Source of the DNA: Bdellovibrio sp. GT3
GTDB lineage: Bacteria > Bdellovibrionota > Bdellovibrionia > Bdellovibrionales > Bdellovibrionaceae
Length of the DNA: 64,000 bases
Reading direction: 5' to 3'
NCBI RefSeq assembly: GCF_037996765.1
Contig: NZ_JBBNAD010000005.1
Coordinates: 590,001-654,000, forward strand
The number at the start of each line of letters is the position of its first letter. The first letter of the stretch is position 1. The notes beneath the pieces are model-generated. The model did no database searches, was not told the DNA's origin, and saw only the letters and a program-made list of their open reading frames with translations. This document shows positions 1 through 64,000 of the stretch, one piece after another. The position numbers were made by a program, and so were the translations under genes.

Positions 1-1598
1 ACTTCCGTGCCCGCGAAGCCAACGTTTACCGTCTGGCTGAGGTGTCTGCGAGCATCATCGATCAAATGGTTTCTCAGGGTGTTCCTTTTGCCCGTGAATA
101 CGGCGGTACGCTTGCCAACCGTTCTTTCGGTGGTGCGCAGGTTTCCCGTACGTTCTATGCCCGTGGTCAAACCGGCCAGCAGCTTTTGTTGGGTGCATAC
201 TCGCAAATGATGAGACAGGTTGATGCTGGCACAGTGGAGCTTCGTTATCGTCGTGAGATGTTGGACGTGGTTATCGTTGATGGCAAAGCTCGCGGTATCA
301 TCGTTCGCAATCTTTTGACAGGTGAAATTGAATCTCACGAAGCGGATGCGGTCGTTATCGCTTCCGGTGGTTATTCCAACGTATTCTTCCTTTCCACAAA
401 TGCGATGAACTGTGCAGTGACGGCGGCATGGAAAGCCCACAAACGTGGGGCTTACTTTGCGAATCCTTGCTACACACAAATCCATCCAACCTGCATCCCA
501 GTTCACGGAGAGAATCAGTCTAAATTGACTTTGATGTCTGAGTCTTTGCGTAATGACGGTCGCGTTTGGGTTCCTAAAGCGGTTGGTGATAAACGTCATC
601 CAAATGACATCCCTGAAAACGAACGTGACTATTACTTGGAGCGCGTTTACCCGTCTTTCGGTAACTTGGCTCCTCGTGACGTGGCTTCTCGTCAGGCAAA
701 ATATGCATGCGATGAAGGCCGTGGTGTGAATGAATCCGGCAAAGCTGTTTACTTGGATTTCGCTGACGCTATCAAGCGTCTGGGTGAAGATAAAATTTCA
801 GAACGTTACGGCAATTTGTTTGAAATGTACGACAAAATTACCGGCGAAAATCCTTATAAACGCCCAATGAAAATCTATCCGGCACCTCACTACACAATGG
901 GTGGCTTGTGGGTTGACTACAATCTTCAATCAACAATTCCAGGCTTGTTCGTGGCTGGGGAAGCAAACTTCTCTGACCATGGTGCGAACCGTTTGGGTGC
1001 ATCTGCATTGATGCAAGGTTTGGCTGACGGATACTTTGTTCTTCCGTACACAATCGGCAACTATCTGGGTGGAACAAAACTTGATAAGGTTACGACTTCT
1101 GATGACGCCTTTAAAGCAGCAGCTGATGGTGTAAGAAAAGAAATCAGCACTCTAATTGGCATTAAGGGCAATCGCACCGTCGACAGCTTCCATAAAGAGC
1201 TTGGTAACATCATGTGGGAAAACTGCGGCATGGGTCGTAACGAAGCTGGTCTTAAAAAGGCCATTCAGGAGATCCCAAAACTTCGCGAGGAATTCTGGCA
1301 AAACGTGCGTATTCCAGGAGATCCAAACTATCTTAACGTTGAGCTTGAAAAGGCCGGCCGCGTGGCTGACTTCTTGGAGCTTGGTGAGTTGATGTGCCGT
1401 GATGCTTTGGAGCGCCAAGAGTCTTGTGGTGGTCATTTCCGTGAAGAGTATCAAGACAAGGGTGAAGCGAAACGTGATGATGAAAAATTCTGTCACGTGG
1501 CCGCGTGGGAATACACTGGTGAAAACAAAGCATCAGTTCGCCACAAAGAAGAGCTTGTTTTTGATAACGTTCACCTAGCAACTCGTAGCTATAAATAA
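1..1598 (+). CDS. sdhA: Succinate dehydrogenase/fumarate reductase flavoprotein subunit (5' end missing)
   Basis: This is the C-terminal part of the FAD subunit that interconverts succinate and fumarate at the inner membrane. The reading frame is open from base 3 and the true start lies upstream of the window; the apparent start at 42 is an internal GTG. The visible part has the substrate-domain stretch around [16 protein letters not shown] and the C-terminal FAD segment [20 protein letters not shown], with the capping helix [12 protein letters not shown] after it. The FeS subunit gene follows after 10 bases, so the two are one operon; the cytochrome b subunit is expected upstream. By its motifs it resembles the long flavoproteins of the Bacteroidetes/Deltaproteobacteria-type complexes. 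Direction of the reaction in vivo cannot be read from sequence, so frdA is an equally fair name. Confidence 0.93.
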
Positions 1599-1608
1599 GA
1601 GGCTGAAA

Positions 1609-2397
1609 ATGAGTGGTAAAAATATCAATCTGACTTTGAAAGTTTGGAGACAAAAAGGACCTAAAGATTCAGGTTCTTTTGTTGAGTATCCTGCGAAAAA
1701 TGTGTCTGAACATGCTTCTTTCCTTGAGATGCTGGATGCTGTGAATGAAGAAATCGTAGCGAAAGGCGAAGAGCCTATCGCGTTTGACCATGACTGCCGT
1801 GAGGGTATTTGTGGTACTTGTGGTTTTGTTATCGATGGCGAAGCTCATGGTAAGTTGAAGGCAACAACAGTTTGCCAACTGCACATGCGTAACTACGAAG
1901 ACGGCGATACATTGACGATTGAGCCGTTCAGAGCAAACTCCTTCCCGGTGATCAAGGACTTGATGGTCGACCGTTCTGCGTTTGACCGTATCATTTCTTC
2001 CGGTGGTTATATTTCTCAAAACACGGGAAATCCCCAGGATGCGAATGCAATCCTGATTCCGAAAGCAGACTCTGACGAAGCAATGAGCTCAGCGACTTGT
2101 ATCGGTTGCGGTGCTTGCGTGGCAGCTTGTAAGAATGCTTCCGCAGCATTGTTTACTTCAGCTAAAATTTCTCACATGGCTTTGCTTCCGCAAGGTGCTG
2201 TTGAGAAAGATGAGCGCGCTCTTCGCATGGTTGCAGCCATGGACTCTGAGGGTTTCGGTGCTTGTACAACTACAGGTGCTTGCGAAGCTGCATGCCCGAA
2301 AGAAATTCAGCTGACCAATATCTCCCGCATGAATCGTCAATACTTGGGTGCTGTTTTAACTCAAAGACCTAAGCATAAAGACGGCGGCGCAGGATAG
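1609..2397 (+). CDS. sdhB: Succinate dehydrogenase/fumarate reductase iron-sulfur subunit
   Basis: A 262-residue electron-transfer subunit carrying electrons between the flavoprotein and the membrane quinone site. The N-terminal ferredoxin domain shows the 2Fe-2S motif [10 protein letters not shown]. The C-terminal domain shows [11 protein letters not shown] and later [12 protein letters not shown], the cysteine pattern that binds the 4Fe-4S and 3Fe-4S clusters. Its ATG lies 10 bases after the flavoprotein stop, so it is co-transcribed, and a strong terminator follows at 2438, marking the end of the operon. Confidence 0.94.
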
Positions 2398-2437
2398 GCT
2401 GACATTCGCATCAGTTTAAATTTTTGTTCGTGATTCC

Positions 2438-2467
2438 AAGGGGTTCGGTTTTCCGAGCCCCTTTTTT
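2438..2467 (+). terminator. Intrinsic terminator after sdhB
   Basis: Stem AAGGGGTTCGG (2438-2448) pairs with CCGAGCCCCTT (2453-2463), with one G-U pair and a four-base loop, followed by a run of T. It closes the sdh operon. Confidence 0.9.
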
Positions 2468-2601
2468 TGTATTTATTTTTAACCTTTAAATTCTGCATCA
2501 TCGGTCGATCTCAATGAGAGACGCATCCTAGACCTTCATCTATGAATTTCCCCTAAAGCTCGAACATCAAACTTCCGAAATCTAGACCAAGGAATGGGCT
2601 T

Positions 2602-2847
2602 ATGAAGAAGATTGATCAACTTATGGCAGAATTGGGTTTTAACAAAAACGCACCAGATAGCGTGAAAGAAGCCTTTATAAAGCATTTAATAAAGGTCTCT
2701 GAAGGCGTGAACGTTGTTACTCCGTCTGAAAAGCGCGAAATTGCCCAACATCCCGAGAAAATTGTGCAGTTTAAGATGCCAGAGCAGATGAGTTTTGGTT
2801 TTGCCGACGAGAAAACAACTCGTCCTACAAGACCAAAGACTGGTTAA
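2602..2847 (+). CDS. Small hypothetical protein
   Basis: An 81-residue soluble, charged protein of unknown function. No signal peptide or membrane segment is visible; the first half looks helical and the tail is Thr/Pro/Lys-rich. An AAGGA-like ribosome site precedes the ATG. It stands alone between the sdh terminator and the subtilisin gene. I do not recognise a family. Confidence 0.6.
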   Translation: MKKIDQLMAELGFNKNAPDSVKEAFIKHLIKVSEGVNVVTPSEKREIAQHPEKIVQFKMPEQMSFGFADEKTTRPTRPKTG

Positions 2848-3007
2848 ATAACCTATAAACACAGGACTTAGGTCTAGGTTTTTGACCTCAAATAAAAACA
2901 AATAAAATCCTAACTTTGCGATTGGTACCATTTTGGAACTGGGGAACCACTAGGCAATTATTGCCGAGACCTTCCTCGGGCTGAAATCACCCATCGAAGG
3001 AGGGATT

Positions 3008-4609
3008 ATGAGAGGGCTTATCGGAAGAGCCATGCTCGGTTTGTTCGTTTCTGTAAGCGCGTTCGCTGCTAAACCTGAAGCTGTGCCTGGTGAATACATT
3101 GTTCAACTTAAAAATCAGTATGCTATTCAGTCTACACAAATTCTAAGTCAGCAATTGGGCGCTTATGTTAAGAGCACAATTCCTCAAATGAATATCGTGG
3201 TAATTAAAAAGCCGGTATTTGAACTTACTGACAGTGTTGTTAAAACACTTTCTCAAAACCCAATGGTTGATATCGTTGAACCAAACTTTATCTACCGTAT
3301 TAACAAAACACCAAACGATCCAATGTTGGGCCGCCTTTGGGGTATGAATAACTCCAACAACGCAGGTGTGGACGTTGGAGCTCTTCAAGCTTGGGATATT
3401 ACAACAGGTTCAAAAGATGTTCTTGTTGCAGTAATCGATACTGGTATTGATTACAATCATCCAGATCTTAAAGAAAACATGTGGTCGAACCAAGCTGAGC
3501 TAAATGGTCAGCCGGGTGTGGACGATGACGGTAACGGCATCGTGGACGATATCTACGGCGCAAACTTCGTGAATGCGGCGAAACCAACGGGTAACCCACT
3601 TGATGACCACAGCCACGGTACACATTGCTCCGGTACAATCGGTGCAAAAGGTGACGACGGTGTTGGTATCGTAGGTGTTGCGTGGAATGTTCGTTTGATG
3701 GGTGTAAAATTCCTTTCTGCAGATGGTTCCGGTTCCCTAGAGGGCGCACTTAAAGGTATCGACTATGCTGTGAGCATGGGTGCGACGATCCTTTCGAACT
3801 CTTGGGGTGGCGGTGGCTACTCTGAAACTTTGAAACAGGCGATCCAAAGAGCGAACGACAAAGGTGTTCTGTTTGTTGCAGCGGCTGGTAACGAATCCAA
3901 CGACAACGATGCGAACCCGACTTACCCTGCCACTTACGATGTTCCTAACGTTCTTTCTGTAGCGGCAATTGATGAAAAAGGCTCTTTGGCTTCTTTCTCC
4001 AACTACGGAAAAAACAAAGTTCACGTGGCTGCTCCTGGTGTGAACATTTACTCATCCACTAAAAATGGTGGTTACAGCTCTTACTCTGGTACATCAATGG
4101 CGACTCCGCATGTTTCCGGTATTGCGGCTTTGATCGCTTCCAATGAGCCAGGTTTGAACGGCATCCAAATTAAAGAGCGCATTATGGCGACTGCGAAGCC
4201 TTACCCAACTCTACGTGGTAAAGTTCGCACAAAAGGTATTGCAAATGCTTACACAGCTTTGACAAACACTGAGCCGGTTCCAGATCCAAATGACCCGGTT
4301 AACTGGCAAACTGTGACTGCAAGTGTTTCTTCTGCTCACCCGTACGCAAGCAAATCCAACGAGACATTCGAAGTGAATGTTCCGGGCGCGAAGCAAATTG
4401 CAGTCTACTTTGAAAAATTCGACACTGAACGTGATTACGATAAAGTTATGATCTACGATTCCACAGGGAAATTGGTTCAAACTTTGTCTGGTAAAGCAGA
4501 TGACACTCTTAGCACCGTGATCGAAGGAAGCTCTGCTAAAATCGTTTTCACTTCTGATGACTCTGTAAACCGTTATGGTTTCGACATCACTAAAATTGCT
4601 TTCCGTTAG
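3008..4609 (+). CDS. Exported subtilisin-family (S8) serine protease
   Basis: A 533-residue secreted endopeptidase. Residues 1-20 are a Sec signal peptide ending in AFA. Residues about 27-95 (GEYIVQLK ... PNFIYRIN) are an I9-type inhibitor propeptide. The catalytic domain follows with Asp144 in VIDTGID, His203 in HSHGTHC, oxyanion Asn295 in AAGNES and Ser363 in GTSMATPH, so the triad is complete. About 110 residues at the C-terminus form a beta-rich domain resembling CUB/pre-peptidase modules. A strong GAAGGAGGG ribosome site precedes the ATG and a terminator lies 20 bases after the stop, so it is monocistronic. In a predator it would suit prey protein digestion, but that role is inference. 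Confidence 0.95.
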   Translation: MRGLIGRAMLGLFVSVSAFAAKPEAVPGEYIVQLKNQYAIQSTQILSQQLGAYVKSTIPQMNIVVIKKPVFELTDSVVKTLSQNPMVDIVEPNFIYRINKTPNDPMLGRLWGMNNSNNAGVDVGALQAWDITTGSKDVLVAVIDTGIDYNHPDLKENMWSNQAELNGQPGVDDDGNGIVDDIYGANFVNAAKPTGNPLDDHSHGTHCSGTIGAKGDDGVGIVGVAWNVRLMGVKFLSADGSGSLEGALKGIDYAVSMGATILSNSWGGGGYSETLKQAIQRANDKGVLFVAAAGNESNDNDANPTYPATYDVPNVLSVAAIDEKGSLASFSNYGKNKVHVAAPGVNIYSSTKNGGYSSYSGTSMATPHVSGIAALIASNEPGLNGIQIKERIMATAKPYPTLRGKVRTKGIANAYTALTNTEPVPDPNDPVNWQTVTASVSSAHPYASKSNETFEVNVPGAKQIAVYFEKFDTERDYDKVMIYDSTGKLVQTLSGKADDTLSTVIEGSSAKIVFTSDDSVNRYGFDITKIAFR

Positions 4610-4631
4610 TCCTGACTAACAGGCAAATAGC

Positions 4632-4669
4632 AAAAGCCATCTCGTAAAGCGGGATGGCTTTTTGTTTTT
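4632..4669 (+). terminator. Intrinsic terminator after S8 protease
   Basis: Stem AAAAGCCATCTCG (4632-4644) pairs with CGGGATGGCTTTT (4650-4662), one G-U pair, loop of five, then a T-rich tract. Confidence 0.9.
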
Positions 4670-4742
4670 AATCAGTATCAAACCTCCACTGCTGCCATAT
4701 GGAAAAAGCCCGTCAATACTAGAAGGAATTGATGGAGGTTGC

Positions 4743-5276
4743 ATGGAACCCGAATTGCAGCGAAATAGACCCACTCCGCAACGTAAGCCGGTTTACCGTC
4801 CCGAAAATAAAAAGAATGAACCGATTCGTAAGCATGTCGACGAGAGTGCTTTTGAGCAGAAGTCTTTTGCGCAGGAATCCAGCGTTATTGTCGGCACCTG
4901 TCTGATCGTTTCCGGGTTCATCGGATTCGTTATGACCAATTTCCTGGGAATGCATCTTACTCCTGCACACAACATGATTCTTCTGGTGTCTGGTGCAGCC
5001 TTGGTAGCTATGGGCTTTAAGAAAGAACCAGTCGCCAGAAAGTGCGCGATGATTGTTGGTGCATTCTTTGCCGTTATTGGAGTTCTGGGGTATGTCGTTG
5101 GAGCGCCAGGTATTGCGACAACTGGAAACATGCAACGGGATGATTTTCTGTGGATTGTGTCTCCGGAAGTTCTGGAGATGGGCTCTAGGGATCACAACAT
5201 ACATCTGCTGACGGCGGCGATTTTACTTGCCTGCTCCATCATGAGATTTAAACGCCGAAAACTTCAGGGCCTTTAG
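4743..5276 (+). CDS. Four-helix inner-membrane protein of unknown function
   Basis: A 177-residue protein with a basic, proline-rich cytoplasmic N-terminus (about 45 residues) followed by four hydrophobic segments, roughly SSVIVGTCLIVSGFIGF, MILLVSGAALVAMGF, CAMIVGAFFAVIGVLGYVVG and LLTAAILLACSIM. I chose ATG 4743 because GGAGG sits five bases upstream; the frame is open back to 4662 but that point lies inside the preceding terminator. Its stop overlaps the stop of the convergent hydrolase gene by four bases. No recognised family. Confidence 0.75.
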   Translation: MEPELQRNRPTPQRKPVYRPENKKNEPIRKHVDESAFEQKSFAQESSVIVGTCLIVSGFIGFVMTNFLGMHLTPAHNMILLVSGAALVAMGFKKEPVARKCAMIVGAFFAVIGVLGYVVGAPGIATTGNMQRDDFLWIVSPEVLEMGSRDHNIHLLTAAILLACSIMRFKRRKLQGL

Positions 5277-6154
5277 TCTTCAGAGATGCCTTCATTTAGA
5301 AACTTTTCAATTTTCAGGTTTGTATAGTCAGGGAAATCAAGCTGTGTGCAGTGAGAACCGTATGGCACGAGCACAAACTCGGAGTGCTTGATTTTCTCTT
5401 TCAGGTGATACTGAAATCGGATGGGTGTAACTGCGTCTTTTTCGCCCGAGATCACCAACACCGGTACATTGATGGTTTCAAGAATTGATTCACCATCGAA
5501 CTTCATGAGCTCTTCAAATAATGCAATGAAGACTCTCAAATTCATGCGCGCGACTCCGCGACAATAAACTTCGATGTCCTTGAAATGAGTCACTCGCAAA
5601 TTAAAGCCGCCGGCCAATGCAGTTGCATACATTGCCAGTGGATTATCAACCGCGACTTTCCACAGAGTATTCCACAGGTCCGGCGCGCTGTCGTACTGCC
5701 CTTTTACGAAATAAAAAAACGGCTCGACGACATCAAGACCAAACATTCCTTTGATGGGATTTCTGGCAAAGCCATTGATGAACACCATCGACCGAATAAG
5801 TTCTGGGTGCATTGAATAGAGGTTCAGTAAAACGGGCGCTCCAAAGCTATGACCCGCAAAGTGTGCACTCTTAAGTCCAAGATGCTCCAGCAATCCTGCA
5901 ATGTCCTTGCAGACGGCTTCCAAAGTCAGCTGACTCATGTCTGCAATTGGTGTGCTTTTATGATGCCCGCGCAAATCAAATGCGATCACTTGATAATTGC
6001 GAGAGAAATATTCGATTTGATAGTGCCAGTGATTAATAGGACATGCGATTCCATAGATAAGAACCAGCGGATCACCCTGCCCGTGAGTTTCATAATAGAT
6101 AGAGGTGCCGTCATAGCTTTCAAATGTTCCGATGCTTTTGGATGTGGTTTCCAT
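5273..6154 (-). CDS. Alpha/beta-hydrolase fold protein
   Basis: A 293-residue cytoplasmic hydrolase. The nucleophile elbow is GHSFGAP with Ser103; the acid is probably Asp240 in SGEKDAVTP and the base His268 in GSHCTQ, giving a complete triad. The motif DLRGHHKS after strand 4 is typical of the Abhydrolase_1 family (esterases, lactonases, haloperoxidase-like enzymes). A GAGGA ribosome site precedes the ATG. The substrate cannot be told from sequence. The upstream FHA gene runs the same way 20 bases away, so the two may be co-transcribed. Confidence 0.88.
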   Translation of the reverse strand: METTSKSIGTFESYDGTSIYYETHGQGDPLVLIYGIACPINHWHYQIEYFSRNYQVIAFDLRGHHKSTPIADMSQLTLEAVCKDIAGLLEHLGLKSAHFAGHSFGAPVLLNLYSMHPELIRSMVFINGFARNPIKGMFGLDVVEPFFYFVKGQYDSAPDLWNTLWKVAVDNPLAMYATALAGGFNLRVTHFKDIEVYCRGVARMNLRVFIALFEELMKFDGESILETINVPVLVISGEKDAVTPIRFQYHLKEKIKHSEFVLVPYGSHCTQLDFPDYTNLKIEKFLNEGISED

Positions 6155-6174
6155 GACGTTCCTCGAAGCTCAAT

Positions 6175-6864
6175 CTATAGATATGAAACTTTAATAACCG
6201 TGCTACCGACAGCAATCATATCACCATCATGCAACGTTTCGGCAGAGACCTTTTTATTGTTAAGCGTAACCCGGCCAATGGCTAAGACCTTAAGCTGAAC
6301 CTGGCCCGGAAGTGCCACAAACTTGAAGGCATCCCGAGGGGCATCCACATCCAGAAGCTCGATATCCAGGGAGTCAGCGCCCGCAGTTCTGGGACCATAC
6401 CCTAAAATAATTTCCTCATCGGCCTGAATGCCGCGAAGAAAGGTCAGCTTTAGCGCCGGAGAGAATCTTTCAATTTCAATCGAAGGCTGTGTGTTTTCAA
6501 TTTTGGAATCGGGAATCTTGGCGCTTAAAATATTGCGCCAAGTCAAAAGACGTTCGAAGCTTCCCGCCTCTTCTTCCTCAACACTGACGACTTTAAACTG
6601 AGTACGGCCAACCTCGAAGATAACCCCCGGAATTAACGCTACTTTTTTCACACGGCGGCCCGAAATGTACAGCCCGTTTGAGGAATCCAGATCCAACAGT
6701 ACCAGTTGCGCCTTACCATCCAAAGCCACTTGGGCATGGGTTCCTGAAACCTTTGGATCCTTAATAACGATGTCTGCCTGGGATCTGCCCAGGGTCATTC
6801 CGTCGCGCAATTGCAGCCGCGAACCTTCGTTAACTCCATTAAGAATCTCAATAAAAGTGACCAT
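6175..6864 (-). CDS. FHA-domain protein, probably with a second degenerate FHA domain
   Basis: A 229-residue cytoplasmic protein. The N-terminal forkhead-associated domain, which binds phosphothreonine, shows the conserved GR (residues 26-27), SGTH (40-43) and SSNG (61-64) motifs. The second half (GRVTLNNKKVSAETLHDGDMIAVGSTVIKV) has the C-terminal pattern of another FHA fold, but its GR and SxxH core is not evident. No kinase is visible nearby. It lies just upstream of the hydrolase gene on the same strand and is divergent from rpsF. Confidence 0.85.
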   Translation of the reverse strand: MVTFIEILNGVNEGSRLQLRDGMTLGRSQADIVIKDPKVSGTHAQVALDGKAQLVLLDLDSSNGLYISGRRVKKVALIPGVIFEVGRTQFKVVSVEEEEAGSFERLLTWRNILSAKIPDSKIENTQPSIEIERFSPALKLTFLRGIQADEEIILGYGPRTAGADSLDIELLDVDAPRDAFKFVALPGQVQLKVLAIGRVTLNNKKVSAETLHDGDMIAVGSTVIKVSYL

Positions 6865-6959
6865 TTAGGTATGATAGGGCTGGATTCCCATGTTTCAAAG
6901 GACTATTCCTTGTGCTCAAACTTAAGGCGTGCTAAACCCGTTAAACATTTTAAAAGTCA

Positions 6960-7003
6960 TCCTTGTTCCCACCCCTGTATGGTGGGGGCTTTAACCGAAA
7001 GGA
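6960..7003 (+). promoter_or_regulatory. Candidate S6:S18-binding leader of rpsF
   Basis: An outer helix TCCTT (6960-6964) with AAGGA (6999-7003) encloses an upper hairpin CCCACC (6968-6973) with GGTGGG (6981-6986). The 3' side of the internal loop carries TTAACCGA. An ACCG in an asymmetric 3' internal loop is the hallmark of the known rpsF leader motif that mimics the 16S site for the S6:S18 dimer. The lower helix covers the ribosome binding site AAAGGA, so bound protein would be expected to block translation. Confidence 0.55.
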
Positions 7004-7009
7004 TTATAC

Positions 7010-7456
7010 ATGGAAACTAAAAACACTATGCCTTACGAGGTTGTAGTTCTTATGCATCCAGATGCAACTCTTGAAGACCAAAAAGAGCTTTTCAAGAAGA
7101 ACAAATCAACTATCGAGACTTTCAAAGGGACTATCAACTCTTTGGAAACTTGGGGCAAACGTAACTTGGCGACACCAATCGGCAAGTTGAAAAAAGCGAC
7201 ATACTTCCACTCTACATTCGAGGCTGACACTCAAGCTATCGCTGAGTTGGAACGTACTATGCGTATCAACGACAAAGTACTTCGCTTCATGCACACTCGT
7301 CTTGATGAGCGTGTTTCTTTGGCTAAGTTCATGGAAGGCTTCAAAAAAGGTCTTTCTGAATCTGCTGCTCGTGAAAAAGAGCGCGAAGCTAAAATGCAAG
7401 CTCGTAAAGCTGCGTTCGCTGCTGCTAAAGCAGACCGCGCTGAACGTGGCGAGTAA
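7010..7456 (+). CDS. rpsF: 30S ribosomal protein S6
   Basis: A 148-residue ribosomal protein of the 30S platform that pairs with S18. The core PYEVVVLMHPDATLEDQ ... TYFHSTFEADTQAIAELERTMRINDKVLRFM is typical S6. The C-terminal 35 residues are an Ala/Arg/Lys/Glu-rich tail, longer than in many S6 proteins. It heads an operon with a membrane protein and rplI; the usual partner gene rpsR is absent here. Confidence 0.96.
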   Translation: METKNTMPYEVVVLMHPDATLEDQKELFKKNKSTIETFKGTINSLETWGKRNLATPIGKLKKATYFHSTFEADTQAIAELERTMRINDKVLRFMHTRLDERVSLAKFMEGFKKGLSESAAREKEREAKMQARKAAFAAAKADRAERGE

Positions 7457-7471
7457 TTAAAGGCGTAAGCC

Positions 7472-8359
7472 ATGAAGAAGACAGCGTCACCACAGAAATT
7501 CATCACAGTTTCATCTCTCTCGATTTTGTTGTCGATGATGACCGTGGTGTTCGGCGCTCCTCTTCTTCGTGTGCTCCGTCAGACTTACGGTCCTTGGGCC
7601 TTTTGGATCCTGGGACTGTTGGTAACAGGGGCTTCGTGGCTCCTCAACGCTCAACCTTTAGCAATGTTCATTGGCTCCGTTTGGATGACTTTAGGGGTAT
7701 ACAATGAACTTGAGCAAAGAGGATTTGGGTGGTGGAAGTCCGGCATTCTGAGCGTACTGCTTGGGACAGGTGCTGCAAGCATCTCTCTTTACGGTGCCTT
7801 CAAAGTGAATGGGATTAACACGTACGCTGAAGTTCAAAAACTGGTCGAACAGTTTACTGAGCAGGTTCAGAAAATGAATCCCGCAGTTAAATTGGACGCT
7901 TCAGTTCTGATGCAGCAAGTTCCATCAGCCATTGCGATTACTTTGATTCTCGCTTTAGGTGTGGGACTAATATTTGAGAGAAGGGTTTTTTCGTGGCTCA
8001 ATTTGCCCCGCGAGAAAATTGCCTCTCAGCTCAATTTGTTAGAATATCGCCTGCCCGATTTTTTTATCTGGGTTGCGATGACAGCCTTCCTTCTAACAAT
8101 GGTGAGTTTTGGCGGTAAGGCCATTGCGATCCTCGCAGTTAATATAGTGAACGTAGCACTCGTTCTTTATTTTTTTCAGGGGTTAGCAGTGTTGGAGGTA
8201 TGTCTTAATTCGATGCGAGCAGGAACGTTCACACGAGTTTTGGTGTACATAATCTTGGTCGGCCAGTTGGTGCTTGTATTAAGTGTCATTGGTTTGATCG
8301 ATTACTGGTTGGATTTTAGAAGTCGCATCCGCAAGATGACGGCTCCCAAAGCCAGCTAA
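7472..8359 (+). CDS. DUF2232 (YybS-like) polytopic membrane protein
   Basis: A 295-residue integral membrane protein with about eight hydrophobic segments in the order seen in DUF2232/YybS-like proteins, which in many Deltaproteobacteria sit between rpsR and rplI. It starts 15 bases after rpsF and ends 42 bases before rplI, so it belongs to the ribosomal operon. A loop of about 40 polar residues (VNGINTYAEVQKLVEQFTEQ region) lies in the middle. The biochemical role of the family is unknown; assignment rests on topology and synteny. Confidence 0.72.
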   Translation: MKKTASPQKFITVSSLSILLSMMTVVFGAPLLRVLRQTYGPWAFWILGLLVTGASWLLNAQPLAMFIGSVWMTLGVYNELEQRGFGWWKSGILSVLLGTGAASISLYGAFKVNGINTYAEVQKLVEQFTEQVQKMNPAVKLDASVLMQQVPSAIAITLILALGVGLIFERRVFSWLNLPREKIASQLNLLEYRLPDFFIWVAMTAFLLTMVSFGGKAIAILAVNIVNVALVLYFFQGLAVLEVCLNSMRAGTFTRVLVYIILVGQLVLVLSVIGLIDYWLDFRSRIRKMTAPKAS

Positions 8360-8401
8360 TACTAATTTCACTTTGGCTTTTGCCGAAGTAATGGAGATCA
8401 C

Positions 8402-8848
8402 ATGAAAGTTATTCTTCAAAAAGACGTTAAAGATGTTGGCCGTGTTGGTGAGTTGGTGAACGTTTCTGAAGGTTTCGCAAGAAACTTCTTGTTCCCACGT
8501 AAATTGGCTGCTGAAGCTACAGAAAAACGCGTAAAAGAATACGAACACTTGAAACGCGTTGCTGAAACTAAAAAGAAAAAAGCTATGGCTGAACGCCAAG
8601 AGCTTTTGAACAAAGTTAACGGCACTACTGTAATGTTCAAACTTCAAGCTGGCGCAGACTCTGACAAGCTTTTCGGTACTGTAACAACTACAGATATCTC
8701 TAAAGAGCTTCAAAAAATGGGTCACTCTATCGACCGTCGCGATATCCTTTTGGAAGAGCCAATCAAAGTATTGGGTCAACACAAAGCGGTTATCCGTTAC
8801 GCTGAAGGTTTGGAAGCTAAGATCCAAATCGCAGTTGAGCGCGCATAA
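8402..8848 (+). CDS. rplI: 50S ribosomal protein L9
   Basis: A 148-residue protein with the L9 N-terminal signature MKVILQKDVKDVGRVGELVN and FARNFLFPRKLA, a long connecting helix, and the C-terminal 23S-binding domain. Length is standard. GGAGA precedes the ATG. A terminator at 8877 ends the rpsF-rplI operon. Confidence 0.97.
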   Translation: MKVILQKDVKDVGRVGELVNVSEGFARNFLFPRKLAAEATEKRVKEYEHLKRVAETKKKKAMAERQELLNKVNGTTVMFKLQAGADSDKLFGTVTTTDISKELQKMGHSIDRRDILLEEPIKVLGQHKAVIRYAEGLEAKIQIAVERA

Positions 8849-8876
8849 TTTACCAAATAGTACGCAAAACTATGAG

Positions 8877-8908
8877 AGAGGCCTCGGATTTCCGGGGCCT
8901 CTTTTTTA
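8877..8908 (+). terminator. Intrinsic terminator after rplI
   Basis: Stem AGAGGCCTCGG (8877-8887) with CCGGGGCCTCT (8892-8902), loop ATTT, then six T. Its core GGCCTCGG-N4-CCGGGGCC is nearly the same as in the terminator at 10089. Confidence 0.92.
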
Positions 8909-8955
8909 TTTGCGGTATAAGACGCGTCCCGGAACGTTTGTCATCTTTACCATAA

Positions 8956-8972
8956 CGTAATCTTATGGATTA
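8956..8972. promoter_or_regulatory. Inverted repeat upstream of the trypsin-like gene
   Basis: GTAATC and GATTAC arms separated by TTATG, about 70 bases before the next start codon. Its size and position fit a repressor or activator operator, but a chance palindrome is possible. Confidence 0.3.
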
Positions 8973-9038
8973 CATCGAATTTTTTATATTGCCCTGGTTC
9001 CAATTTGGGTGTTTAAAGGCGCCATTGGAGGGGGTTCC

Positions 9039-10064
9039 ATGAAAACAATCAATTCACTAAAACTAGTTTTATCCTTGGGTGCATTGGCGACGATCGCTGC
9101 TTGTACTCCAAATAATTCAGCTTCTTTGAAAGCTACAGACTCTTCCAAAACAATTATTGGTGGTGAAGCTGTTGCTGATTCAGACATCATCAGAAAATCC
9201 ACCGTATCTATCGTGGTGACTGTATTGACTCAAGACGATCAACAAGGTGAGTTCTTGTGCACAGGTTCTATCGTTAGCGAAAACACGATCCTGACTGCTG
9301 CTCACTGCGTGCCAGGAAATGAATACAAGAAAGCAGCGATGTACGTTGTTTTCTCTACTGATCTGAATAAATTACAGCAAAGCCAAATCCAAGCGGTTAC
9401 TGGCGTTGTAGTTCACCCACAATACGGTGAAGGTGATGCACGTCTTCGCGCTACGATCGAAAGATTGAAAAAAGAAGGCAACCCGTCTGGTGAAGGCGTT
9501 GAGTTGTCTGATCGCGATCAAGGTGCGGATAACTACGATTACGCAGTTATCAAAATCCAAGGCAAAATCCCTTCTAACTACCAAATCGCTAACGTTCTTA
9601 AAAACGAAACAGTTTTGAAAAATGGCGCGAAAGTGACTTTGGCTGGTTTCGGTCTTACGTATGTTAAAAAAGAAAAAGTAGATCTTAAAAAATATCCAGA
9701 TCTTGATGGTGCAATTGCCAGCGGTCAAATCGCTTGTACTTACGACAAGACGACTTGCTACATCTTGACTCAAGAGAACGAAAACATTCTTAAGAAGACA
9801 GATGTTTACGTAATCCAAGCTTACGGCGACACTGAAGTGGCTTTGGATCAAACTCAAGGTAAAGGTGCTTGCCACGGTGACTCTGGTGGTCCGGCATTCA
9901 TCAACATCGATGGTGTTGAATACCTTTGGGGTGTAACTAGCCGTGGTACGGGTCAAGAAGGTATCGACGATTGCTCTAACTACGCAATCTACGGAAAAGT
10001 AAACGCGTTGTGGGACAGCTTCGTAGCAAAAGCGATCGCACAATTGAACTCTCCAAAAAAATAA
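9039..10064 (+). CDS. Trypsin-like (S1) serine protease lipoprotein
   Basis: A 341-residue exported chymotrypsin-fold protease. The N-terminus is a lipoprotein signal with lipobox TIAAC, lipidated at Cys22. IIGGEA at residues 39-44 matches the new N-terminus made when trypsin-type zymogens are activated. The triad is His89 in LTAAHC, Asp167 in DNYDYAV and Ser282 in GDSGGP; several cysteines could form the usual disulfides. ATG 9039 is chosen because GGAGGGGG lies just upstream; the frame is open back to 9009. Standing alone between two terminators, it is monocistronic. Prey protein degradation is likely but inferred. Confidence 0.92.
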   Translation: MKTINSLKLVLSLGALATIAACTPNNSASLKATDSSKTIIGGEAVADSDIIRKSTVSIVVTVLTQDDQQGEFLCTGSIVSENTILTAAHCVPGNEYKKAAMYVVFSTDLNKLQQSQIQAVTGVVVHPQYGEGDARLRATIERLKKEGNPSGEGVELSDRDQGADNYDYAVIKIQGKIPSNYQIANVLKNETVLKNGAKVTLAGFGLTYVKKEKVDLKKYPDLDGAIASGQIACTYDKTTCYILTQENENILKKTDVYVIQAYGDTEVALDQTQGKGACHGDSGGPAFINIDGVEYLWGVTSRGTGQEGIDDCSNYAIYGKVNALWDSFVAKAIAQLNSPKK

Positions 10065-10088
10065 TCAGAGTTTAAAATTAGAAAATAA

Positions 10089-10122
10089 AAAAGGCCTCGG
10101 TGATCCCGGGGCCTTTTGTTTT
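10089..10122. terminator. Bidirectional intrinsic terminator
   Basis: Stem AAAAGGCCTCGG (10089-10100) with CCGGGGCCTTTT (10106-10117), loop of five, T-rich on both strands. It serves the protease gene and the convergent small gene that ends at 10122. Confidence 0.88.
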
Positions 10123-10325
10123 TAAGCGGATTTAGATTCTTCTTCGCAGGCAAGTTCCAGGAACACCTGGTTCAAGTAGTCGACCATGATATCTCGTAGC
10201 TGGTCGATTGTGAGCTCATCAGCACTGGTGCCATGTGCAGACATCAGTTTATTTAATTCACCCGTCAGAGACCCTTGAGGGAGTCCGGTTGCCTCTACCA
10301 CTGATTGGGCAAGACTCTTATTCAT
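10122..10325 (-). CDS. Small hypothetical protein
   Basis: A 67-residue acidic, helical, soluble protein (DELTIDQLRDIMVDYLNQVFLELACEEE) of unknown function. The start is supported by an ideal CGGAGG site before the ATG, and the stop abuts a bidirectional terminator. A perfect inverted repeat lies 22 bases upstream. No recognised family. Confidence 0.7.
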   Translation of the reverse strand: MNKSLAQSVVEATGLPQGSLTGELNKLMSAHGTSADELTIDQLRDIMVDYLNQVFLELACEEESKSA

Positions 10326-10346
10326 ATTTGCCTCCGTGCTACTTGG

Positions 10347-10367
10347 TAGGCGCGATCCATGCGCCTA
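10347..10367. promoter_or_regulatory. Inverted repeat upstream of the 67-residue gene
   Basis: Arms TAGGCGC and GCGCCTA, seven bases each, flank GATCCAT. It lies between any minus-strand promoter and the ribosome site of the gene starting at 10325, so it could be an operator or a 5'-UTR hairpin. Confidence 0.35.
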
Positions 10368-10542
10368 TATCCTAAGGACCCCTCCACTCAATCAAGGGGT
10401 TAAATTTAACTCAATCTAAAAGCGAATATACGGCTTTTGGTCCAGTCATTTTGGAGCACCCGTCGACTTAAATTGAGGCGCCCTCATGAAAACCCTAAAC
10501 CTGTTTCCTGAAAATTCCGAAAAGTGTTCGGGGAGTCAACTT

Positions 10543-12423
10543 ATGCGCGTACTGTCTGGAGTCCTTATTATTGGGACCTTTTTACTTTCTGCCTGTTCGC
10601 TCGACATTAATATGTTGGGGAAAGACCAATCGTATATTGGCCCGGACGATGGTGTGAACTTTCCTCTGGGCGATAAAGCCTCCTACTTCTCTTCCGCGAC
10701 AGACTTCACGCAAGCTGCAAATGGAAACTACTACGTCGTCGATGCAAATGGGGCGAATGTGGTGATTCTCAATCCTCAAGGCAGAGCAATGAAAAAAATT
10801 GGCGGATTGGGTTCGGGAAACGGTCAATTTAGTCTCCCGATGAGTGTCGCATCTGATTCGCAGAGCAATTTCTATATTGCAGACTTTATGAACTCAAGAA
10901 TTCAAAAGTTTTCACCTCTAGGCGTGCACTTGGAAAATATTGGTACGACTGGTGGAACTGGTGATGGATTGTTGTCCCGTCCGTGGGGACTGGCAATCGA
11001 CAGTCAGGACAATCTTTACGCTACTGAGTGCCAGGGTACCTCAATCAACTATCTGAAGAAGTACAAACCTAACATCTCCACTGGTCTTTATGAGTTTGAA
11101 GATGTCAAAGGAGGATCAGAAGGTAATGGTGCCAATGACTTTGACTGTCCCCGTGGTGTCGCCATTGACAGCAATGACGACATATTTGTAGTCGATGCTG
11201 ACAACTATCGAGTGGTGAAAATTGATAAAGTCACTTGGAATGCAGTTTCCAACTTCGGTTCTCTTGGGCCAGGTAACGGCAAGTTTGGAATGCCCGGATT
11301 TTCTTCGGATATGAACGATATAGTCATTGATGCTGATAATAATATTTATGTGTCTGAGGCATATCCGACTATCAAAATTCAAAAATTTAGTGCCGCTGGT
11401 ATTTACGAAAGACATTTCGGAAATGGAGTGGGAACTGGCGACAGTGAACTTCAAGATCCGAAAGGTTTGGGGTTGGATAATAGTGGCAACTTGCTGGTGG
11501 GTGATCAGATTCAAGGTACTGCAGTGGGGTACGGCCAGATTTTCAAGTCTGATGGAACTTTTCTGGAAAAGTGGAAATCAGGAGGAAGTGACCCCGGTGA
11601 AATTGCAAAGCCATTTGGAGTTGCTGTTTATAAGTCGGAGTTTATCGTTGTTATTGATAACGGAAATAAAAGAGCAAGTTTGTTTAAATTCACGGGAGAG
11701 TGGATCAGAGATTTCGGTAATTTTGTAATGCCATTGGATGTGGACGTTGACGGAAGCGGCAACATTTATGTTCTTGATGCGGATACCGGTGTTAATGCAG
11801 GCAAGATCTATAAATTCGATAAAGATGGTTTGGTTGGTTTGCCATGGCCGACTACTGAGTTAGGAGCACCCAGCACCTTGGGCATATCTTATGGTTTCAA
11901 GGTGACGTCATCCGGTGAGGTCTATTTGGCAGAATCCGCCAAGAGCAGAGTTTCCAGATTTAGTAGCTCGGGCGTTTTCATTGAGTCATTTGGTGAAGAT
12001 GCAGGAACAACAGATGACGACTTATCACTTCCGCTAGATGTTGAAATTGATAGTCTCGGACGTGTTTATACCACGGAATATCTCACTACTCGTCTGCACG
12101 CATTTCAACCTAATGGTGTCAGTATTGCTAAAGTGGGAAGTAGTGGGTCGGGTTCATCTCAGTTTCAACAGGCTTATGGAATTGCAGTTGATTCAACAAA
12201 TTCAGTGTATGTTGCAGATGGAGTGAACAATAATATTCAGATTTTTTCTTTGACCGGTTCCTCATTTACCCGCACTGGCGGATTTGGCCAGGTTGGTGTC
12301 GTAGGTGGAGAGTTCTCAGCGCCAATTCATATGGTTATAGATGAAAATGAAAATTTATGGGTGGCAGACTCAGGCAATGCTCGTGTTCAGAAACTAAATC
12401 TTTCAGGTCAGCCGGTAAATTAA
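10543..12423 (+). CDS. NHL-repeat lipoprotein
   Basis: A 626-residue exported protein. The N-terminus is a lipoprotein signal peptide with lipobox LSAC. The rest is a series of NHL-type repeats of about 45-50 residues (for example GNGQFSLPMSVASDSQSNFYIADFMNSRIQKF written across the second repeat), which fold as a six- or seven-bladed propeller; there are about ten or more units, enough for two propellers. No catalytic motif is evident; such proteins usually bind proteins or glycans at the surface. I prefer ATG 10543, with GGGAG seven bases upstream and the signal peptide at the N-terminus; the frame is also open to ATG 10486. The stop overlaps the convergent SDR gene by four bases. Confidence 0.87.
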   Translation: MRVLSGVLIIGTFLLSACSLDINMLGKDQSYIGPDDGVNFPLGDKASYFSSATDFTQAANGNYYVVDANGANVVILNPQGRAMKKIGGLGSGNGQFSLPMSVASDSQSNFYIADFMNSRIQKFSPLGVHLENIGTTGGTGDGLLSRPWGLAIDSQDNLYATECQGTSINYLKKYKPNISTGLYEFEDVKGGSEGNGANDFDCPRGVAIDSNDDIFVVDADNYRVVKIDKVTWNAVSNFGSLGPGNGKFGMPGFSSDMNDIVIDADNNIYVSEAYPTIKIQKFSAAGIYERHFGNGVGTGDSELQDPKGLGLDNSGNLLVGDQIQGTAVGYGQIFKSDGTFLEKWKSGGSDPGEIAKPFGVAVYKSEFIVVIDNGNKRASLFKFTGEWIRDFGNFVMPLDVDVDGSGNIYVLDADTGVNAGKIYKFDKDGLVGLPWPTTELGAPSTLGISYGFKVTSSGEVYLAESAKSRVSRFSSSGVFIESFGEDAGTTDDDLSLPLDVEIDSLGRVYTTEYLTTRLHAFQPNGVSIAKVGSSGSGSSQFQQAYGIAVDSTNSVYVADGVNNNIQIFSLTGSSFTRTGGFGQVGVVGGEFSAPIHMVIDENENLWVADSGNARVQKLNLSGQPVN

Positions 12424-13346
12424 CGGCGGTGGGAGTAGTTTTTTCCCCACCGTTGGGCTTTGGGTAAGCACCAGTACAGGAATGGCAGCAACAGTCTTCG
12501 CGGCATGAGCCTGCGGATATAATAGAAAACTTTGGCATCAAGTGTGGCAGGAATCCATAGGGGTGGATTTTCTGTTTTCATGGTTTTGATAATGATCTTG
12601 GCGATTTGTTCGGAAGAGGTGCGCGAGGTTTGCATCATCTTTGCCACGAAGGGTGTCATGTTCTGGTAGAAGTCGCAGTAAGGACCATTCCAATTGTTCG
12701 CGGGATCGGACAATTCCGTGTGATAAACGTTCATGAAGGATTCGCTATTCACAAAGCCTGGTTGTACCAATGATATCTGCACACCGAAGGGGCGCATTTC
12801 ATACCACAGGGACTCGCTGGCGCCCTCAAGAGCATACTTCGACGCCGAGTAAGACGACATGGTGGGCATCGCCAACATTCCCGCTACAGAAGATATATTG
12901 ATGATCTTGCCCCTGCCCGTTTCGCGCATATACGGTAGCACACGACGAATCAAACCCATCGGACCCAGATAGTTTGTTTCCATCTGCAGAAGCTCATCCT
13001 TGGCCGTCATGTGTTCAATCACGGATCGATAAGAGATACCGGCGTTATTCACCAAGATATCCACACCACCCCATTTTTTGCTGATGTGGTTGATGACTTC
13101 AATTCGGGATCCTTCTTGGGTGACGTCCAAAGGATAGATAACGAAGCGTTCGTTCTCTAAAAAGTTATCGTGAAGTTTTTGAATTGATTTTTCACGAGCT
13201 GTGGCAACGATGCGGTATTCAGGATGATCCTTGTAAAGCAGTCGCGCCAGGTCCAGACCAATACCCTTAGAGCACCCCGTGATTAAAACAACGGGATGGT
13301 GAGGCTGATCCGGATTCTTTTTGTGATAACGTGAAAAAGGCCACAT
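12420..13346 (-). CDS. Short-chain dehydrogenase/reductase (SDR)
   Basis: A 308-residue NAD(P)-dependent oxidoreductase of the classical SDR family. It shows the cofactor-binding TGCSKGIG (23-30), the NNAG motif (100-103), active-site Ser153 in ISSVAG and the YxxxK pair Tyr166/Lys170 in YSASK. The C-terminus is basic with a hydrophobic stretch (RLLLPFLYWCL), which suggests membrane association. Substrate is unknown. It begins 17 bases after dnaB on the same strand, so the two are probably co-transcribed. Confidence 0.92.
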   Translation of the reverse strand: MWPFSRYHKKNPDQPHHPVVLITGCSKGIGLDLARLLYKDHPEYRIVATAREKSIQKLHDNFLENERFVIYPLDVTQEGSRIEVINHISKKWGGVDILVNNAGISYRSVIEHMTAKDELLQMETNYLGPMGLIRRVLPYMRETGRGKIINISSVAGMLAMPTMSSYSASKYALEGASESLWYEMRPFGVQISLVQPGFVNSESFMNVYHTELSDPANNWNGPYCDFYQNMTPFVAKMMQTSRTSSEQIAKIIIKTMKTENPPLWIPATLDAKVFYYIRRLMPRRLLLPFLYWCLPKAQRWGKNYSHRR

Positions 13347-13363
13347 AAGTGGCCTCTATTATC

Positions 13364-14788
13364 CTAGGCTGGAGCCCCAGGAGCAAAGTTTTTCGGTCTG
13401 CCACCTGGCATCGGAGGTGGAGCTTGCGGCGGAGGAAGTGGATTAATATGTCCACCACCCTGTTCGCTTGGCTCAGGATCTCGGAAGCGAGAATGCTTGG
13501 CATCGAATTTAAGTTTAACAGTACCTGTGGCACCGTTACGCTGTTTACCGACGATAACCTCTGCGTGACCTGCTTTGTCTGGATCTTCCTTGTCGTAGTA
13601 GTCATCACGATAAAGCATCATGATAACGTCGGCATCTTGTTCGATAGATCCGGACTCACGGAGGTCAGAAAGCATTGGACGACGGTCCGCACGACCCTCT
13701 ACCCCACGATTCAGCTGGGCTAGTGCGATGATCGGAACCTGAAGTTCCTTGGCAATCGACTTCAAGCTCTTAGAGATTTCGGCAACCTCTTGCTCACGTG
13801 AAGAGAATTTTTGTTTCATACTCATCAACTGCAAGTAGTCGATCATGATGCAATCGATACCGTGTTCTGCCTTCAAACGACGGGCACGAGAACGGATCTC
13901 AAATGGTGACATACCTGGAGTATCATCGATAAAGATTCCGGCCTCTGAAAGAGCGCTGGCTGCGTTAATCAGCTTAGGCCATGCAGAGTCCTGGATTTTA
14001 CCGTTACGGATTTCATTCATGTTAACGCGTGCCTCAGAGGACAACATACGCATCATCATGGCTTCTTTACCCATCTCGAGAGAGAAGTAGGCGATAACTT
14101 TCTTCGCGCGAAGGGCGATGTGCTGAGCAACGTTCAGAGAGAACGCTGTTTTACCCATCGACGGACGAGCGGCGATGATCGTCATCTCACCCGGGTGAAG
14201 ACCCGAAGTCATTTTATCCAGTTCGGTGAAACCAGTTGGAAGACCGGTAACATCGGCTTTACGTTTATAAAGCTCTTCAATCTTTTGGATGGAAGCCTTA
14301 ACGATCTCCATGGAGCCCACAAGACCTGTTTGTTGTTTGGTCTCTGTAAGTTTGAAGATTTCAGATTCGGCTTGGTCCATGAAGGACTCAACGTCTGCAA
14401 AATCCTGGTCGTAAGCACGCTCGATCAACTTGCTGTTCGCGGAGATCAGCTTACGAAGAAGACCTTTTTCACGAACGATTTTTGCGTGCGATGAGATGTT
14501 TGCAGAAGAAATGGTTTTATCAAGCAAACCGATCAAATACTCCGGACCGCCAACCATATCCATGGAACCTTCGGCCTGAAGCACGTTGGTTACAGTGATA
14601 ATGTCGATTGGCTGATTTTTTCCGTGAAGATCTTTGATGGCAGCGTAAATCTTTTGATGTGCTGGCTTATAGAAGTCCTCTGCGAAGAGAACGTCACCAA
14701 CCTGATCGAGAGCTTCTCGATCTAGCATGATGCCGCCCAGAATAGACTGTTCGGCTTCAAGATTTTGCGGTGGAATGCGAGTACTCAC
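13364..14788 (-). CDS. dnaB: Replicative DNA helicase DnaB
   Basis: A 474-residue hexameric helicase that unwinds DNA at the replication fork. The N-terminal DnaB domain begins IPPQNLEAEQSILGG; the RecA-like domain has Walker A ARPSMGKT (207-214) and Walker B region CIMIDYLQLM, with the H4-type QLNRGVE motif. The C-terminus carries an extra Pro/Gly-rich tail. Translation starts at GTG 14788. In related bacteria dnaB often follows rplI directly; here it is 5 kb away on the opposite strand. Confidence 0.97.
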   Translation of the reverse strand: MSTRIPPQNLEAEQSILGGIMLDREALDQVGDVLFAEDFYKPAHQKIYAAIKDLHGKNQPIDIITVTNVLQAEGSMDMVGGPEYLIGLLDKTISSANISSHAKIVREKGLLRKLISANSKLIERAYDQDFADVESFMDQAESEIFKLTETKQQTGLVGSMEIVKASIQKIEELYKRKADVTGLPTGFTELDKMTSGLHPGEMTIIAARPSMGKTAFSLNVAQHIALRAKKVIAYFSLEMGKEAMMMRMLSSEARVNMNEIRNGKIQDSAWPKLINAASALSEAGIFIDDTPGMSPFEIRSRARRLKAEHGIDCIMIDYLQLMSMKQKFSSREQEVAEISKSLKSIAKELQVPIIALAQLNRGVEGRADRRPMLSDLRESGSIEQDADVIMMLYRDDYYDKEDPDKAGHAEVIVGKQRNGATGTVKLKFDAKHSRFRDPEPSEQGGGHINPLPPPQAPPPMPGGRPKNFAPGAPA

Positions 14789-14887
14789 GACACAACCCCT
14801 CGTGTGAGAATATCATACAAAAAAATGCGAGACTTAAACAAAGTGGGTGGTTCTAGATGGCTCGCTGGTGCTAAATCGTGAACAAAT

Positions 14888-15187
14888 TTAGTTTAGTTTT
14901 TTAACACGAATTTTGTAGTTATCAATTTTCTTCTTAAGAGTATTGCGATTGATGCCAAGCATCTGAGCAGTCTTTACTTGATTGCCATTGTACGCACGTA
15001 GAGCAAGCTCAAGAAGTGGTTTTTCCACTTGTTCGATAACTACATTGTACAAACCGTTCAATTCAACTTGCGCCTCTTTTTGCTGAGCGAAAAGAACTTC
15101 GAGTTTGCTTTTAACAAGCTTTTCCAAGCTTACAGACTGAAGATTAGCGACAAAAAGATTATCTGAACTGTTAAGGTTCGGCGTCAT
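14888..15187 (-). CDS. Fis-family DNA-binding protein
   Basis: A 99-residue protein ending in a Fis-type helix-turn-helix (GNQVKTAQMLGINRNTLKKKI, about residues 67-88), the same fold as the C-terminal domain of NtrC-type activators. The N-terminal half would form the dimerising helices. GGGAG precedes the ATG. Fis proteins bend DNA and act as nucleoid or gene regulators, so this is a second candidate nucleoid-type protein in the window besides the histone. It could equally be a dedicated regulator. Confidence 0.85.
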   Translation of the reverse strand: MTPNLNSSDNLFVANLQSVSLEKLVKSKLEVLFAQQKEAQVELNGLYNVVIEQVEKPLLELALRAYNGNQVKTAQMLGINRNTLKKKIDNYKIRVKKLN

Positions 15188-15230
15188 GGAACTCCCGGAA
15201 TTACATCAATGCGTGGGTTTTTGGAGTAAT

Positions 15231-15869
15231 CTATACTCCGCGTGTTTCGGGAGACCAAATATACTTATGCAGTTGTAATTGCAACCTTGCAGATGATTTT
15301 TGCTGCAATATTTTTTCTGCCAACCAGCGTTCAGATACTTGGCCGTATGATGGGCTGTATAAAACCACAAATTTTTCGAACAAATTGTGTTGACGACAGA
15401 AATTTTCAGACCAGTTGAAGTCTTCCTCGGAACAGATAACAAACTTGAATTCCGTGCTGGGTGTAGAAAATTCGATGTTCTCCATCAAGAAAGAATTTGC
15501 TGCACCACTGTCGGGAGTTTTCACATCCAAAATAACTTTCACGCGAGGATCAACTGCTTTGATTGATTTTGAACCGGAAGTTTCCAAAGAAACTTTGTAA
15601 CCCTTGTCACTAAGTTCGCTCATCAACGGATGAACTTCTTTTTGCAACAAAGGTTCACCGCCAGTAACGCAGACATGTGTGGGTTGATGGGAATCAATTT
15701 CTTTAACGATAGATTCCAAGGACTGCATTTCGCCTTCGTAGTAGGAATACTTTGTATCGCAATACGTGCAACGCAGGTTGCACGCCGTGGTGCGCACAAA
15801 CACCGTAGGGGCACCTACGTACGTTGTTTCACCTTGGATACTGTAGAAAATCTCATTTATTTTAAGCAT
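15231..15869 (-). CDS. queE: 7-carboxy-7-deazaguanine synthase (radical SAM)
   Basis: A 212-residue radical SAM enzyme that contracts 6-carboxytetrahydropterin to 7-carboxy-7-deazaguanine in queuosine synthesis. The family opening INEIFYSIQGE and the cluster motif Cys30-x3-Cys34-x2-Cys37 (CNLRCTYCDT) are clear, as is the GGEPLLQ motif. I place the start at ATG 15869; the frame extends upstream to 15941 only through a TTG start and non-homologous residues. Other queuosine genes are not in the window. Confidence 0.93.
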   Translation of the reverse strand: MLKINEIFYSIQGETTYVGAPTVFVRTTACNLRCTYCDTKYSYYEGEMQSLESIVKEIDSHQPTHVCVTGGEPLLQKEVHPLMSELSDKGYKVSLETSGSKSIKAVDPRVKVILDVKTPDSGAANSFLMENIEFSTPSTEFKFVICSEEDFNWSENFCRQHNLFEKFVVLYSPSYGQVSERWLAEKILQQKSSARLQLQLHKYIWSPETRGV

Positions 15870-16005
15870 TCTTACTGGCTCTTTGTCTTGGAGGCACCCT
15901 GTTAACTCTGGCGGGGCCGCCAGTACTTGTACCTGCCCCAAGTCCTAAGTCAAGGTTGCGCTGCCCGAGCATGACTAACTCAGCGAAATTTCGTAAATTT
16001 TTTAA

Positions 16006-18411
16006 ATGAACCAATTCCTCAAAAAGTTCCGACAAGACGTCACTGCAATCTGTTTCTTGGGCCTAGGTCTCTTTATCACATTGTCATTGGTAAGCTATAA
16101 CCCTCAGGACCCCTCTCTAAACTCTATAGGGCAAGGACTAAAAGCCCTAAATTACTGCGGAATCGTCGGCAGCTTCCTGGCGGATGGGCTTTATCAGCTC
16201 TTCGGATTGGCCGCTTGGGTGATTGTGGCGGGTCTTATCAGAATGGCCTGGGCGGCAGTTCGCGGTGAATCCTTGAATCTTAAGAACATTCGTTTTGTCT
16301 GGGCATTGCTCTTGATCGTGGATGTTGCGGCATTACTTTCGATCTATATGCCAACGACACGCCTCTTCCAGAATCAAATAGCACTGGGGGGCATGCTGGG
16401 CATGGGGGTTTCCCAAGCTTTGATGGGGGCCTTCGCTTACGCTGGTGTGCAGGTGATTCTGTGGACCTTTATGGCGGTTCTGGTGGTGTTCTATTCAGAA
16501 AAGTCATTGCATGAACTTGCAGAGGTTCCGCAGGAATTCATGGCGATGCTGAAAAAGAAAAAAGTCGGCGAGCGAATTGCCGGCTTCTTTGGTGGTGCAT
16601 TCGTAAATGAAAAGAAAGCGCCTAAGAAAGAAAAGAAAAAGGACGAGCCTAAAAAAGCCTTCCCTCTTGCAGATAAGAAGTTCGTAGGAAAAGACGAAGA
16701 GGAAGAAGACAAGGACTTGAAACTTCTTCTGGATGCAGCTGAAGAAGAATTTGACGAGGAAGAAGAAGAGGACGAAAGCGATGAGCTTTTGGCGGATGAC
16801 GACGGCGAAGAGGAGGAAGAAGAAGAAACTCCTGCAGTTCGCATGTCACAAAAACGCAAAGTGGTGATGAAAGCAAAGCCACCTCGCCGTATTGAGAACT
16901 GGGAAATGCCAAAGCTTGCGCTTTTGGAAGATCCTCCAGTATCCAGAATCAAAATCGACAAGGCCGAGATTCAAAGAAAAGCTGATGCCCTGGTCGAGAA
17001 GCTTAAAAACTTCTCCGTCGAAGGTTCAATTCAGGACGCGAAACCAGGTCCCCTGGTTACAATGTATGAATTTAAGCCGAACGCGGACGTAAAGATCTCC
17101 AAAATTTCTGAACTTGAAGATGACTTGTCGCTGGCATTGTCCTCTGAGTCAGTGCGTGTGGTCGGTCATATTCCAGGCACGGATGTTGTTGGTATCGAGA
17201 CCGCGAATCTGAAGCGTGAAACAGTTTATTACAAAGACTTGATTGCTGAAGACTCATTCTGGAGTGAGGATCTGGCGTTGCCGATGGCGGTGGGCCGTAC
17301 TGTTGATGGTGAGCCGAAAGTCGTTGATCTGCGCAAGATGCCGCATTTGTTGATCGCCGGTACGACGGGTTCTGGTAAATCCGTATTTGTCGGTTCAATT
17401 ATCACAGGTCTACTATTCCGACATTCTCCGAAAACTTTGCGCTTGGTTTTGATCGATCCGAAAATGGTCGACTTGGCACCGTTTGCAACAGTGCCACACT
17501 TGGCAATTCCGCACGTGACCGAGCCGAAAAAGGCTGCGACGGCATTGAAGTGGGCTGTGCGCGAAATGGAAAAGCGTTATAAATCCCTGTCCAAGTTCGG
17601 CGTTGGTAAAATTGAAATGTTCAATGAAAAGACCTCGGCGCTTTCAAAAGACGAGATCGAGCAGCATGAAAAAATCAATATTGAACTTGAAGAAGGCAAA
17701 GCCAAACTTGATCAGTATTACTATCAACCACTTCCTTATGTGGTTATCGTGGTGGACGAGCTTGCCGATTTGATGATCACGGAAAAGCAAAACATCGAAG
17801 AGCCGATCCAGCGTTTGACTCAAAAAGCCCGCGCCTGCGGTATTCACTTGATCCTGGCAACTCAATCGCCGCGTAAAGACGTTGTGACTGGTTTGATTAA
17901 AACAAATATTCCGGGTCGCGTGGCATTGAAAGTGGCTTCAAAAATGGACTCCAGAATCATTATCGATGATTCCGGGGCGGAACGTTTGCTTCCGAATGGG
18001 GACATGTTGTTCCAGGCACCGGGAATCGGTAAGCCTACCCGACATCATGGTCCTTATTTGAAGGATGCTGAAATCGCGAATGTCGTTAAACATTGGGCGT
18101 CTCAGGGTGAACCTGAATATGATCCTCTCGCAATGAAAGCATTGGATGGATTTGCTGGAGATGGGGCCGAAGCTGGTTCCGGAGATGGCGGCGGATTCGG
18201 TGAGGAAGAGTACGATGAGCGTTATGACGAAATCCTGTCCTGGGCATCTGCTCAGAAGGAAGTCTCTGCCTCGTTGATTCAGCGTAAATTCCGTTTGGGT
18301 TACCCGCGCGCGGCTCGTTTGATTGAAATTTTTGAAAAAGAAGGCGTCGTGGGGCCGGCGAACGGCAGCAAGCCGCGTCAAGTCCTCATTTCTTCCTACA
18401 GCGAAACGTAA
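16006..18411 (+). CDS. ftsK: DNA translocase FtsK
   Basis: An 801-residue septum-linked motor that pumps chromosome termini apart at division. About four membrane segments occupy residues 11-165. A linker (about 180-290) is lysine-rich then strongly acidic, with long Glu/Asp runs. The motor has Walker A GTTGSGKS (about 452-459) and Walker B VVIVVDELADLM. The last 65 residues are the winged-helix gamma domain that reads polar DNA motifs. The start follows a short leader; the next gene begins 69 bases after the stop, across a hairpin that hides its ribosome site. Confidence 0.96.
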   Translation: MNQFLKKFRQDVTAICFLGLGLFITLSLVSYNPQDPSLNSIGQGLKALNYCGIVGSFLADGLYQLFGLAAWVIVAGLIRMAWAAVRGESLNLKNIRFVWALLLIVDVAALLSIYMPTTRLFQNQIALGGMLGMGVSQALMGAFAYAGVQVILWTFMAVLVVFYSEKSLHELAEVPQEFMAMLKKKKVGERIAGFFGGAFVNEKKAPKKEKKKDEPKKAFPLADKKFVGKDEEEEDKDLKLLLDAAEEEFDEEEEEDESDELLADDDGEEEEEEETPAVRMSQKRKVVMKAKPPRRIENWEMPKLALLEDPPVSRIKIDKAEIQRKADALVEKLKNFSVEGSIQDAKPGPLVTMYEFKPNADVKISKISELEDDLSLALSSESVRVVGHIPGTDVVGIETANLKRETVYYKDLIAEDSFWSEDLALPMAVGRTVDGEPKVVDLRKMPHLLIAGTTGSGKSVFVGSIITGLLFRHSPKTLRLVLIDPKMVDLAPFATVPHLAIPHVTEPKKAATALKWAVREMEKRYKSLSKFGVGKIEMFNEKTSALSKDEIEQHEKINIELEEGKAKLDQYYYQPLPYVVIVVDELADLMITEKQNIEEPIQRLTQKARACGIHLILATQSPRKDVVTGLIKTNIPGRVALKVASKMDSRIIIDDSGAERLLPNGDMLFQAPGIGKPTRHHGPYLKDAEIANVVKHWASQGEPEYDPLAMKALDGFAGDGAEAGSGDGGGFGEEEYDERYDEILSWASAQKEVSASLIQRKFRLGYPRAARLIEIFEKEGVVGPANGSKPRQVLISSYSET

Positions 18412-18423
18412 TCGGTGCTTGCT

Positions 18424-18480
18424 AGTCCTCCTTTGGTCGTGCTGCAATATTAGCAACAAAACCATCAAGGAGGATTTTTT
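18424..18480 (+). promoter_or_regulatory. Hairpin sequestering the ribosome site of the 18481 gene; terminator-like
   Basis: TCCTCCTT (18426-18433) pairs with AAGGAGGA (18467-18474), extendable by two pairs. Inside it, TGGT/ACCA and TGCT/AGCA form an upper stem. The 3' strand of the basal helix is the Shine-Dalgarno AAGGAGG, and six T follow it up to the ATG. It can act as the ftsK terminator, as a translation switch, or both. Confidence 0.55.
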
Positions 18481-19056
18481 ATGATTAAAGCAATTATTGC
18501 TTCCCTAGCACTGACATTGTCAGTTTCCGCATTCGCAACTCCAAACGTTGCTGACGTTGTAGTTCAGGCTCAATTGCCTGCAATCGCTGAACAAGCTCAA
18601 ACTTTGGGTTTGGACTGGAAAGTTGGCGACAACGCAAACTACAACTTGGATATGGGCGGTTTCATTAAAGGTAAAATGGTAATGTCTGTTAAATCCATCG
18701 GTGACGACGGCATCTGGATGCAACAAGATATGGATCTTGGTTTCGCGGGTAAACAAAACGTTGAAACTCTAATTGATCCAAACACTGGCGCGGTTAAAAA
18801 AATGATCGTGAACGGTAAAGAACAAGAAGTACCTAAACAAGACGTTGAAGTTGTTGAAATCAAAGAAGACAAAATCACTGTTCCGGCTGGTACTTTCGAA
18901 TGCATTCACGCAATTCTTAAAGACAAAAAAGACAACGCAGAAATCAACGCTTGGATCAATCCACAGTTGATTCCAATGTCTGGTTTGTTGAAACAAGTTG
19001 CTCCAAGCCAATTCGGTAAAGTAACTGTTGAGTTGACTTCGTTCTCTAAAAAATAG
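18481..19056 (+). CDS. Exported protein of unknown function
   Basis: A 191-residue periplasmic or secreted protein. Residues 1-19 are a signal peptide ending SAFA. The mature part alternates hydrophobic and polar residues like a beta-rich fold and contains KITVPAGTFECIHA, a pattern resembling DUF3108/TapB-like domains, but I cannot confirm the family. The ribosome site is excellent (AAGGAGG, seven bases from ATG) but lies in a hairpin. It ends three bases before the next start. Confidence 0.78.
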   Translation: MIKAIIASLALTLSVSAFATPNVADVVVQAQLPAIAEQAQTLGLDWKVGDNANYNLDMGGFIKGKMVMSVKSIGDDGIWMQQDMDLGFAGKQNVETLIDPNTGAVKKMIVNGKEQEVPKQDVEVVEIKEDKITVPAGTFECIHAILKDKKDNAEINAWINPQLIPMSGLLKQVAPSQFGKVTVELTSFSKK

Positions 19057-19059
19057 TTC

Positions 19060-19914
19060 ATGAAGTCGAACTTCTTAAAAGCCGCTCTTGGAGCGGCTTT
19101 TTTATTCTCAAGCCCCGCATTTTCTCAGTCCAAAGCTGAGACCTACAAAGATATTATCGAAAAAGCCTACAACTTGAGTTTACAGAAGGATCGCCAACAG
19201 GCGTTGAATATCCTTACTGCAGCAATTGCGCGTGAAACCCGTCCCGCTGCGCAGATGGAACTAAAAAAGGCCGCCTTGGATGTGGCCCATGTTTTCTTCA
19301 GCGATAAGGCTCAGCAGCTTTATGAAACTTCAATTTCTTTGAAGAAAACGGATCTAAATCAGGCTCTGGCAAAATTGAATGAGGCTCAAAGAATTGAGCC
19401 CGACAATCAGACTGTCCTGACGGAACTGGCTAGATTGCATGTGGCTAAAAACGACTGCTCTAACGCAATGGAAGTTTTGGCCAAACCTATAAAAGTGATT
19501 CCTTTTGATGATGAACTGAGACTTGCCAACGCTCAAAGTCAGGCATGTTCGGGTCAATGGATCGACTTTGCCAAAAACCCGGAAGCCTTGGACCCTAAGA
19601 AGTCCTCATATCAAAAATTTTGGATGATTCTTTCCGTTGAGCATCAACTGAAGCTGAAAAACGCCGCGAAAGCGAATGAGCTTGCACAGAATCTGGTGAA
19701 ACTTGATCCAAAGTATCCTGAAGCACATTATTGGACCTGGAAGACGTCTCAAGTATTGAAAAAGAGCAATGTCGAAGAGGCTCAGAAATATGTGATGGCC
19801 TGCAAAAACATTTCAGCGAGCCAGTATAGACAGTATATGATAGATCCCATGCTTTGTCGCCGAACCACAGAGGTTGAAGGCGAAATCAAGGGGATGAATG
19901 GAACCACTGAATAA
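19060..19914 (+). CDS. Exported TPR-repeat protein
   Basis: A 284-residue protein with a signal peptide (1-22, ending PAFS). The mature part is helical, with TPR-like units such as LAKLNEAQRIEPDNQTVLTE (about 93-115) and AKANELAQNLVKLDPKYPEA (about 205-230). TPR proteins scaffold protein complexes; a partner is not evident. There is no clear ribosome site before the ATG, and codons 6-15 form an intrinsic terminator hairpin, so expression may depend on coupling with the upstream gene. It overlaps the lptM-like gene by 17 bases. Confidence 0.78.
   Translation: MKSNFLKAALGAAFLFSSPAFSQSKAETYKDIIEKAYNLSLQKDRQQALNILTAAIARETRPAAQMELKKAALDVAHVFFSDKAQQLYETSISLKKTDLNQALAKLNEAQRIEPDNQTVLTELARLHVAKNDCSNAMEVLAKPIKVIPFDDELRLANAQSQACSGQWIDFAKNPEALDPKKSSYQKFWMILSVEHQLKLKNAAKANELAQNLVKLDPKYPEAHYWTWKTSQVLKKSNVEEAQKYVMACKNISASQYRQYMIDPMLCRRTTEVEGEIKGMNGTTE
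19077..19103 (+). terminator. Intrinsic terminator inside signal-peptide codons
   Basis: AAAAGCCGCTC (19077-19087) pairs with GAGCGGCTTTT (19091-19101), loop TTG, followed by T up to 19103. It would terminate the 18481 transcript, yet it lies at codons 6-15 of the TPR gene starting at 19060. Confidence 0.8.
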
Positions 19915-20113
19915 ATCCTTATTGCTAGTCATCGCCTGTGCATTTGTTGCAGGTTGCGGAGTAAAAGGGGCACCCCTTCCTCCGCTGACTCCGCCACCAC
20001 TGGGTCGTGGAGAACCGACTTACTCTGAAACCACTCGTAAAGAAAAACGTAAAACTCGCCCGGTTAAAGAAACCAATGAGGACGAGGCGGATAGTATCGG
20101 AGAAGCTCTGTGA
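19898..20113 (+). CDS. LptM/YifL-like small lipoprotein
   Basis: A 71-residue lipoprotein with lipobox VAGC, followed by the hallmark GVKGAPLPP of the LptM (YifL) family. In E. coli LptM assists disulfide maturation of the LptD-LptE lipopolysaccharide translocon and its gene sits just upstream of dapF, exactly as here. The tail after residue 40 is charged and probably disordered. Start ATG 19898 has AAGGGG upstream; the stop overlaps the dapF GTG by four bases, implying translational coupling. Confidence 0.78.
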   Translation: MEPLNKSLLLVIACAFVAGCGVKGAPLPPLTPPPLGRGEPTYSETTRKEKRKTRPVKETNEDEADSIGEAL

Positions 20114-20967
20114 ACCCACTCTTGCCAGTTAGAATCACGAAAATGTCCGGGGCGGGAAACACCTTTGCCTTTATTGATGGGCGTGGTCGTACCGACTGGA
20201 AGAAGATCGAAAGTGAGCTTGGGAAGTCCCGTGCAGAAATAGCGCAATTGGTTTGTGATCGAGTTTTGGGATTGGCTACGGACGGATTCATAATTATCGA
20301 GGACCCTTCCGAAGGCTATGATTTCAATTGGGATTTCTATAACTCAGATGGATCAACTGCGGAAATGTGTGGGAATGCTGCCCGTTGCGCCGCTAGATAC
20401 TGCTATGAACAACTGGATGAAAAAGAAATATCAAACATTCGCTTTAAAACCGGAGCGGGATTGGTTTCAGCCCAAATTCTGGGTAACGGAAAAATTCGCG
20501 TAAAGATGCCAGAAGCCCGCGTTATTCAGAATCCGATCGAACTGGAAACAAAATCCAGCTCTAAGGAAAAGTTTGTTCTGGTTAACACGGGTGTGCCCCA
20601 TTTGGTTCAAAAGATTCATGAGTTTGTGGATTCAGTAAACTTAAAGGATCTGGCCAGAGAAATGCGCAATCACGAGGATATTAAGCCCGCGGGAGCCAAC
20701 GTTACTTTCTTCGCGGAGGATGCGCCCGGCAAAATCAAAGCCGTCACTTTTGAGCGCGGAGTTGAAGACTACACGCTAGCTTGTGGCACAGGCGCAGTCG
20801 CAGCAGCTTTTGTCAGCTCGCTGGAAAACAGTTTAAATGAAATTGAAGTACAGATGCCCGGAGGAGTGATGGAAGTCCACTTCTTTGCAAATGATGCAAA
20901 ACCACTTTTGGTGGGTGATGCAGTATTCGTAGGTGACTTCCAATACAGCGCGGAGGCGGTTAAATGA
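20110..20967 (+). CDS. dapF: Diaminopimelate epimerase
   Basis: A 285-residue racemase converting LL- to meso-diaminopimelate for lysine and peptidoglycan. The two catalytic cysteines are Cys87 in EMCGNAARC and Cys225 in ACGTGAVAAA, both in their conserved contexts. Translation starts at GTG 20110, overlapping the lptM-like stop, and its own stop overlaps the dapA ATG, so it is embedded in a tight operon. Confidence 0.96.
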   Translation: MNPLLPVRITKMSGAGNTFAFIDGRGRTDWKKIESELGKSRAEIAQLVCDRVLGLATDGFIIIEDPSEGYDFNWDFYNSDGSTAEMCGNAARCAARYCYEQLDEKEISNIRFKTGAGLVSAQILGNGKIRVKMPEARVIQNPIELETKSSSKEKFVLVNTGVPHLVQKIHEFVDSVNLKDLAREMRNHEDIKPAGANVTFFAEDAPGKIKAVTFERGVEDYTLACGTGAVAAAFVSSLENSLNEIEVQMPGGVMEVHFFANDAKPLLVGDAVFVGDFQYSAEAVK

Positions 20968-21848
20968 AAAATTTCAAAGGAACATTCACGGCCCTGTTAA
21001 CTCCATTTAAGAATGGAAAAATCGACTACCTATCCCTGGATAAAATGGTGACTCATCAACTTCAAAATGGCGTTGATGGTTTTGTTATCAATGGAACTAC
21101 TGCGGAAAGTCCGACTCTGAATGATTCTGAAAAGCAGGAGCTTTTCAAGCATGTCAGAAAGCTTGTGGGGACTTCTGTTCCATTGATTATGGGAACAGGC
21201 TCAAACGACACAGCGAAAACAATTGAAGACTCCAAGAAGGCTGAGGCCTTGGGCGCTGACGCCATTCTGGTTGTGGTCCCCTATTACAACAAACCACCTC
21301 AGCGTGGCTTGTATGCGCACTTTAAAGCTGTTGCGGAAGCAGTAAAGATACCAACAGTTCTTTACAATGTTCCGGGGCGTACTATCACCTCTTTGGCGCC
21401 AGAGACAGTGAATGATTTGGCGAAAGTTTCCGGAGTTATCGGAATTAAGGAAGCTTCCGGTAGGATGGATATTGCTGAGCAGATTATAAAATCCTGCGGC
21501 AAAGACTTCGTTATGTTGTCCGGTGATGACGGGACTTACGTGGACTTTTTGAAGTGCGGTGGACACGGCGTGATTTCGGTGGCGACACATGTGATTCCGA
21601 AGCAGATGGTGCAGTGGAAGAAGTGGGTTCAGGATGGACAGGTTGAAAAAGCCCAAGAGGACATCAAGAGGTTCCTTCCGTTGATTGATCTGTTGTTTGT
21701 GGAAGCAAACCCAATCCCAGTGAAAAAAGCAGTTCAGTTGATGGGTTTGATTGATTCGGCTGAAATGCGTTTGCCGTTGATGGAACTGGCTCCCGAACAC
21801 ACTGAGAAGTTGAAGATGGAAATGAAGAAAATGGGAGTTTTGGCGTGA
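20964..21848 (+). CDS. dapA: 4-hydroxy-tetrahydrodipicolinate synthase
   Basis: A 294-residue TIM-barrel aldolase that condenses pyruvate with aspartate semialdehyde. Schiff-base Lys162 is in IGIKEASG, and Tyr134 in LYNVPGRT completes the proton relay; the substrate motif NGTTAESPTL is present. It overlaps dapF (ATGA) and dapB (GTGA) by four bases each. Confidence 0.97.
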   Translation: MKNFKGTFTALLTPFKNGKIDYLSLDKMVTHQLQNGVDGFVINGTTAESPTLNDSEKQELFKHVRKLVGTSVPLIMGTGSNDTAKTIEDSKKAEALGADAILVVVPYYNKPPQRGLYAHFKAVAEAVKIPTVLYNVPGRTITSLAPETVNDLAKVSGVIGIKEASGRMDIAEQIIKSCGKDFVMLSGDDGTYVDFLKCGGHGVISVATHVIPKQMVQWKKWVQDGQVEKAQEDIKRFLPLIDLLFVEANPIPVKKAVQLMGLIDSAEMRLPLMELAPEHTEKLKMEMKKMGVLA

Positions 21849-22528
21849 AGAAAATCAAGATCGGACTTGTCGGTGCAAATGGGCGCATGGGTCGCGAGAT
21901 TGCAGAGGTCATTAACAATAATGGTTCCTGTGATGTTGTATACACTCTGGGACGCGATAAAAAAGTGGACCATGATCATGCATCCAAAGTTGATGTGTGG
22001 ATTGATTTTTCGTCGCCAGAAGCTCTTTCTGATGTTTTGAAAATTGCTGAGCGCCACAAAACACCAGTGGTTTGTGGTACGACGGGATTTACCACTAAAG
22101 AAAAGAATCAACTTGCGAAAGCCAGCAAGAATATTCCTGTTCTTTGGGCCTCAAACATGAGCATGGGTGTTGCTGTTCTTAATGAAGCCTTGAAGATGTT
22201 CGCTTCAGTTTCCAACTTTGATTTTCAAATCGAGGAATTTCACCACATTCGAAAAAAAGACAAACCATCCGGAACAGCGATCACATTACAGGAAAATCTG
22301 GAAAAAGCTGTTGGCAAAAAATGTCCGGAACCACTGGCTATTCGTGGCGGTGGGATTTTCGGAATTCATAAAGTCCACGCCATGAGTGATGAGGAAGTGA
22401 TTACTTTTGAACATTCGGCGCTGAACAGAACCGTTTTTGCCAAAGGTGCAGTCACCGCCGCCTTGTGGTTGGCTAAACAAAAGAAACCGGGCCTTTACCA
22501 GATTCGCGACGTGTTGTTTGGTAAGTAG
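21845..22528 (+). CDS. dapB: 4-hydroxy-tetrahydrodipicolinate reductase
   Basis: A 227-residue NAD(P)H-dependent reductase, the step after DapA. The Rossmann motif is GANGRMGREI; the catalytic region reads EEFHHIRKKDKPSGTA with the conserved His-His and Lys, and NMSMGVAVL precedes it. At 227 residues it is at the short end of the family. It starts at GTG 21845 and is followed one base later by the HPPK-like gene. Confidence 0.96.
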   Translation: MKKIKIGLVGANGRMGREIAEVINNNGSCDVVYTLGRDKKVDHDHASKVDVWIDFSSPEALSDVLKIAERHKTPVVCGTTGFTTKEKNQLAKASKNIPVLWASNMSMGVAVLNEALKMFASVSNFDFQIEEFHHIRKKDKPSGTAITLQENLEKAVGKKCPEPLAIRGGGIFGIHKVHAMSDEEVITFEHSALNRTVFAKGAVTAALWLAKQKKPGLYQIRDVLFGK

Positions 22529-22529
22529 T

Positions 22530-23039
22530 ATGTCAGGCGCCCTACATAATTCTTTGATTTCGATCTCCCTGGATTTAATGGGCGGAGAAGAAAAATCCCG
22601 CGAGCTTCTGGGTAAGATATCGGAGTGTGGAGACATTATTGGAATTTCTTCGATCTACAAAAGATATACCAGTGATGCCCATAACGACCTCAGTGCACGA
22701 ATCGAATTTGTCATTCGTTTTGAAACTGCAATGAGTGTGGAGCAGCATCTGCATCTGGTGCTGTCGTTGTGTGATGAGGGCTCGTCAGGTTTGGTACAAA
22801 GAAGCCAAGTTGAAATGATTCTTTTGGCCTATGACGAGACGATACTTATGTCACCAAGGCTGACACTGCCCTACCCTCAACTGCATACGGATCCATTGAT
22901 TATCCGCTGTGCAGCAGAGGCCTGGGGTCAATATGAGCACCCAATTTATCAGAAAACCCTCAGTGAAATTTCAAAGACAGCAAGAACCGTAAGGGATGCA
23001 GAGTTCTATAAGCAGGGTAAAAGCCTTATTGATTTTTAG
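22530..23039 (+). CDS. Degenerate HPPK-like (FolK-fold) protein
   Basis: A 169-residue protein whose whole length follows hydroxymethyldihydropterin pyrophosphokinase: SISLDLMGGEEKSRELL in place of the LGSNLGD opening, then GDIIGISSIYKR, a middle strand FVIRFETAMS, and the C-terminal RLTLPYPQLHTDPLIIRCAA. The catalytic DLD that binds magnesium in HPPK aligns with Val-Glu-Met in SQVEMILLAYD, so both catalytic aspartates are lost, and the substrate loop is altered. It is probably a non-catalytic or repurposed paralogue. Start ATG 22530 lies one base after dapB, making it the last gene of the dap operon. Confidence 0.72.
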   Translation: MSGALHNSLISISLDLMGGEEKSRELLGKISECGDIIGISSIYKRYTSDAHNDLSARIEFVIRFETAMSVEQHLHLVLSLCDEGSSGLVQRSQVEMILLAYDETILMSPRLTLPYPQLHTDPLIIRCAAEAWGQYEHPIYQKTLSEISKTARTVRDAEFYKQGKSLIDF

Positions 23040-23094
23040 GTCTCAGCGACGTACAAATTTAAGGGTTCTTATTTGACCTTAAATTGGAGATTCC

Positions 23095-23742
23095 ATGAAG
23101 TTTTTCATTGATACAGCGGATATTGAAGAGATTAAACAAGCCAACCTGCGCGGTTGGGTTGACGGCGTAACTACTAACCCATCTTTGATCGCAAAATCCG
23201 GTCGTGATTTTCATACTGTGATCAAAGAAATCTGCAAAGAAATCTCTGGACCTGTTTCTGCAGAAGTTATCGGCTTGCAACACGAAGAAATGGTTCGTGA
23301 AGGTCGCGAGTTGGCAAAACTTGCTGACAATGTTGTGGTTAAAGTTCCAATGACTGAAGACGGTATGATCGCAGTTAAGAAATTTACTGCGGAAGGCATC
23401 AAGACAAACGTCACGTTGGTGTTCTCTCCACTTCAAGCTTTGTTGGCCGCTAAAGCCGGTGCTTCGATGGTTTCTCCATTCGTGGGTCGCTTGGACGACA
23501 TTGGCACTGATGGCATGGCCATGGTTAATCAGGTTATCCAGATTTACCAAAACTACGACTTCGCGACTGAAGTCCTGGTTGCAAGCGTGCGCAGTCCAAT
23601 GCACTTGCAGTTCGCAGCTGAAATGGGCGCTGATATCGCGACAATTCCATACAAAGTAATGCAACAAATGACCCATCATCCACTTACAGACAAAGGTATT
23701 AAGCTGTTCATGGATGACTGGAACAAGGTTCAAAAGAAATAA
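23095..23742 (+). CDS. tal: Transaldolase, small TalC/FSA type
   Basis: A 215-residue TIM-barrel aldolase of the short transaldolase/fructose-6-phosphate aldolase group. Opening [13 protein letters not shown] and [11 protein letters not shown] are family signatures; Schiff-base Lys83 is in [10 protein letters not shown]. It transfers dihydroxyacetone units in the pentose phosphate pathway or cleaves fructose 6-phosphate; the sequence alone does not choose between them. Its stop shares one base with the next gene's start. Confidence 0.93.
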
Positions 23743-24176
23743 TGAAATTCCTGCTGATCACCTTATTACTTCCTCTATTCGTTATTGGCTGCCAAACAAC
23801 AGGCGTTGTTTTGCGTGAAACGCCATTAAACGTCAGTGAAACTCGTAAGGTGATCGTGTCGGTTATCGGTGAAGTTCGCAGTATCAGTGAAAATGGCCGC
23901 GAGTTGTTTTCAAAGTACTACGATCGTCGAGGTAATCCGATTCAAAACATGGATATGGCAAAAGAGCGCTACTACAGCCACTTGATCGTCCTGGGTGATC
24001 GCCGTCCATATGACATTTCCGTGGACGTCCTGGTCGAGGCTAGGGATCAGGATGGGGGTTGGGATCTGGTGGACCACGACGACCAGAAAGCCGCTGTGCT
24101 GGCGGACAAGGTGAAAAAGGCTCTTAACCAAAGTCGTGACTCTCGCAACATCATTGACGACTTCCGTAGCTTCTAA
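23742..24176 (+). CDS. Small lipoprotein of unknown function
   Basis: A 144-residue lipoprotein with lipobox VIGC at about residue 17. The mature part mixes beta strands (KVIVSVIGEVRSIS, HLIVLGDRRPYDISVDVLVEA) with a helical C-terminus (AAVLADKVKKALNQ), a layout seen in small periplasmic lipoproteins. Its ATG overlaps the transaldolase stop by one base, so it is translationally coupled. No recognised family. Confidence 0.75.
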   Translation: MKFLLITLLLPLFVIGCQTTGVVLRETPLNVSETRKVIVSVIGEVRSISENGRELFSKYYDRRGNPIQNMDMAKERYYSHLIVLGDRRPYDISVDVLVEARDQDGGWDLVDHDDQKAAVLADKVKKALNQSRDSRNIIDDFRSF

Positions 24177-24198
24177 ATAGGATTTATATAGGATCAAA

Positions 24199-24219
24199 GA
24201 ATAGTCATGACGACTATTC
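24199..24219. promoter_or_regulatory. Perfect inverted repeat before the 24237 gene
   Basis: Eight-base arms GAATAGTC and GACTATTC enclose ATGAC. It lies 18-38 bases before the preferred TTG start, so it is a candidate operator or 5'-UTR hairpin. If ATG 24207 were the start, that codon would sit in the loop. Confidence 0.45.
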
Positions 24220-24236
24220 AGCCAAGGAGAAGTACG

Positions 24237-26366
24237 TTGCAAGGAAAGCAACTTAAACGGTTTCTACCGTTTGCTGTGCTAGCGGGATGCTTTGCATGGT
24301 CAAGCCAGATAGGTGGCTTGAAGTACATTCCTATTTACGAAGGCCTCACGATTCGTGCGCAGAAAAGTTCTCCTCCTCATATCGCATTCGAAGAATCTAT
24401 CCGAGCAAATTCAAACTTCAGTGAGTGGCAGCGATTCGAAGCTATGATGCCAGTGGCATTGGGGGTCGAAAAAAAGTCCCCGGCGCTATTCGCACAAAGA
24501 GTGGTCCTCGCTGAGATGACCATTCAAAAACAAGTTCAGTCATTGCCGACATCGTCTTATGAGCCGATGCCGGTGGGTGCTGAGGTCGGCGCAAACGACG
24601 CCTGGATGACCGAGCTTTCCAACGCGCAAAAAAATCGTCTGCAGGCAGCGCAGATTCGTAATGATGTCTTAAATCAAAATTGGTCAGAACCATCGTTTGG
24701 TGAGATGGCAATGAATGCCCTGGAAAAATCCGGTGCAGTTAATTCCCAAGGACAAATTATTCAGTCCAGCCGCAAGAACAATCCGACTGTGGTTGTGACG
24801 GGATCTCAAGGTCAGAAGGTGGATCAGCCAAGTGTCAGCCGTGTGCCTGCATCAGAGAACCCGGAAACTGGTCACTCTTTTGTCGGTGGCAACTCTGGTG
24901 CACCTGAAGCAGCTGATGGTGTTCGTCGTATCGTAGGACCGATCGAAATCACTGGTGGCTTGGCAGTAACGAATGAACATCACATCGAAGTAAGACGCAA
25001 TGATGAGGGTGTTCTTAAAGAGTTGGGCCGCGTTGATTTGCAAAAAGGCACTTACAATATTGATGTCGAGCAAACTTCAGGGACTGTGGTTGCCAGACTT
25101 GTAAGTAAAGATGGCAAAACAATGGGTGAAGGCAGTTTCAGATTGAATCGCCTGGTTCCCGGCTCGCAAAACTATCTTAGTGGTCCCAAAATCAAAATTG
25201 AACCACATCCGGATTACTCTGTTGCGGTGTTGAGTGCTTACAACTCCACTGCCAAGGATGCAGCTCCAGGACAAACTCGTGTGACCTTTGTAAAAGGTGT
25301 CAGCGATGTAAAGGTCAATCGCGAAGGTATCGCCTCGATGGAAAATGTCACCAAGGGTTCTTCCACGGTGATGAGGGCGGCCGCTCCAAAGCATTTAGAA
25401 ACCACCAACATTATCGTATCCGGTAAGGAGACTCGATCGACGCTCTATCCAGAGGCGATGGTTTCTGCATTGTTGGATATTATGGCTTCTCAACGTCAGG
25501 AATCATACGAAGGCGCGCCAAGTTTAATCTGGGGCAAGGTGACCCTGGATGGCAAGCCGGTGGCAGGTATTGATGTCGTGGTAGAGACAGCTCCTGATTT
25601 GAAACCCGTCTACTTTAATCAATTCATGATTCCTGATCCTAAGTTGACCAAGACCAGTGAAAACGGTCTTTATGCTTTCGTTCAGGTTCCTTTCGGATTT
25701 CACTCCCTTCTGGCAACCCGTTCAGACTCTATCTTTGGTTATGTGAACGTTGTTTCTGAAGAAGGTGCCATTGCTCAAGGCGATCTAGAAGCGACGATGA
25801 AAATGGAATCGGTGCCGATGCGAGTGTTTGATGCATTTAATGGTGAGCCGATGCCAGCAACCATCACTATGCAATCCATTCCTGATGAAGTGAATGTGCC
25901 GACGGGCGTGGCAACAGTCAGTCTGCCCAACTTAAATCGTCTTGGATTGATGAGAGTGCACCCAGAAGGTGCCGACCATATTCCGGCCAGATACTTATAC
26001 AACGACAACGATGAGTTCGTGCACATTCCCCTGGTGCGCTGGGATTGGTTGCGCTCGATTAAGAATCACTTGAAAATCAGTGATACCCCGTCATCCGGTT
26101 TGATCGTTGGATTTGTCCCTGACGAGGATTTCGAAGTATTTCTTGCGGGATATGACAATTTCAATCCACAGGATATCGTGTACTTCGATATGCAGGGCCG
26201 TATTCTGCAAAATCGTAAAGGTGTTGCCGGTGGTGGTTTCGTTATTTACAACGCACCAGAAGATACCCATGAAGTGGTAGTTACCGGAGCTCGCACGCAA
26301 AAGGTTTACTCCCGCGTGGTGCCGGTTGATGCGAACTCATTGGCAGTCCTGAACTTCAGAGAGTAG
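24237..26366 (+). CDS. Large membrane-anchored exported protein with a carboxypeptidase-regulatory-like domain
   Basis: A 709-residue protein with an N-terminal hydrophobic anchor (RFLPFAVLAGCFAW) and a long exported part. Residues 70-200 look helical or disordered; a beta-rich region (about 220-320) precedes a stretch, VTLDGKPVAGIDVVVETAP ... SENGLYAFVQVPFG, typical of the CarboxypepD_reg/CnaB beta-sandwich that decorates surface proteins. No catalytic motif is visible. I choose TTG 24237 because AAGGAGA lies six bases upstream; ATG 24207 in the same frame has no ribosome site and falls inside a perfect inverted repeat. Its stop overlaps the convergent murD by 11 bases. Confidence 0.75.
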   Translation: MQGKQLKRFLPFAVLAGCFAWSSQIGGLKYIPIYEGLTIRAQKSSPPHIAFEESIRANSNFSEWQRFEAMMPVALGVEKKSPALFAQRVVLAEMTIQKQVQSLPTSSYEPMPVGAEVGANDAWMTELSNAQKNRLQAAQIRNDVLNQNWSEPSFGEMAMNALEKSGAVNSQGQIIQSSRKNNPTVVVTGSQGQKVDQPSVSRVPASENPETGHSFVGGNSGAPEAADGVRRIVGPIEITGGLAVTNEHHIEVRRNDEGVLKELGRVDLQKGTYNIDVEQTSGTVVARLVSKDGKTMGEGSFRLNRLVPGSQNYLSGPKIKIEPHPDYSVAVLSAYNSTAKDAAPGQTRVTFVKGVSDVKVNREGIASMENVTKGSSTVMRAAAPKHLETTNIIVSGKETRSTLYPEAMVSALLDIMASQRQESYEGAPSLIWGKVTLDGKPVAGIDVVVETAPDLKPVYFNQFMIPDPKLTKTSENGLYAFVQVPFGFHSLLATRSDSIFGYVNVVSEEGAIAQGDLEATMKMESVPMRVFDAFNGEPMPATITMQSIPDEVNVPTGVATVSLPNLNRLGLMRVHPEGADHIPARYLYNDNDEFVHIPLVRWDWLRSIKNHLKISDTPSSGLIVGFVPDEDFEVFLAGYDNFNPQDIVYFDMQGRILQNRKGVAGGGFVIYNAPEDTHEVVVTGARTQKVYSRVVPVDANSLAVLNFRE

Positions 26367-27660
26367 AAAACTCTGTTACTTTTCTTTTAAAGAAATCCCC
26401 ACGGTCTTCAAAGGACTTAAACTCATCCCAGCTTGTACCGCCCGGGCTAAGCAGAACTGTATCCGTAGGTTTAACCTTCGAGAGAATATACTCAATCGCT
26501 TCATCAAGTTTCGCATGGCTTTGACCAGGCAATCCTGATTTCTTTTGGGCGATCTCGCGACACTCTCCAAAGAACACAAACTCAGAACGATTCATTTTTG
26601 AAAGCACTGCCAGTTGTTCCCACGGCAGGTTTTTATCGCGACCACCAAGCAACAGAAACAATGACCCACCGTCGGTAAGAGTGTCGACGGCTGCTGTGGC
26701 AGCGATAATCACACTGTCCATGGCGGTGGCCTTGCTGTCGTTGATGAAGCGAACTCCCTTAATGAAACCCAGATTTTCAAGTCGGTGACTTAGGCCTTTG
26801 AATTCTTTCATTCCCTCAACTGCAGATGCTGGCCACCCGGCTTCTTTGCACAAGGCCGTCGCCAGCGCAAGGTTGTCCTGATTGTGTTGCCCGATAAGTT
26901 GAGCTTTTTGCAGTTGGAACGATTGCAGGTTTTGGTCATGCTTTGAAATTATCTTAAGTTGCGGTGTCGGCGCTTTTCCTTTGGAGTACTCAATCAAATC
27001 CCCACCCTCAGAATTTAGCAGCATGGCCTTTTTGGTGATTCCCAAAATATTCCATTTTGTCTGGTAGTAGTGTTCGATGCTGTCGTAACGTTCAAGGTGA
27101 TTTGAAGTGAAATAGGTAATTGCAGAATAATCCAATTCCAAACCGGCACAGTTTTCCAGTTGATAGCTGGACAGTTCAAGCACAACCCAGTCAGCAACCG
27201 GACGCTTTTTTTCAACGACGTCTGCCGCATAAGTTGAAAACGGAGTCCCCAGGTTGCCGCCCACAAAACCTGTTTTTGAGAAAGCTTCCAGCCCAGCCTG
27301 TAACAAGGAAACCGTAGTGCTTTTGCCGACGGAGCCCGTAACGCCAATCAATTTTTCGGTGCTTAAGCAGGAGCAGGCCAGGGAAATTTCGCTGGTAATT
27401 GTGACGCCTTGAAGTTGTGCGTTTTTGATCCAAGTCGAGGACAGGGGAACACCAGGGGAAACCACGAGAGTTTCAGGCTTCCCTTCAGACATGAGTTTAT
27501 TAGCGTCCTTAAAGTCTGCTGAATCCAATTTTCCGTCGAAGGTCAGGATATCAGTAGGTCGAATTCCACTGGCAATGAGAAGTCGCTTTGCTGCGTCTCC
27601 GCTTTTTCCCATACCGACTACTGCAATTGGTGCTTTCAGGTTCTTGATATATTGGCTCAT
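26356..27660 (-). CDS. murD: UDP-N-acetylmuramoyl-L-alanine:D-glutamate ligase
   Basis: A Mur ligase of 434 residues that adds D-Glu to UDP-MurNAc-L-Ala in the cytoplasm. The N-terminal domain opens IAVVGMGKSGDAAKRLL; the ATP loop is GVTGSVGKST (about 106-115; the usual family form is TGTNGKST); the ligase-domain signatures HRLE and FINDSKATA follow. I place the start at ATG 27660, just before the conserved opening; no strong ribosome site is visible and a TTG at 27717 would extend it into the divergent gene. Other mur genes are not adjacent, apart from murA 17 kb away. Confidence 0.93.
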   Translation of the reverse strand: MSQYIKNLKAPIAVVGMGKSGDAAKRLLIASGIRPTDILTFDGKLDSADFKDANKLMSEGKPETLVVSPGVPLSSTWIKNAQLQGVTITSEISLACSCLSTEKLIGVTGSVGKSTTVSLLQAGLEAFSKTGFVGGNLGTPFSTYAADVVEKKRPVADWVVLELSSYQLENCAGLELDYSAITYFTSNHLERYDSIEHYYQTKWNILGITKKAMLLNSEGGDLIEYSKGKAPTPQLKIISKHDQNLQSFQLQKAQLIGQHNQDNLALATALCKEAGWPASAVEGMKEFKGLSHRLENLGFIKGVRFINDSKATAMDSVIIAATAAVDTLTDGGSLFLLLGGRDKNLPWEQLAVLSKMNRSEFVFFGECREIAQKKSGLPGQSHAKLDEAIEYILSKVKPTDTVLLSPGGTSWDEFKSFEDRGDFFKRKVTEFSTL

Positions 27661-27689
27661 CTGGCAGATAGTATTATCAGGAGGCAGGT

Positions 27690-29156
27690 TTGCCCACTTC
27701 TTTTTTTGCACATCCAAAGGCTGATTTTAAATCGGCGCAATATACTGCAATCATTAGCGATCTGCATCTTACAGAGGCCGAGCCGGTTAACTTGCGCTTT
27801 CCATTATGGAAAAAATTTAAGACTCGCCAGTTCTTTTATGATGATGTTTTTGAAACATTCTTAAAGCACATCGAAGGAAGAGCTCAGGGCAACCCTGTTG
27901 AGCTGATTCTTAATGGTGACATCTTCGATTTTGACAGCGTATTGAATTTGCCTGATCAACCGGTGTTTCATGTCAGCTGGATTGAAAAACATCGTGGCCT
28001 TCAGCCGCGATCGGAAAGATCCCGCCACAAGATTGAAGTTATTTTGCAGGATCACATGGCGTTCGTCAGATCTTTGCGAGAGTTCGTCCTGCGTGGGAAC
28101 CGTGCGGTGTTTGTTATTGGGAATCACGATCTTGAGCTTCACTTCATGGAGGTTCAGGACGAAATCATGCGCCATCTGAACTTGCCAGAGGATAAGCGCG
28201 AAGAAGTTCGCTTTGTTGAGTGGTTCTATATCAGCAATCAGGACACTTTGATCGAGCACGGCAATCAATACGATCCATATTGTATGTGTGAAGATCCCGT
28301 GAATCCATTTGTGCGCGGCTATAATTACGTGGCACTAAAACTTCCATTCGGAAATCTTGCATGCCGGTACATTTCAAATGGAATGGGTTTCTTCAATCCC
28401 CATGTTGATACCAACTACATTATGACGTTGAAGGAATACATCTTGTTCTTCTTCAAGTATATTTGGAAAGCCCAACCAGGCTTGGTGTGGACTTGGTTCT
28501 GGGGATCTGTGGCAACTCTGGTCCATTCGTTCTTTGATCGCTTGTCAGCGCCAATTCGAAATCCCCTGAGGATTGAGGATCGCATCGAAGTAATTGCCGA
28601 GAAGGCAAATGCAGAACCCCGTATGGTGCGTGAACTTAAGGAACTATTTGTTGCTCCTGCGGCCAGCGAACCAATGTTGTTGGCTCGAGAACTTTGGCTT
28701 GATCGCGCCTTTATTGTGTTTATTGCGTTCTTTTTGATCTTTCAATTGATGACCTTTATTCGGTCTGTCTATGAAATTTCGATTTTTTGGGCGTTTATTC
28801 CCTTATTTGTGCTTTTGCCGTTCTTTTTGTTTTACAGCAAATCTGTAACTTCTTTGGTATCCAGCTACAAGGAGCCCGATGATCGTGTGCTTGCGATGGC
28901 GAGTGCAATTACTAAGGTAAAACGGATCGTTTACGGTCATACTCACCATGTCAGACACGAGATTATCGGTTCAGTGGAGCATTTGAACAGTGGATGCTGG
29001 TCCCCGGCTTTCCTGGATGTTGAGTGTACGAAGCCTTTGGATCAAAAAACTTTTGTGTGGATATCACCTGGAGAACATAGCGGCAGACAAGCCGAGCTGT
29101 GCAAATTCGTCGATGGCGGATCAGAAGTAATGATGGGTTCAAACCGGGGCGCATAA
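27690..29156 (+). CDS. Metallophosphoesterase interrupted by a membrane hairpin
   Basis: A 488-residue calcineurin-like phosphoesterase. Metal ligands appear in order: ISDLH (Asp24, His26), NGDIFDFD (Asp77), GNHD (145-148 region), EHGNQ (His190) and YGHTHH (416-420). This resembles LpxH-type UDP-diacylglucosamine hydrolases, but those are about 240 residues. Here about 225 residues separate the fourth and last motif, including two hydrophobic helices (about 338-356 and 363-383), so the catalytic domain is split around a membrane hairpin. Start is TTG 27690 with AGGAGG five bases upstream. It is divergent from murD with only 29 bases between starts. Confidence 0.86.
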   Translation: MPTSFFAHPKADFKSAQYTAIISDLHLTEAEPVNLRFPLWKKFKTRQFFYDDVFETFLKHIEGRAQGNPVELILNGDIFDFDSVLNLPDQPVFHVSWIEKHRGLQPRSERSRHKIEVILQDHMAFVRSLREFVLRGNRAVFVIGNHDLELHFMEVQDEIMRHLNLPEDKREEVRFVEWFYISNQDTLIEHGNQYDPYCMCEDPVNPFVRGYNYVALKLPFGNLACRYISNGMGFFNPHVDTNYIMTLKEYILFFFKYIWKAQPGLVWTWFWGSVATLVHSFFDRLSAPIRNPLRIEDRIEVIAEKANAEPRMVRELKELFVAPAASEPMLLARELWLDRAFIVFIAFFLIFQLMTFIRSVYEISIFWAFIPLFVLLPFFLFYSKSVTSLVSSYKEPDDRVLAMASAITKVKRIVYGHTHHVRHEIIGSVEHLNSGCWSPAFLDVECTKPLDQKTFVWISPGEHSGRQAELCKFVDGGSEVMMGSNRGA

Positions 29157-29261
29157 CGGCATGGGATGTTGCGCCGCAAAAACGGATTTCCCATTGTCAA
29201 TTATAGGTCCCATATGCAAACCTTTTACTGTTCAATTTTCAACTAAGGATGGAGAGTTATC

Positions 29262-29456
29262 ATGGCAGAAGTACTTGTTGTAACTAGCAAAGTAAAAAAA
29301 CTTATCAAAGAAAAAGGCGGCATGAACACTTCTGCTGAAACTATCGACGTTCTCAGCAAAGCAATCGAGCAACTTTGCCTAAAAGGCGTTGAATCTGCAA
29401 AAGCAGATGGCCGTAAAACAGTTATGGCTCGCGATATCGTTATCGATCACCTTTAA
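29262..29456 (+). CDS. Bacterial histone (single histone fold, HMF/CBFD family)
   Basis: A 64-residue protein that is a histone fold from end to end: a short first helix (SKVKKLIKEKG), a loop with the conserved Asn-Thr-Ser, the long central helix (AETIDVLSKAIEQLCLKGVESAKADG), then the strand-loop RKTVMARDIV and a last helix. I recognise it as Bdellovibrio Bd0055 (HBb), reported as an abundant chromatin protein that coats DNA edge-on instead of wrapping it. A GGATGGAGAG ribosome site precedes the ATG and a strong terminator follows, so it is a short single-gene transcript, fitting high expression. The only cysteine is in the central helix. Confidence 0.95.
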   Translation: MAEVLVVTSKVKKLIKEKGGMNTSAETIDVLSKAIEQLCLKGVESAKADGRKTVMARDIVIDHL

Positions 29457-29480
29457 TTTTTGAATTAAAGTTGAAAGCAA

Positions 29481-29512
29481 AAAACCCACGGTGAAGACTG
29501 TGGGTTTTTTTT
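29481..29512 (+). terminator. Intrinsic terminator after the histone gene
   Basis: Stem AAAACCCAC (29481-29489) with GTGGGTTTT (29500-29508), loop of ten, followed by a long T run. Confidence 0.9.
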
Positions 29513-29541
29513 TAGGGTTGTTTGAATTGGTGGAGGGATAA

Positions 29542-30474
29542 ATGAAATTTAAGGTTGGATCCGCCGGAGTCATACTTCTTTTGTTCTGTTTATATCTCTA
29601 TCTCAATAAAACAAAGATCGTGGAAGTTCCTCAACCAGTTGTTCTAAGCGCCGCCACGACCGCACAAGTTCCTGTGGCATCGGAAACGGAAAGTTCTCTT
29701 TTAACACTGGAAGAGGTTCGCGAAATCGCATTGTCCAAGAACAAGCAGGCAGGGAATACTCAGCGTGACTTTTCTCAAGTGATTCCTAAAACAACAGATC
29801 AATCAGCCAGTGGAGACTATCCTGGATTTGAGTTTGAAGATGGAGTGGCCGTCATAGAAGGTGATATCGTTTTGGGTGAGCCAAGGCCTGGGCAAAAGTA
29901 TCAAGGTTTCACTCAGCCTCTTATGCTTTGGCCAAATGGCGTGGTGCCATTCTTCATCCAAGGAGATGTCGAAAACCCCACTCGAATTATTCAAGCGATG
30001 GCAGAATTTGTGGACTCGGGAATCTCTTTTGTTCCCTATATAGATCAAGAAGATGTTCTTGTTTTTCAAAATGGCACAGGAAATTGCAAATCATACGTAG
30101 GAAGAATCGGTGGAAAACAACCACTCTGGGTCGCCCCTGGATGTGGAACCAAAGAAATCACTCACGAGATCATGCACGCCCTGGGATTTATCCACGAGCA
30201 AAACCGCAATGACAGAGATGCATTTATCGATATTCAATGGGCGAACATCGACGAAAATGCCAAAGTTAATTTCGAAAAATTTCCAATAGAAATGATGAAA
30301 GCTAATGGCCTTGGTGCATTCGATTACCAGTCACTCATGTTATACCCACCATCAATGTATTCTAAAAATGGCGAGACGATGAGATCTCTACAACAGGGAA
30401 AATCAATTTCTCCCTCGTACTCGCTGAGTACGGGCGATCTTTTAAGACTAAATCAACTCTCGAAAAAAGAATAA
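29542..30474 (+). CDS. Membrane-anchored astacin-type (M12A) metalloprotease
   Basis: A 310-residue zinc protease. An N-terminal hydrophobic anchor (about 7-21) precedes a propeptide in which IEGDIVLGE carries Asp108 in the place of the astacin aspartate switch (FxGD). The catalytic domain has the full zinc motif HEIMHALGFIHEQ: His208, Glu209, His212, His218. The Met-turn is SLMLY, keeping Met and the Tyr ligand but with Leu for the usual His. Cys182 and Cys201 could form one disulfide. GGAGGG precedes the ATG; it ends one base before the convergent ligA. A role in prey digestion is inference. Confidence 0.93.
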   Translation: MKFKVGSAGVILLLFCLYLYLNKTKIVEVPQPVVLSAATTAQVPVASETESSLLTLEEVREIALSKNKQAGNTQRDFSQVIPKTTDQSASGDYPGFEFEDGVAVIEGDIVLGEPRPGQKYQGFTQPLMLWPNGVVPFFIQGDVENPTRIIQAMAEFVDSGISFVPYIDQEDVLVFQNGTGNCKSYVGRIGGKQPLWVAPGCGTKEITHEIMHALGFIHEQNRNDRDAFIDIQWANIDENAKVNFEKFPIEMMKANGLGAFDYQSLMLYPPSMYSKNGETMRSLQQGKSISPSYSLSTGDLLRLNQLSKKE

Positions 30475-30475
30475 T

Positions 30476-32491
<2,016 letters not shown>

Positions 32492-32617
32492 TTATTTGAA
32501 TCACGCAATTGCGCGCCTCCTGCGGCGCTCCAAGGTCCAGCCCGGGATTCGCTTGGTGACTGACAGTCACGGAATGTTTTATTCTTCATTCTGGAATTGC
32601 TCCCAAAGGAGACTGTT

Positions 32618-32899
32618 GTGATCGATAAAAAATCCATCGAACATATTGCCAAGCTGGCTCGCCTGCAAATCACTGAAAATGAAGCGACTGAGTTCAGCCA
32701 GCAGATGGAAAAGATCCTGCTTAATTTTAAAAAAATTGAAAATATCAATACGACAGGTGTGGAGCCAATGATCACACCAACTGAAATCGAAGCCTACTGG
32801 CGCGAAGATGAAGTTGTGCAAAACTACAAGGCTGAAGACATAATTGCCAATGCACCTGAACATGCTGGCAACCTATTCAAAGTTCCACCAGTGGTTTAG
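32618..32899 (+). CDS. gatC: Asp/Glu-tRNA amidotransferase subunit C
   Basis: A 93-residue belt subunit that holds GatA and GatB together. The GatC opening IEHIAKLARLQITENEATEF and the C-terminal Asn-Ala-Pro segment are typical. GTG 32618 is chosen, with AAAGGAGA just upstream; the frame is open to TTG 32597 but that lies before the ribosome site. It heads the gatCAB operon. Confidence 0.94.
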   Translation: MIDKKSIEHIAKLARLQITENEATEFSQQMEKILLNFKKIENINTTGVEPMITPTEIEAYWREDEVVQNYKAEDIIANAPEHAGNLFKVPPVV

Positions 32900-32911
32900 G
32901 AGATAATTTCC

Positions 32912-34384
32912 GTGGATTTAACATTTGCCTCATTCAGTGAAATATCTGAAGCCGTAAAATCAAAAAAAGTCAGCGCTCAGGAAGTGGCAAAGCACTTTCA
33001 AACCAGAATCACAACACTGAACCCGACACTGAATGCCTTTACCACTGTGAATGAAGAAGCTCTGAAGGATGCCGCGGCCACTGATGCCCGCATTGCCAAG
33101 GGTGAGGACGTGGGGCCGTTGGCGGGCGTTCCGTTTGGTATTAAGGAAATGCTTTGTACAAAGAATCTGAAAACCACCGCTTGTTCCAAGATTCTTAGTA
33201 ATTTTGTTCCGCCCTACGATGCCACGGTGGTGGCGCGACTAAAAAAATCCGGCGTAACCGTCATGGGAAAACTAAATCAGGATGAATTCGCAATGGGATC
33301 GTCCAATGAAACCTCCTATTATGGTGTGGTTAAAAATCCTTGGGATGTGACTCGGGTTCCCGGGGGATCTTCGGGTGGTTCTGCAGCGGCTCAGTCCGCG
33401 CGTTTGGTCGCGGGTGCAATTGGAACTGATACAGGCGGATCGATTCGACAGCCTGCAAGCTTCTGTGGTGTTGTGGGAGTTAAGCCCACGTATGGAAGAG
33501 TCAGTCGTTACGGAATTATCGCGTTTGCCTCGTCATTGGATCAAGCGGGCCCCATGGTTAGCAGCGTGAAAGATGCGGCCCTGACCCTTGAAGTGATTTC
33601 TGGACATGATCCGATGGATTCAACCTCTTCACAGAAGAGAGTTCCTGCCTGGAGTAAGGATCTTTCCACGGATATGAAAGGTCTGAAAGTCGGCGTCATT
33701 AAAGAGTACCTGAATGGCGGCGTTGATGCAGATACGGAAAAGACCTTTAACGGAGCGCTGGAAGCACTTAAAAAAATGGGTGCCGAGGTTGTTGAAGTTT
33801 CTGTCAGTATGTCTGAATTTGCAGTTCCGATTTACTATTTGATTGCGACCAGTGAAGCATCATCGAATCTGGCTCGCTATGATGGTATTCGTTACGGCTA
33901 CCGCGCTGATTTTCCAAGTCTGTCCGGTGTTGAGCTGGAGGACTTTTACGGAAAAACTCGTGGAGAGGGATTTGGCTCGGAAGTAAAACGCAGAATTATG
34001 CTGGGAACGTATTGCCTTTCAAGTGGCTACTATGATGCCTACTACAATAAGGCTGGACAGGTTCGCCGCATGCTCACTGAGCAATATCTTGCTGCGTTCA
34101 AGAGCTGCGATGTGATACTAAGTCCGGTCACGGCCTCGCCGGCGTTTAAGGTGGGCGAACTGATTTCGGATCCTTTAACTATGTATTTGAATGATATCTT
34201 CACGACCTCCACAAATCTGGCGGGACTGCCGGGGATGAGTGTGCCATTTGGGTTGTCATCCCAAGGTCTTCCCATCGGAGTGCAAGTGACGGCAAATCAC
34301 TTTGATGAACAGCACATGTTAAATGTTGGATTTGCTCTGGAATCCGTTTCGCCAGTCAAAGGAAGCAAACCCCATGTCATATAG
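32912..34384 (+). CDS. gatA: Asp/Glu-tRNA amidotransferase subunit A
   Basis: A 490-residue amidase that releases ammonia from glutamine to convert Glu-tRNA(Gln) and Asp-tRNA(Asn). The amidase-signature triad is Lys78 (GIKEM), Ser153 (GGSSGGSAAA) and Ser177 (DTGGSIRQP). Start is GTG 32912, 12 bases after gatC. Its end overlaps gatB by 11 bases. Confidence 0.96.
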   Translation: MDLTFASFSEISEAVKSKKVSAQEVAKHFQTRITTLNPTLNAFTTVNEEALKDAAATDARIAKGEDVGPLAGVPFGIKEMLCTKNLKTTACSKILSNFVPPYDATVVARLKKSGVTVMGKLNQDEFAMGSSNETSYYGVVKNPWDVTRVPGGSSGGSAAAQSARLVAGAIGTDTGGSIRQPASFCGVVGVKPTYGRVSRYGIIAFASSLDQAGPMVSSVKDAALTLEVISGHDPMDSTSSQKRVPAWSKDLSTDMKGLKVGVIKEYLNGGVDADTEKTFNGALEALKKMGAEVVEVSVSMSEFAVPIYYLIATSEASSNLARYDGIRYGYRADFPSLSGVELEDFYGKTRGEGFGSEVKRRIMLGTYCLSSGYYDAYYNKAGQVRRMLTEQYLAAFKSCDVILSPVTASPAFKVGELISDPLTMYLNDIFTTSTNLAGLPGMSVPFGLSSQGLPIGVQVTANHFDEQHMLNVGFALESVSPVKGSKPHVI

Positions 34385-35807
34385 AGGCTATGAGCCCGTC
34401 ATCGGGATTGAAATACATGTTCAGTTGAAAACAGACAGTAAGATGTTCTGTGCGGACGCCACCAATTTTGATGCCGGTGATAATGAAAATGTTTCCCCGG
34501 TCAGTGCTGGTATGCCAGGAACTTTACCAGTGGTAAATAAACGCGCCGTTGAGTTCGGGATTAAAACCGGACTGGCGTTGGGATGCACGATTCGCAAGAA
34601 GTCAGTCTTTGCCAGAAAGAACTACTTTTACCCGGACATGCCGAAGGGATATCAAATTTCTCAGTATGATCAGCCGATCTGTGAAAACGGATCAATCACT
34701 TTCAAGGTGAACGGTGTGGAAAAAACTGTGAATATCGCCAGAGCCCATCTTGAAGAAGATGCCGGAAAGTCGAACCACAGTGGGGCGCACACGCTAATCA
34801 ATTTAAATCGTGCCGGTATACCTTTACTGGAGGTTGTCACAGGGCCTGACCTGCGCTCGCCGGCTGAAGCTGCGGAATATGGCCGTACGATCCGTCAGAT
34901 AGTTCGCTATCTTGATGTATGTGACGGGAACCTTGAAGAAGGCTCCATGCGTTGTGATTGCAATGTCTCCGTTCGCAAAATCGGAGCTCCTGCGTTTGGC
35001 ACCAAGGTCGAAATCAAGAATGTAAACTCCTTCCGTTTCGTGGAAAAAGCCATCGAGTATGAAATCGAAAGACAAATCGATGAGCTTGAGCGTGGTGGAA
35101 AGATCCTTCAGGAAACCAGACTGTGGGATCCTGATAAGAATCGCACCTTTGCCATGCGCTCCAAGGAGGATGCCCAGGACTATCGCTATTTCCCGGATCC
35201 GGATCTGTTACCAGTGATGGTTACTGATAATTTGATTGCGAAAATAAAGGGTGAACTGCCAGAGCTTCCTATTGCCCGCGCCAAAAGATTTCAGGAGCAG
35301 CACGGACTGCCGGAATACGATGCCCAGGTTTTAACGATCGAAAAATCCGTTGCAGACTATTATGAAGCTGTGGCTGATGTTTGTAAAAATCCGAAATCAT
35401 CATCAAACTGGATCATGTCAGAGCTAATGCGCGAGTTGAACTCCGTGAATATGCCAATTGAAAAATCACCGATTAAGCCGCAACAGCTGGGTAAGATGAT
35501 CACGTTGATTGATGCTGGCACCATTTCCGGAAAGATCGCAAAAACAGTCTTTCAGGAAATGTGGAGCAGTTCCAAAGATCCAGAAACTGTTGTGAAAGAA
35601 AAAGGCCTGGTGCAGATAACAGATTCAGCTGCGATCGAAAAAATAGTTGATGAAGTTTTGGCAGGCAACCAACAGGCTGTCGATGATCATAGAACCGGTA
35701 AAAAGAAAAATCTGTTTGGATTCTTTGTTGGTGCAGTGATGAAGGCATCCAAAGGTCAGGCGAATCCTGATATGGTTAACAAGATATTATTGGAGAAGTT
35801 GAAGTAA
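34374..35807 (+). CDS. gatB: Asp/Glu-tRNA amidotransferase subunit B
   Basis: A 477-residue subunit that binds misacylated tRNA and activates its acyl group. The family signature EPVIGIEIHVQLKT is at the N-terminus, with cradle motifs KNYFYPDMPKGYQISQYDQP; the C-terminal YqeY-like domain binds tRNA. I choose ATG 34374 inside the gatA 3' end because the conserved opening starts there. It shares one base with ppx. Confidence 0.96.
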   Translation: MSYRGYEPVIGIEIHVQLKTDSKMFCADATNFDAGDNENVSPVSAGMPGTLPVVNKRAVEFGIKTGLALGCTIRKKSVFARKNYFYPDMPKGYQISQYDQPICENGSITFKVNGVEKTVNIARAHLEEDAGKSNHSGAHTLINLNRAGIPLLEVVTGPDLRSPAEAAEYGRTIRQIVRYLDVCDGNLEEGSMRCDCNVSVRKIGAPAFGTKVEIKNVNSFRFVEKAIEYEIERQIDELERGGKILQETRLWDPDKNRTFAMRSKEDAQDYRYFPDPDLLPVMVTDNLIAKIKGELPELPIARAKRFQEQHGLPEYDAQVLTIEKSVADYYEAVADVCKNPKSSSNWIMSELMRELNSVNMPIEKSPIKPQQLGKMITLIDAGTISGKIAKTVFQEMWSSSKDPETVVKEKGLVQITDSAAIEKIVDEVLAGNQQAVDDHRTGKKKNLFGFFVGAVMKASKGQANPDMVNKILLEKLK

Positions 35808-36727
35808 TGAAAGTTGCAGCGCTTGATTTGGGTACGAACACATTTCTATGTTTGATCGCCGAGGGCGGCCCTGGTGGTATAACCAAAGTTCACAAGGATT
35901 TGGTTGAAGTGGTGCGACTGGGTCAGGATGTGGATAAAACAGGTATGCTTCATCCTGACGCCTTGGTGCGCGCACGAAAATGCCTGGGCGAATTTAAAAA
36001 GGAAATCGACAAACAGGGAGTGGACCGCATTCTGGCAATGGCAACTTCCGCAGCACGTGATGCAAGCAACGGTCAGGACCTTTTTGATATCGGCAAAGAA
36101 CTGGGAATTCCAATTGAGGTTATTCCTGGAGAAGACGAGGCCCGAATCAGCTATCAGGGCGCCACCGGTGGAGTTATTGACGCCACGAAAACCAAACTTG
36201 TGGTGGACGTTGGTGGTGGTTCGACAGAGTTCATTGTGGGTCATGGCGAAAAAATTCTTTTTGGACAAAGCCTTGATATGGGCGGAGTTCGCCTGACCGA
36301 AAGGTTTGTCACTCAACAGCCCGTTCCCTTGAATGAACAAAAGAACCTCAATGACTATATATATAGTGAATTGAAAAAGGTTCTTCCCGAAATCTCACGA
36401 AACTCGTTGGATCAGATTCTTGCGGTTGCGGGCACCCCGACTTCGATCGTGGCAATTGAAGTCGGAGGTTTTGATGAAAAGAGAGTGGATAATTATTTTC
36501 TAAGCTTGGAACGACTGCAGTACTGGGTGGATACCTTCGCCCAAACTTCTGTCGAGGAAAAGAAAAGTAAATATCAACTGGGAGGGCGCGCCGATATTAT
36601 TTATGCCGGTGCATCGATTCTATTAAATACGGTCAAAGCCCTGGGCATGACTGGTCTTGTGGTATCCACCAAAGGAGTAAGATATGGCGTCGCACTTGAG
36701 ATGCTTCGTTCTGGCAGTCCTGCTTAG
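35807..36727 (+). CDS. ppx: Exopolyphosphatase/pppGpp phosphohydrolase
   Basis: A 306-residue ASKHA-fold phosphatase. Phosphate-1 motif DLGTNTFLCLIAEG and phosphate-2 motif VVDVGGGSTEFIVG are clear, and GEDEARISYQGA is a Ppx/GppA signature. It lacks the C-terminal HD domain of long Ppx proteins. It degrades inorganic polyphosphate or pppGpp; sequence does not decide which. Overlaps gatB by one base and the DUF192 gene by 44 bases, so it is within the gat operon. Confidence 0.93.
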   Translation: MKVAALDLGTNTFLCLIAEGGPGGITKVHKDLVEVVRLGQDVDKTGMLHPDALVRARKCLGEFKKEIDKQGVDRILAMATSAARDASNGQDLFDIGKELGIPIEVIPGEDEARISYQGATGGVIDATKTKLVVDVGGGSTEFIVGHGEKILFGQSLDMGGVRLTERFVTQQPVPLNEQKNLNDYIYSELKKVLPEISRNSLDQILAVAGTPTSIVAIEVGGFDEKRVDNYFLSLERLQYWVDTFAQTSVEEKKSKYQLGGRADIIYAGASILLNTVKALGMTGLVVSTKGVRYGVALEMLRSGSPA

Positions 36728-37136
36728 CTTTGCCTTTGTCGCAAATGCCTCGGATGTTGTATTCCCGAAAAAGAAAATTGTCGTCGGCGGCAAGACTCTT
36801 ACTGTCGAGGTGGCAACGACCGTTGAGCAACAGGCTCAAGGTCTAATGAGCCGGGCAAGTCTTGGCTCAGATGACGGAATGCTTTTCGTTTTTTCCAATG
36901 AGGAAACTCGTTTCTTCTGGATGAAGAATACGTTGATAGATTTGTCGATTGGCTTTTTTAATAAGGACGGCAAGTTAATTGACATACAGGAAATGAAGTC
37001 CGGCAAAGGTCTAGCAGATACGGCTTTGCCGTCGTACGCGAGTTCAAATCCGGCGAAATATGCATTAGAAATGAATAAAGGCTGGTTTGAGAAAAACAAA
37101 ATCAAGGTTGGAGCCAAGTTAAAAATCAACCCATAG
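36684..37136 (+). CDS. Exported DUF192 protein
   Basis: A 150-residue periplasmic protein with a signal peptide (1-22, ending ANA) and a DUF192 domain: EQQAQGLMSRASLGSDDGMLFVF, WMKNTLIDLSIGFF and the end ALEMNKGWFEKNKIKVG. The function of DUF192 is unknown. AAAGGAGTAAGAT before the ATG supports the start even though it overlaps ppx by 44 bases. Confidence 0.92.
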   Translation: MASHLRCFVLAVLLSFAFVANASDVVFPKKKIVVGGKTLTVEVATTVEQQAQGLMSRASLGSDDGMLFVFSNEETRFFWMKNTLIDLSIGFFNKDGKLIDIQEMKSGKGLADTALPSYASSNPAKYALEMNKGWFEKNKIKVGAKLKINP

Positions 37137-37241
37137 TCCAGTGAAAAGATAAACAATTGCCAGCATTCTATACTTGGCTTTAGATTGATATTAACGATTG
37201 ATAGAAACAGTATGTTTCGTAGCATCACTCAAGGACGAAAA

Positions 37242-38594
37242 ATGATGAAAAGACTCGTTATACTACTCGCTTGTTTCGGATTGGTTGCTAACCTTAGTGC
37301 CTGCAGCCTATTTAGCAAGGATTCCTCTTCAGGAGAAGAAGTTACATCTGACTTTGATTCTGCTGACTTGGAAAAACTAGAAGGCGATCAAGCACTGGAT
37401 ACTGGAATCGAAGGTGAAGCCGGCGCAGTTGCCTCTTCTGACCAACTTCCAGAAGATGCTCTTGGCGAAACACAACCAGACATGGCAGCAGCTCCAAGTG
37501 ATGTGCCTGCTGAAGCTCCTGCAGAACCTCAAATTGCTGAACTTCCTGCAGATCCATTTGCACCACAACCGGATGCACCGGCAGATATGCCAACTGATAC
37601 TGCAGCTTCTTCAGTACCAGAGCCAACAATGCCTGATACTTCTTCTTCAATGCCAGAGTCAACAAGCACGGCTTCAACTACATACGTGGATGAATCGTCT
37701 GAACCAGCTCCAGCGAAAGTATCCACTCCATTGCAAAAAGTTGCGACGGCTCCTTGGCAGGTTGGAAAAACCTGGTACAACACAGTTTACTTTGCCCGCC
37801 CAGGTGATTCTCTTAAGAGCATCAGCAATATGATCTATGGTAATGGTAAAAAAGTTGGCGAGCTTAAAAAGGGCAACCCGACACTTGCTTCACGCGGTGT
37901 AAAACCAGGTGATAAAGTTTATTACAACTCTCCTCACCGTTCCGATGATTCTGGTCGTTTGATCACTTATTACGAAGACAATGGTGTTCAGCCTGAAGTT
38001 TACACGGCTAAAGAAGGCGACAACATCAGAGCAGTTTCCAAAGATCTTTTGGGTTATGACAGTGCATGGAAAGAAGTTTGGGCAAGCAACTCTGTTGAAT
38101 CCAAACAAGAAATCCCAGCTGGTACTCAATTGCAATACTGGAAAGGTGGCCAAGTTGCCGCAGCTCCGACTCAGCAACAAGAGGTAGCGGCAGCTGCTCC
38201 AGCAGAAATGCCGGAAGCTCCTGCAATGCCAGAGGCTCCGCCGATGCCAGAAGCTCCGCCACAACAGGCAGCTGCTGATATCCCGCCTCCACCACAAGAC
38301 ATGATGGCTCCGCCAGTACCAGATGCACAGATGGCTCCTCCACCTCCACCGCCAGAAATGGCTCAGGATATGGCGCCACCTCCGCCTCCGCCACCAATGC
38401 CAGCTATGAATCCTCCAACACCGCCGCAAGACGAAGTTGCAGGAACAGGCGCAATGGACAACGACACGACAATGGCTTTGGGTGTAGTTGGTTTGGCAGC
38501 AGCAGGTCTTGCAATCTTGATCGTGATGAGAAAGAAACGCAGACAGCGTGAGCTTGAGCAGCAGTCTATGGACAACACTCACGTAGGCACTTAG
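37242..38594 (+). CDS. LysM lipoprotein with C-terminal transmembrane helix
   Basis: A 450-residue exported protein. Lipobox LSAC puts a lipidated cysteine at about residue 21. A Pro/Ala/Glu-rich stalk (about 60-165) leads to two LysM-like domains (about 182-232, YFARPGDSLKSISNMIYG; about 243-290, YTAKEGDNIRAVSKDLLG) that would bind peptidoglycan. A second Pro/Met-rich stretch is followed by a hydrophobic helix and the basic tail RKKRRQRE. I prefer ATG 37242 with AAGGA six bases upstream; the frame is open to 37185. Possession of a lipid anchor and a C-terminal helix in one protein is unusual. Confidence 0.88.
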   Translation: MMKRLVILLACFGLVANLSACSLFSKDSSSGEEVTSDFDSADLEKLEGDQALDTGIEGEAGAVASSDQLPEDALGETQPDMAAAPSDVPAEAPAEPQIAELPADPFAPQPDAPADMPTDTAASSVPEPTMPDTSSSMPESTSTASTTYVDESSEPAPAKVSTPLQKVATAPWQVGKTWYNTVYFARPGDSLKSISNMIYGNGKKVGELKKGNPTLASRGVKPGDKVYYNSPHRSDDSGRLITYYEDNGVQPEVYTAKEGDNIRAVSKDLLGYDSAWKEVWASNSVESKQEIPAGTQLQYWKGGQVAAAPTQQQEVAAAAPAEMPEAPAMPEAPPMPEAPPQQAAADIPPPPQDMMAPPVPDAQMAPPPPPPEMAQDMAPPPPPPPMPAMNPPTPPQDEVAGTGAMDNDTTMALGVVGLAAAGLAILIVMRKKRRQRELEQQSMDNTHVGT

Positions 38595-38599
38595 TCGAC

Positions 38600-38626
38600 A
38601 ATCGACAATTGAAAATTGAAAATGGA
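38600..38626 (+). repeat. 27-base motif, copy 1
   Basis: Lies between a stop codon and an intrinsic terminator. It matches the segment 41229-41255 at 23 of 27 bases, and both copies can form a small hairpin (here CAATT/AATTG). Confidence 0.45.
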
Positions 38627-38633
38627 TTAAAAG

Positions 38634-38666
38634 AAAAGAGCCCGCTTTATCAGCGGGCTCTTTTTA
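38634..38666. terminator. Bidirectional intrinsic terminator
   Basis: Stem AAAAGAGCCCGCT (38634-38646) with AGCGGGCTCTTTT (38652-38664), loop TTATC, T-rich after the stem on both strands. It separates the LysM gene from the convergent PilZ gene. Confidence 0.9.
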
Positions 38667-38697
38667 TTAGTTATTCAACAACGAGCTACCGTTAAGA

Positions 38698-39066
38698 CTA
38701 TCCGACCTTTTTAAAGATCGAATCCATCACTGAACGCGATTCAGTGCGACCGTTCTCAACAAAGTAAATCAAATCATCAACGATTTGCACATCTCTGTTG
38801 TTCACGGGCATGAACTTCACGCCGCATCCGATTGAGTTTGCCCAAATAACGTGAGCAGCAACCTTGCGCTCTCTTCCAGCAACGATAAAAATCAGATGCA
38901 ATTTTTCGTTGGCTCTAACCATTCCGCCTGCGAACTCTAAAAAGGCTCCCGAGATGCTGATATTCTTAAGCGTGCCTGTAGTCTCCTCACGCGCATAATT
39001 ACGCTTGAAAGAAACCTCTAGGTTTAGAGGGGTTCTTGGTGCTGGAACTTTTAAAGTGTCCTCCAC
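38698..39066 (-). CDS. PilZ-domain protein
   Basis: A 122-residue protein consisting mainly of a PilZ domain: basic RNYAREE ahead of the beta barrel and LKNISISGAFLEF, which corresponds to the (D/N)xSxxG motif for cyclic-di-GMP. The upstream RxxxR motif is not perfect, so binding is likely but not certain. Start is GTG 39066 with AAGGAG five bases upstream. Monocistronic, divergent from rho. Confidence 0.86.
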   Translation of the reverse strand: MEDTLKVPAPRTPLNLEVSFKRNYAREETTGTLKNISISGAFLEFAGGMVRANEKLHLIFIVAGRERKVAAHVIWANSIGCGVKFMPVNNRDVQIVDDLIYFVENGRTESRSVMDSIFKKVG

Positions 39067-39068
39067 AT

Positions 39069-39437
39069 TAACTCCTTATTTTGCTTAAAGTAGCTATTAA
39101 CCTTTCGGAATTGCGGGCAAAAAATTAAGAGCTTGGCACGAAAATATCCGAAAATTATGGTTACAGCGCGATAACGGGGGTGTCTCATAAAGATACTTAA
39201 CCCATTGAAATTGTGAAGTTTTACACTAACTCAAAGAGTCTCAATATTAGGCGTTTCAGGACCCATTTGAAATGTGAGACGGCTCGGGAAATGCGACCTC
39301 AGCAATTGCTTTTCCCATTGACAACACCCCCGCGTTTCTAGGAAATTGGGGTAAAGCACACAGTAATAGGTCCAGTCGGACCCTACTTCCTAAAGATCTC
39401 TCTTTTTCTTTTTTTAAATCCCACAAGGAGAATTCGT
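39069..39437. other. Intergenic region between PilZ gene and rho
   Basis: About 370 bases without a gene. A TTGACA at 39318-39323 could be a -35 element, but no good -10 hexamer stands 16-18 bases on. A T-rich stretch (39400-39417) precedes the AAGGAG site of rho. The length would fit a rho leader subject to autoregulation; I see no defined structure. Confidence 0.4.
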
Positions 39438-41204
39438 TTGTCCGAACCAAAAGATTCACAAGGCGTTGAAGTCGTTAAGAAACGTACTCGTACGACAAAA
39501 TCTGCCGATGCAGCACCAGTAGATGCTGCCCCAGAGGCTAAAGCCGCACCTGTTGCCGCTGAACCTCCAAAAGAACAAGCCGCTGCCCCAGCACCTGCTG
39601 CTGAAGCCTCCGCAGCTGCTCCAGGCGCTCCACAAGAGCCGCAACAACAGCAACAGCAACAACAAAGACAAGATCGCCCGCAACAACACCAACGTCGTGA
39701 GTTCCGTCCGAACAATCGCGACAATAGAGATAACCGCGACCGCGGTGATCGTGGCGACCGTAATGACAGAAATGACCGTGGAGATCGTAATGATCGCAAT
39801 CGTCATGACCGTGATCGTGGCAACAATCAACGTCGCGACTTCCACCGCAACAGAGAAGATCATCAGCCAGCTGGTGACGATCAAAACGTAACAGCACAAC
39901 CTGATGTTGATTTGGCGGATATTCAGCTGACAGACGAGGAGAAATCCTGGTTGTCATCAAAGGATTTGAAATCCAAAAACATCACGCAGCTGACTGAGCT
40001 TGCAACAAAACTTAAAATCGAAAATGCTGCCGGTCTTCGCCGTCAGGATATGATTTTCGAAATCTTGAAACGTGCAGCTAAACTTGGTCAGGACATTTAC
40101 GGTTCTGGTGTTCTTGAAATCCTGCCAGACGGTTACGGTTTCTTGCGTTCCCCAGACTATAACTACCTACCAGGTCCGGATGATATCTACGTTTCTCCTT
40201 CTCAAATCCGCCGCTTTGGCTTGAGAACAGGTGACACAGTTACCGGTACAGTTCGTCCACCAAAAGAGGGCGAGCGTTACTTTGCGCTTTTGAAAGTTGA
40301 TTCTCTAAACTTCGAGACGACTGAAAAAGGTAAAGACAAAATCCTATTCGACAACTTAACGCCGCTTTACCCAAATCAGCGTTTGAAACTTGAACACAAT
40401 CCAGGCGATTACACGACTCGCGTTGTGGACTTGATGGCGCCACTTGGTAAAGGTCAACGTGCATTGATCGTGGCCCCTCCAAGAACAGGTAAAACAGTTC
40501 TTATGCAACAAATCGCAAACGCGATTACTGCAAATCACCCTGAAGTGAAGTTGATCGTTCTATTGATCGATGAACGTCCGGAAGAGGTGACTGACATGCA
40601 ACGTACTGTAAAAGGTGAAGTTGTATCGTCCACGTTCGACGAGCCACCAACTCGTCACGTTCAGGTTGCAGAGATGGTTATCGAAAAAGCAAAACGTCTG
40701 GTTGAACACAAGCATGACGTTGTTATCTTGCTAGATTCCATCACTCGTTTGGCTCGCGCTTACAATACAGTGGTTCCTCCATCTGGTAAGATCTTATCGG
40801 GTGGTGTGGATTCCAACGCCCTTCACAAACCAAAACGTTTCTTCGGTGCTGCTCGTAACATCGAAGAGGGTGGATCTTTGACGATCATCGCAACTGCATT
40901 GATCGACACTGGTTCTCGTATGGATGAGGTTATCTTCGAGGAATTTAAAGGTACTGGTAATGCCGAGATCCACTTGGATCGTAAGCTTATGGAAAAACGT
41001 ATCTTCCCTTGTATGGACATCAATAAATCAGGCACTCGTAAAGAGGACTTGTTGATTGATAAAGCAGATCTTAACCGTCTGTGGATCCTAAGAAAAGTAT
41101 TGGCACCGATGAACGTTGTCGATGCGATGGACTTCTTGTTGGATAAAGTGGGTAACACGAAATCCAATGCAGACTTCTTGAAAGCGATGTCCGGCAACGG
41201 ATAG
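39438..41204 (+). CDS. rho: Transcription termination factor Rho with long disordered N-terminus
   Basis: A 588-residue hexameric RNA helicase. Residues about 1-155 are low complexity: Ala/Pro/Glu-rich, then eight Gln in a row, then Asp-Arg-Asn repeats (about 92-140), far beyond the E. coli form of 419 residues. The Rho N-terminal domain starts near 165, the cold-shock RNA-binding fold near 225 ([11 protein letters not shown]), and the ATPase has Walker A APPRTGKT (about 346-353). Start is TTG 39438 with AAGGAG upstream. A terminator follows. Confidence 0.96.
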
Positions 41205-41228
41205 CGGGTCACGGGCTTTGCCCGCGAA

Positions 41229-41255
41229 AATCGAGAATCGAAATTCGAAAATGGA
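41229..41255 (+). repeat. 27-base motif, copy 2
   Basis: Second copy of the motif at 38600, again between a stop codon (rho) and its terminator. A hairpin GAAT/ATTC with loop CGAA can form. Confidence 0.45.
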
Positions 41256-41285
41256 AAGGGAGTCGCGAGACTCCCTTTTTCTTTT
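41255..41285 (+). terminator. Intrinsic terminator after rho
   Basis: Stem AAAGGGAGTC (41255-41264) with GACTCCCTTT (41269-41278), GCGA tetraloop of the GNRA type, then a T-rich tract. Confidence 0.9.
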
Positions 41286-41686
41286 TAGCGGCAGTGAGTT
41301 GGTCTTCCGCGGTCGTCAAACATCAAGTTGTCTCGGCAATTTCGTTTGCGGCAGTTTACTTCGTGCATTTTTCCTTTTTTGGGCATGAAGAATCTTCCGT
41401 CGTTGCATTGCTTGGATTGCAAATTCAGATAGCTGTTGTTGGAGCAATAAGTATCGGCAACTCGGGTTCCGTCTGAGCTATAGCAATATGAATTCACCTG
41501 GTAGTAGTTAGATAGATTGGTGCAGTAGCTGTAGTCCACAGCAGTTGAGCCATTGTAGCACTGGCCATTTGAAACCGAGTATGCAGTTGTGGCAGTGGTG
41601 TCACCGCTGCTGCTGCTGCCGCTGTCACAGGAGATCAGAAACAAAGCCAGCAAAGTGGCGCCTATTGATAAGCAGAAATTCTTCAT
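41285..41686 (-). CDS. Small cysteine-rich lipoprotein
   Basis: A 133-residue lipoprotein with lipobox LISC near residue 20, followed by a Ser-rich linker. The mature part contains nine further cysteines and many Tyr, Ser and Asn (for example VDYSYCTNLSNYYQVNSYCY), suggesting a small disulfide-rich extracellular module; the last 30 residues are basic. It is convergent with rho. No recognised family. Confidence 0.75.
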   Translation of the reverse strand: MKNFCLSIGATLLALFLISCDSGSSSSGDTTATTAYSVSNGQCYNGSTAVDYSYCTNLSNYYQVNSYCYSSDGTRVADTYCSNNSYLNLQSKQCNDGRFFMPKKGKMHEVNCRKRNCRDNLMFDDRGRPTHCR

Positions 41687-41805
41687 AAGTGTTCCTCCGA
41701 ATTGTGTCCGGAGGAAGTTATGCCATCGAAATGTGGAATAATTGTGATGATGAGTGTCGCTAAGATTAATTTACAAGAAGGGAGCCTTGATGGGCCCCCT
41801 GTGAA

Positions 41806-42189
41806 TTACTTTAGAATACTGTAGCCGATGCGTGAGCTGAGTTTCTTTTTTAGGTGATCAGTTTCACAACCGCCATACATATTGCCGTTCACGACACCTT
41901 CAAATGGATAAATGAAATCAGACATTCCATCGCTGCCGTTTTTAGAGGTGTCGATCATTAAAGACCCCTGAACGCCGACAACCGTGATCAGAATTTTTCC
42001 GTGCTTGTTAAAAATGACTTTTGCCACGCCCTCTTTGTCGTTGGAGCCTGGTGCGCTATGAACCAATTTATTGGTGTCCGAATTATAAGTGAGGTTAAAG
42101 AACGGCTCGGTGAAGAAGCAGTAGATTTTTTCAGCGCGGGCAGCCTGTGCAGACAGCAAAACCGCGGCGATCGGCATCAATAGTTTCAT
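41806..42189 (-). CDS. Small exported protein of unknown function
   Basis: A 127-residue protein with signal peptide 1-19 (ending ARA). The mature part is beta-rich and has two cysteines (CFFTEPFFNLTY, YGGCETDH) that could pair. The closing residues are basic. AAGGAG precedes the ATG. I do not recognise a family. Confidence 0.75.
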   Translation of the reverse strand: MKLLMPIAAVLLSAQAARAEKIYCFFTEPFFNLTYNSDTNKLVHSAPGSNDKEGVAKVIFNKHGKILITVVGVQGSLMIDTSKNGSDGMSDFIYPFEGVVNGNMYGGCETDHLKKKLSSRIGYSILK

Positions 42190-42499
42190 ATTTAACTCCT
42201 TGGAGGAGGCAATATGTTGGACGTGGCATGGTTACACAAGTTTCAATCAGGCAAGAGTCCCAGAGGGGGCAAGGTCTGGATTTTGGAGGATTCAGGGGCT
42301 ATTGGGGATAAAACTGTGGAAATCCCTAAATTAACCTAATTCATTGATATTATGAGATATTTTATTAACTAGTTGTGGTAGTTTAGGTCTTCGGAGCTGC
42401 CAAAAAAAGCAGCGATTAATGCTCGACAGCGGGAAACCCCTGTGTTACATCCTTACAGCTTAAGACCCACAGGTTAAATTAATTAAAAGGAATCAGGTC
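42190..42499. other. Intergenic region with L31 leader
   Basis: About 310 bases. It holds the ribosome site of the minus-strand gene, a 42-codon open frame at 42214-42342 preceded by GGAGGA, and the L31 leader. In the leader, CCTGTG (42439-42444) can pair with CACAGG (42468-42473), 27 bases before the L31 start, which would suit a ribosomal-protein autoregulatory site. None of this is certain. Confidence 0.35.
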
Positions 42500-42745
42500 A
42501 TGAAACAAAACCTACATCCAAAAGTGAACACAGTCGTATTCAAAGATATTTCTTGCGACTTCATGTTCTTGGGAACATCCACTCTTCATTCTAACGAAAT
42601 GGTTAAATGGGAAGATGGTAAAGAATATCCACTAGTTAAAGTTGAGATCTCTTCAGCGTCTCACCCATTCTTCACTGGTAAACAGCGTGTAATGGATACT
42701 GAAGGTCGTATCGATCGTTTCAAAAAACGTTACGGCAAAAAGTAA
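42500..42745 (+). CDS. rpmE2: 50S ribosomal protein L31 type B
   Basis: An 81-residue ribosomal protein. [19 protein letters not shown] and [31 protein letters not shown] are type-B L31 signatures. It lacks the four zinc-binding cysteines of type A L31, keeping just one Cys, so it is the zinc-independent form. AAAGGAA precedes the ATG. Confidence 0.96.
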
Positions 42746-42780
42746 ATTGCAGACCTCCTTCAGGAGGACTCTCTTATGTG

Positions 42781-42812
42781 AAATGCGGTTCCTCATTCGA
42801 ACCGCATTTTCA
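42781..42812 (+). terminator. Intrinsic terminator after L31 gene
   Basis: Stem AAATGCGGTTC (42781-42791) with GAACCGCATTT (42799-42809), loop of seven, then a short interrupted T tract. Confidence 0.75.
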
Positions 42813-42862
42813 TTTCTGAATACCAACTTGATCTTACAGCAGCAGACCTAGGAGCAATCCCC

Positions 42863-43936
42863 ATGTTCTCGAAATTGGAAGAAGTTGAATCACGCTACGA
42901 AGAAGTGAATCTGTCACTTCAGCGCCCGGATATTGCTTCAAACCAAACACAATACCGCGCTCTAATGAAAGAGCTAGGGAACCTGGAAAAGATTGTGATT
43001 CCATTCCGCGACTATAAGAAAAAAACTGAGAATCTAAAAGCCAGCAAAGAACTTTTGACGGCCGAACAAGATCCAGAAATGCGCGAGTTGATCCGTGAAG
43101 AAGTGAAAGAGTTGGAAGCAGCCCTTCCAGCACTTGAAGCAGAACTAAAAATCGCATTGATCCCGAAAGATCCAAACGACGACAAGAATATCATCTTGGA
43201 GATTCGTGCGGGCGCGGGTGGTGACGAGGCTTCCCTGTTCGCAGAGGAAATGTTCCGCGGTTACACTCACTATGCTTCTTCTCAAGGTTGGAAAGTTGAA
43301 GTCATTTCGTTCTCCGAGGGTAACGTCGGCGGCGCGAAAGAGATCATCGCTTCTGTATCCGGGGATTCTGTATTCAGTAAATTGAAATTCGAATCTGGCG
43401 TTCACCGCGTTCAGCGTGTTCCAGCTACTGAGGCTGCGGGTCGTATTCATACGTCCACCGTAACAGTTGCTGTGATCCCTGAGGTGGAAATCAAAGAAGT
43501 GAACATCCCAATGTCTGACGTGCGCATTGAAACTATGCGTTCCCAGGGTTCGGGTGGTCAGTCCGTAAATAGAACTGAATCTGCAGTGCGTGTTGTGCAT
43601 TTGCCAACAGGTCTTGATGTGAAGTGCCAAGAGGGTAAATCCCAATCGGCCAACAGAGAGCGTGCTTTCCAGATCCTTTACGCGAAACTTCAGCAGATCG
43701 AAGACGACAAAGCTCGTAAAGAAGCTTCTGACGTTCGTTTGGACCAAATCGGTACCGGCGATCGCTCTGAGCGCATCCGTACTTACAACTTCCCTCAGAC
43801 CCGTATCACTGATCACCGTATCGGTCTTACGATCCATCAGCTGGATCAAGTCATGAGCGGATCTTTTGGGTTGCTGATTGACCCACTCGTTGCTAACTTC
43901 CAAGCAGAGGCACTTAAAAAACAAACCTCTGCTTAG
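42863..43936 (+). CDS. prfA: Peptide chain release factor 1
   Basis: A 357-residue release factor reading UAA and UAG. The GGQ tripeptide that triggers peptide release is at 231-233, and the stop-codon-reading PAT tripeptide at 187-189 identifies RF1 rather than RF2. Its modifying enzyme PrmC is encoded immediately after (5 bases), a conserved pairing. Confidence 0.97.
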
Positions 43937-43941
43937 GTTGA

Positions 43942-44823
43942 ATGAAACTCAAAGAAGTACTCGACAAAACCACTGCCTTTTTCAAAGACAAGAAAATAGA
44001 GACTCCGCGCCTTGATGCGGAGTTGTTGTTCGCTCATTCCTTAAAACTTGAGCGTATTCAGCTATACCTTAAATTCGACCAGCCTTTATCCGAGGCAGAG
44101 TTGTCAGGATTGCGCGAGTTAGTTCGTCGTCGTGGTCAGGGTGAGCCGGTGGCTTATATTCTGGGCTACCGTGATTTCTATAAATCCCGCTTTGAAGTCA
44201 GCCCCGCGACCCTTATTCCCCGCCCTGAAACGGAACAAATCGTTGAAGAGGTACTGGCTTGGGCAAAAGACAAAGAAAAGCCTTATACGATCGTTGACCT
44301 GGGAACAGGCACGGGCTGCCTGGGGCTGAGCATCCTTAAGGAATTGCCAAATGCAAAACTGGTTTCCGTGGATATGTCGGCGGAGGCCATTGAGGTCGCA
44401 AAACGCAATGCTGCGAATTTGGGACTCGCGGATCGTGTGAAATTTGTTAATATTGATGCTGCTAATGTTGATCTTGTTATGGAATCTTGCAGGAACTTCA
44501 TGGGACAGAACACGATAGACATATTAGTCTCTAATCCTCCCTATATTGCAAAAGACGACCCCGCAGTTCAGGAGAACGTAAGAAAGTTCGAACCATCCGC
44601 TGCACTATTCGCAGAAGAAAATGGATTAGCACTTTTGAAATCGTGGACCAAGGCGTATGCCCCCTTCCTATCGTCCGAATCGGTGACGATGATGGAAATG
44701 GGCATGAGCCAGGGCTCTGTTATGCAGGGCTGTTATACTGATTTGGATATTTTTAAAAACGTGCGTGTATTGAAGGATCTTTCAGGACTTGATCGAGTGA
44801 TCACAGGAGTTAAGCATGGATAA
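43942..44823 (+). CDS. prmC: Release factor glutamine methyltransferase
   Basis: A 293-residue SAM-dependent enzyme that N5-methylates the Gln of the GGQ motif in release factors. SAM-binding motif DLGTGTGCLGL (119-129) and the catalytic NPPY (198-201) are complete. It lies between prfA and murA, overlapping the latter by eight bases. Confidence 0.95.
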   Translation: MKLKEVLDKTTAFFKDKKIETPRLDAELLFAHSLKLERIQLYLKFDQPLSEAELSGLRELVRRRGQGEPVAYILGYRDFYKSRFEVSPATLIPRPETEQIVEEVLAWAKDKEKPYTIVDLGTGTGCLGLSILKELPNAKLVSVDMSAEAIEVAKRNAANLGLADRVKFVNIDAANVDLVMESCRNFMGQNTIDILVSNPPYIAKDDPAVQENVRKFEPSAALFAEENGLALLKSWTKAYAPFLSSESVTMMEMGMSQGSVMQGCYTDLDIFKNVRVLKDLSGLDRVITGVKHG

Positions 44824-46069
44824 AATGGTTGTGATGGGCAACGGCCCACTAAAAGGTACAGTGGCAGCAAGCGGCGCAAAGAACGCAGCTTTGCCAATTC
44901 TGTTTTCTACATTGCTTGCTGAAGGCAATCACGTATTCACAAACATGCCGAAGCTTAAGGATATCGAATCCACTTCTGAACTATTGAACAGCTTGGGCTG
45001 CGAAACAAAATGGGTTGGTGAAGAGTTCCACGTGAACGTCAGCAAGCCGGCTTCTTTCGAAGCTTCTTACGACCTGGTTCGTAAAATGCGCGCAAGCTTT
45101 CTGTGCATGGGTCCGATGCTGGCAAAATATGGTGAGGCCGTGGTTTCTCAACCAGGTGGTTGTGCCATTGGTTCTCGTCCGATTGACCTGCACTTGGATG
45201 GTTTTAAAGCACTGGGTGCCACGATCACACAAAAAGAAGGTTACGTTCATGCGGGCTCTCCGAAACTTCAAGGTTCAACATTCTTGTTTGAAACTGTGAC
45301 AGTGGGTGGAACAGAGAACGTGATGATGGCTGCAACTCTTGCCAAGGGTGTGACTATCCTTGAAAACGCAGCCAAAGAACCAGAGATCGTGGATCTTGCA
45401 GAGTACCTAAACAAAATGGGTGCAAAGATCACAGGTCACGGAACTTCCGTTATCCGTATTGAAGGCGTTGAAAAACTAACTCCAGCAAAACATTCCATCA
45501 TGCCCGATCGTATCGAGGCAGGAACTTTGTTGATCGCAGGCGCGATCACAAAAGGCCAAGTGACAGTCACTAAGTGTGTACCAGCTCACTTGGAAGCTTT
45601 GATTTTGAAAATGCGCGAATCCGGTTTCAAAATCGAAACCACTAAAGATTCCATGACAGTATTCCCGGCAGACAAATGGGAAGCAGTTGACGTAACAACG
45701 GCTCCTCACCCATTGTTCCCAACAGATCTTCAGGCGCAATTCATGGCTTTGATGACTGTTGCGAATGGTACAAGCGTGATCACCGAAACAGTTTTCGAAA
45801 ACCGTTTCATGCACGTTACTGAACTTTGCCGTTTAGGTTCAGACATCACACCAAAAACCAGAGTGGCTGTTATCCGCGGCAACCCAGGCAAACTGACTGG
45901 TGCGCCAGTGATGGCAACAGACCTTCGTGCTTCAGCTTCATTGGTGCTAGCAGGCCTAGTAGCATCCGGCGAAACAGTAGTAAGCCGCATCTATCACTTG
46001 GATCGTGGTTACGAAAAACTAGAAGACAAACTGTCTTCCCTAGGCGCAAACATCCGTCGCCAAGAATAG
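44816..46069 (+). CDS. murA: UDP-N-acetylglucosamine 1-carboxyvinyltransferase
   Basis: A 417-residue enzyme for the first committed step of peptidoglycan synthesis. Opening [23 protein letters not shown] and the catalytic loop with Cys116 in [14 protein letters not shown] are typical; presence of Cys (not Asp) is the fosfomycin-sensitive form. Its start overlaps prmC by eight bases, so it ends the prfA-prmC-murA operon before a strong terminator. Confidence 0.97.
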
Positions 46070-46092
46070 AAATCTTAGAAATTCTAAAACTA

Positions 46093-46125
46093 AAAAAGGC
46101 AGGATCAAAAATCCTGCCTTTTTGT
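46093..46125. terminator. Bidirectional intrinsic terminator between murA and the Fic gene
   Basis: Stem AAAAAGGCAGGAT (46093-46105) with ATCCTGCCTTTTT (46111-46123), loop CAAAA. T-rich on both strands. Confidence 0.9.
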
Positions 46126-48750
46126 TTATCCTGCCTTGGGAAGCTGCTGTTTGATTTGATCGACCATTTCTTGCGCCCCTGAGACTGGGACGCCGTCGCG
46201 ATCAATTTGAAATTCGAAAGTTTGTCCTTGATAACGTGCTTTGACGATCGATCCATCGTTGACCATGCTTTTTTCAATTTCACGAACTTCGACAAGCTCC
46301 AAACCATTTTTACGAATGAAGTCTGGATATTTACCTTCCTCTGCTTTTAGCGATCCAAGCTTCGAGGATTCGGCACGGTTGCCGGATTTAATGATACCCG
46401 TCCAATAATGCTTGCGAGTGATATCGCGAGTAGAAGGAATCGGTGTAAATGCATTATTAGAGTCGAACATTCTTTCGTAAGTCCAACCAGTCAATTCGCT
46501 AAAGAACTTTTGACCTTTCTCAAGGCCGACTTGCTCATAGATAAATAGGTTTTGTAAAGCGTGCGGCATTAAGCCGTGATTTCCAGGTGCTCCGTCGTCA
46601 ATAATCAAACTTCCACGACGAATTCTTTGTACAAATATACGACCTGGCTCACGCCCAGCTTGTCTGCTGATTGTTTCAAGCATCAGTCCACGTTGCTCGG
46701 CTTCAAACTTCAGTACTTGCGCCAGGTACTTTTCAGGAATATCTGATCGTTGGGTGTCACTGCACTCTTTGGCTTGGCGACATAATTTTAGCGCTTTCAT
46801 TGCCATTTTAATCATGAACTCTTCAAACTTAGGTGAGTTAAAAGCATTGTAAATATCAAGTGTGGTCTGTCTGTTTTCAGGGGAGCTTTTTAGTGTCATA
46901 GATTCATAGATGCGCTTCTGATAAGCTGCTGAGGTGATAGTCATTACCTGATCTGCCACGTCTTCGATGGTTTTGGCCTGATGATAAACCTGTGGAGCCT
47001 GCATCATGGTTTTGATGTAGCCATAGTCGGTGGTTTGTTTTTTGGCTTCAGCCAAAATCTCTTGATACTGTTTTTCCGATGCCTTTTGAATGTTGGCGCG
47101 CTGATTCTGGTCAGGTGATTTTCCAAGCTTTAACATAAACTGCTCGGTTAGATAGTGTTCCTGATGAATCAGATGAAAATTCCGAGATTGCGACAAAAGC
47201 TCTGGGTACACGGCAAACTTAGGTGCTGTAGTTCCCGCCGTGGCAGCATCTTTCTCCTGCATATCAATGACTTCTTTACTGCGTGAAATCATGACGTGTA
47301 GAGAATCGCTCAATCCACCATCGTGAGTTGATTCAAACTGAATGTATCGTCCTTTATAAACCGCTACAAAAAGATAAGCTCTGGTGCCATAGAGATGGTC
47401 AATGCTTAACGAAGACAGGTTATAGGTCGTTTTCAGGAACTCTGTAAATTCAGGCATATTCTGAATATCTTTTACGGAATAAAGACTCTTTGTTTCGTAG
47501 GCCTGTTTGTCGCTATTCTTAAATGCGGCTTTGCCACTTTCTTTTGCGACGTTATCAATATACTTCCGTAGAGAGTCTTGAGGACGGTAGAACAATGAAG
47601 CCGCGGGTTTTTCAGAAGGCGGAAGATTCGCTTTCAAAAGCAGGAAATTTAATAGGACCCTGCCGGTGCGACCGTTGCCGTCGGCAAAAGGATGGATGTG
47701 AATAAACTCTTTGTAGATTTCAAAAACTTCCATTGGCGATGTTTGTGCGTCAATTTTATTGATGCGCTTTAAAATATCAGCGGTTCTTTGTGGAACTTCT
47801 TTCGCAGGAGCAAAGTAGTTAATGCGCTGGACGCTTAAAGTCGCCTTTGCCTTCCAGGTTTGTGCGACTTCAAACAGACTCATATCAATAGTGAGCTTCT
47901 TCCCATTTTCGATGGCTCTTTGGCCGAATGTTCCACGCATGACTCCGGCCATGGGGGCGTTCGCGGCGAACTCGTACGGATTCATTCCTTGATTCGCAAG
48001 TAGATTGATTCTTGAAAGATCAGATGTCGTCATGGGTCTGTTTGACTTTAAAATATCTGAGATCAAAGTGTTGGCGTTGCGAATGCCGTCGATATATTGC
48101 TGAAGCTTTCCAGCATCCAATTTTTCGGCGTTCGTGGAAGTTTTCAATTGGATAGTTGAAAGATAGTCACCCACCTGATTTGCGTTCATGCTTTCAATGC
48201 GCAAACGTGAGTACACACCACGCAAGTAATTTGAGTAGTTGTTAAAATCGATAGGTTCTTCGTGAATGAACTTGAGTGAGCTGAAATCGACTTTGATGGA
48301 GCTGCTCTTCCATCCAGAAACATCTGCCTTAACAGTGAACCATCGACCCATGATATCTTTTAGTGTCATGAGGCCTTGGTTATCCGCAGACTTAACTACA
48401 ATGAAACTTGTGGAGTACTCTGGCAAAATAATTTGCTCAAGACCGCCATCAACACCTTTTTCAAAGGATGTATGCTGAGCAGAGACAACGCCTTTTTGCA
48501 TCAGGTGTTGAATTAGAGCATCGGAATTCAAAGTATGAAAAGGAACAGCCTTATCCCAACTGCCGATTGATTTATAAAATTGCCTTAAGTGAGCCGGAGG
48601 ATAAGTGGGTCCATCATTGTGAACACCGTCGGTAATTGTAGAATCAGAAAATACCGAGCTACAAGACTCAGCCGCAAAAGATACAGAGGCGCTTAATCCA
48701 AGCACCAAAAATATCAAAATGAGACGGTAGACCTTGTGAGTGAATTCCAT
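46126..48750 (-). CDS. Exported Fic-domain protein
   Basis: An 874-residue protein with a Sec signal peptide (about 1-27, VSFAAESC). In the first half is a Fic domain with the intact active-site motif HPFADGNGRTGR (353-364), His353 being the general base; Fic enzymes transfer AMP or other phosphate-containing groups onto target proteins. I see no clear (S/T)xxxE(G/N) inhibitory motif. Residues after about 430 are a long helical region of unknown fold. Export implies targets outside the cytoplasm, possibly prey proteins, which is inference. There is no obvious antitoxin neighbour. The start ATG 48750 has a weak ribosome site. Confidence 0.9.
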   Translation of the reverse strand: MEFTHKVYRLILIFLVLGLSASVSFAAESCSSVFSDSTITDGVHNDGPTYPPAHLRQFYKSIGSWDKAVPFHTLNSDALIQHLMQKGVVSAQHTSFEKGVDGGLEQIILPEYSTSFIVVKSADNQGLMTLKDIMGRWFTVKADVSGWKSSSIKVDFSSLKFIHEEPIDFNNYSNYLRGVYSRLRIESMNANQVGDYLSTIQLKTSTNAEKLDAGKLQQYIDGIRNANTLISDILKSNRPMTTSDLSRINLLANQGMNPYEFAANAPMAGVMRGTFGQRAIENGKKLTIDMSLFEVAQTWKAKATLSVQRINYFAPAKEVPQRTADILKRINKIDAQTSPMEVFEIYKEFIHIHPFADGNGRTGRVLLNFLLLKANLPPSEKPAASLFYRPQDSLRKYIDNVAKESGKAAFKNSDKQAYETKSLYSVKDIQNMPEFTEFLKTTYNLSSLSIDHLYGTRAYLFVAVYKGRYIQFESTHDGGLSDSLHVMISRSKEVIDMQEKDAATAGTTAPKFAVYPELLSQSRNFHLIHQEHYLTEQFMLKLGKSPDQNQRANIQKASEKQYQEILAEAKKQTTDYGYIKTMMQAPQVYHQAKTIEDVADQVMTITSAAYQKRIYESMTLKSSPENRQTTLDIYNAFNSPKFEEFMIKMAMKALKLCRQAKECSDTQRSDIPEKYLAQVLKFEAEQRGLMLETISRQAGREPGRIFVQRIRRGSLIIDDGAPGNHGLMPHALQNLFIYEQVGLEKGQKFFSELTGWTYERMFDSNNAFTPIPSTRDITRKHYWTGIIKSGNRAESSKLGSLKAEEGKYPDFIRKNGLELVEVREIEKSMVNDGSIVKARYQGQTFEFQIDRDGVPVSGAQEMVDQIKQQLPKAG

Positions 48751-48898
48751 AAATTGTTAGGATGCCAAAGCCATGCCGTCCCAGAATAAATTTATGAGAC
48801 CTAGACAGCAGTAAAACCCGCAGTGGGACAAAATTGGCTGACACCAATCGGTCACTCAATGAGTCCGTAATCAAATTGTCTTGTAGCTGAAAAAAGGC

Positions 48899-48937
48899 AA
48901 AAAAAAGGGCCAGCAAGGAGGGGATTTATGCTGACCC
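48899..48937 (-). terminator. Second (distal) minus-strand hairpin/terminator with C-rich loop
   Basis: On the minus strand GGGTCAGC pairs with GCTGGCCC (one G-U), loop of 15 containing AATCCCCTCCTT, followed by eight T. It forms a tandem with the hairpin at 48948. Confidence 0.7.
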
Positions 48938-48947
48938 TGTTAGGAAT

Positions 48948-48988
48948 AAAAAAATGATCTCAGCCCACGGAGGGGATTGGGGCTGAGA
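48948..48988 (-). terminator. First minus-strand terminator with C-rich loop
   Basis: On the minus strand TCTCAGCCC pairs with GGGCTGAGA, loop of 13 containing AATCCCCTCC, followed after three bases by seven T. It lies ten bases after the stop of the 48998 gene. Confidence 0.75.
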
Positions 48989-48997
48989 CCCTAATGA

Positions 48998-49390
48998 TTA
49001 CTGAGTAACCTCAGAGATACCAAGCACTACGAAGACGACCGTTTTGCTCCCGAAAACCATTCCAGGGAGGGGATCCACAGAATGAGTTCCATAATTGGGA
49101 GCAAGTTGATGCTCTTGCTCGATACCGCTAACCATAACTTTGAAACCAACAAAAGGTGTAAGGTCGAAGTCTGATTGAAGAAGAACTGTGTTTTGAGATT
49201 CAAGAACTAAAACAAAAGTTCCATCAGCCAAAACCGCAACTTCACCTACACGTGTCGAATAGTTGTAGTTGGAAGAATCTGTAACTTCAGCGCCATCGAT
49301 TGCATTATTTGGCAACACGCCTGCACGAGCCACTGCGGAAATCGCAAGGACTAGCAAGATGTAGAAAGCAATCAGAGCATTTTTAATCAC
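48998..49390 (-). CDS. Small exported protein of unknown function
   Basis: A 130-residue protein with a signal peptide (about 1-23, ending ARA) and a beta-rich mature part without cysteines. Translation starts at GTG 49390, with GGGGGA upstream as a modest ribosome site. Two tandem terminators follow. The segment GATCCCCTCCC in its coding strand resembles the loop sequence of those terminators. No recognised family. Confidence 0.7.
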   Translation of the reverse strand: MIKNALIAFYILLVLAISAVARAGVLPNNAIDGAEVTDSSNYNYSTRVGEVAVLADGTFVLVLESQNTVLLQSDFDLTPFVGFKVMVSGIEQEHQLAPNYGTHSVDPLPGMVFGSKTVVFVVLGISEVTQ

Positions 49391-49650
49391 AGAGAGTATC
49401 CCCCAAAAACTAAAAGACTCTTCTACCTAGAGCAAGGTCTGTGCCAATCTGAGACACTCGCCAAATCCAATAGGTTTAAGATGAGGACCGGATTCAGAAG
49501 GGATTAAACTCATTTCGGAACTAAGGGTAATTCCAAGGTGGAACTTCAGTTCAACTTTGGAACCACTTAACTTGACCAAAGCACAGACTGAGACGGTTGT
49601 TCCCCGACAGGTTGGTCGTTTGACAAAAAAGTCAGTATTATTAAGCATCT

Positions 49651-52569
49651 ATGTCGCGCATACAAGTCACCTGGGTAGTACGAACACGAAGTGGCCAAGT
49701 TAAAGGCCCTTATTCCACTGAAGCCATTCTTCGCATGATTGGTGAGGGTGTCTTTTCGGGTCAGGAAATGATCTCGAAACTGCCAGATGGTCAGTGGTCC
49801 CAGATTTCCAAAGAGCCTGCATTCTACGACAAACTTTTGGAAGCACTTGAAGGTGTCGTTGATGTCGACCCTAAAAAAGTTCAAAAGATGGAAGCCGAGA
49901 CGGTCATCATGAAGCCCGCTTCTTCCGGGCAAACGGGATCGTCCACGATTCCAGGTGGTCCGACGAAGGAAAGCCTTGCGAACATTTCCATCGATAAAAG
50001 TAAAACCCGAAAAGTGGATATCTACGACTCTCCGGTGCACGCTCCCCCGACGTATATTCCCGGCACGGTGTCCTCGAATACGACGACTCAGGCAGCGGGA
50101 GGCGGCGGCGGTTCCGTAATTGATCTTTCCAATCTTCGTAACATGGAGAAAACGGAAATCGCAAAAACGCTGAAGCTTCCATTGATTGCTTTGGCAGCGA
50201 TTGTTCTGATCGGTGTTTTCTTGTTGTGGGATACGGGTCCTTCGCGCGGAGACAAAATTAATCTGTTGGCTCCGGGTCACAGCACATCACAAATGAGTGG
50301 TGCTGATGCCAAGAAAAAACTCAATGAAGCAATTAGCGCCATGGAGTTTGATACTTTTGAATCTTACCTTGAAGCGCAAAACAAACTGGTTTCCATCGTG
50401 GAAGGTTCGCCGACCAATTTGGAGGTCCGTGGTCTTTTGTGTGTGGTTTATCGTGAGCTTTGGCCTTTTGCCAAACAAGATGCGCAGGACTTTAAAACAA
50501 TTGCTGCTGTTACTCAGTCGACTCGCGCTATCAACGTTGTTAGTCCCTATGGTCGCGTTTGTGAGGCGGTAAAACTGCTTACTTCAGGTAAATTCCGTGA
50601 AGCTCGTGGCAGTATTGAAGCGACCTTGGATAGCTCTGAGCCGTTTTCCCTGCTTCCGATTCTGTACGCCTACAAAGCGGAATTGTTGGAGGGTGAAAAA
50701 GACTACAACAACGCCGTACCGTATTTCGAAAAAGCGACGCAAATGTGGGATCGCTGGCTTCATCCGCAAGTGATGCTGGGAAAACTGCATATGGCGCAGA
50801 ATAATTTTAATGAAGCTTCACAGTCTTTCAGAAAAGTTCTGGCGCAAAATCCCAAACATCGTGAAGCCAAACTCTTGATGGGTATCAATGAGTATCGTGG
50901 TTTTAAAAAAGCGGATGTTGCTTTCGGCCTGTTGAATTCAGCGATGGAATCAAAGAGTGCTGTGTTTCCTCCAACAGAGGCAATGGGTTATCAGGTGCTG
51001 GCGGAAATCTATGTTGAGAGAAATGAAAAAAGAAAAGCTCTGGATGCCGCTCAAGAGGGTTTCCGTCTGAATCCGAACAACTCACAGTTGCGCCAGTTGG
51101 TTCTGCGTCTGGGTGGTTCGGATAAAGTCAGTGGTGGAAAAAACCAAAATAGCGAATTGCTGTTCCTGGGTGATCAGTATGTGCGCCAGGGTGACTACTT
51201 GGCCGCTCAGGCTGAATTCAAAGCCGCGTTTGAAGCTGATCCCAAGAACGGAACGGCGGCAGTGAAAGCTGCCAAAGCATTGTGGCAACTAAATCAAAGT
51301 TTTGAAGCGATTGAGTGGTTGAATAAAGCCATTAAGGCCGAGCCGAAACTGGTTTCCGCTTATGTGACTCAGGCGGATTATCTAACTCAACGTTTTGATT
51401 TTAAAGGTGCCACCCGAGTATTAACATCGGCAGTCCGCTTTGCTCCGAATAACTACGAAGTCTTAAGGGGCTTGTCGTTGATGGAGTATCGCCGTAACAA
51501 CATGGCGGGTGCGGTGAACTACGGAATGCGCGCGTTGAAAGCTTATGATGGCGATATCGATACGTATATTCTGCTGGCGAAAGCCAACGGCGCATTGGCG
51601 TTGTCGATCATGCCTTTGAATAAAAAAGAAATTGAAAGAAAAGATGCAGCCGCGAAGGATTCGGTTCGTTTTGCAACCAAGGCCGTGGAAATCGACGGCA
51701 CCAATCCTGATGCGCAAATCACCTACGCAAAAATGTTGGCAGCCACCAACGGTGTGGATGCAGGCGTCACTTATCTGAACGAATTGATTAAGCGCTTTTC
51801 GTACACCTTGGATTACCGAATTGCTTTGGCGGAAGTTCATAAATCGGAGGACCGCTATTCGCAGTCCAAGGACATTTATGAGCGCGTCGTTGAGGCGGAT
51901 CAAAAGAACAAAAAGGCCTGGTTGGGTTTGGGTGAAAGTTATAAAGCCCTCGGAATGAATGATAAGGCGTTGAAGGCATTCTTGCAGGCGGCAATTCTTG
52001 ATCCGACGGATGGGGAAGCTTTGTTCCAGGCAGGAAAACTGTATTTGGAAACATCTCGCTATGATGCTGCCATTGAACAATTCAAACGGGTGCAACGTCT
52101 GAACGCGAACTACCCTCGCACCTGGTATTATATTGGGCGTGCCGCTTTTGCATCTGGTGATTTAAATGGGGCGGCAGAGGCTGCGAAACAGGAAAAGAAG
52201 CTGAATCCGAATGTAGCTGATGCTTACGTTCTGGCGGCAGAGGTTTATTCCGCTCGCAAACAGTTTACTGAATGTGCCGGGGAGTACTCTCAAGCTATGA
52301 AGCTTCGTCCCCAAGGAGCAGAAATCTACGTCAAAGCAGCTCAGTGCTACCGTCAGTCGGCTTCTTTGGAAGTGGCAGAAGACATGCTGGCGCTGGCAGC
52401 GGCTCGGGAAAGCGGCTACGCGGATATTTATCGCGAGCAAGGTGCGATCTATGAGACCCGTGGGGATATTCGCTCCGCAGCACAGGCGTACAATAAATAT
52501 CTAGGGCTCTCCCCAAATGCCCCGGATCGTGCTGAAATAGAAAATAAGTTAAACCGAATGGGCAACTAG
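49651..52569 (+). CDS. GYF-domain and TPR-repeat membrane protein
   Basis: A 972-residue scaffold protein. Residues about 5-65 are a GYF_2-type domain (WVVRTRSGQVKGPYSTEAIL ... ISKLPDGQWSQI). A linker with T/S/P-rich sequence leads to one membrane helix (LIALAAIVLIGVFLLW, about 177-192). The remaining 760 residues are TPR-type helical repeats, at least 12 units, for example AVPYFEKATQMWDRWLHPQV and KAFLQAAILDPTDGEALFQA. With the GYF part in the cytoplasm, the TPR array would be periplasmic. It is a good candidate for organising a complex, but partners are unknown. The small membrane-protein gene follows after 23 bases. Confidence 0.86.
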   Translation: MSRIQVTWVVRTRSGQVKGPYSTEAILRMIGEGVFSGQEMISKLPDGQWSQISKEPAFYDKLLEALEGVVDVDPKKVQKMEAETVIMKPASSGQTGSSTIPGGPTKESLANISIDKSKTRKVDIYDSPVHAPPTYIPGTVSSNTTTQAAGGGGGSVIDLSNLRNMEKTEIAKTLKLPLIALAAIVLIGVFLLWDTGPSRGDKINLLAPGHSTSQMSGADAKKKLNEAISAMEFDTFESYLEAQNKLVSIVEGSPTNLEVRGLLCVVYRELWPFAKQDAQDFKTIAAVTQSTRAINVVSPYGRVCEAVKLLTSGKFREARGSIEATLDSSEPFSLLPILYAYKAELLEGEKDYNNAVPYFEKATQMWDRWLHPQVMLGKLHMAQNNFNEASQSFRKVLAQNPKHREAKLLMGINEYRGFKKADVAFGLLNSAMESKSAVFPPTEAMGYQVLAEIYVERNEKRKALDAAQEGFRLNPNNSQLRQLVLRLGGSDKVSGGKNQNSELLFLGDQYVRQGDYLAAQAEFKAAFEADPKNGTAAVKAAKALWQLNQSFEAIEWLNKAIKAEPKLVSAYVTQADYLTQRFDFKGATRVLTSAVRFAPNNYEVLRGLSLMEYRRNNMAGAVNYGMRALKAYDGDIDTYILLAKANGALALSIMPLNKKEIERKDAAAKDSVRFATKAVEIDGTNPDAQITYAKMLAATNGVDAGVTYLNELIKRFSYTLDYRIALAEVHKSEDRYSQSKDIYERVVEADQKNKKAWLGLGESYKALGMNDKALKAFLQAAILDPTDGEALFQAGKLYLETSRYDAAIEQFKRVQRLNANYPRTWYYIGRAAFASGDLNGAAEAAKQEKKLNPNVADAYVLAAEVYSARKQFTECAGEYSQAMKLRPQGAEIYVKAAQCYRQSASLEVAEDMLALAAARESGYADIYREQGAIYETRGDIRSAAQAYNKYLGLSPNAPDRAEIENKLNRMGN

Positions 52570-52592
52570 GAACGTCAACGGAGGATGCCACA

Positions 52593-52901
52593 ATGGGTAT
52601 CGGCGATAAACTAAGTAGTTTTTCAAATAATGTTCAAGAGGGCGTAAAGTCCACAACCATGACCGTTCTGCACATTTTGTTGCGACTGATCACGGGCTTT
52701 TTTGTTGGTATGACGCTGGCTTTGATCGGTCAGGAACTGATCGGCTACGGAACTTTTGCTCTGATTTTTGCAACTGTGGTGGTGATGTCAGTCATCATGA
52801 AGCTCCTGTCGCAATGGAGTTTTGCGCAAATCCTTATTTTTGATCTGATTGTCGTCCTTGTCGGGATGCTTTTAAGAATGTATATACTGGTCGCACCTTA
52901 A
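52593..52901 (+). CDS. Small membrane protein
   Basis: A 102-residue protein with a short amphipathic N-terminus and about three membrane segments (LHILLRLITGFFVGMTLALI, FALIFATVVVMSVIM, ILIFDLIVVLVGMLL). It sits between the GYF/TPR gene and serS with short gaps, so it is likely in that operon. Unknown function. Confidence 0.78.
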   Translation: MGIGDKLSSFSNNVQEGVKSTTMTVLHILLRLITGFFVGMTLALIGQELIGYGTFALIFATVVVMSVIMKLLSQWSFAQILIFDLIVVLVGMLLRMYILVAP

Positions 52902-52918
52902 ACGAGGACTTCTGAAAA

Positions 52919-54211
52919 ATGATCGATATTAAACTTCTGGAAAAAAAAGCTGAAAACGGCACTTCTTATTACGATGAGTATAAGCAAGCGTTGATCAACC
53001 GTGGTGGAACTCCGGAAATCCTGGATCAAATCATGGAGCTTAATAAAAAGCGCAAAGAGATGATCGCTCAGGCGGAAACTGCCAAAGCCAATCAAAACAA
53101 ATTGAGTGGCGAAATCGGTAAACTGAAACGCGAAGGCAAAGATGCCTCTTCGCTTTTGGCGGAAGTGGATACTCTTAAAGGTTCTGTAAAAGATCTTGAA
53201 GCAAAAGCTGGTGAAGCTGATCAACAGGTTGTGAATTTGGCTCTTGTGATGCCAAACAAACCACACTCTTCTGTGCCAGTGGGCGCTTCTGCTGATGAAA
53301 ACAAAGTTCTAAAAACCTGGGGCGAAGTTCCAAAGTTTTCTTTCAAAGCAAAGGAACACTGGGAGCTGGGTGAAAAACTGAACATCATCGACTTCGAACG
53401 TGCGGGTAAAACCACAGGGACGCGCTTTGCCTTCCTAAAAGGTGCAGCTGCTCAGCTTGAACGTTCTTTGATTCAGTTCATGATGGATATGCACTCCACT
53501 CGCCACGGTTACACTGAAATGATTCCGCCATTCATGGTGAATTCAAACAGTTTGACGGGCACCGGTAACTTCCCAAAATTCAAAGAAGACGTTTTCCACT
53601 TGGAAGGTTCTGATCTTTATTTGATTCCAACGGCTGAAGTTCCGGTTACGAATTACTATAATGGCGAAATTCTGGACGAAACTTATCTTCCGCAAAGCTT
53701 CTGTGCTTACTCCCCTTGCTTCCGTTCTGAAGCAGGCAGTGCCGGTCGCGATACGAAGGGTTTGATCCGTCAGCATCAGTTCGACAAGGTTGAATTGATG
53801 ACTTTCTGTCATCCGGATAAGTCTTATGAAATGCACGAGGCTTTGACGTCTCATGCGGAACAGGTTTTGATCGATCTTGAACTTCCATTCCGCCGCATGC
53901 TTTTGTGCACAGGCGATATGGGCTTCGGATCTGCAAAAACTCATGATTTGGAAGTTTGGCTTCCTGGTCAGGGCGCATATCGTGAGATCAGCTCATGCTC
54001 AAACTTCGAGGATTTCCAGGCTCGTCGTGCGAACATCCGTTTCCGCAGCCTTGGTGGTAAACCTCAGTTCGTGCATACCTTGAATGGCTCTGCTCTGGCA
54101 GTGGGCCGTACACTGGTTGCGATCCTAGAGAACTACCAACGCGAAGACGGCTCAATCGCTGTTCCAAAGGCTCTTCAAAACTATATGGGCGGCAAAAAAG
54201 AGATCCGCTAG
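52919..54211 (+). CDS. serS: Seryl-tRNA synthetase
   Basis: A 430-residue class II synthetase. The N-terminal coiled-coil arm (about 30-100) contacts the long variable arm of tRNA(Ser). Motif 2 is [21 protein letters not shown]-like (split here as [14 protein letters not shown]) and motif 3 is [19 protein letters not shown] serine tRNA gene lies 80 bases downstream. Starts 17 bases after the small membrane protein. Confidence 0.97.
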
Positions 54212-54291
54212 TCGGGTCTCTTTAAAATATCACTCCGCGTCATTACAACAACCGCTTGAAAACCCACGTCAAAACCCATAGAACGGTCGAC

Positions 54292-54381
54292 GGAGAGTTG
54301 GTAGAGTGGTTGAATACACCAGTCTTGAAAACTGGCAGCCCTTCGCGGGGCTCGAGGGTTCGAATCCCTCACTCTCCGCCA
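54292..54381 (+). tRNA. tRNA-Ser (anticodon UGA)
   Basis: Acceptor GGAGAGT (54292-54298) pairs with ACTCTCC (54371-54377); discriminator G and encoded CCA follow. Anticodon arm CCAGT-CTTGAAA-ACTGG gives anticodon TGA. A long variable arm (CAGCCCTTCGCGGGGCTCG) and the T-loop GGTTCGAATCC confirm a class II serine tRNA. Confidence 0.96.
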
Positions 54382-54424
54382 TTTGTTTGCTGGACAGCCA
54401 AGCTGAATGCAGACGCAAAAAACG

Positions 54425-54454
54425 AAAAAGCGATCCTTAGTGATCGCTTTTTTT
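54425..54454 (+). terminator. Intrinsic terminator after tRNA-Ser
   Basis: Stem AAAAAGCGATC (54425-54435) with GATCGCTTTTT (54442-54452), loop of six, followed by more T. Confidence 0.88.
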
Positions 54455-54490
54455 ATTTCTAGGCCTATCTGATTCCAATTTAAAAAATAA

Positions 54491-55042
54491 CTAAGGATTT
54501 TTGTTCATCGTACAGAAGATCTTCGTGCTTTGTGGTCCGAAGCCGCCGTAGGTGATGTAGTAAATCATTTTAGTTTCTGGATTCTGGCGCATGTAATAGA
54601 CGACGTTTGGTACACCTTCGGAGTTGTAGATCTCAACTCTTGAAGCATTGCTGCCCTCTTTGATTCGCGCATTTTGTTTTGCGAAATCAGAAGCTTCCTG
54701 GCGAGCTTTTGTCAGATCCCAGTTTGCATACGGATTTTCAGGATAGAAGTAAGCAAAGTTGGTAGAGAAGTAAGTTGTGCCGTCTTCAAGTTGGTCGATC
54801 AATAATTCGGCATAGTGTTCGTGGTCAGGTCCAATTCCACCCAAGTGAAAACATCCGCCACTGTAAACCCCGGGCTCCTGACTGACCGTGTGTGGAGTGT
54901 AGTTAAAACCGGAAAGTATGGATTTCATAACTTTTGTGCATTTCAAACTGTCACATGCATCTTCTGGAAGTTCTGAAATCATTGGAGCAGCGTTAGCAAG
55001 GACTGCGCACAGTGCGATAACAGCAAAAATAGTTCGTTTCAT
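54491..55042 (-). CDS. Exported protein of unknown function
   Basis: A 183-residue protein with signal peptide 1-18 (ending ANA). Four cysteines remain in the mature part (two close together in DACDSLKCTK, plus GGCFHLGG and IFCTMN), probably two disulfides. ATG 55042 is chosen since GAGGGG lies seven bases upstream; a GTG five codons earlier overlaps that site. No recognised family. Confidence 0.76.
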   Translation of the reverse strand: MKRTIFAVIALCAVLANAAPMISELPEDACDSLKCTKVMKSILSGFNYTPHTVSQEPGVYSGGCFHLGGIGPDHEHYAELLIDQLEDGTTYFSTNFAYFYPENPYANWDLTKARQEASDFAKQNARIKEGSNASRVEIYNSEGVPNVVYYMRQNPETKMIYYITYGGFGPQSTKIFCTMNKNP

Positions 55043-55137
55043 GTTGTGTCCCCTCACTATAAAAGCATAAATTTTCTTTGGGGGCGGTCAATTGGTTTGT
55101 GATATGCTTCCACCTGATTTTACAAAGGAACGATACT

Positions 55138-55770
55138 ATGTCTCAGATTATCGACATCATTCTGCATCTTGATCAGCATTTGGTTCAATGGATGGCTTAT
55201 TTCGGGCCGTGGATTTATGTGATTATGTTCCTGGTGATCTTCTGCGAAACTGGCTTGGTGGTGACGCCGTTCCTGCCAGGTGATTCTTTGTTGTTTGCTT
55301 TGGGTGCATTGACGACGGTAGAGGGCGGATTGAATCTTTGGATTCTGTTGGCTTCACTGACGATTGCCGGAATTATTGGTGATACCGTCAACTACCACAT
55401 CGGTAAATATCTTGGGCCGAAGGTGTTTGATATCGACAGCCGCTTCTTCAAAAAACAATATCTGATCGATACGCAGAACTTTTACGATAAATGGGGTGCA
55501 TTCACTATCGTAGCTGCACGCTTTGCGCCGATCGTCAGAACATTCGCTCCGTTCGTGGCAGGCATCGGCAGCATGAAGTACAGAAAATTTGTTACTTATA
55601 ACGTTGTTGGTGCTGTGGTTTGGGTGTTTACATTCATCCTGGCTGGACACTTCTTTGGTAACTTGCCGATTGTGAAAAGAAATTTCCACATCGTGATCTT
55701 TGGCGTGATCGGGATTTCATTGATTCCGGTTATTTGGCCGATGGTTGCTTCAAGATTTAAAAAGGCCTAA
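55138..55770 (+). CDS. DedA-family membrane protein
   Basis: A 210-residue polytopic protein of the DedA/VTT family, implicated in lipid scrambling (undecaprenyl phosphate recycling) and envelope homeostasis. Signatures: ETGLVVTPFLPGDSLLFALG, GDTVNYHIGKYLG and RFAPIVRTFAPFVAGIGSM with the conserved arginines. ATG 55138 with AAAGGA upstream is preferred over the frame opening at 55078. Its stop overlaps the convergent cyclase stop by four bases. Confidence 0.93.
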   Translation: MSQIIDIILHLDQHLVQWMAYFGPWIYVIMFLVIFCETGLVVTPFLPGDSLLFALGALTTVEGGLNLWILLASLTIAGIIGDTVNYHIGKYLGPKVFDIDSRFFKKQYLIDTQNFYDKWGAFTIVAARFAPIVRTFAPFVAGIGSMKYRKFVTYNVVGAVVWVFTFILAGHFFGNLPIVKRNFHIVIFGVIGISLIPVIWPMVASRFKKA

Positions 55771-55781
55771 GCGGCCTTTTT
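55759..55781. terminator. Bidirectional terminator containing two stop codons
   Basis: AAAAAGGCC (55759-55767) pairs with GGCCTTTTT (55773-55781), loop TAAGC. The loop edge CTAA (55767-55770) supplies TAA for the plus gene and TAG for the minus gene. Confidence 0.8.
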
Positions 55782-57725
55782 AAGTAGTTTCTTAAGATCG
55801 TTATTAGTCTCAAAGAAAACCGGATCCGTTGCTTTATAGTGATCAGCCAAATGCTTCACCACGAAGCTGCCGCTGGCGCGGAACAACGGATTCTTGGATT
55901 CCAAAAACTCCGCCAATTTCTTGGCAAGCTCACCATCGAAATTCTGTTTGCCCGTCACCAGCAATGCATCTGCGGAGACGCGGTTGTGGCTGGCATAAAT
56001 GTACTGTCGTAAGAAGCTTACATCTCGAGCCAGGTCACCAAGAACTATAATTGTATTCGCCTGAGTGCGTGGGTCTTTGTGCACAAGGCACTTTTCAAGC
56101 AATTCCAATAGAGAGCTTTCCACAAAGGCATGCGGAACCAGATTGGATGCGAGTGAAATCACAGATGCCAAAACTTTGTCGCTGATATGCTTTTTGTGAT
56201 TCAGAGCGTGTGTTACCGAAACCAGCTTTTCAAAAGCGGCCACCTGTTGCAGCGTCGTTTGATTCACTTTGAAAGTTTTTAGAACCGAGAAAACCCTGAA
56301 GAAGCTGATCTCGTCTTTTTCCTGAAGAGCTTTCTCAAGGAATTTATAGATACAAATCAGATCACTGTCGCTGCGATAGTAAGTCAGCTTTTCCAGCTGA
56401 TGGCGTCCCAGCAGACGATCAATTGGCGCAAAGTCAGTGACTTTGCAAAGTGTCGCAGGTGTGGAGAAACCTTTTAGCATTGTGCTTTTGGTTTCAGCGA
56501 TGGTGCACAGATCCTGCACGGAGCTGCTGGCTTCGCTATAGAAAGTAATGGAGCTCTTAACCTTGTCGTCCACCTGACTTAGCAGTCTGGCAGACTCAAT
56601 CAAAGGCAATCCGGATAGGCCGTAGCCCGAGTCCTGAGGAACAAAACGGATTTTACCAATGACGAAAGAGCCTTTCACTTTGAAATAGTGATCTGCTCCA
56701 TCCGGAAGGTGATCTTCAATATCCTGAGCCACTTCAAAGACGGCACGAAGACACGCCAAAGACATGGCTTGGGAATTCACACCTTGGGATTCTTTGATGT
56801 GGAAAACAATCTCGTCACCCACATACTGATAAATAAGACCATTATAGCGCTCAATGATTTCACGGGAGCGGATAAAGTAGGAGTTCATCATGTCACTGAC
56901 GTATTCATCCTTTTTATCCAGGAAAATCTGCGTGTAACCATTCAGATCAATGCGCACCATTGATGTTTGGAATGCATAAGGTGGTTTTCTGCCGGATCTG
57001 ATCTCATGAACAATCGCCGGAGTTAAAGTCTCGGTGTAGACTTTGTTTTCGTAAGCAAGGGTCTTCTGTGTGGCTTCATATGTTTGCGCCGCATGCAAAA
57101 GAGTCGCGCCCTCTTTGGATAGGGATTTGATTTTACCCATCTGTTGACGGTCGCGGGAAGACAGAACCTTGGTAAGATCAATGATGTCTTTAAGGAATAA
57201 CCAAACGATCAATGACAGGAATACAGTCACGGAAACCAGATCGCGCAGGATCATGCCTTTGTAATCCCAGGCTGTTTGCATGATGATACGGGCTTTGTTT
57301 TGGAAGACACCCACAGTCAGGCGATAATCCATAATCTTAATTGTGCGGAAGGCGATGTTCTCAGTCGCTAGAATCTGATTGAAGACCTTGTAATCAGCAT
57401 TGATGCTTTCAGCGTCTCCATCGTTGTTGTGAAAGCTGACTACGTCACTGTTCTTTTGCAGGATATAAAAATGGATTAGATTAAGTTCGCGAGCTTTGTC
57501 GAGATTTGCTTTTACCAAATCCGTGTTATCTGAAACCAAGGCAGAGATCTGGCTGTCTTCAACGAAAGTCATTTGTGAATGTTTTGTTTCAATCACTTGC
57601 TCTGTCATTTCAGCAACGTTGAAGTAAAATTGAGTCGCAGTGATGCCCACGTAGCAAAGCCAAAACGTTGCTACGATTAGAAGTACCATTGATTTGTTGC
57701 GTTTCACTTTAGACAACAAAAGCAT
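55767..57725 (-). CDS. Membrane class III nucleotidyl cyclase-like protein with divergent active site
   Basis: A 652-residue protein. Two membrane helices (about 13-33 and 160-180) bracket a periplasmic sensor of about 125 residues. The cyclase homology domain (about 253-400) has metal-binding Asp260 in RIDLNGYT and Asp304 in GLIYQYVGDEIVF; the lysine that usually selects adenine (DKFIGD context) is replaced by Gln300. About 250 C-terminal residues are helical, HEAT-like (LGDLARDVSFLRQYIYA and similar). Product is therefore uncertain: cAMP, cGMP or none. AAAGGAGA touches ATG 57725 too closely; TTG 57719 has better spacing. Confidence 0.83.
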   Translation of the reverse strand: MLLLSKVKRNKSMVLLIVATFWLCYVGITATQFYFNVAEMTEQVIETKHSQMTFVEDSQISALVSDNTDLVKANLDKARELNLIHFYILQKNSDVVSFHNNDGDAESINADYKVFNQILATENIAFRTIKIMDYRLTVGVFQNKARIIMQTAWDYKGMILRDLVSVTVFLSLIVWLFLKDIIDLTKVLSSRDRQQMGKIKSLSKEGATLLHAAQTYEATQKTLAYENKVYTETLTPAIVHEIRSGRKPPYAFQTSMVRIDLNGYTQIFLDKKDEYVSDMMNSYFIRSREIIERYNGLIYQYVGDEIVFHIKESQGVNSQAMSLACLRAVFEVAQDIEDHLPDGADHYFKVKGSFVIGKIRFVPQDSGYGLSGLPLIESARLLSQVDDKVKSSITFYSEASSSVQDLCTIAETKSTMLKGFSTPATLCKVTDFAPIDRLLGRHQLEKLTYYRSDSDLICIYKFLEKALQEKDEISFFRVFSVLKTFKVNQTTLQQVAAFEKLVSVTHALNHKKHISDKVLASVISLASNLVPHAFVESSLLELLEKCLVHKDPRTQANTIIVLGDLARDVSFLRQYIYASHNRVSADALLVTGKQNFDGELAKKLAEFLESKNPLFRASGSFVVKHLADHYKATDPVFFETNNDLKKLLKKAA

Positions 57726-57837
57726 TCTCCTTTAAGATGCCGACTACATTTTGTTTATCGGACACCTAAGGAAACAACTTAAGTATTTGTTTTTCTGGGA
57801 GTTTATTTTTTCTGTGAATATGAGGGAACGGGTCCAG

Positions 57838-59916
57838 CTATCTTTGACGGATGAAGCGACTACCATCATCCAAGTAGATGACTGTTCCTTCAGGGGCACC
57901 CCAGCGGTTGCCGTTATAGTCTATGACCTTGATTCCATTGGCTTTTAATTCAGTTTGGAACGCATCGCTCTTAAGTTCGGTGCGAACCTGGGAGTAGTCC
58001 CTGTCGACGATCGTGCTCATGACCTCGCGTTGTTGAGCTTTGTTGATCGGAGCTGCTGAATCTGAGGCCGGTGCACGGCTTGATGCTGCAGTTCTACCGG
58101 TTGTATTACGAGTTCCAGTCGTAGCTGCCGGTGCACTGCCACCGCCACCACCGGAGCTTGATCCAAGACTAATTGGGGAGCCACCGCCAGAGGAGATCGC
58201 AGGAGAATCCGCAACGCCACCTCTTGCCACGGCCGAACCTCTGCCTCTGGAAACTTCATCAGTTGATGAAGCGGGAGATCGACTGCCTGATCCGGTGGTT
58301 TGTGCTGTCGGGTTGTAGTTGCCCGTCTCGTTTTGATATCTGGTTGTGGATCCACGATTACTACTTCCGGACCTGGAGGCTTGTGCTCCTTTGGTCAAAT
58401 CAACTTCTTCAGCGATGAACTCATCGGCGCCGACACCACCACCACTGCCACTGCTGCCTTTGGATTGATAACGACCATGGCGCGATTGATAGCGTTTGCC
58501 GCTAGAACTGCTGCCGCCGGAACCTGAACTGCCACTGACTTCCGAATCGGAATAAGTGGATGTTCCTGAGTATGCGGAGTTTGAAGAACTTGATCCTGAG
58601 CTTGAGCTTGAAGATCTGGAGTAGCTTGCAGGCATATTGGAATTTGAATCTTCAGAATTGTCAGCCATAGCCGGGGTGTTTGAAGCTCCCATTACCTGGT
58701 TGGCTGTCTTAAATAAAGGAGCACTTTCCGCGAGGCTCTCACGAACCGCAGCTTCTTTTCCTGCGGGTGACTTATCCGTCTTGGTTGCCGCAAGCTTCTG
58801 TGCCGAAGGAATGACGGCTTTTGCATTGGCAATTTCATTCTTCATGTTGACGCCCGGTTCACCCTTCTTTTTATCGCTTGCCGGAGATCGCGAACTGGTT
58901 GTGCTTTTGACTTCTGATGCTTTGCTATTGTTGGTGTTTGCAGACTCATTCTTAGCCAAAGTTTGTGCGGACGCTTCCACATTGCTCCTAATTGTAGGAA
59001 CCATGTTCATCGTAACGCCTTTACCCATGTTTTGAACAATTTTGTTATTTGGGTCTACGCAGGACTTTATAATCTGCTTTATGGCGTCCTCTTCAGTGAC
59101 GCCCGCAGCGTGAGTTATTTCATGATAGATCAAAACCTGCATTCTATCGAAGCCGGTTGGTGGATCATCGCCATTCTTTGGAACTCCAAATCTGATCTTG
59201 CCATCTTCGGTAGTGCTTCCGCTAAGGCTGGACTCAGTGGTAAAGTCGCATGAAAATATATTGCTTGGCGCTGATGGATTTTCCTTCATTTTTGCCATGG
59301 TTGCAGTAATGCGGGCTGATACCAAAGAGGAATCAACGCCCTCGATATTCTGCTTTTCAACGCAACTGCTGAATCCTGTAGGATTTTTTGCGATGGTTCT
59401 CAGCTCGATCTTAAGGTTCCGGCTGAACTTAGGAAAATTCGCTACATCACAAGATTTTTTTTCGTTCGAAGCGTTCTCCAGTATTGCCGATACGTCCTCG
59501 CTAAGAATCGATATCTTGTCTGTTAGTACTGCTTGTTGAGCGGCGCAAGCTTCGTCCTCAGTACTTCCGTGCATTACCAGCATGGGACGATCTTCAGAAC
59601 TAACGAGTAACATTCGATTGTTTTCGAAAATGTACTTATTCACTTTCACGCGAGTATCGTTGAATACTTTGAATTGAAGAGATTCGATTGTTCCTAGTTG
59701 GTAGCGAACATAAATTTCGGTATTTCCTTTTCGTAGATACCATTCATCGATTCTTCCGTCCAAATCACGGTCGATACGGATATCATCATAGTTTTTATAG
59801 CTAAGAATTCTCTGTGTCGGTGAAGTACCCAATGGATTAAAAATAATCTCGCCATTTGCTGATAAAGCAAAACAAACAGATAGCAATAGAATGATGGCTC
59901 GAAATGTGGTTCGCAT
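57838..59916 (-). CDS. Exported Ser/Gly-rich protein with HExxH metalloprotease motif
   Basis: A 692-residue protein with signal peptide 1-20. DRDLDGRIDEW (about 49-60) has the DxDxDG spacing of a calcium-binding loop. A zinc-protease-like motif HEITHAAGVTEEDA puts ligands at His265 and His269 with catalytic Glu266. Residues about 310-620 are low-complexity, rich in Ser, Gly, Ala and Thr, with the segments SSSSSGSSSS and repeated SG pairs. A short folded C-terminus (about 640-692) follows. It may be an adhesin-like or secreted protease; the fold is unproven. It is divergent from the papain-like pair, 113 bases apart. Confidence 0.82.
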   Translation of the reverse strand: MRTTFRAIILLLSVCFALSANGEIIFNPLGTSPTQRILSYKNYDDIRIDRDLDGRIDEWYLRKGNTEIYVRYQLGTIESLQFKVFNDTRVKVNKYIFENNRMLLVSSEDRPMLVMHGSTEDEACAAQQAVLTDKISILSEDVSAILENASNEKKSCDVANFPKFSRNLKIELRTIAKNPTGFSSCVEKQNIEGVDSSLVSARITATMAKMKENPSAPSNIFSCDFTTESSLSGSTTEDGKIRFGVPKNGDDPPTGFDRMQVLIYHEITHAAGVTEEDAIKQIIKSCVDPNNKIVQNMGKGVTMNMVPTIRSNVEASAQTLAKNESANTNNSKASEVKSTTSSRSPASDKKKGEPGVNMKNEIANAKAVIPSAQKLAATKTDKSPAGKEAAVRESLAESAPLFKTANQVMGASNTPAMADNSEDSNSNMPASYSRSSSSSSGSSSSNSAYSGTSTYSDSEVSGSSGSGGSSSSGKRYQSRHGRYQSKGSSGSGGGVGADEFIAEEVDLTKGAQASRSGSSNRGSTTRYQNETGNYNPTAQTTGSGSRSPASSTDEVSRGRGSAVARGGVADSPAISSGGGSPISLGSSSGGGGGSAPAATTGTRNTTGRTAASSRAPASDSAAPINKAQQREVMSTIVDRDYSQVRTELKSDAFQTELKANGIKVIDYNGNRWGAPEGTVIYLDDGSRFIRQR

Positions 59917-60029
59917 CTCTAGCTATTTCGGAATAAAAATGAGTAATGTTAAGAAAGCCGGACCGACCTAAGGTCCAGATTTTACTGTGGAGTGTGTCGC
60001 TAAAGCTCTAAATTTAAGACGATTTAATC

Positions 60030-61181
60030 ATGCGCGTATTTATTCTCTTTTTTTGCATAGTTTTGTCTGGCTTTGGTACCTCTGCGGCAATGGTGCCCTC
60101 CGATTGGGATACACCAGCCAAAGGCTATCCAGCCGAGGATCCTCTTAAGAATCCAGAAGAAAAATTTATGCCTCCACTTGTGAGTCAGGATTCTCTTGGA
60201 ATTTGTTATGCAGCATCAGCGTCGACCATCTTAAACTTTCAACAATGTAAGCAAATGAATGTCGCTGATTGCAAAAAAGTTCCTGAGTCCAAACGGATAT
60301 CTATGTTGGGAATTACTCGATATACAAGAATGACCAAGAATGATGAAAACGATTCGTTGGATAAAAACTATAAGGAAATAGCAGAAGGCGGAGATGGAGC
60401 GACTGTTCTTAGAACGGCGTTATACTCTGTTGATCGTGTGCCATCAGAGAACTGTGCTTCTTTGGATCGAGTTTTGTCGAAAGATTTTATTAAATCCAAA
60501 GGTGATCTTACGGATGCTCAGCGAGCTGTCTGGGAGGGCTTAAAGGCTGACTATCAGAAGTATCGAGAAGCCGTTGCAAAGAATTGTAAAGATTGCGCTG
60601 ACAAATACTACCAAGCGGCAGTTGAGACAGTCTCAAAGAACTTGAAGATTGAGGAAGACCAACTAGCAGACCCCAATCTTCGTAACGACAACCTGAGAGT
60701 ACTGAATGCCTTTAAGAAGGAATCCTATGAAGAGGCTCTGAACGAACTTCTTTATCCATCAAAGTGCAGCGACATTAAAAATTCTATCGAATTGGCTGGT
60801 AAAGATTCCTTGGAGCACAACGTGTATCCTCAAGGTGAAAAACCAAATCAAGATCAGGTTTTGGGAAAGATTGTATCAATTCTTGAAAGTCGACAACCGG
60901 TTCTAATTGAACCTATATGTGTTGCGGATTGCGATAAGAAGCCCAATAAAGATAAACCTGAAGATGGGCCGAAGTACCATTCCGTCGTCATAGCGGGGTA
61001 CCGTAAGATCTGTAAAAAGAATAATCCAACAAGTTGTCGCTTTGCTCTTAAAGTGATCAATTCTGGTGGGGCCGCTTGGCAAAAAGCAAATAATGATGGC
61101 TGGATGGAAGCTGCACCTTTGCTGAAGAATGTGAAAATGGATGAGGCAGCAGTATCTTGGATTGGGTCCACCTTGAAATAG
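60030..61181 (+). CDS. Exported papain-like cysteine peptidase homologue 1
   Basis: A 383-residue protein with signal peptide 1-19. The papain order Gln-Cys-His-Asn is visible: Gln53 and Cys59 in SQDSLGICYAASAS, His317 in KYHSVVIAGY and Asn344 in KVINSGGAAW, resembling the C1A pattern (QG-CGSCWA, HAVxxxGY, NSWG). About 150 helical residues with CKDCADKYY are inserted between Cys and His, longer than in papain. Followed after eight bases by a close paralogue, so the pair is one operon and a recent duplication. Confidence 0.8.
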   Translation: MRVFILFFCIVLSGFGTSAAMVPSDWDTPAKGYPAEDPLKNPEEKFMPPLVSQDSLGICYAASASTILNFQQCKQMNVADCKKVPESKRISMLGITRYTRMTKNDENDSLDKNYKEIAEGGDGATVLRTALYSVDRVPSENCASLDRVLSKDFIKSKGDLTDAQRAVWEGLKADYQKYREAVAKNCKDCADKYYQAAVETVSKNLKIEEDQLADPNLRNDNLRVLNAFKKESYEEALNELLYPSKCSDIKNSIELAGKDSLEHNVYPQGEKPNQDQVLGKIVSILESRQPVLIEPICVADCDKKPNKDKPEDGPKYHSVVIAGYRKICKKNNPTSCRFALKVINSGGAAWQKANNDGWMEAAPLLKNVKMDEAAVSWIGSTLK

Positions 61182-61189
61182 GAGTTAGC

Positions 61190-62407
61190 ATGTCTTGTCG
61201 TACATATCGGGGCATGCTCTTGGGTCTAATTTTATCGATTATTCCCATCTATTCTTCGGCGCAAATTAACTATGATTCATTGGTTGAGTCTGATTGGGCG
61301 ACTCCTGCTTCCAAGGAATATCCTGCCGCGGATCCGGACAAGAATCCTGAAGAAAAATTTCTTCCTCAACTCATTACACAGGACACCCTGGGGATATGTT
61401 ATGGCGCTTCGGTATCAACGATATTGAACTTCGAACAATGTAAGCAAATGAACGTTGCGAACTGCAAAAAGGATTTACCAGATTCTAAACGCGTTTCCGC
61501 TGTTGGAATTTCTCGATATGGTCGAGATGCCGGTATGGATGATGACGATACACAGGATGGAAATTACAAAAAACTGGGTGAAGGCGGCGATGGTACCCGT
61601 GTATTGAGTATGGCCGTTGATATTGTAGATCGACTGCCATCGGAGAAGTGTGTGTCGCTAGAGAAAATTTTATCGAAAGGTGTATTCAAGAACAAAGATG
61701 AAATCACTCTTGCCCAAAGAGCGATTTGGGACAATTTGAAACAAGACTATGATAAGTATCGTGAGGCGGTAGCTAGCAACTGCAAAGATTGTGCAGACAA
61801 GTACTATCAAAGGGCTGCTGAAACGGTATCAAAAAATTTGAAGGTCGAGGAAGACCAAAAATCAACAGGGTCATTGAGAAGTGATCCCGCAAAATTGCTA
61901 GCTGCATTTCAAAAAGAGACTTATGAAGAGGCGCTGAACACACTTTTGTATCCTGCTGAGTGCAGTAATCCAACAAACGGAATTGAACTTGCGGGAAAAA
62001 ACAATTTCGAAGTTAAGAACTACCCAGAATTGGGAAAAGCGGACCGCGAACAAGCTCTCGGCAAAATAGTATCGATTCTGCAAAGTCGACAGCCGGTACT
62101 ATTGGAACCTATTTGTGTTGCGGATTGCTCAGACGAAGCTAAAAATAAATGTGTTAAAGCCTGCACTACCAAGGAATGCAAAGACTCCTGCGGTCCGAAG
62201 TATCACTCAGCCGTGGTTGCTGGATATCGCAAGATCTGCAAGAAGGACAATCCGAGTAGTTGTCGATATGCACTAAAAGTAATCAACTCGGGCGGCGCCA
62301 GTTGGCAGAAGGCCAACAATGACGGTTGGCTTGAGGCAGATCCATTAATGAAGAACGTAAAAATTGATAGCTTATCTTTGGCTTGGTTGGGTGCGAAAAA
62401 GAACTAG
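61190..62407 (+). CDS. Exported papain-like cysteine peptidase homologue 2
   Basis: A 405-residue tandem paralogue of the preceding gene. Signal peptide about 1-25. The same catalytic contexts recur: TQDTLGICYGASVS (Gln and Cys), KYHSAVVAGYRKICKK (His) and KVINSGGASWQKANNDGW (Asn). It has an extra Cys-rich loop near the end (AKNKCVKACTTKECKDSC, four cysteines) that homologue 1 lacks. ATG 61190 has GGAG upstream; the frame is open back to 61157 inside the first gene. Confidence 0.8.
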   Translation: MSCRTYRGMLLGLILSIIPIYSSAQINYDSLVESDWATPASKEYPAADPDKNPEEKFLPQLITQDTLGICYGASVSTILNFEQCKQMNVANCKKDLPDSKRVSAVGISRYGRDAGMDDDDTQDGNYKKLGEGGDGTRVLSMAVDIVDRLPSEKCVSLEKILSKGVFKNKDEITLAQRAIWDNLKQDYDKYREAVASNCKDCADKYYQRAAETVSKNLKVEEDQKSTGSLRSDPAKLLAAFQKETYEEALNTLLYPAECSNPTNGIELAGKNNFEVKNYPELGKADREQALGKIVSILQSRQPVLLEPICVADCSDEAKNKCVKACTTKECKDSCGPKYHSAVVAGYRKICKKDNPSSCRYALKVINSGGASWQKANNDGWLEADPLMKNVKIDSLSLAWLGAKKN

Positions 62408-62522
62408 AAAATGCGCACTGCAAGAAACGTTCTGTAAACGGTTTGATTGCAGAAAAAGTGAGCCGTTTGTGTATTTTTCGTAGCTTGACTCCACCATCAG
62501 CTCTGCTAGTTTCAACTCCCTT

Positions 62523-62990
62523 ATGAAAACAGAATTCATGCTTAAAGCAGTAGAGCTATCCCGTAAAAACATGCAACAAGGTGCCGGTGGACCTTTTGGT
62601 GCCGTTATCGTTAAAGACGGTAAGATTATCGGTGAAGGCTGGAATAAAGTTACTTCCTCCAACGATCCAACGGCTCATGCAGAGGTATCTGCAATTCGTG
62701 ACGCTTGTTCAAACGTAAAAAACTTCAGCCTTGAAGGTGCAGAGATCTACACAAGCTGCGAACCTTGTCCAATGTGTCTTGCGGCAATTTATTGGGCACG
62801 TATTACTACTATTTATTATGGCAACACTCGTAAAGACGCTGCCGACATTCAATTTGATGATGATTTCCTTTATCAGGAGATCCCAAAAGACATCAAAGAC
62901 CGTAAAGTTCCGATGATTCAGTGCGGACACTCAGAAGCTCTTGAGGTCTTCAAAGAGTGGCAGAGCAAATCTGACAAAATCCCATACTAA
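62523..62990 (+). CDS. guaD: Guanine deaminase (cytidine deaminase fold)
   Basis: A 155-residue zinc deaminase. Ligands are His52 in HAEVSAIRDA, with catalytic Glu54, and Cys82/Cys85 in TSCEPCPMCLAAIYWARI. The downstream ADIQFDDDFLYQEI is the guanine-deaminase (Bacillus GuaD-type) signature and not that of TadA. It converts guanine to xanthine in purine salvage. A hairpin that could end its transcript begins at 63042. Confidence 0.9.
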   Translation: MKTEFMLKAVELSRKNMQQGAGGPFGAVIVKDGKIIGEGWNKVTSSNDPTAHAEVSAIRDACSNVKNFSLEGAEIYTSCEPCPMCLAAIYWARITTIYYGNTRKDAADIQFDDDFLYQEIPKDIKDRKVPMIQCGHSEALEVFKEWQSKSDKIPY

Positions 62991-63041
62991 GGTCTGATCT
63001 GATAAACAGGACTCCAAGCGAGGTTCAAACTTGGAGAGAAT

Positions 63042-63073
63042 AGAGGAATGAAGCACTTTTCATTCCTCTTTTT
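63042..63073 (+). terminator. Hairpin containing the next start codon, terminator-like
   Basis: AGAGGAATGAA (63042-63052) pairs perfectly with TTCATTCCTCT (63059-63069), loop GCACTT, followed by T. It would terminate guaD and also buries the ATG (63048) and the adjacent GAGG of the lipoprotein gene. Confidence 0.65.
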
Positions 63074-64000
63074 ATTTTCAGCCCTTCTATTCACATCTTC
63101 CTGCACAACAGTTGAAAAGAAGGTGCCTCGTGACGTTGCCTCACTTCAAGCGACTGGCGGAATGGAAGGTATCTGGTTTTTACAAGGAACCAGCTCCACG
63201 CGTGGACCCTATAACGGCGAATTGGAATTAAGAAGAACCAGCGATGGCACTTATGACGTTATTCGCATGGTCACCTATATCAACTATTTCTATGATGGTT
63301 TGAAAGTTCAGGAAGTTTGGACCGGGAAAGCAGTGACTGCCGGTGATACCTTGGTGCTGAGCTATGATCTGCGCCAGGCCGACTTTATTGAAAAGCTGGG
63401 CAATGCCAAGCGTGATGCGAGTGACTTTAAGAATATGATCAATGTGGTCACCCGCTTTATCGCAACCGACAAGGGTTTGGCGGCTCAGTACTCAGACAAG
63501 AAAGTTTCCAACTATAACGAATGGATTACGACCAAACGTGATTTGGAAGTAAAGCCCCTATGGACAAACTTACGCACCAACATCGATGCGCAGGGGCCGA
63601 AGGTGCCGCTTGCTGTTCGCGGAGTTATTAACATCTTTAAGCGCGACATCGGATATCACAAAGATCCCTATGTGCAGTCTTTTAAGAATAGAAAAGAGTT
63701 TCAGGAAGAGCGCCCGTTTATTGTATTTGATCCAACCGATTATGACTTCTATCAGACACATAAGGATATAATCCGTGTCGTTAATAAAATCACGGATGAT
63801 ATCAGCATCACAGAGGCCTCTGTAAAACGAAATGCTTACGCTCCGTCGCTCAGTGAAAAAGCAGCCAGCTATGACAAGAACACCGTCACTCATCACATCA
63901 ATGAAATCGGCATGGTTTCAAAGGCTGAAGTCGATTCAAACGACAAATTGATCGCTTATCGCTATGATGGGGATTCAGCATTGTGGACGGGAATGTATAT
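63048..64000 (+). CDS. Lipoprotein of unknown function (3' end beyond window)
   Basis: The open frame starts at ATG 63048 and runs off the window after about 317 codons. The first 19 residues (MKHFSFLFLFSALLFTSSC) are a lipoprotein signal with lipobox TSSC. The mature part opens with GGMEGIWFLQGTSS and is beta-rich with alternating strands (NGELELRRTSDGTYDVIRM), which suggests a barrel or propeller, but no family is recognised. The start codon and ribosome site lie inside an 11-base-pair hairpin. A GGAGAG 11 bases upstream is an alternative ribosome site. Confidence 0.78.
   Translation, partial: MKHFSFLFLFSALLFTSSCTTVEKKVPRDVASLQATGGMEGIWFLQGTSSTRGPYNGELELRRTSDGTYDVIRMVTYINYFYDGLKVQEVWTGKAVTAGDTLVLSYDLRQADFIEKLGNAKRDASDFKNMINVVTRFIATDKGLAAQYSDKKVSNYNEWITTKRDLEVKPLWTNLRTNIDAQGPKVPLAVRGVINIFKRDIGYHKDPYVQSFKNRKEFQEERPFIVFDPTDYDFYQTHKDIIRVVNKITDDISITEASVKRNAYAPSLSEKAASYDKNTVTHHINEIGMVSKAEVDSNDKLIAYRYDGDSALWTGMY

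What the first reader, a model, noticed from the sequence alone, without database searches (positions are those of the whole stretch)
29262..29456. A eukaryote/archaea-type histone in a bacterium
The whole 64-residue gene product is one histone fold (HMF/CBFD type). The long central helix and the closing strand-loop with Arg-Lys-Thr are clear in the translation. I recognise it as the Bdellovibrio histone (Bd0055/HBb), known as a major chromatin constituent with edge-on DNA binding. Single-gene transcription with a strong ribosome site and terminator agrees with an abundant protein. The nearby Fis-type gene (14888) offers a possible second nucleoid protein to compare with.
Basis: partly seen in the sequence, partly recalled or inferred. 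Interest (0 to 1): 0.85.

Follow-up and report, generated by a model that had tools for sequence, protein, structure and literature searches.

The report
Known Bdellovibrio histone (HBb/Bd0055 ortholog)
This gene encodes the small histone of Bdellovibrio, one amino acid different from a protein already crystallised with DNA and shown to be a main nucleoid protein, so it is real but already described.

Summary
ORF 29262-29456 (+) encodes a 64-aa single histone-fold protein. It is 63/64 identical, end to end, to Bd0055/HBb of Bdellovibrio bacteriovorus (PDB 8FVX, 8FW7, 8CMP, 9EZZ, 9F0E; E about 2e-34). The only difference is G20 in place of Q20, at a position that is also Q or E in other Bdellovibrio. 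All published DNA-contact, RD-clamp and dimer-core residues are present and do not vary in any of 24 genomes of the genus. The gene has a strong ribosome site, its own conserved upstream region, a strong terminator, and the same neighbours as in what I take to be strain HD100. Its "edge-on" mode is only one of two published models; a later study found that dimers bend DNA, like HU. Additional result: this genome lacks the second, longer zinc-finger histone (the Bd3044 type, found in 7 of 24 genomes of the genus), so HBb is its only detected histone; it also has four HU/IHF-family genes. Nothing here is new in kind. Verdict: already known, an ordinary ortholog of a remarkable protein.

The parts
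29262..29456 (+). HBb/Bd0055-type bacterial dimer histone, 64 aa
   Evidence: phmmer to 8FVX/8CMP, 63/64 identical; PF00808 over cut-off; all 24 genomes of the genus have it
29192..29227 (+). conserved upstream element (window: CATTGTCAATTATAGGTCCCATATGCAAACCTTTTA), probable promoter or 5' leader; no standard sigma-70 match within it
   Evidence: aligned in 24 genomes of the genus; TATGCAAACCTTTTA occurs exactly once in this genome
29247..29256 (+). ribosome-binding site GGATGGAGAG
   Evidence: read from sequence; conserved in the genus
29479..29510 (+). intrinsic terminator-like hairpin with U-run
   Evidence: RNA fold -19.5 kcal/mol, z -3.4

Best explanation
The gene is the ortholog of Bdellovibrio histone HBb (Bd0055). 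Two chains form a handshake dimer of truncated histone folds. The dimer grips the DNA backbone at minor grooves through T8-S9-K10, K12 and K16 of helix 1 and the L1-L2 loops (N22, T23, S24, K52, T53, R57), without sequence preference, and bends the DNA (about 84 degrees over 36 bp in the published simulations) without wrapping it. It thereby acts as a major, probably essential, nucleoid protein expressed mainly during growth inside prey. Shown here: sequence identity, conservation of every listed residue, single copy, neighbourhood. Taken from published work on strain HD100: structure, DNA binding, bending, abundance, failure to delete. Inferred: that the same holds in this strain.
For: 63/64 identity to crystallised Bd0055/HBb. 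No variation in the genus at 20 published contact, clamp and dimer positions (residues from PMC11317129). The single difference G20/Q20 is at a position that is G, Q or E within the genus. Conserved order (a 719-aa gene, murD-like, metallophosphoesterase, histone, ligA, gatC, gatA) in two other Bdellovibrio genomes; the histone stays between the metallophosphoesterase and ligA also in genomes of another genus and another family of the order. Present in 176 of 197 genomes searched. Published abundance, nucleoid enrichment and failed deletion: PMC10627809, PMC11317129.
Against: No expression or nucleoid data for this strain. The general Pfam histone model is only marginally passed. The straight-filament model (PMC10627809) remains a published alternative to bending.
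Confidence: 0.95

Rival explanations
1. Same histone, but in the cell it coats straight DNA as a dense sheath (end-on/edge-on nucleohistone filament) instead of bending it.
For: Co-crystal 8FW7, EMSA ladder and no end-to-end FRET, PMC10627809.
Against: Tethered particle motion compaction, ring closure, supercoil constraint and a second DNA interface, PMC11317129.
Confidence: 0.15
2. A sequence-specific transcription factor with a histone fold (CBF/NF-Y like) and not a global nucleoid protein.
For: The Pfam family that matches also contains CBF/NF-Y subunits.
Against: DAP-seq of HBb shows genome-wide binding without a motif, and the protein is the most abundant one in the nucleoid fraction (PMC11317129, PMC10627809).
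Confidence: 0.03

Closest known systems
HBb / Bd0055 of Bdellovibrio bacteriovorus (UniProt Q6MRM1; PDB 8FVX, 8FW7, 8CMP, 9EZZ, 9F0E)
   Same: 63 of 64 residues, length, all DNA-contact and dimer residues, gene neighbourhood
   Different: G20 instead of Q20; this genome lacks the longer second histone
FtF histone HLp of Leptospira perolatii (PDB 9QT0)
   Same: alpha3-type histone with short helix 3, RKT motif
   Different: forms tetramers that wrap about 60 bp (PMC12701072); sequence match weak (E 0.003)
Archaeal HMfA/HMfB
   Same: histone fold, RKT loop and RD clamp
   Different: longer helices 2 and 3, wraps DNA in hypernucleosomes; weak match (E 0.06 to 0.35)

Membership tests
Bacterial dimer histone (HBb/Bd0055 type) | High sequence similarity to Bd0055/HBb over full length | tested here: met
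   63/64 identical
Bacterial dimer histone (HBb/Bd0055 type) | RKTxxxRD loop with RD clamp (R51, D58) and augmenting D49 | tested here: met
   present in the translation, no variation in 24 genomes of the genus
Bacterial dimer histone (HBb/Bd0055 type) | S9-K10 motif and helix-1 lysines | tested here: met
   T8 S9 K10 K12 K16 present, no variation in the genus
Bacterial dimer histone (HBb/Bd0055 type) | Dimeric, not tetrameric, in solution; bends DNA | not testable with these tools
   shown for the HD100 protein in PMC11317129
Pfam CBFD_NFYB_HMF (PF00808) | Score above the curated cut-off | tested here: met
   23.1 against 21.4 bits, although the genome-wide run reported no match
NCBIfam archaeal histone NF043032 | Score above the curated cut-off | tested here: not met
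   31.6 against 50 bits

The most novel reading that the evidence does not exclude
In this strain HBb is the only histone, since the longer zinc-finger histone (Bd3044 type) is missing. HBb might therefore carry all histone functions here, and comparing Bdellovibrio with and without the second histone could show what that one does.
Probability: 0.5. Interest if true: 0.25.

Novelty: already known. Interest (0 to 1): 0.12.

Why it matters
Bacterial histones overturned the view that bacteria lack them, and HBb is the best studied example. This copy adds one more ortholog, with near-complete conservation of the working residues; the discovery itself was published in 2023-2024.

Tried and rejected
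Family search of the whole genome with PF00808 and DUF1931 for further histones: no second one. Search with the 188-aa zinc-finger histone of a relative: only the window gene matched significantly. Looked for a sigma-70 promoter: the only match was no better than chance. Searched the genome for copies of the conserved upstream motif as a shared regulatory site: one exact copy, and two-mismatch matches at the level of the reversed control. A first alignment of the relatives mixed strands and was discarded; one search replaces it. Structure prediction was not run because a 98% identical crystal structure exists.

Full report
What is there. The ORF at 29262-29456 (+) has an ATG, a good ribosome site and a TAA stop, and encodes 64 residues. 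Against solved structures it matches the Bdellovibrio histone Bd0055/HBb over its entire length with one difference, G20 for Q20. The Pfam histone model is passed only narrowly, and the genome-wide family search did not report it, so anyone relying on the general histone profile alone could miss it.

Conservation. Of 197 genomes searched, from genus to phylum (the window's own included), 176 encode a match; all 24 of the same genus do, at 89-100% identity, and members of other families in the phylum at roughly 50-65%. In the genus only 11 of 64 positions vary, nearly all conservatively, and none of the 20 positions that the literature names for DNA contact, RD clamp or dimer core changes. Nucleotide differences from the window gene are mostly synonymous. 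The order metallophosphoesterase - histone - ligA - gatC - gatA is kept in two other genomes of the genus, one of another genus in the family and one of another family in the order. G006, whose contig length of 3,782,950 I recall (from memory, not tested) as that of strain HD100, carries the Q20 version.

How it works. [quoted passage not shown] PMC11317129). The two groups differ on geometry: a sheath of dimers along straight DNA, or bending by single dimers. The later paper and its follow-up, which come from overlapping groups, favour bending. I adopt bending as more likely. It is classed among "bacterial dimer" alpha3 histones (PMC11390915).

Expression signals. The gene stands alone between a gene that ends 105 bases upstream and a terminator-like hairpin, so single-gene transcription is plausible. 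No standard sigma-70 promoter is recognisable, but about 35 bases upstream of the gene (TTGTCA..., TATGCAAACCTTTTA) are conserved across the genus, and the latter motif is unique in the genome. This fits a gene-specific promoter or leader; it was not resolved.

Other nucleoid proteins. The second histone of some Bdellovibrio is a 170-190 aa reading frame with an N-terminal cysteine-rich, ZZ-like finger and a C-terminal histone fold. It is present in 7 of 24 genomes of the genus and absent here. I identify it with Bd3044 from its length, its occurrence and its presence in the genome taken for HD100; this is an inference, and Pfam does not recognise its finger above cut-off.

Verdict. Real, correctly identified, already known.

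Noticed in passing
window 29192-29227: Strongly conserved non-coding element upstream of the histone gene in 24 Bdellovibrio genomes, with TATGCAAACCTTTTA as its core; function unresolved.
   Followed up: partly
L116, L118, L119, L121, L122: Second histone with a cysteine-rich (ZZ-like) N-terminal finger, patchy in the genus (7 of 24 genomes) and missing from the window's genome.
   Followed up: partly
window 29542-30474: Astacin-family (M12A) metalloprotease next to the histone; found at the same place in G006 but not detected at this place in the close relative G022.
   Followed up: no
phylum search, genomes such as G144-G146, G152-G155, G159-G160: Several families of the phylum gave no match to this histone, which suggests loss or strong divergence there.
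   Followed up: no
window 14888-15187: 99-aa Fis-type HTH_8 protein on the minus strand.
   Followed up: partly
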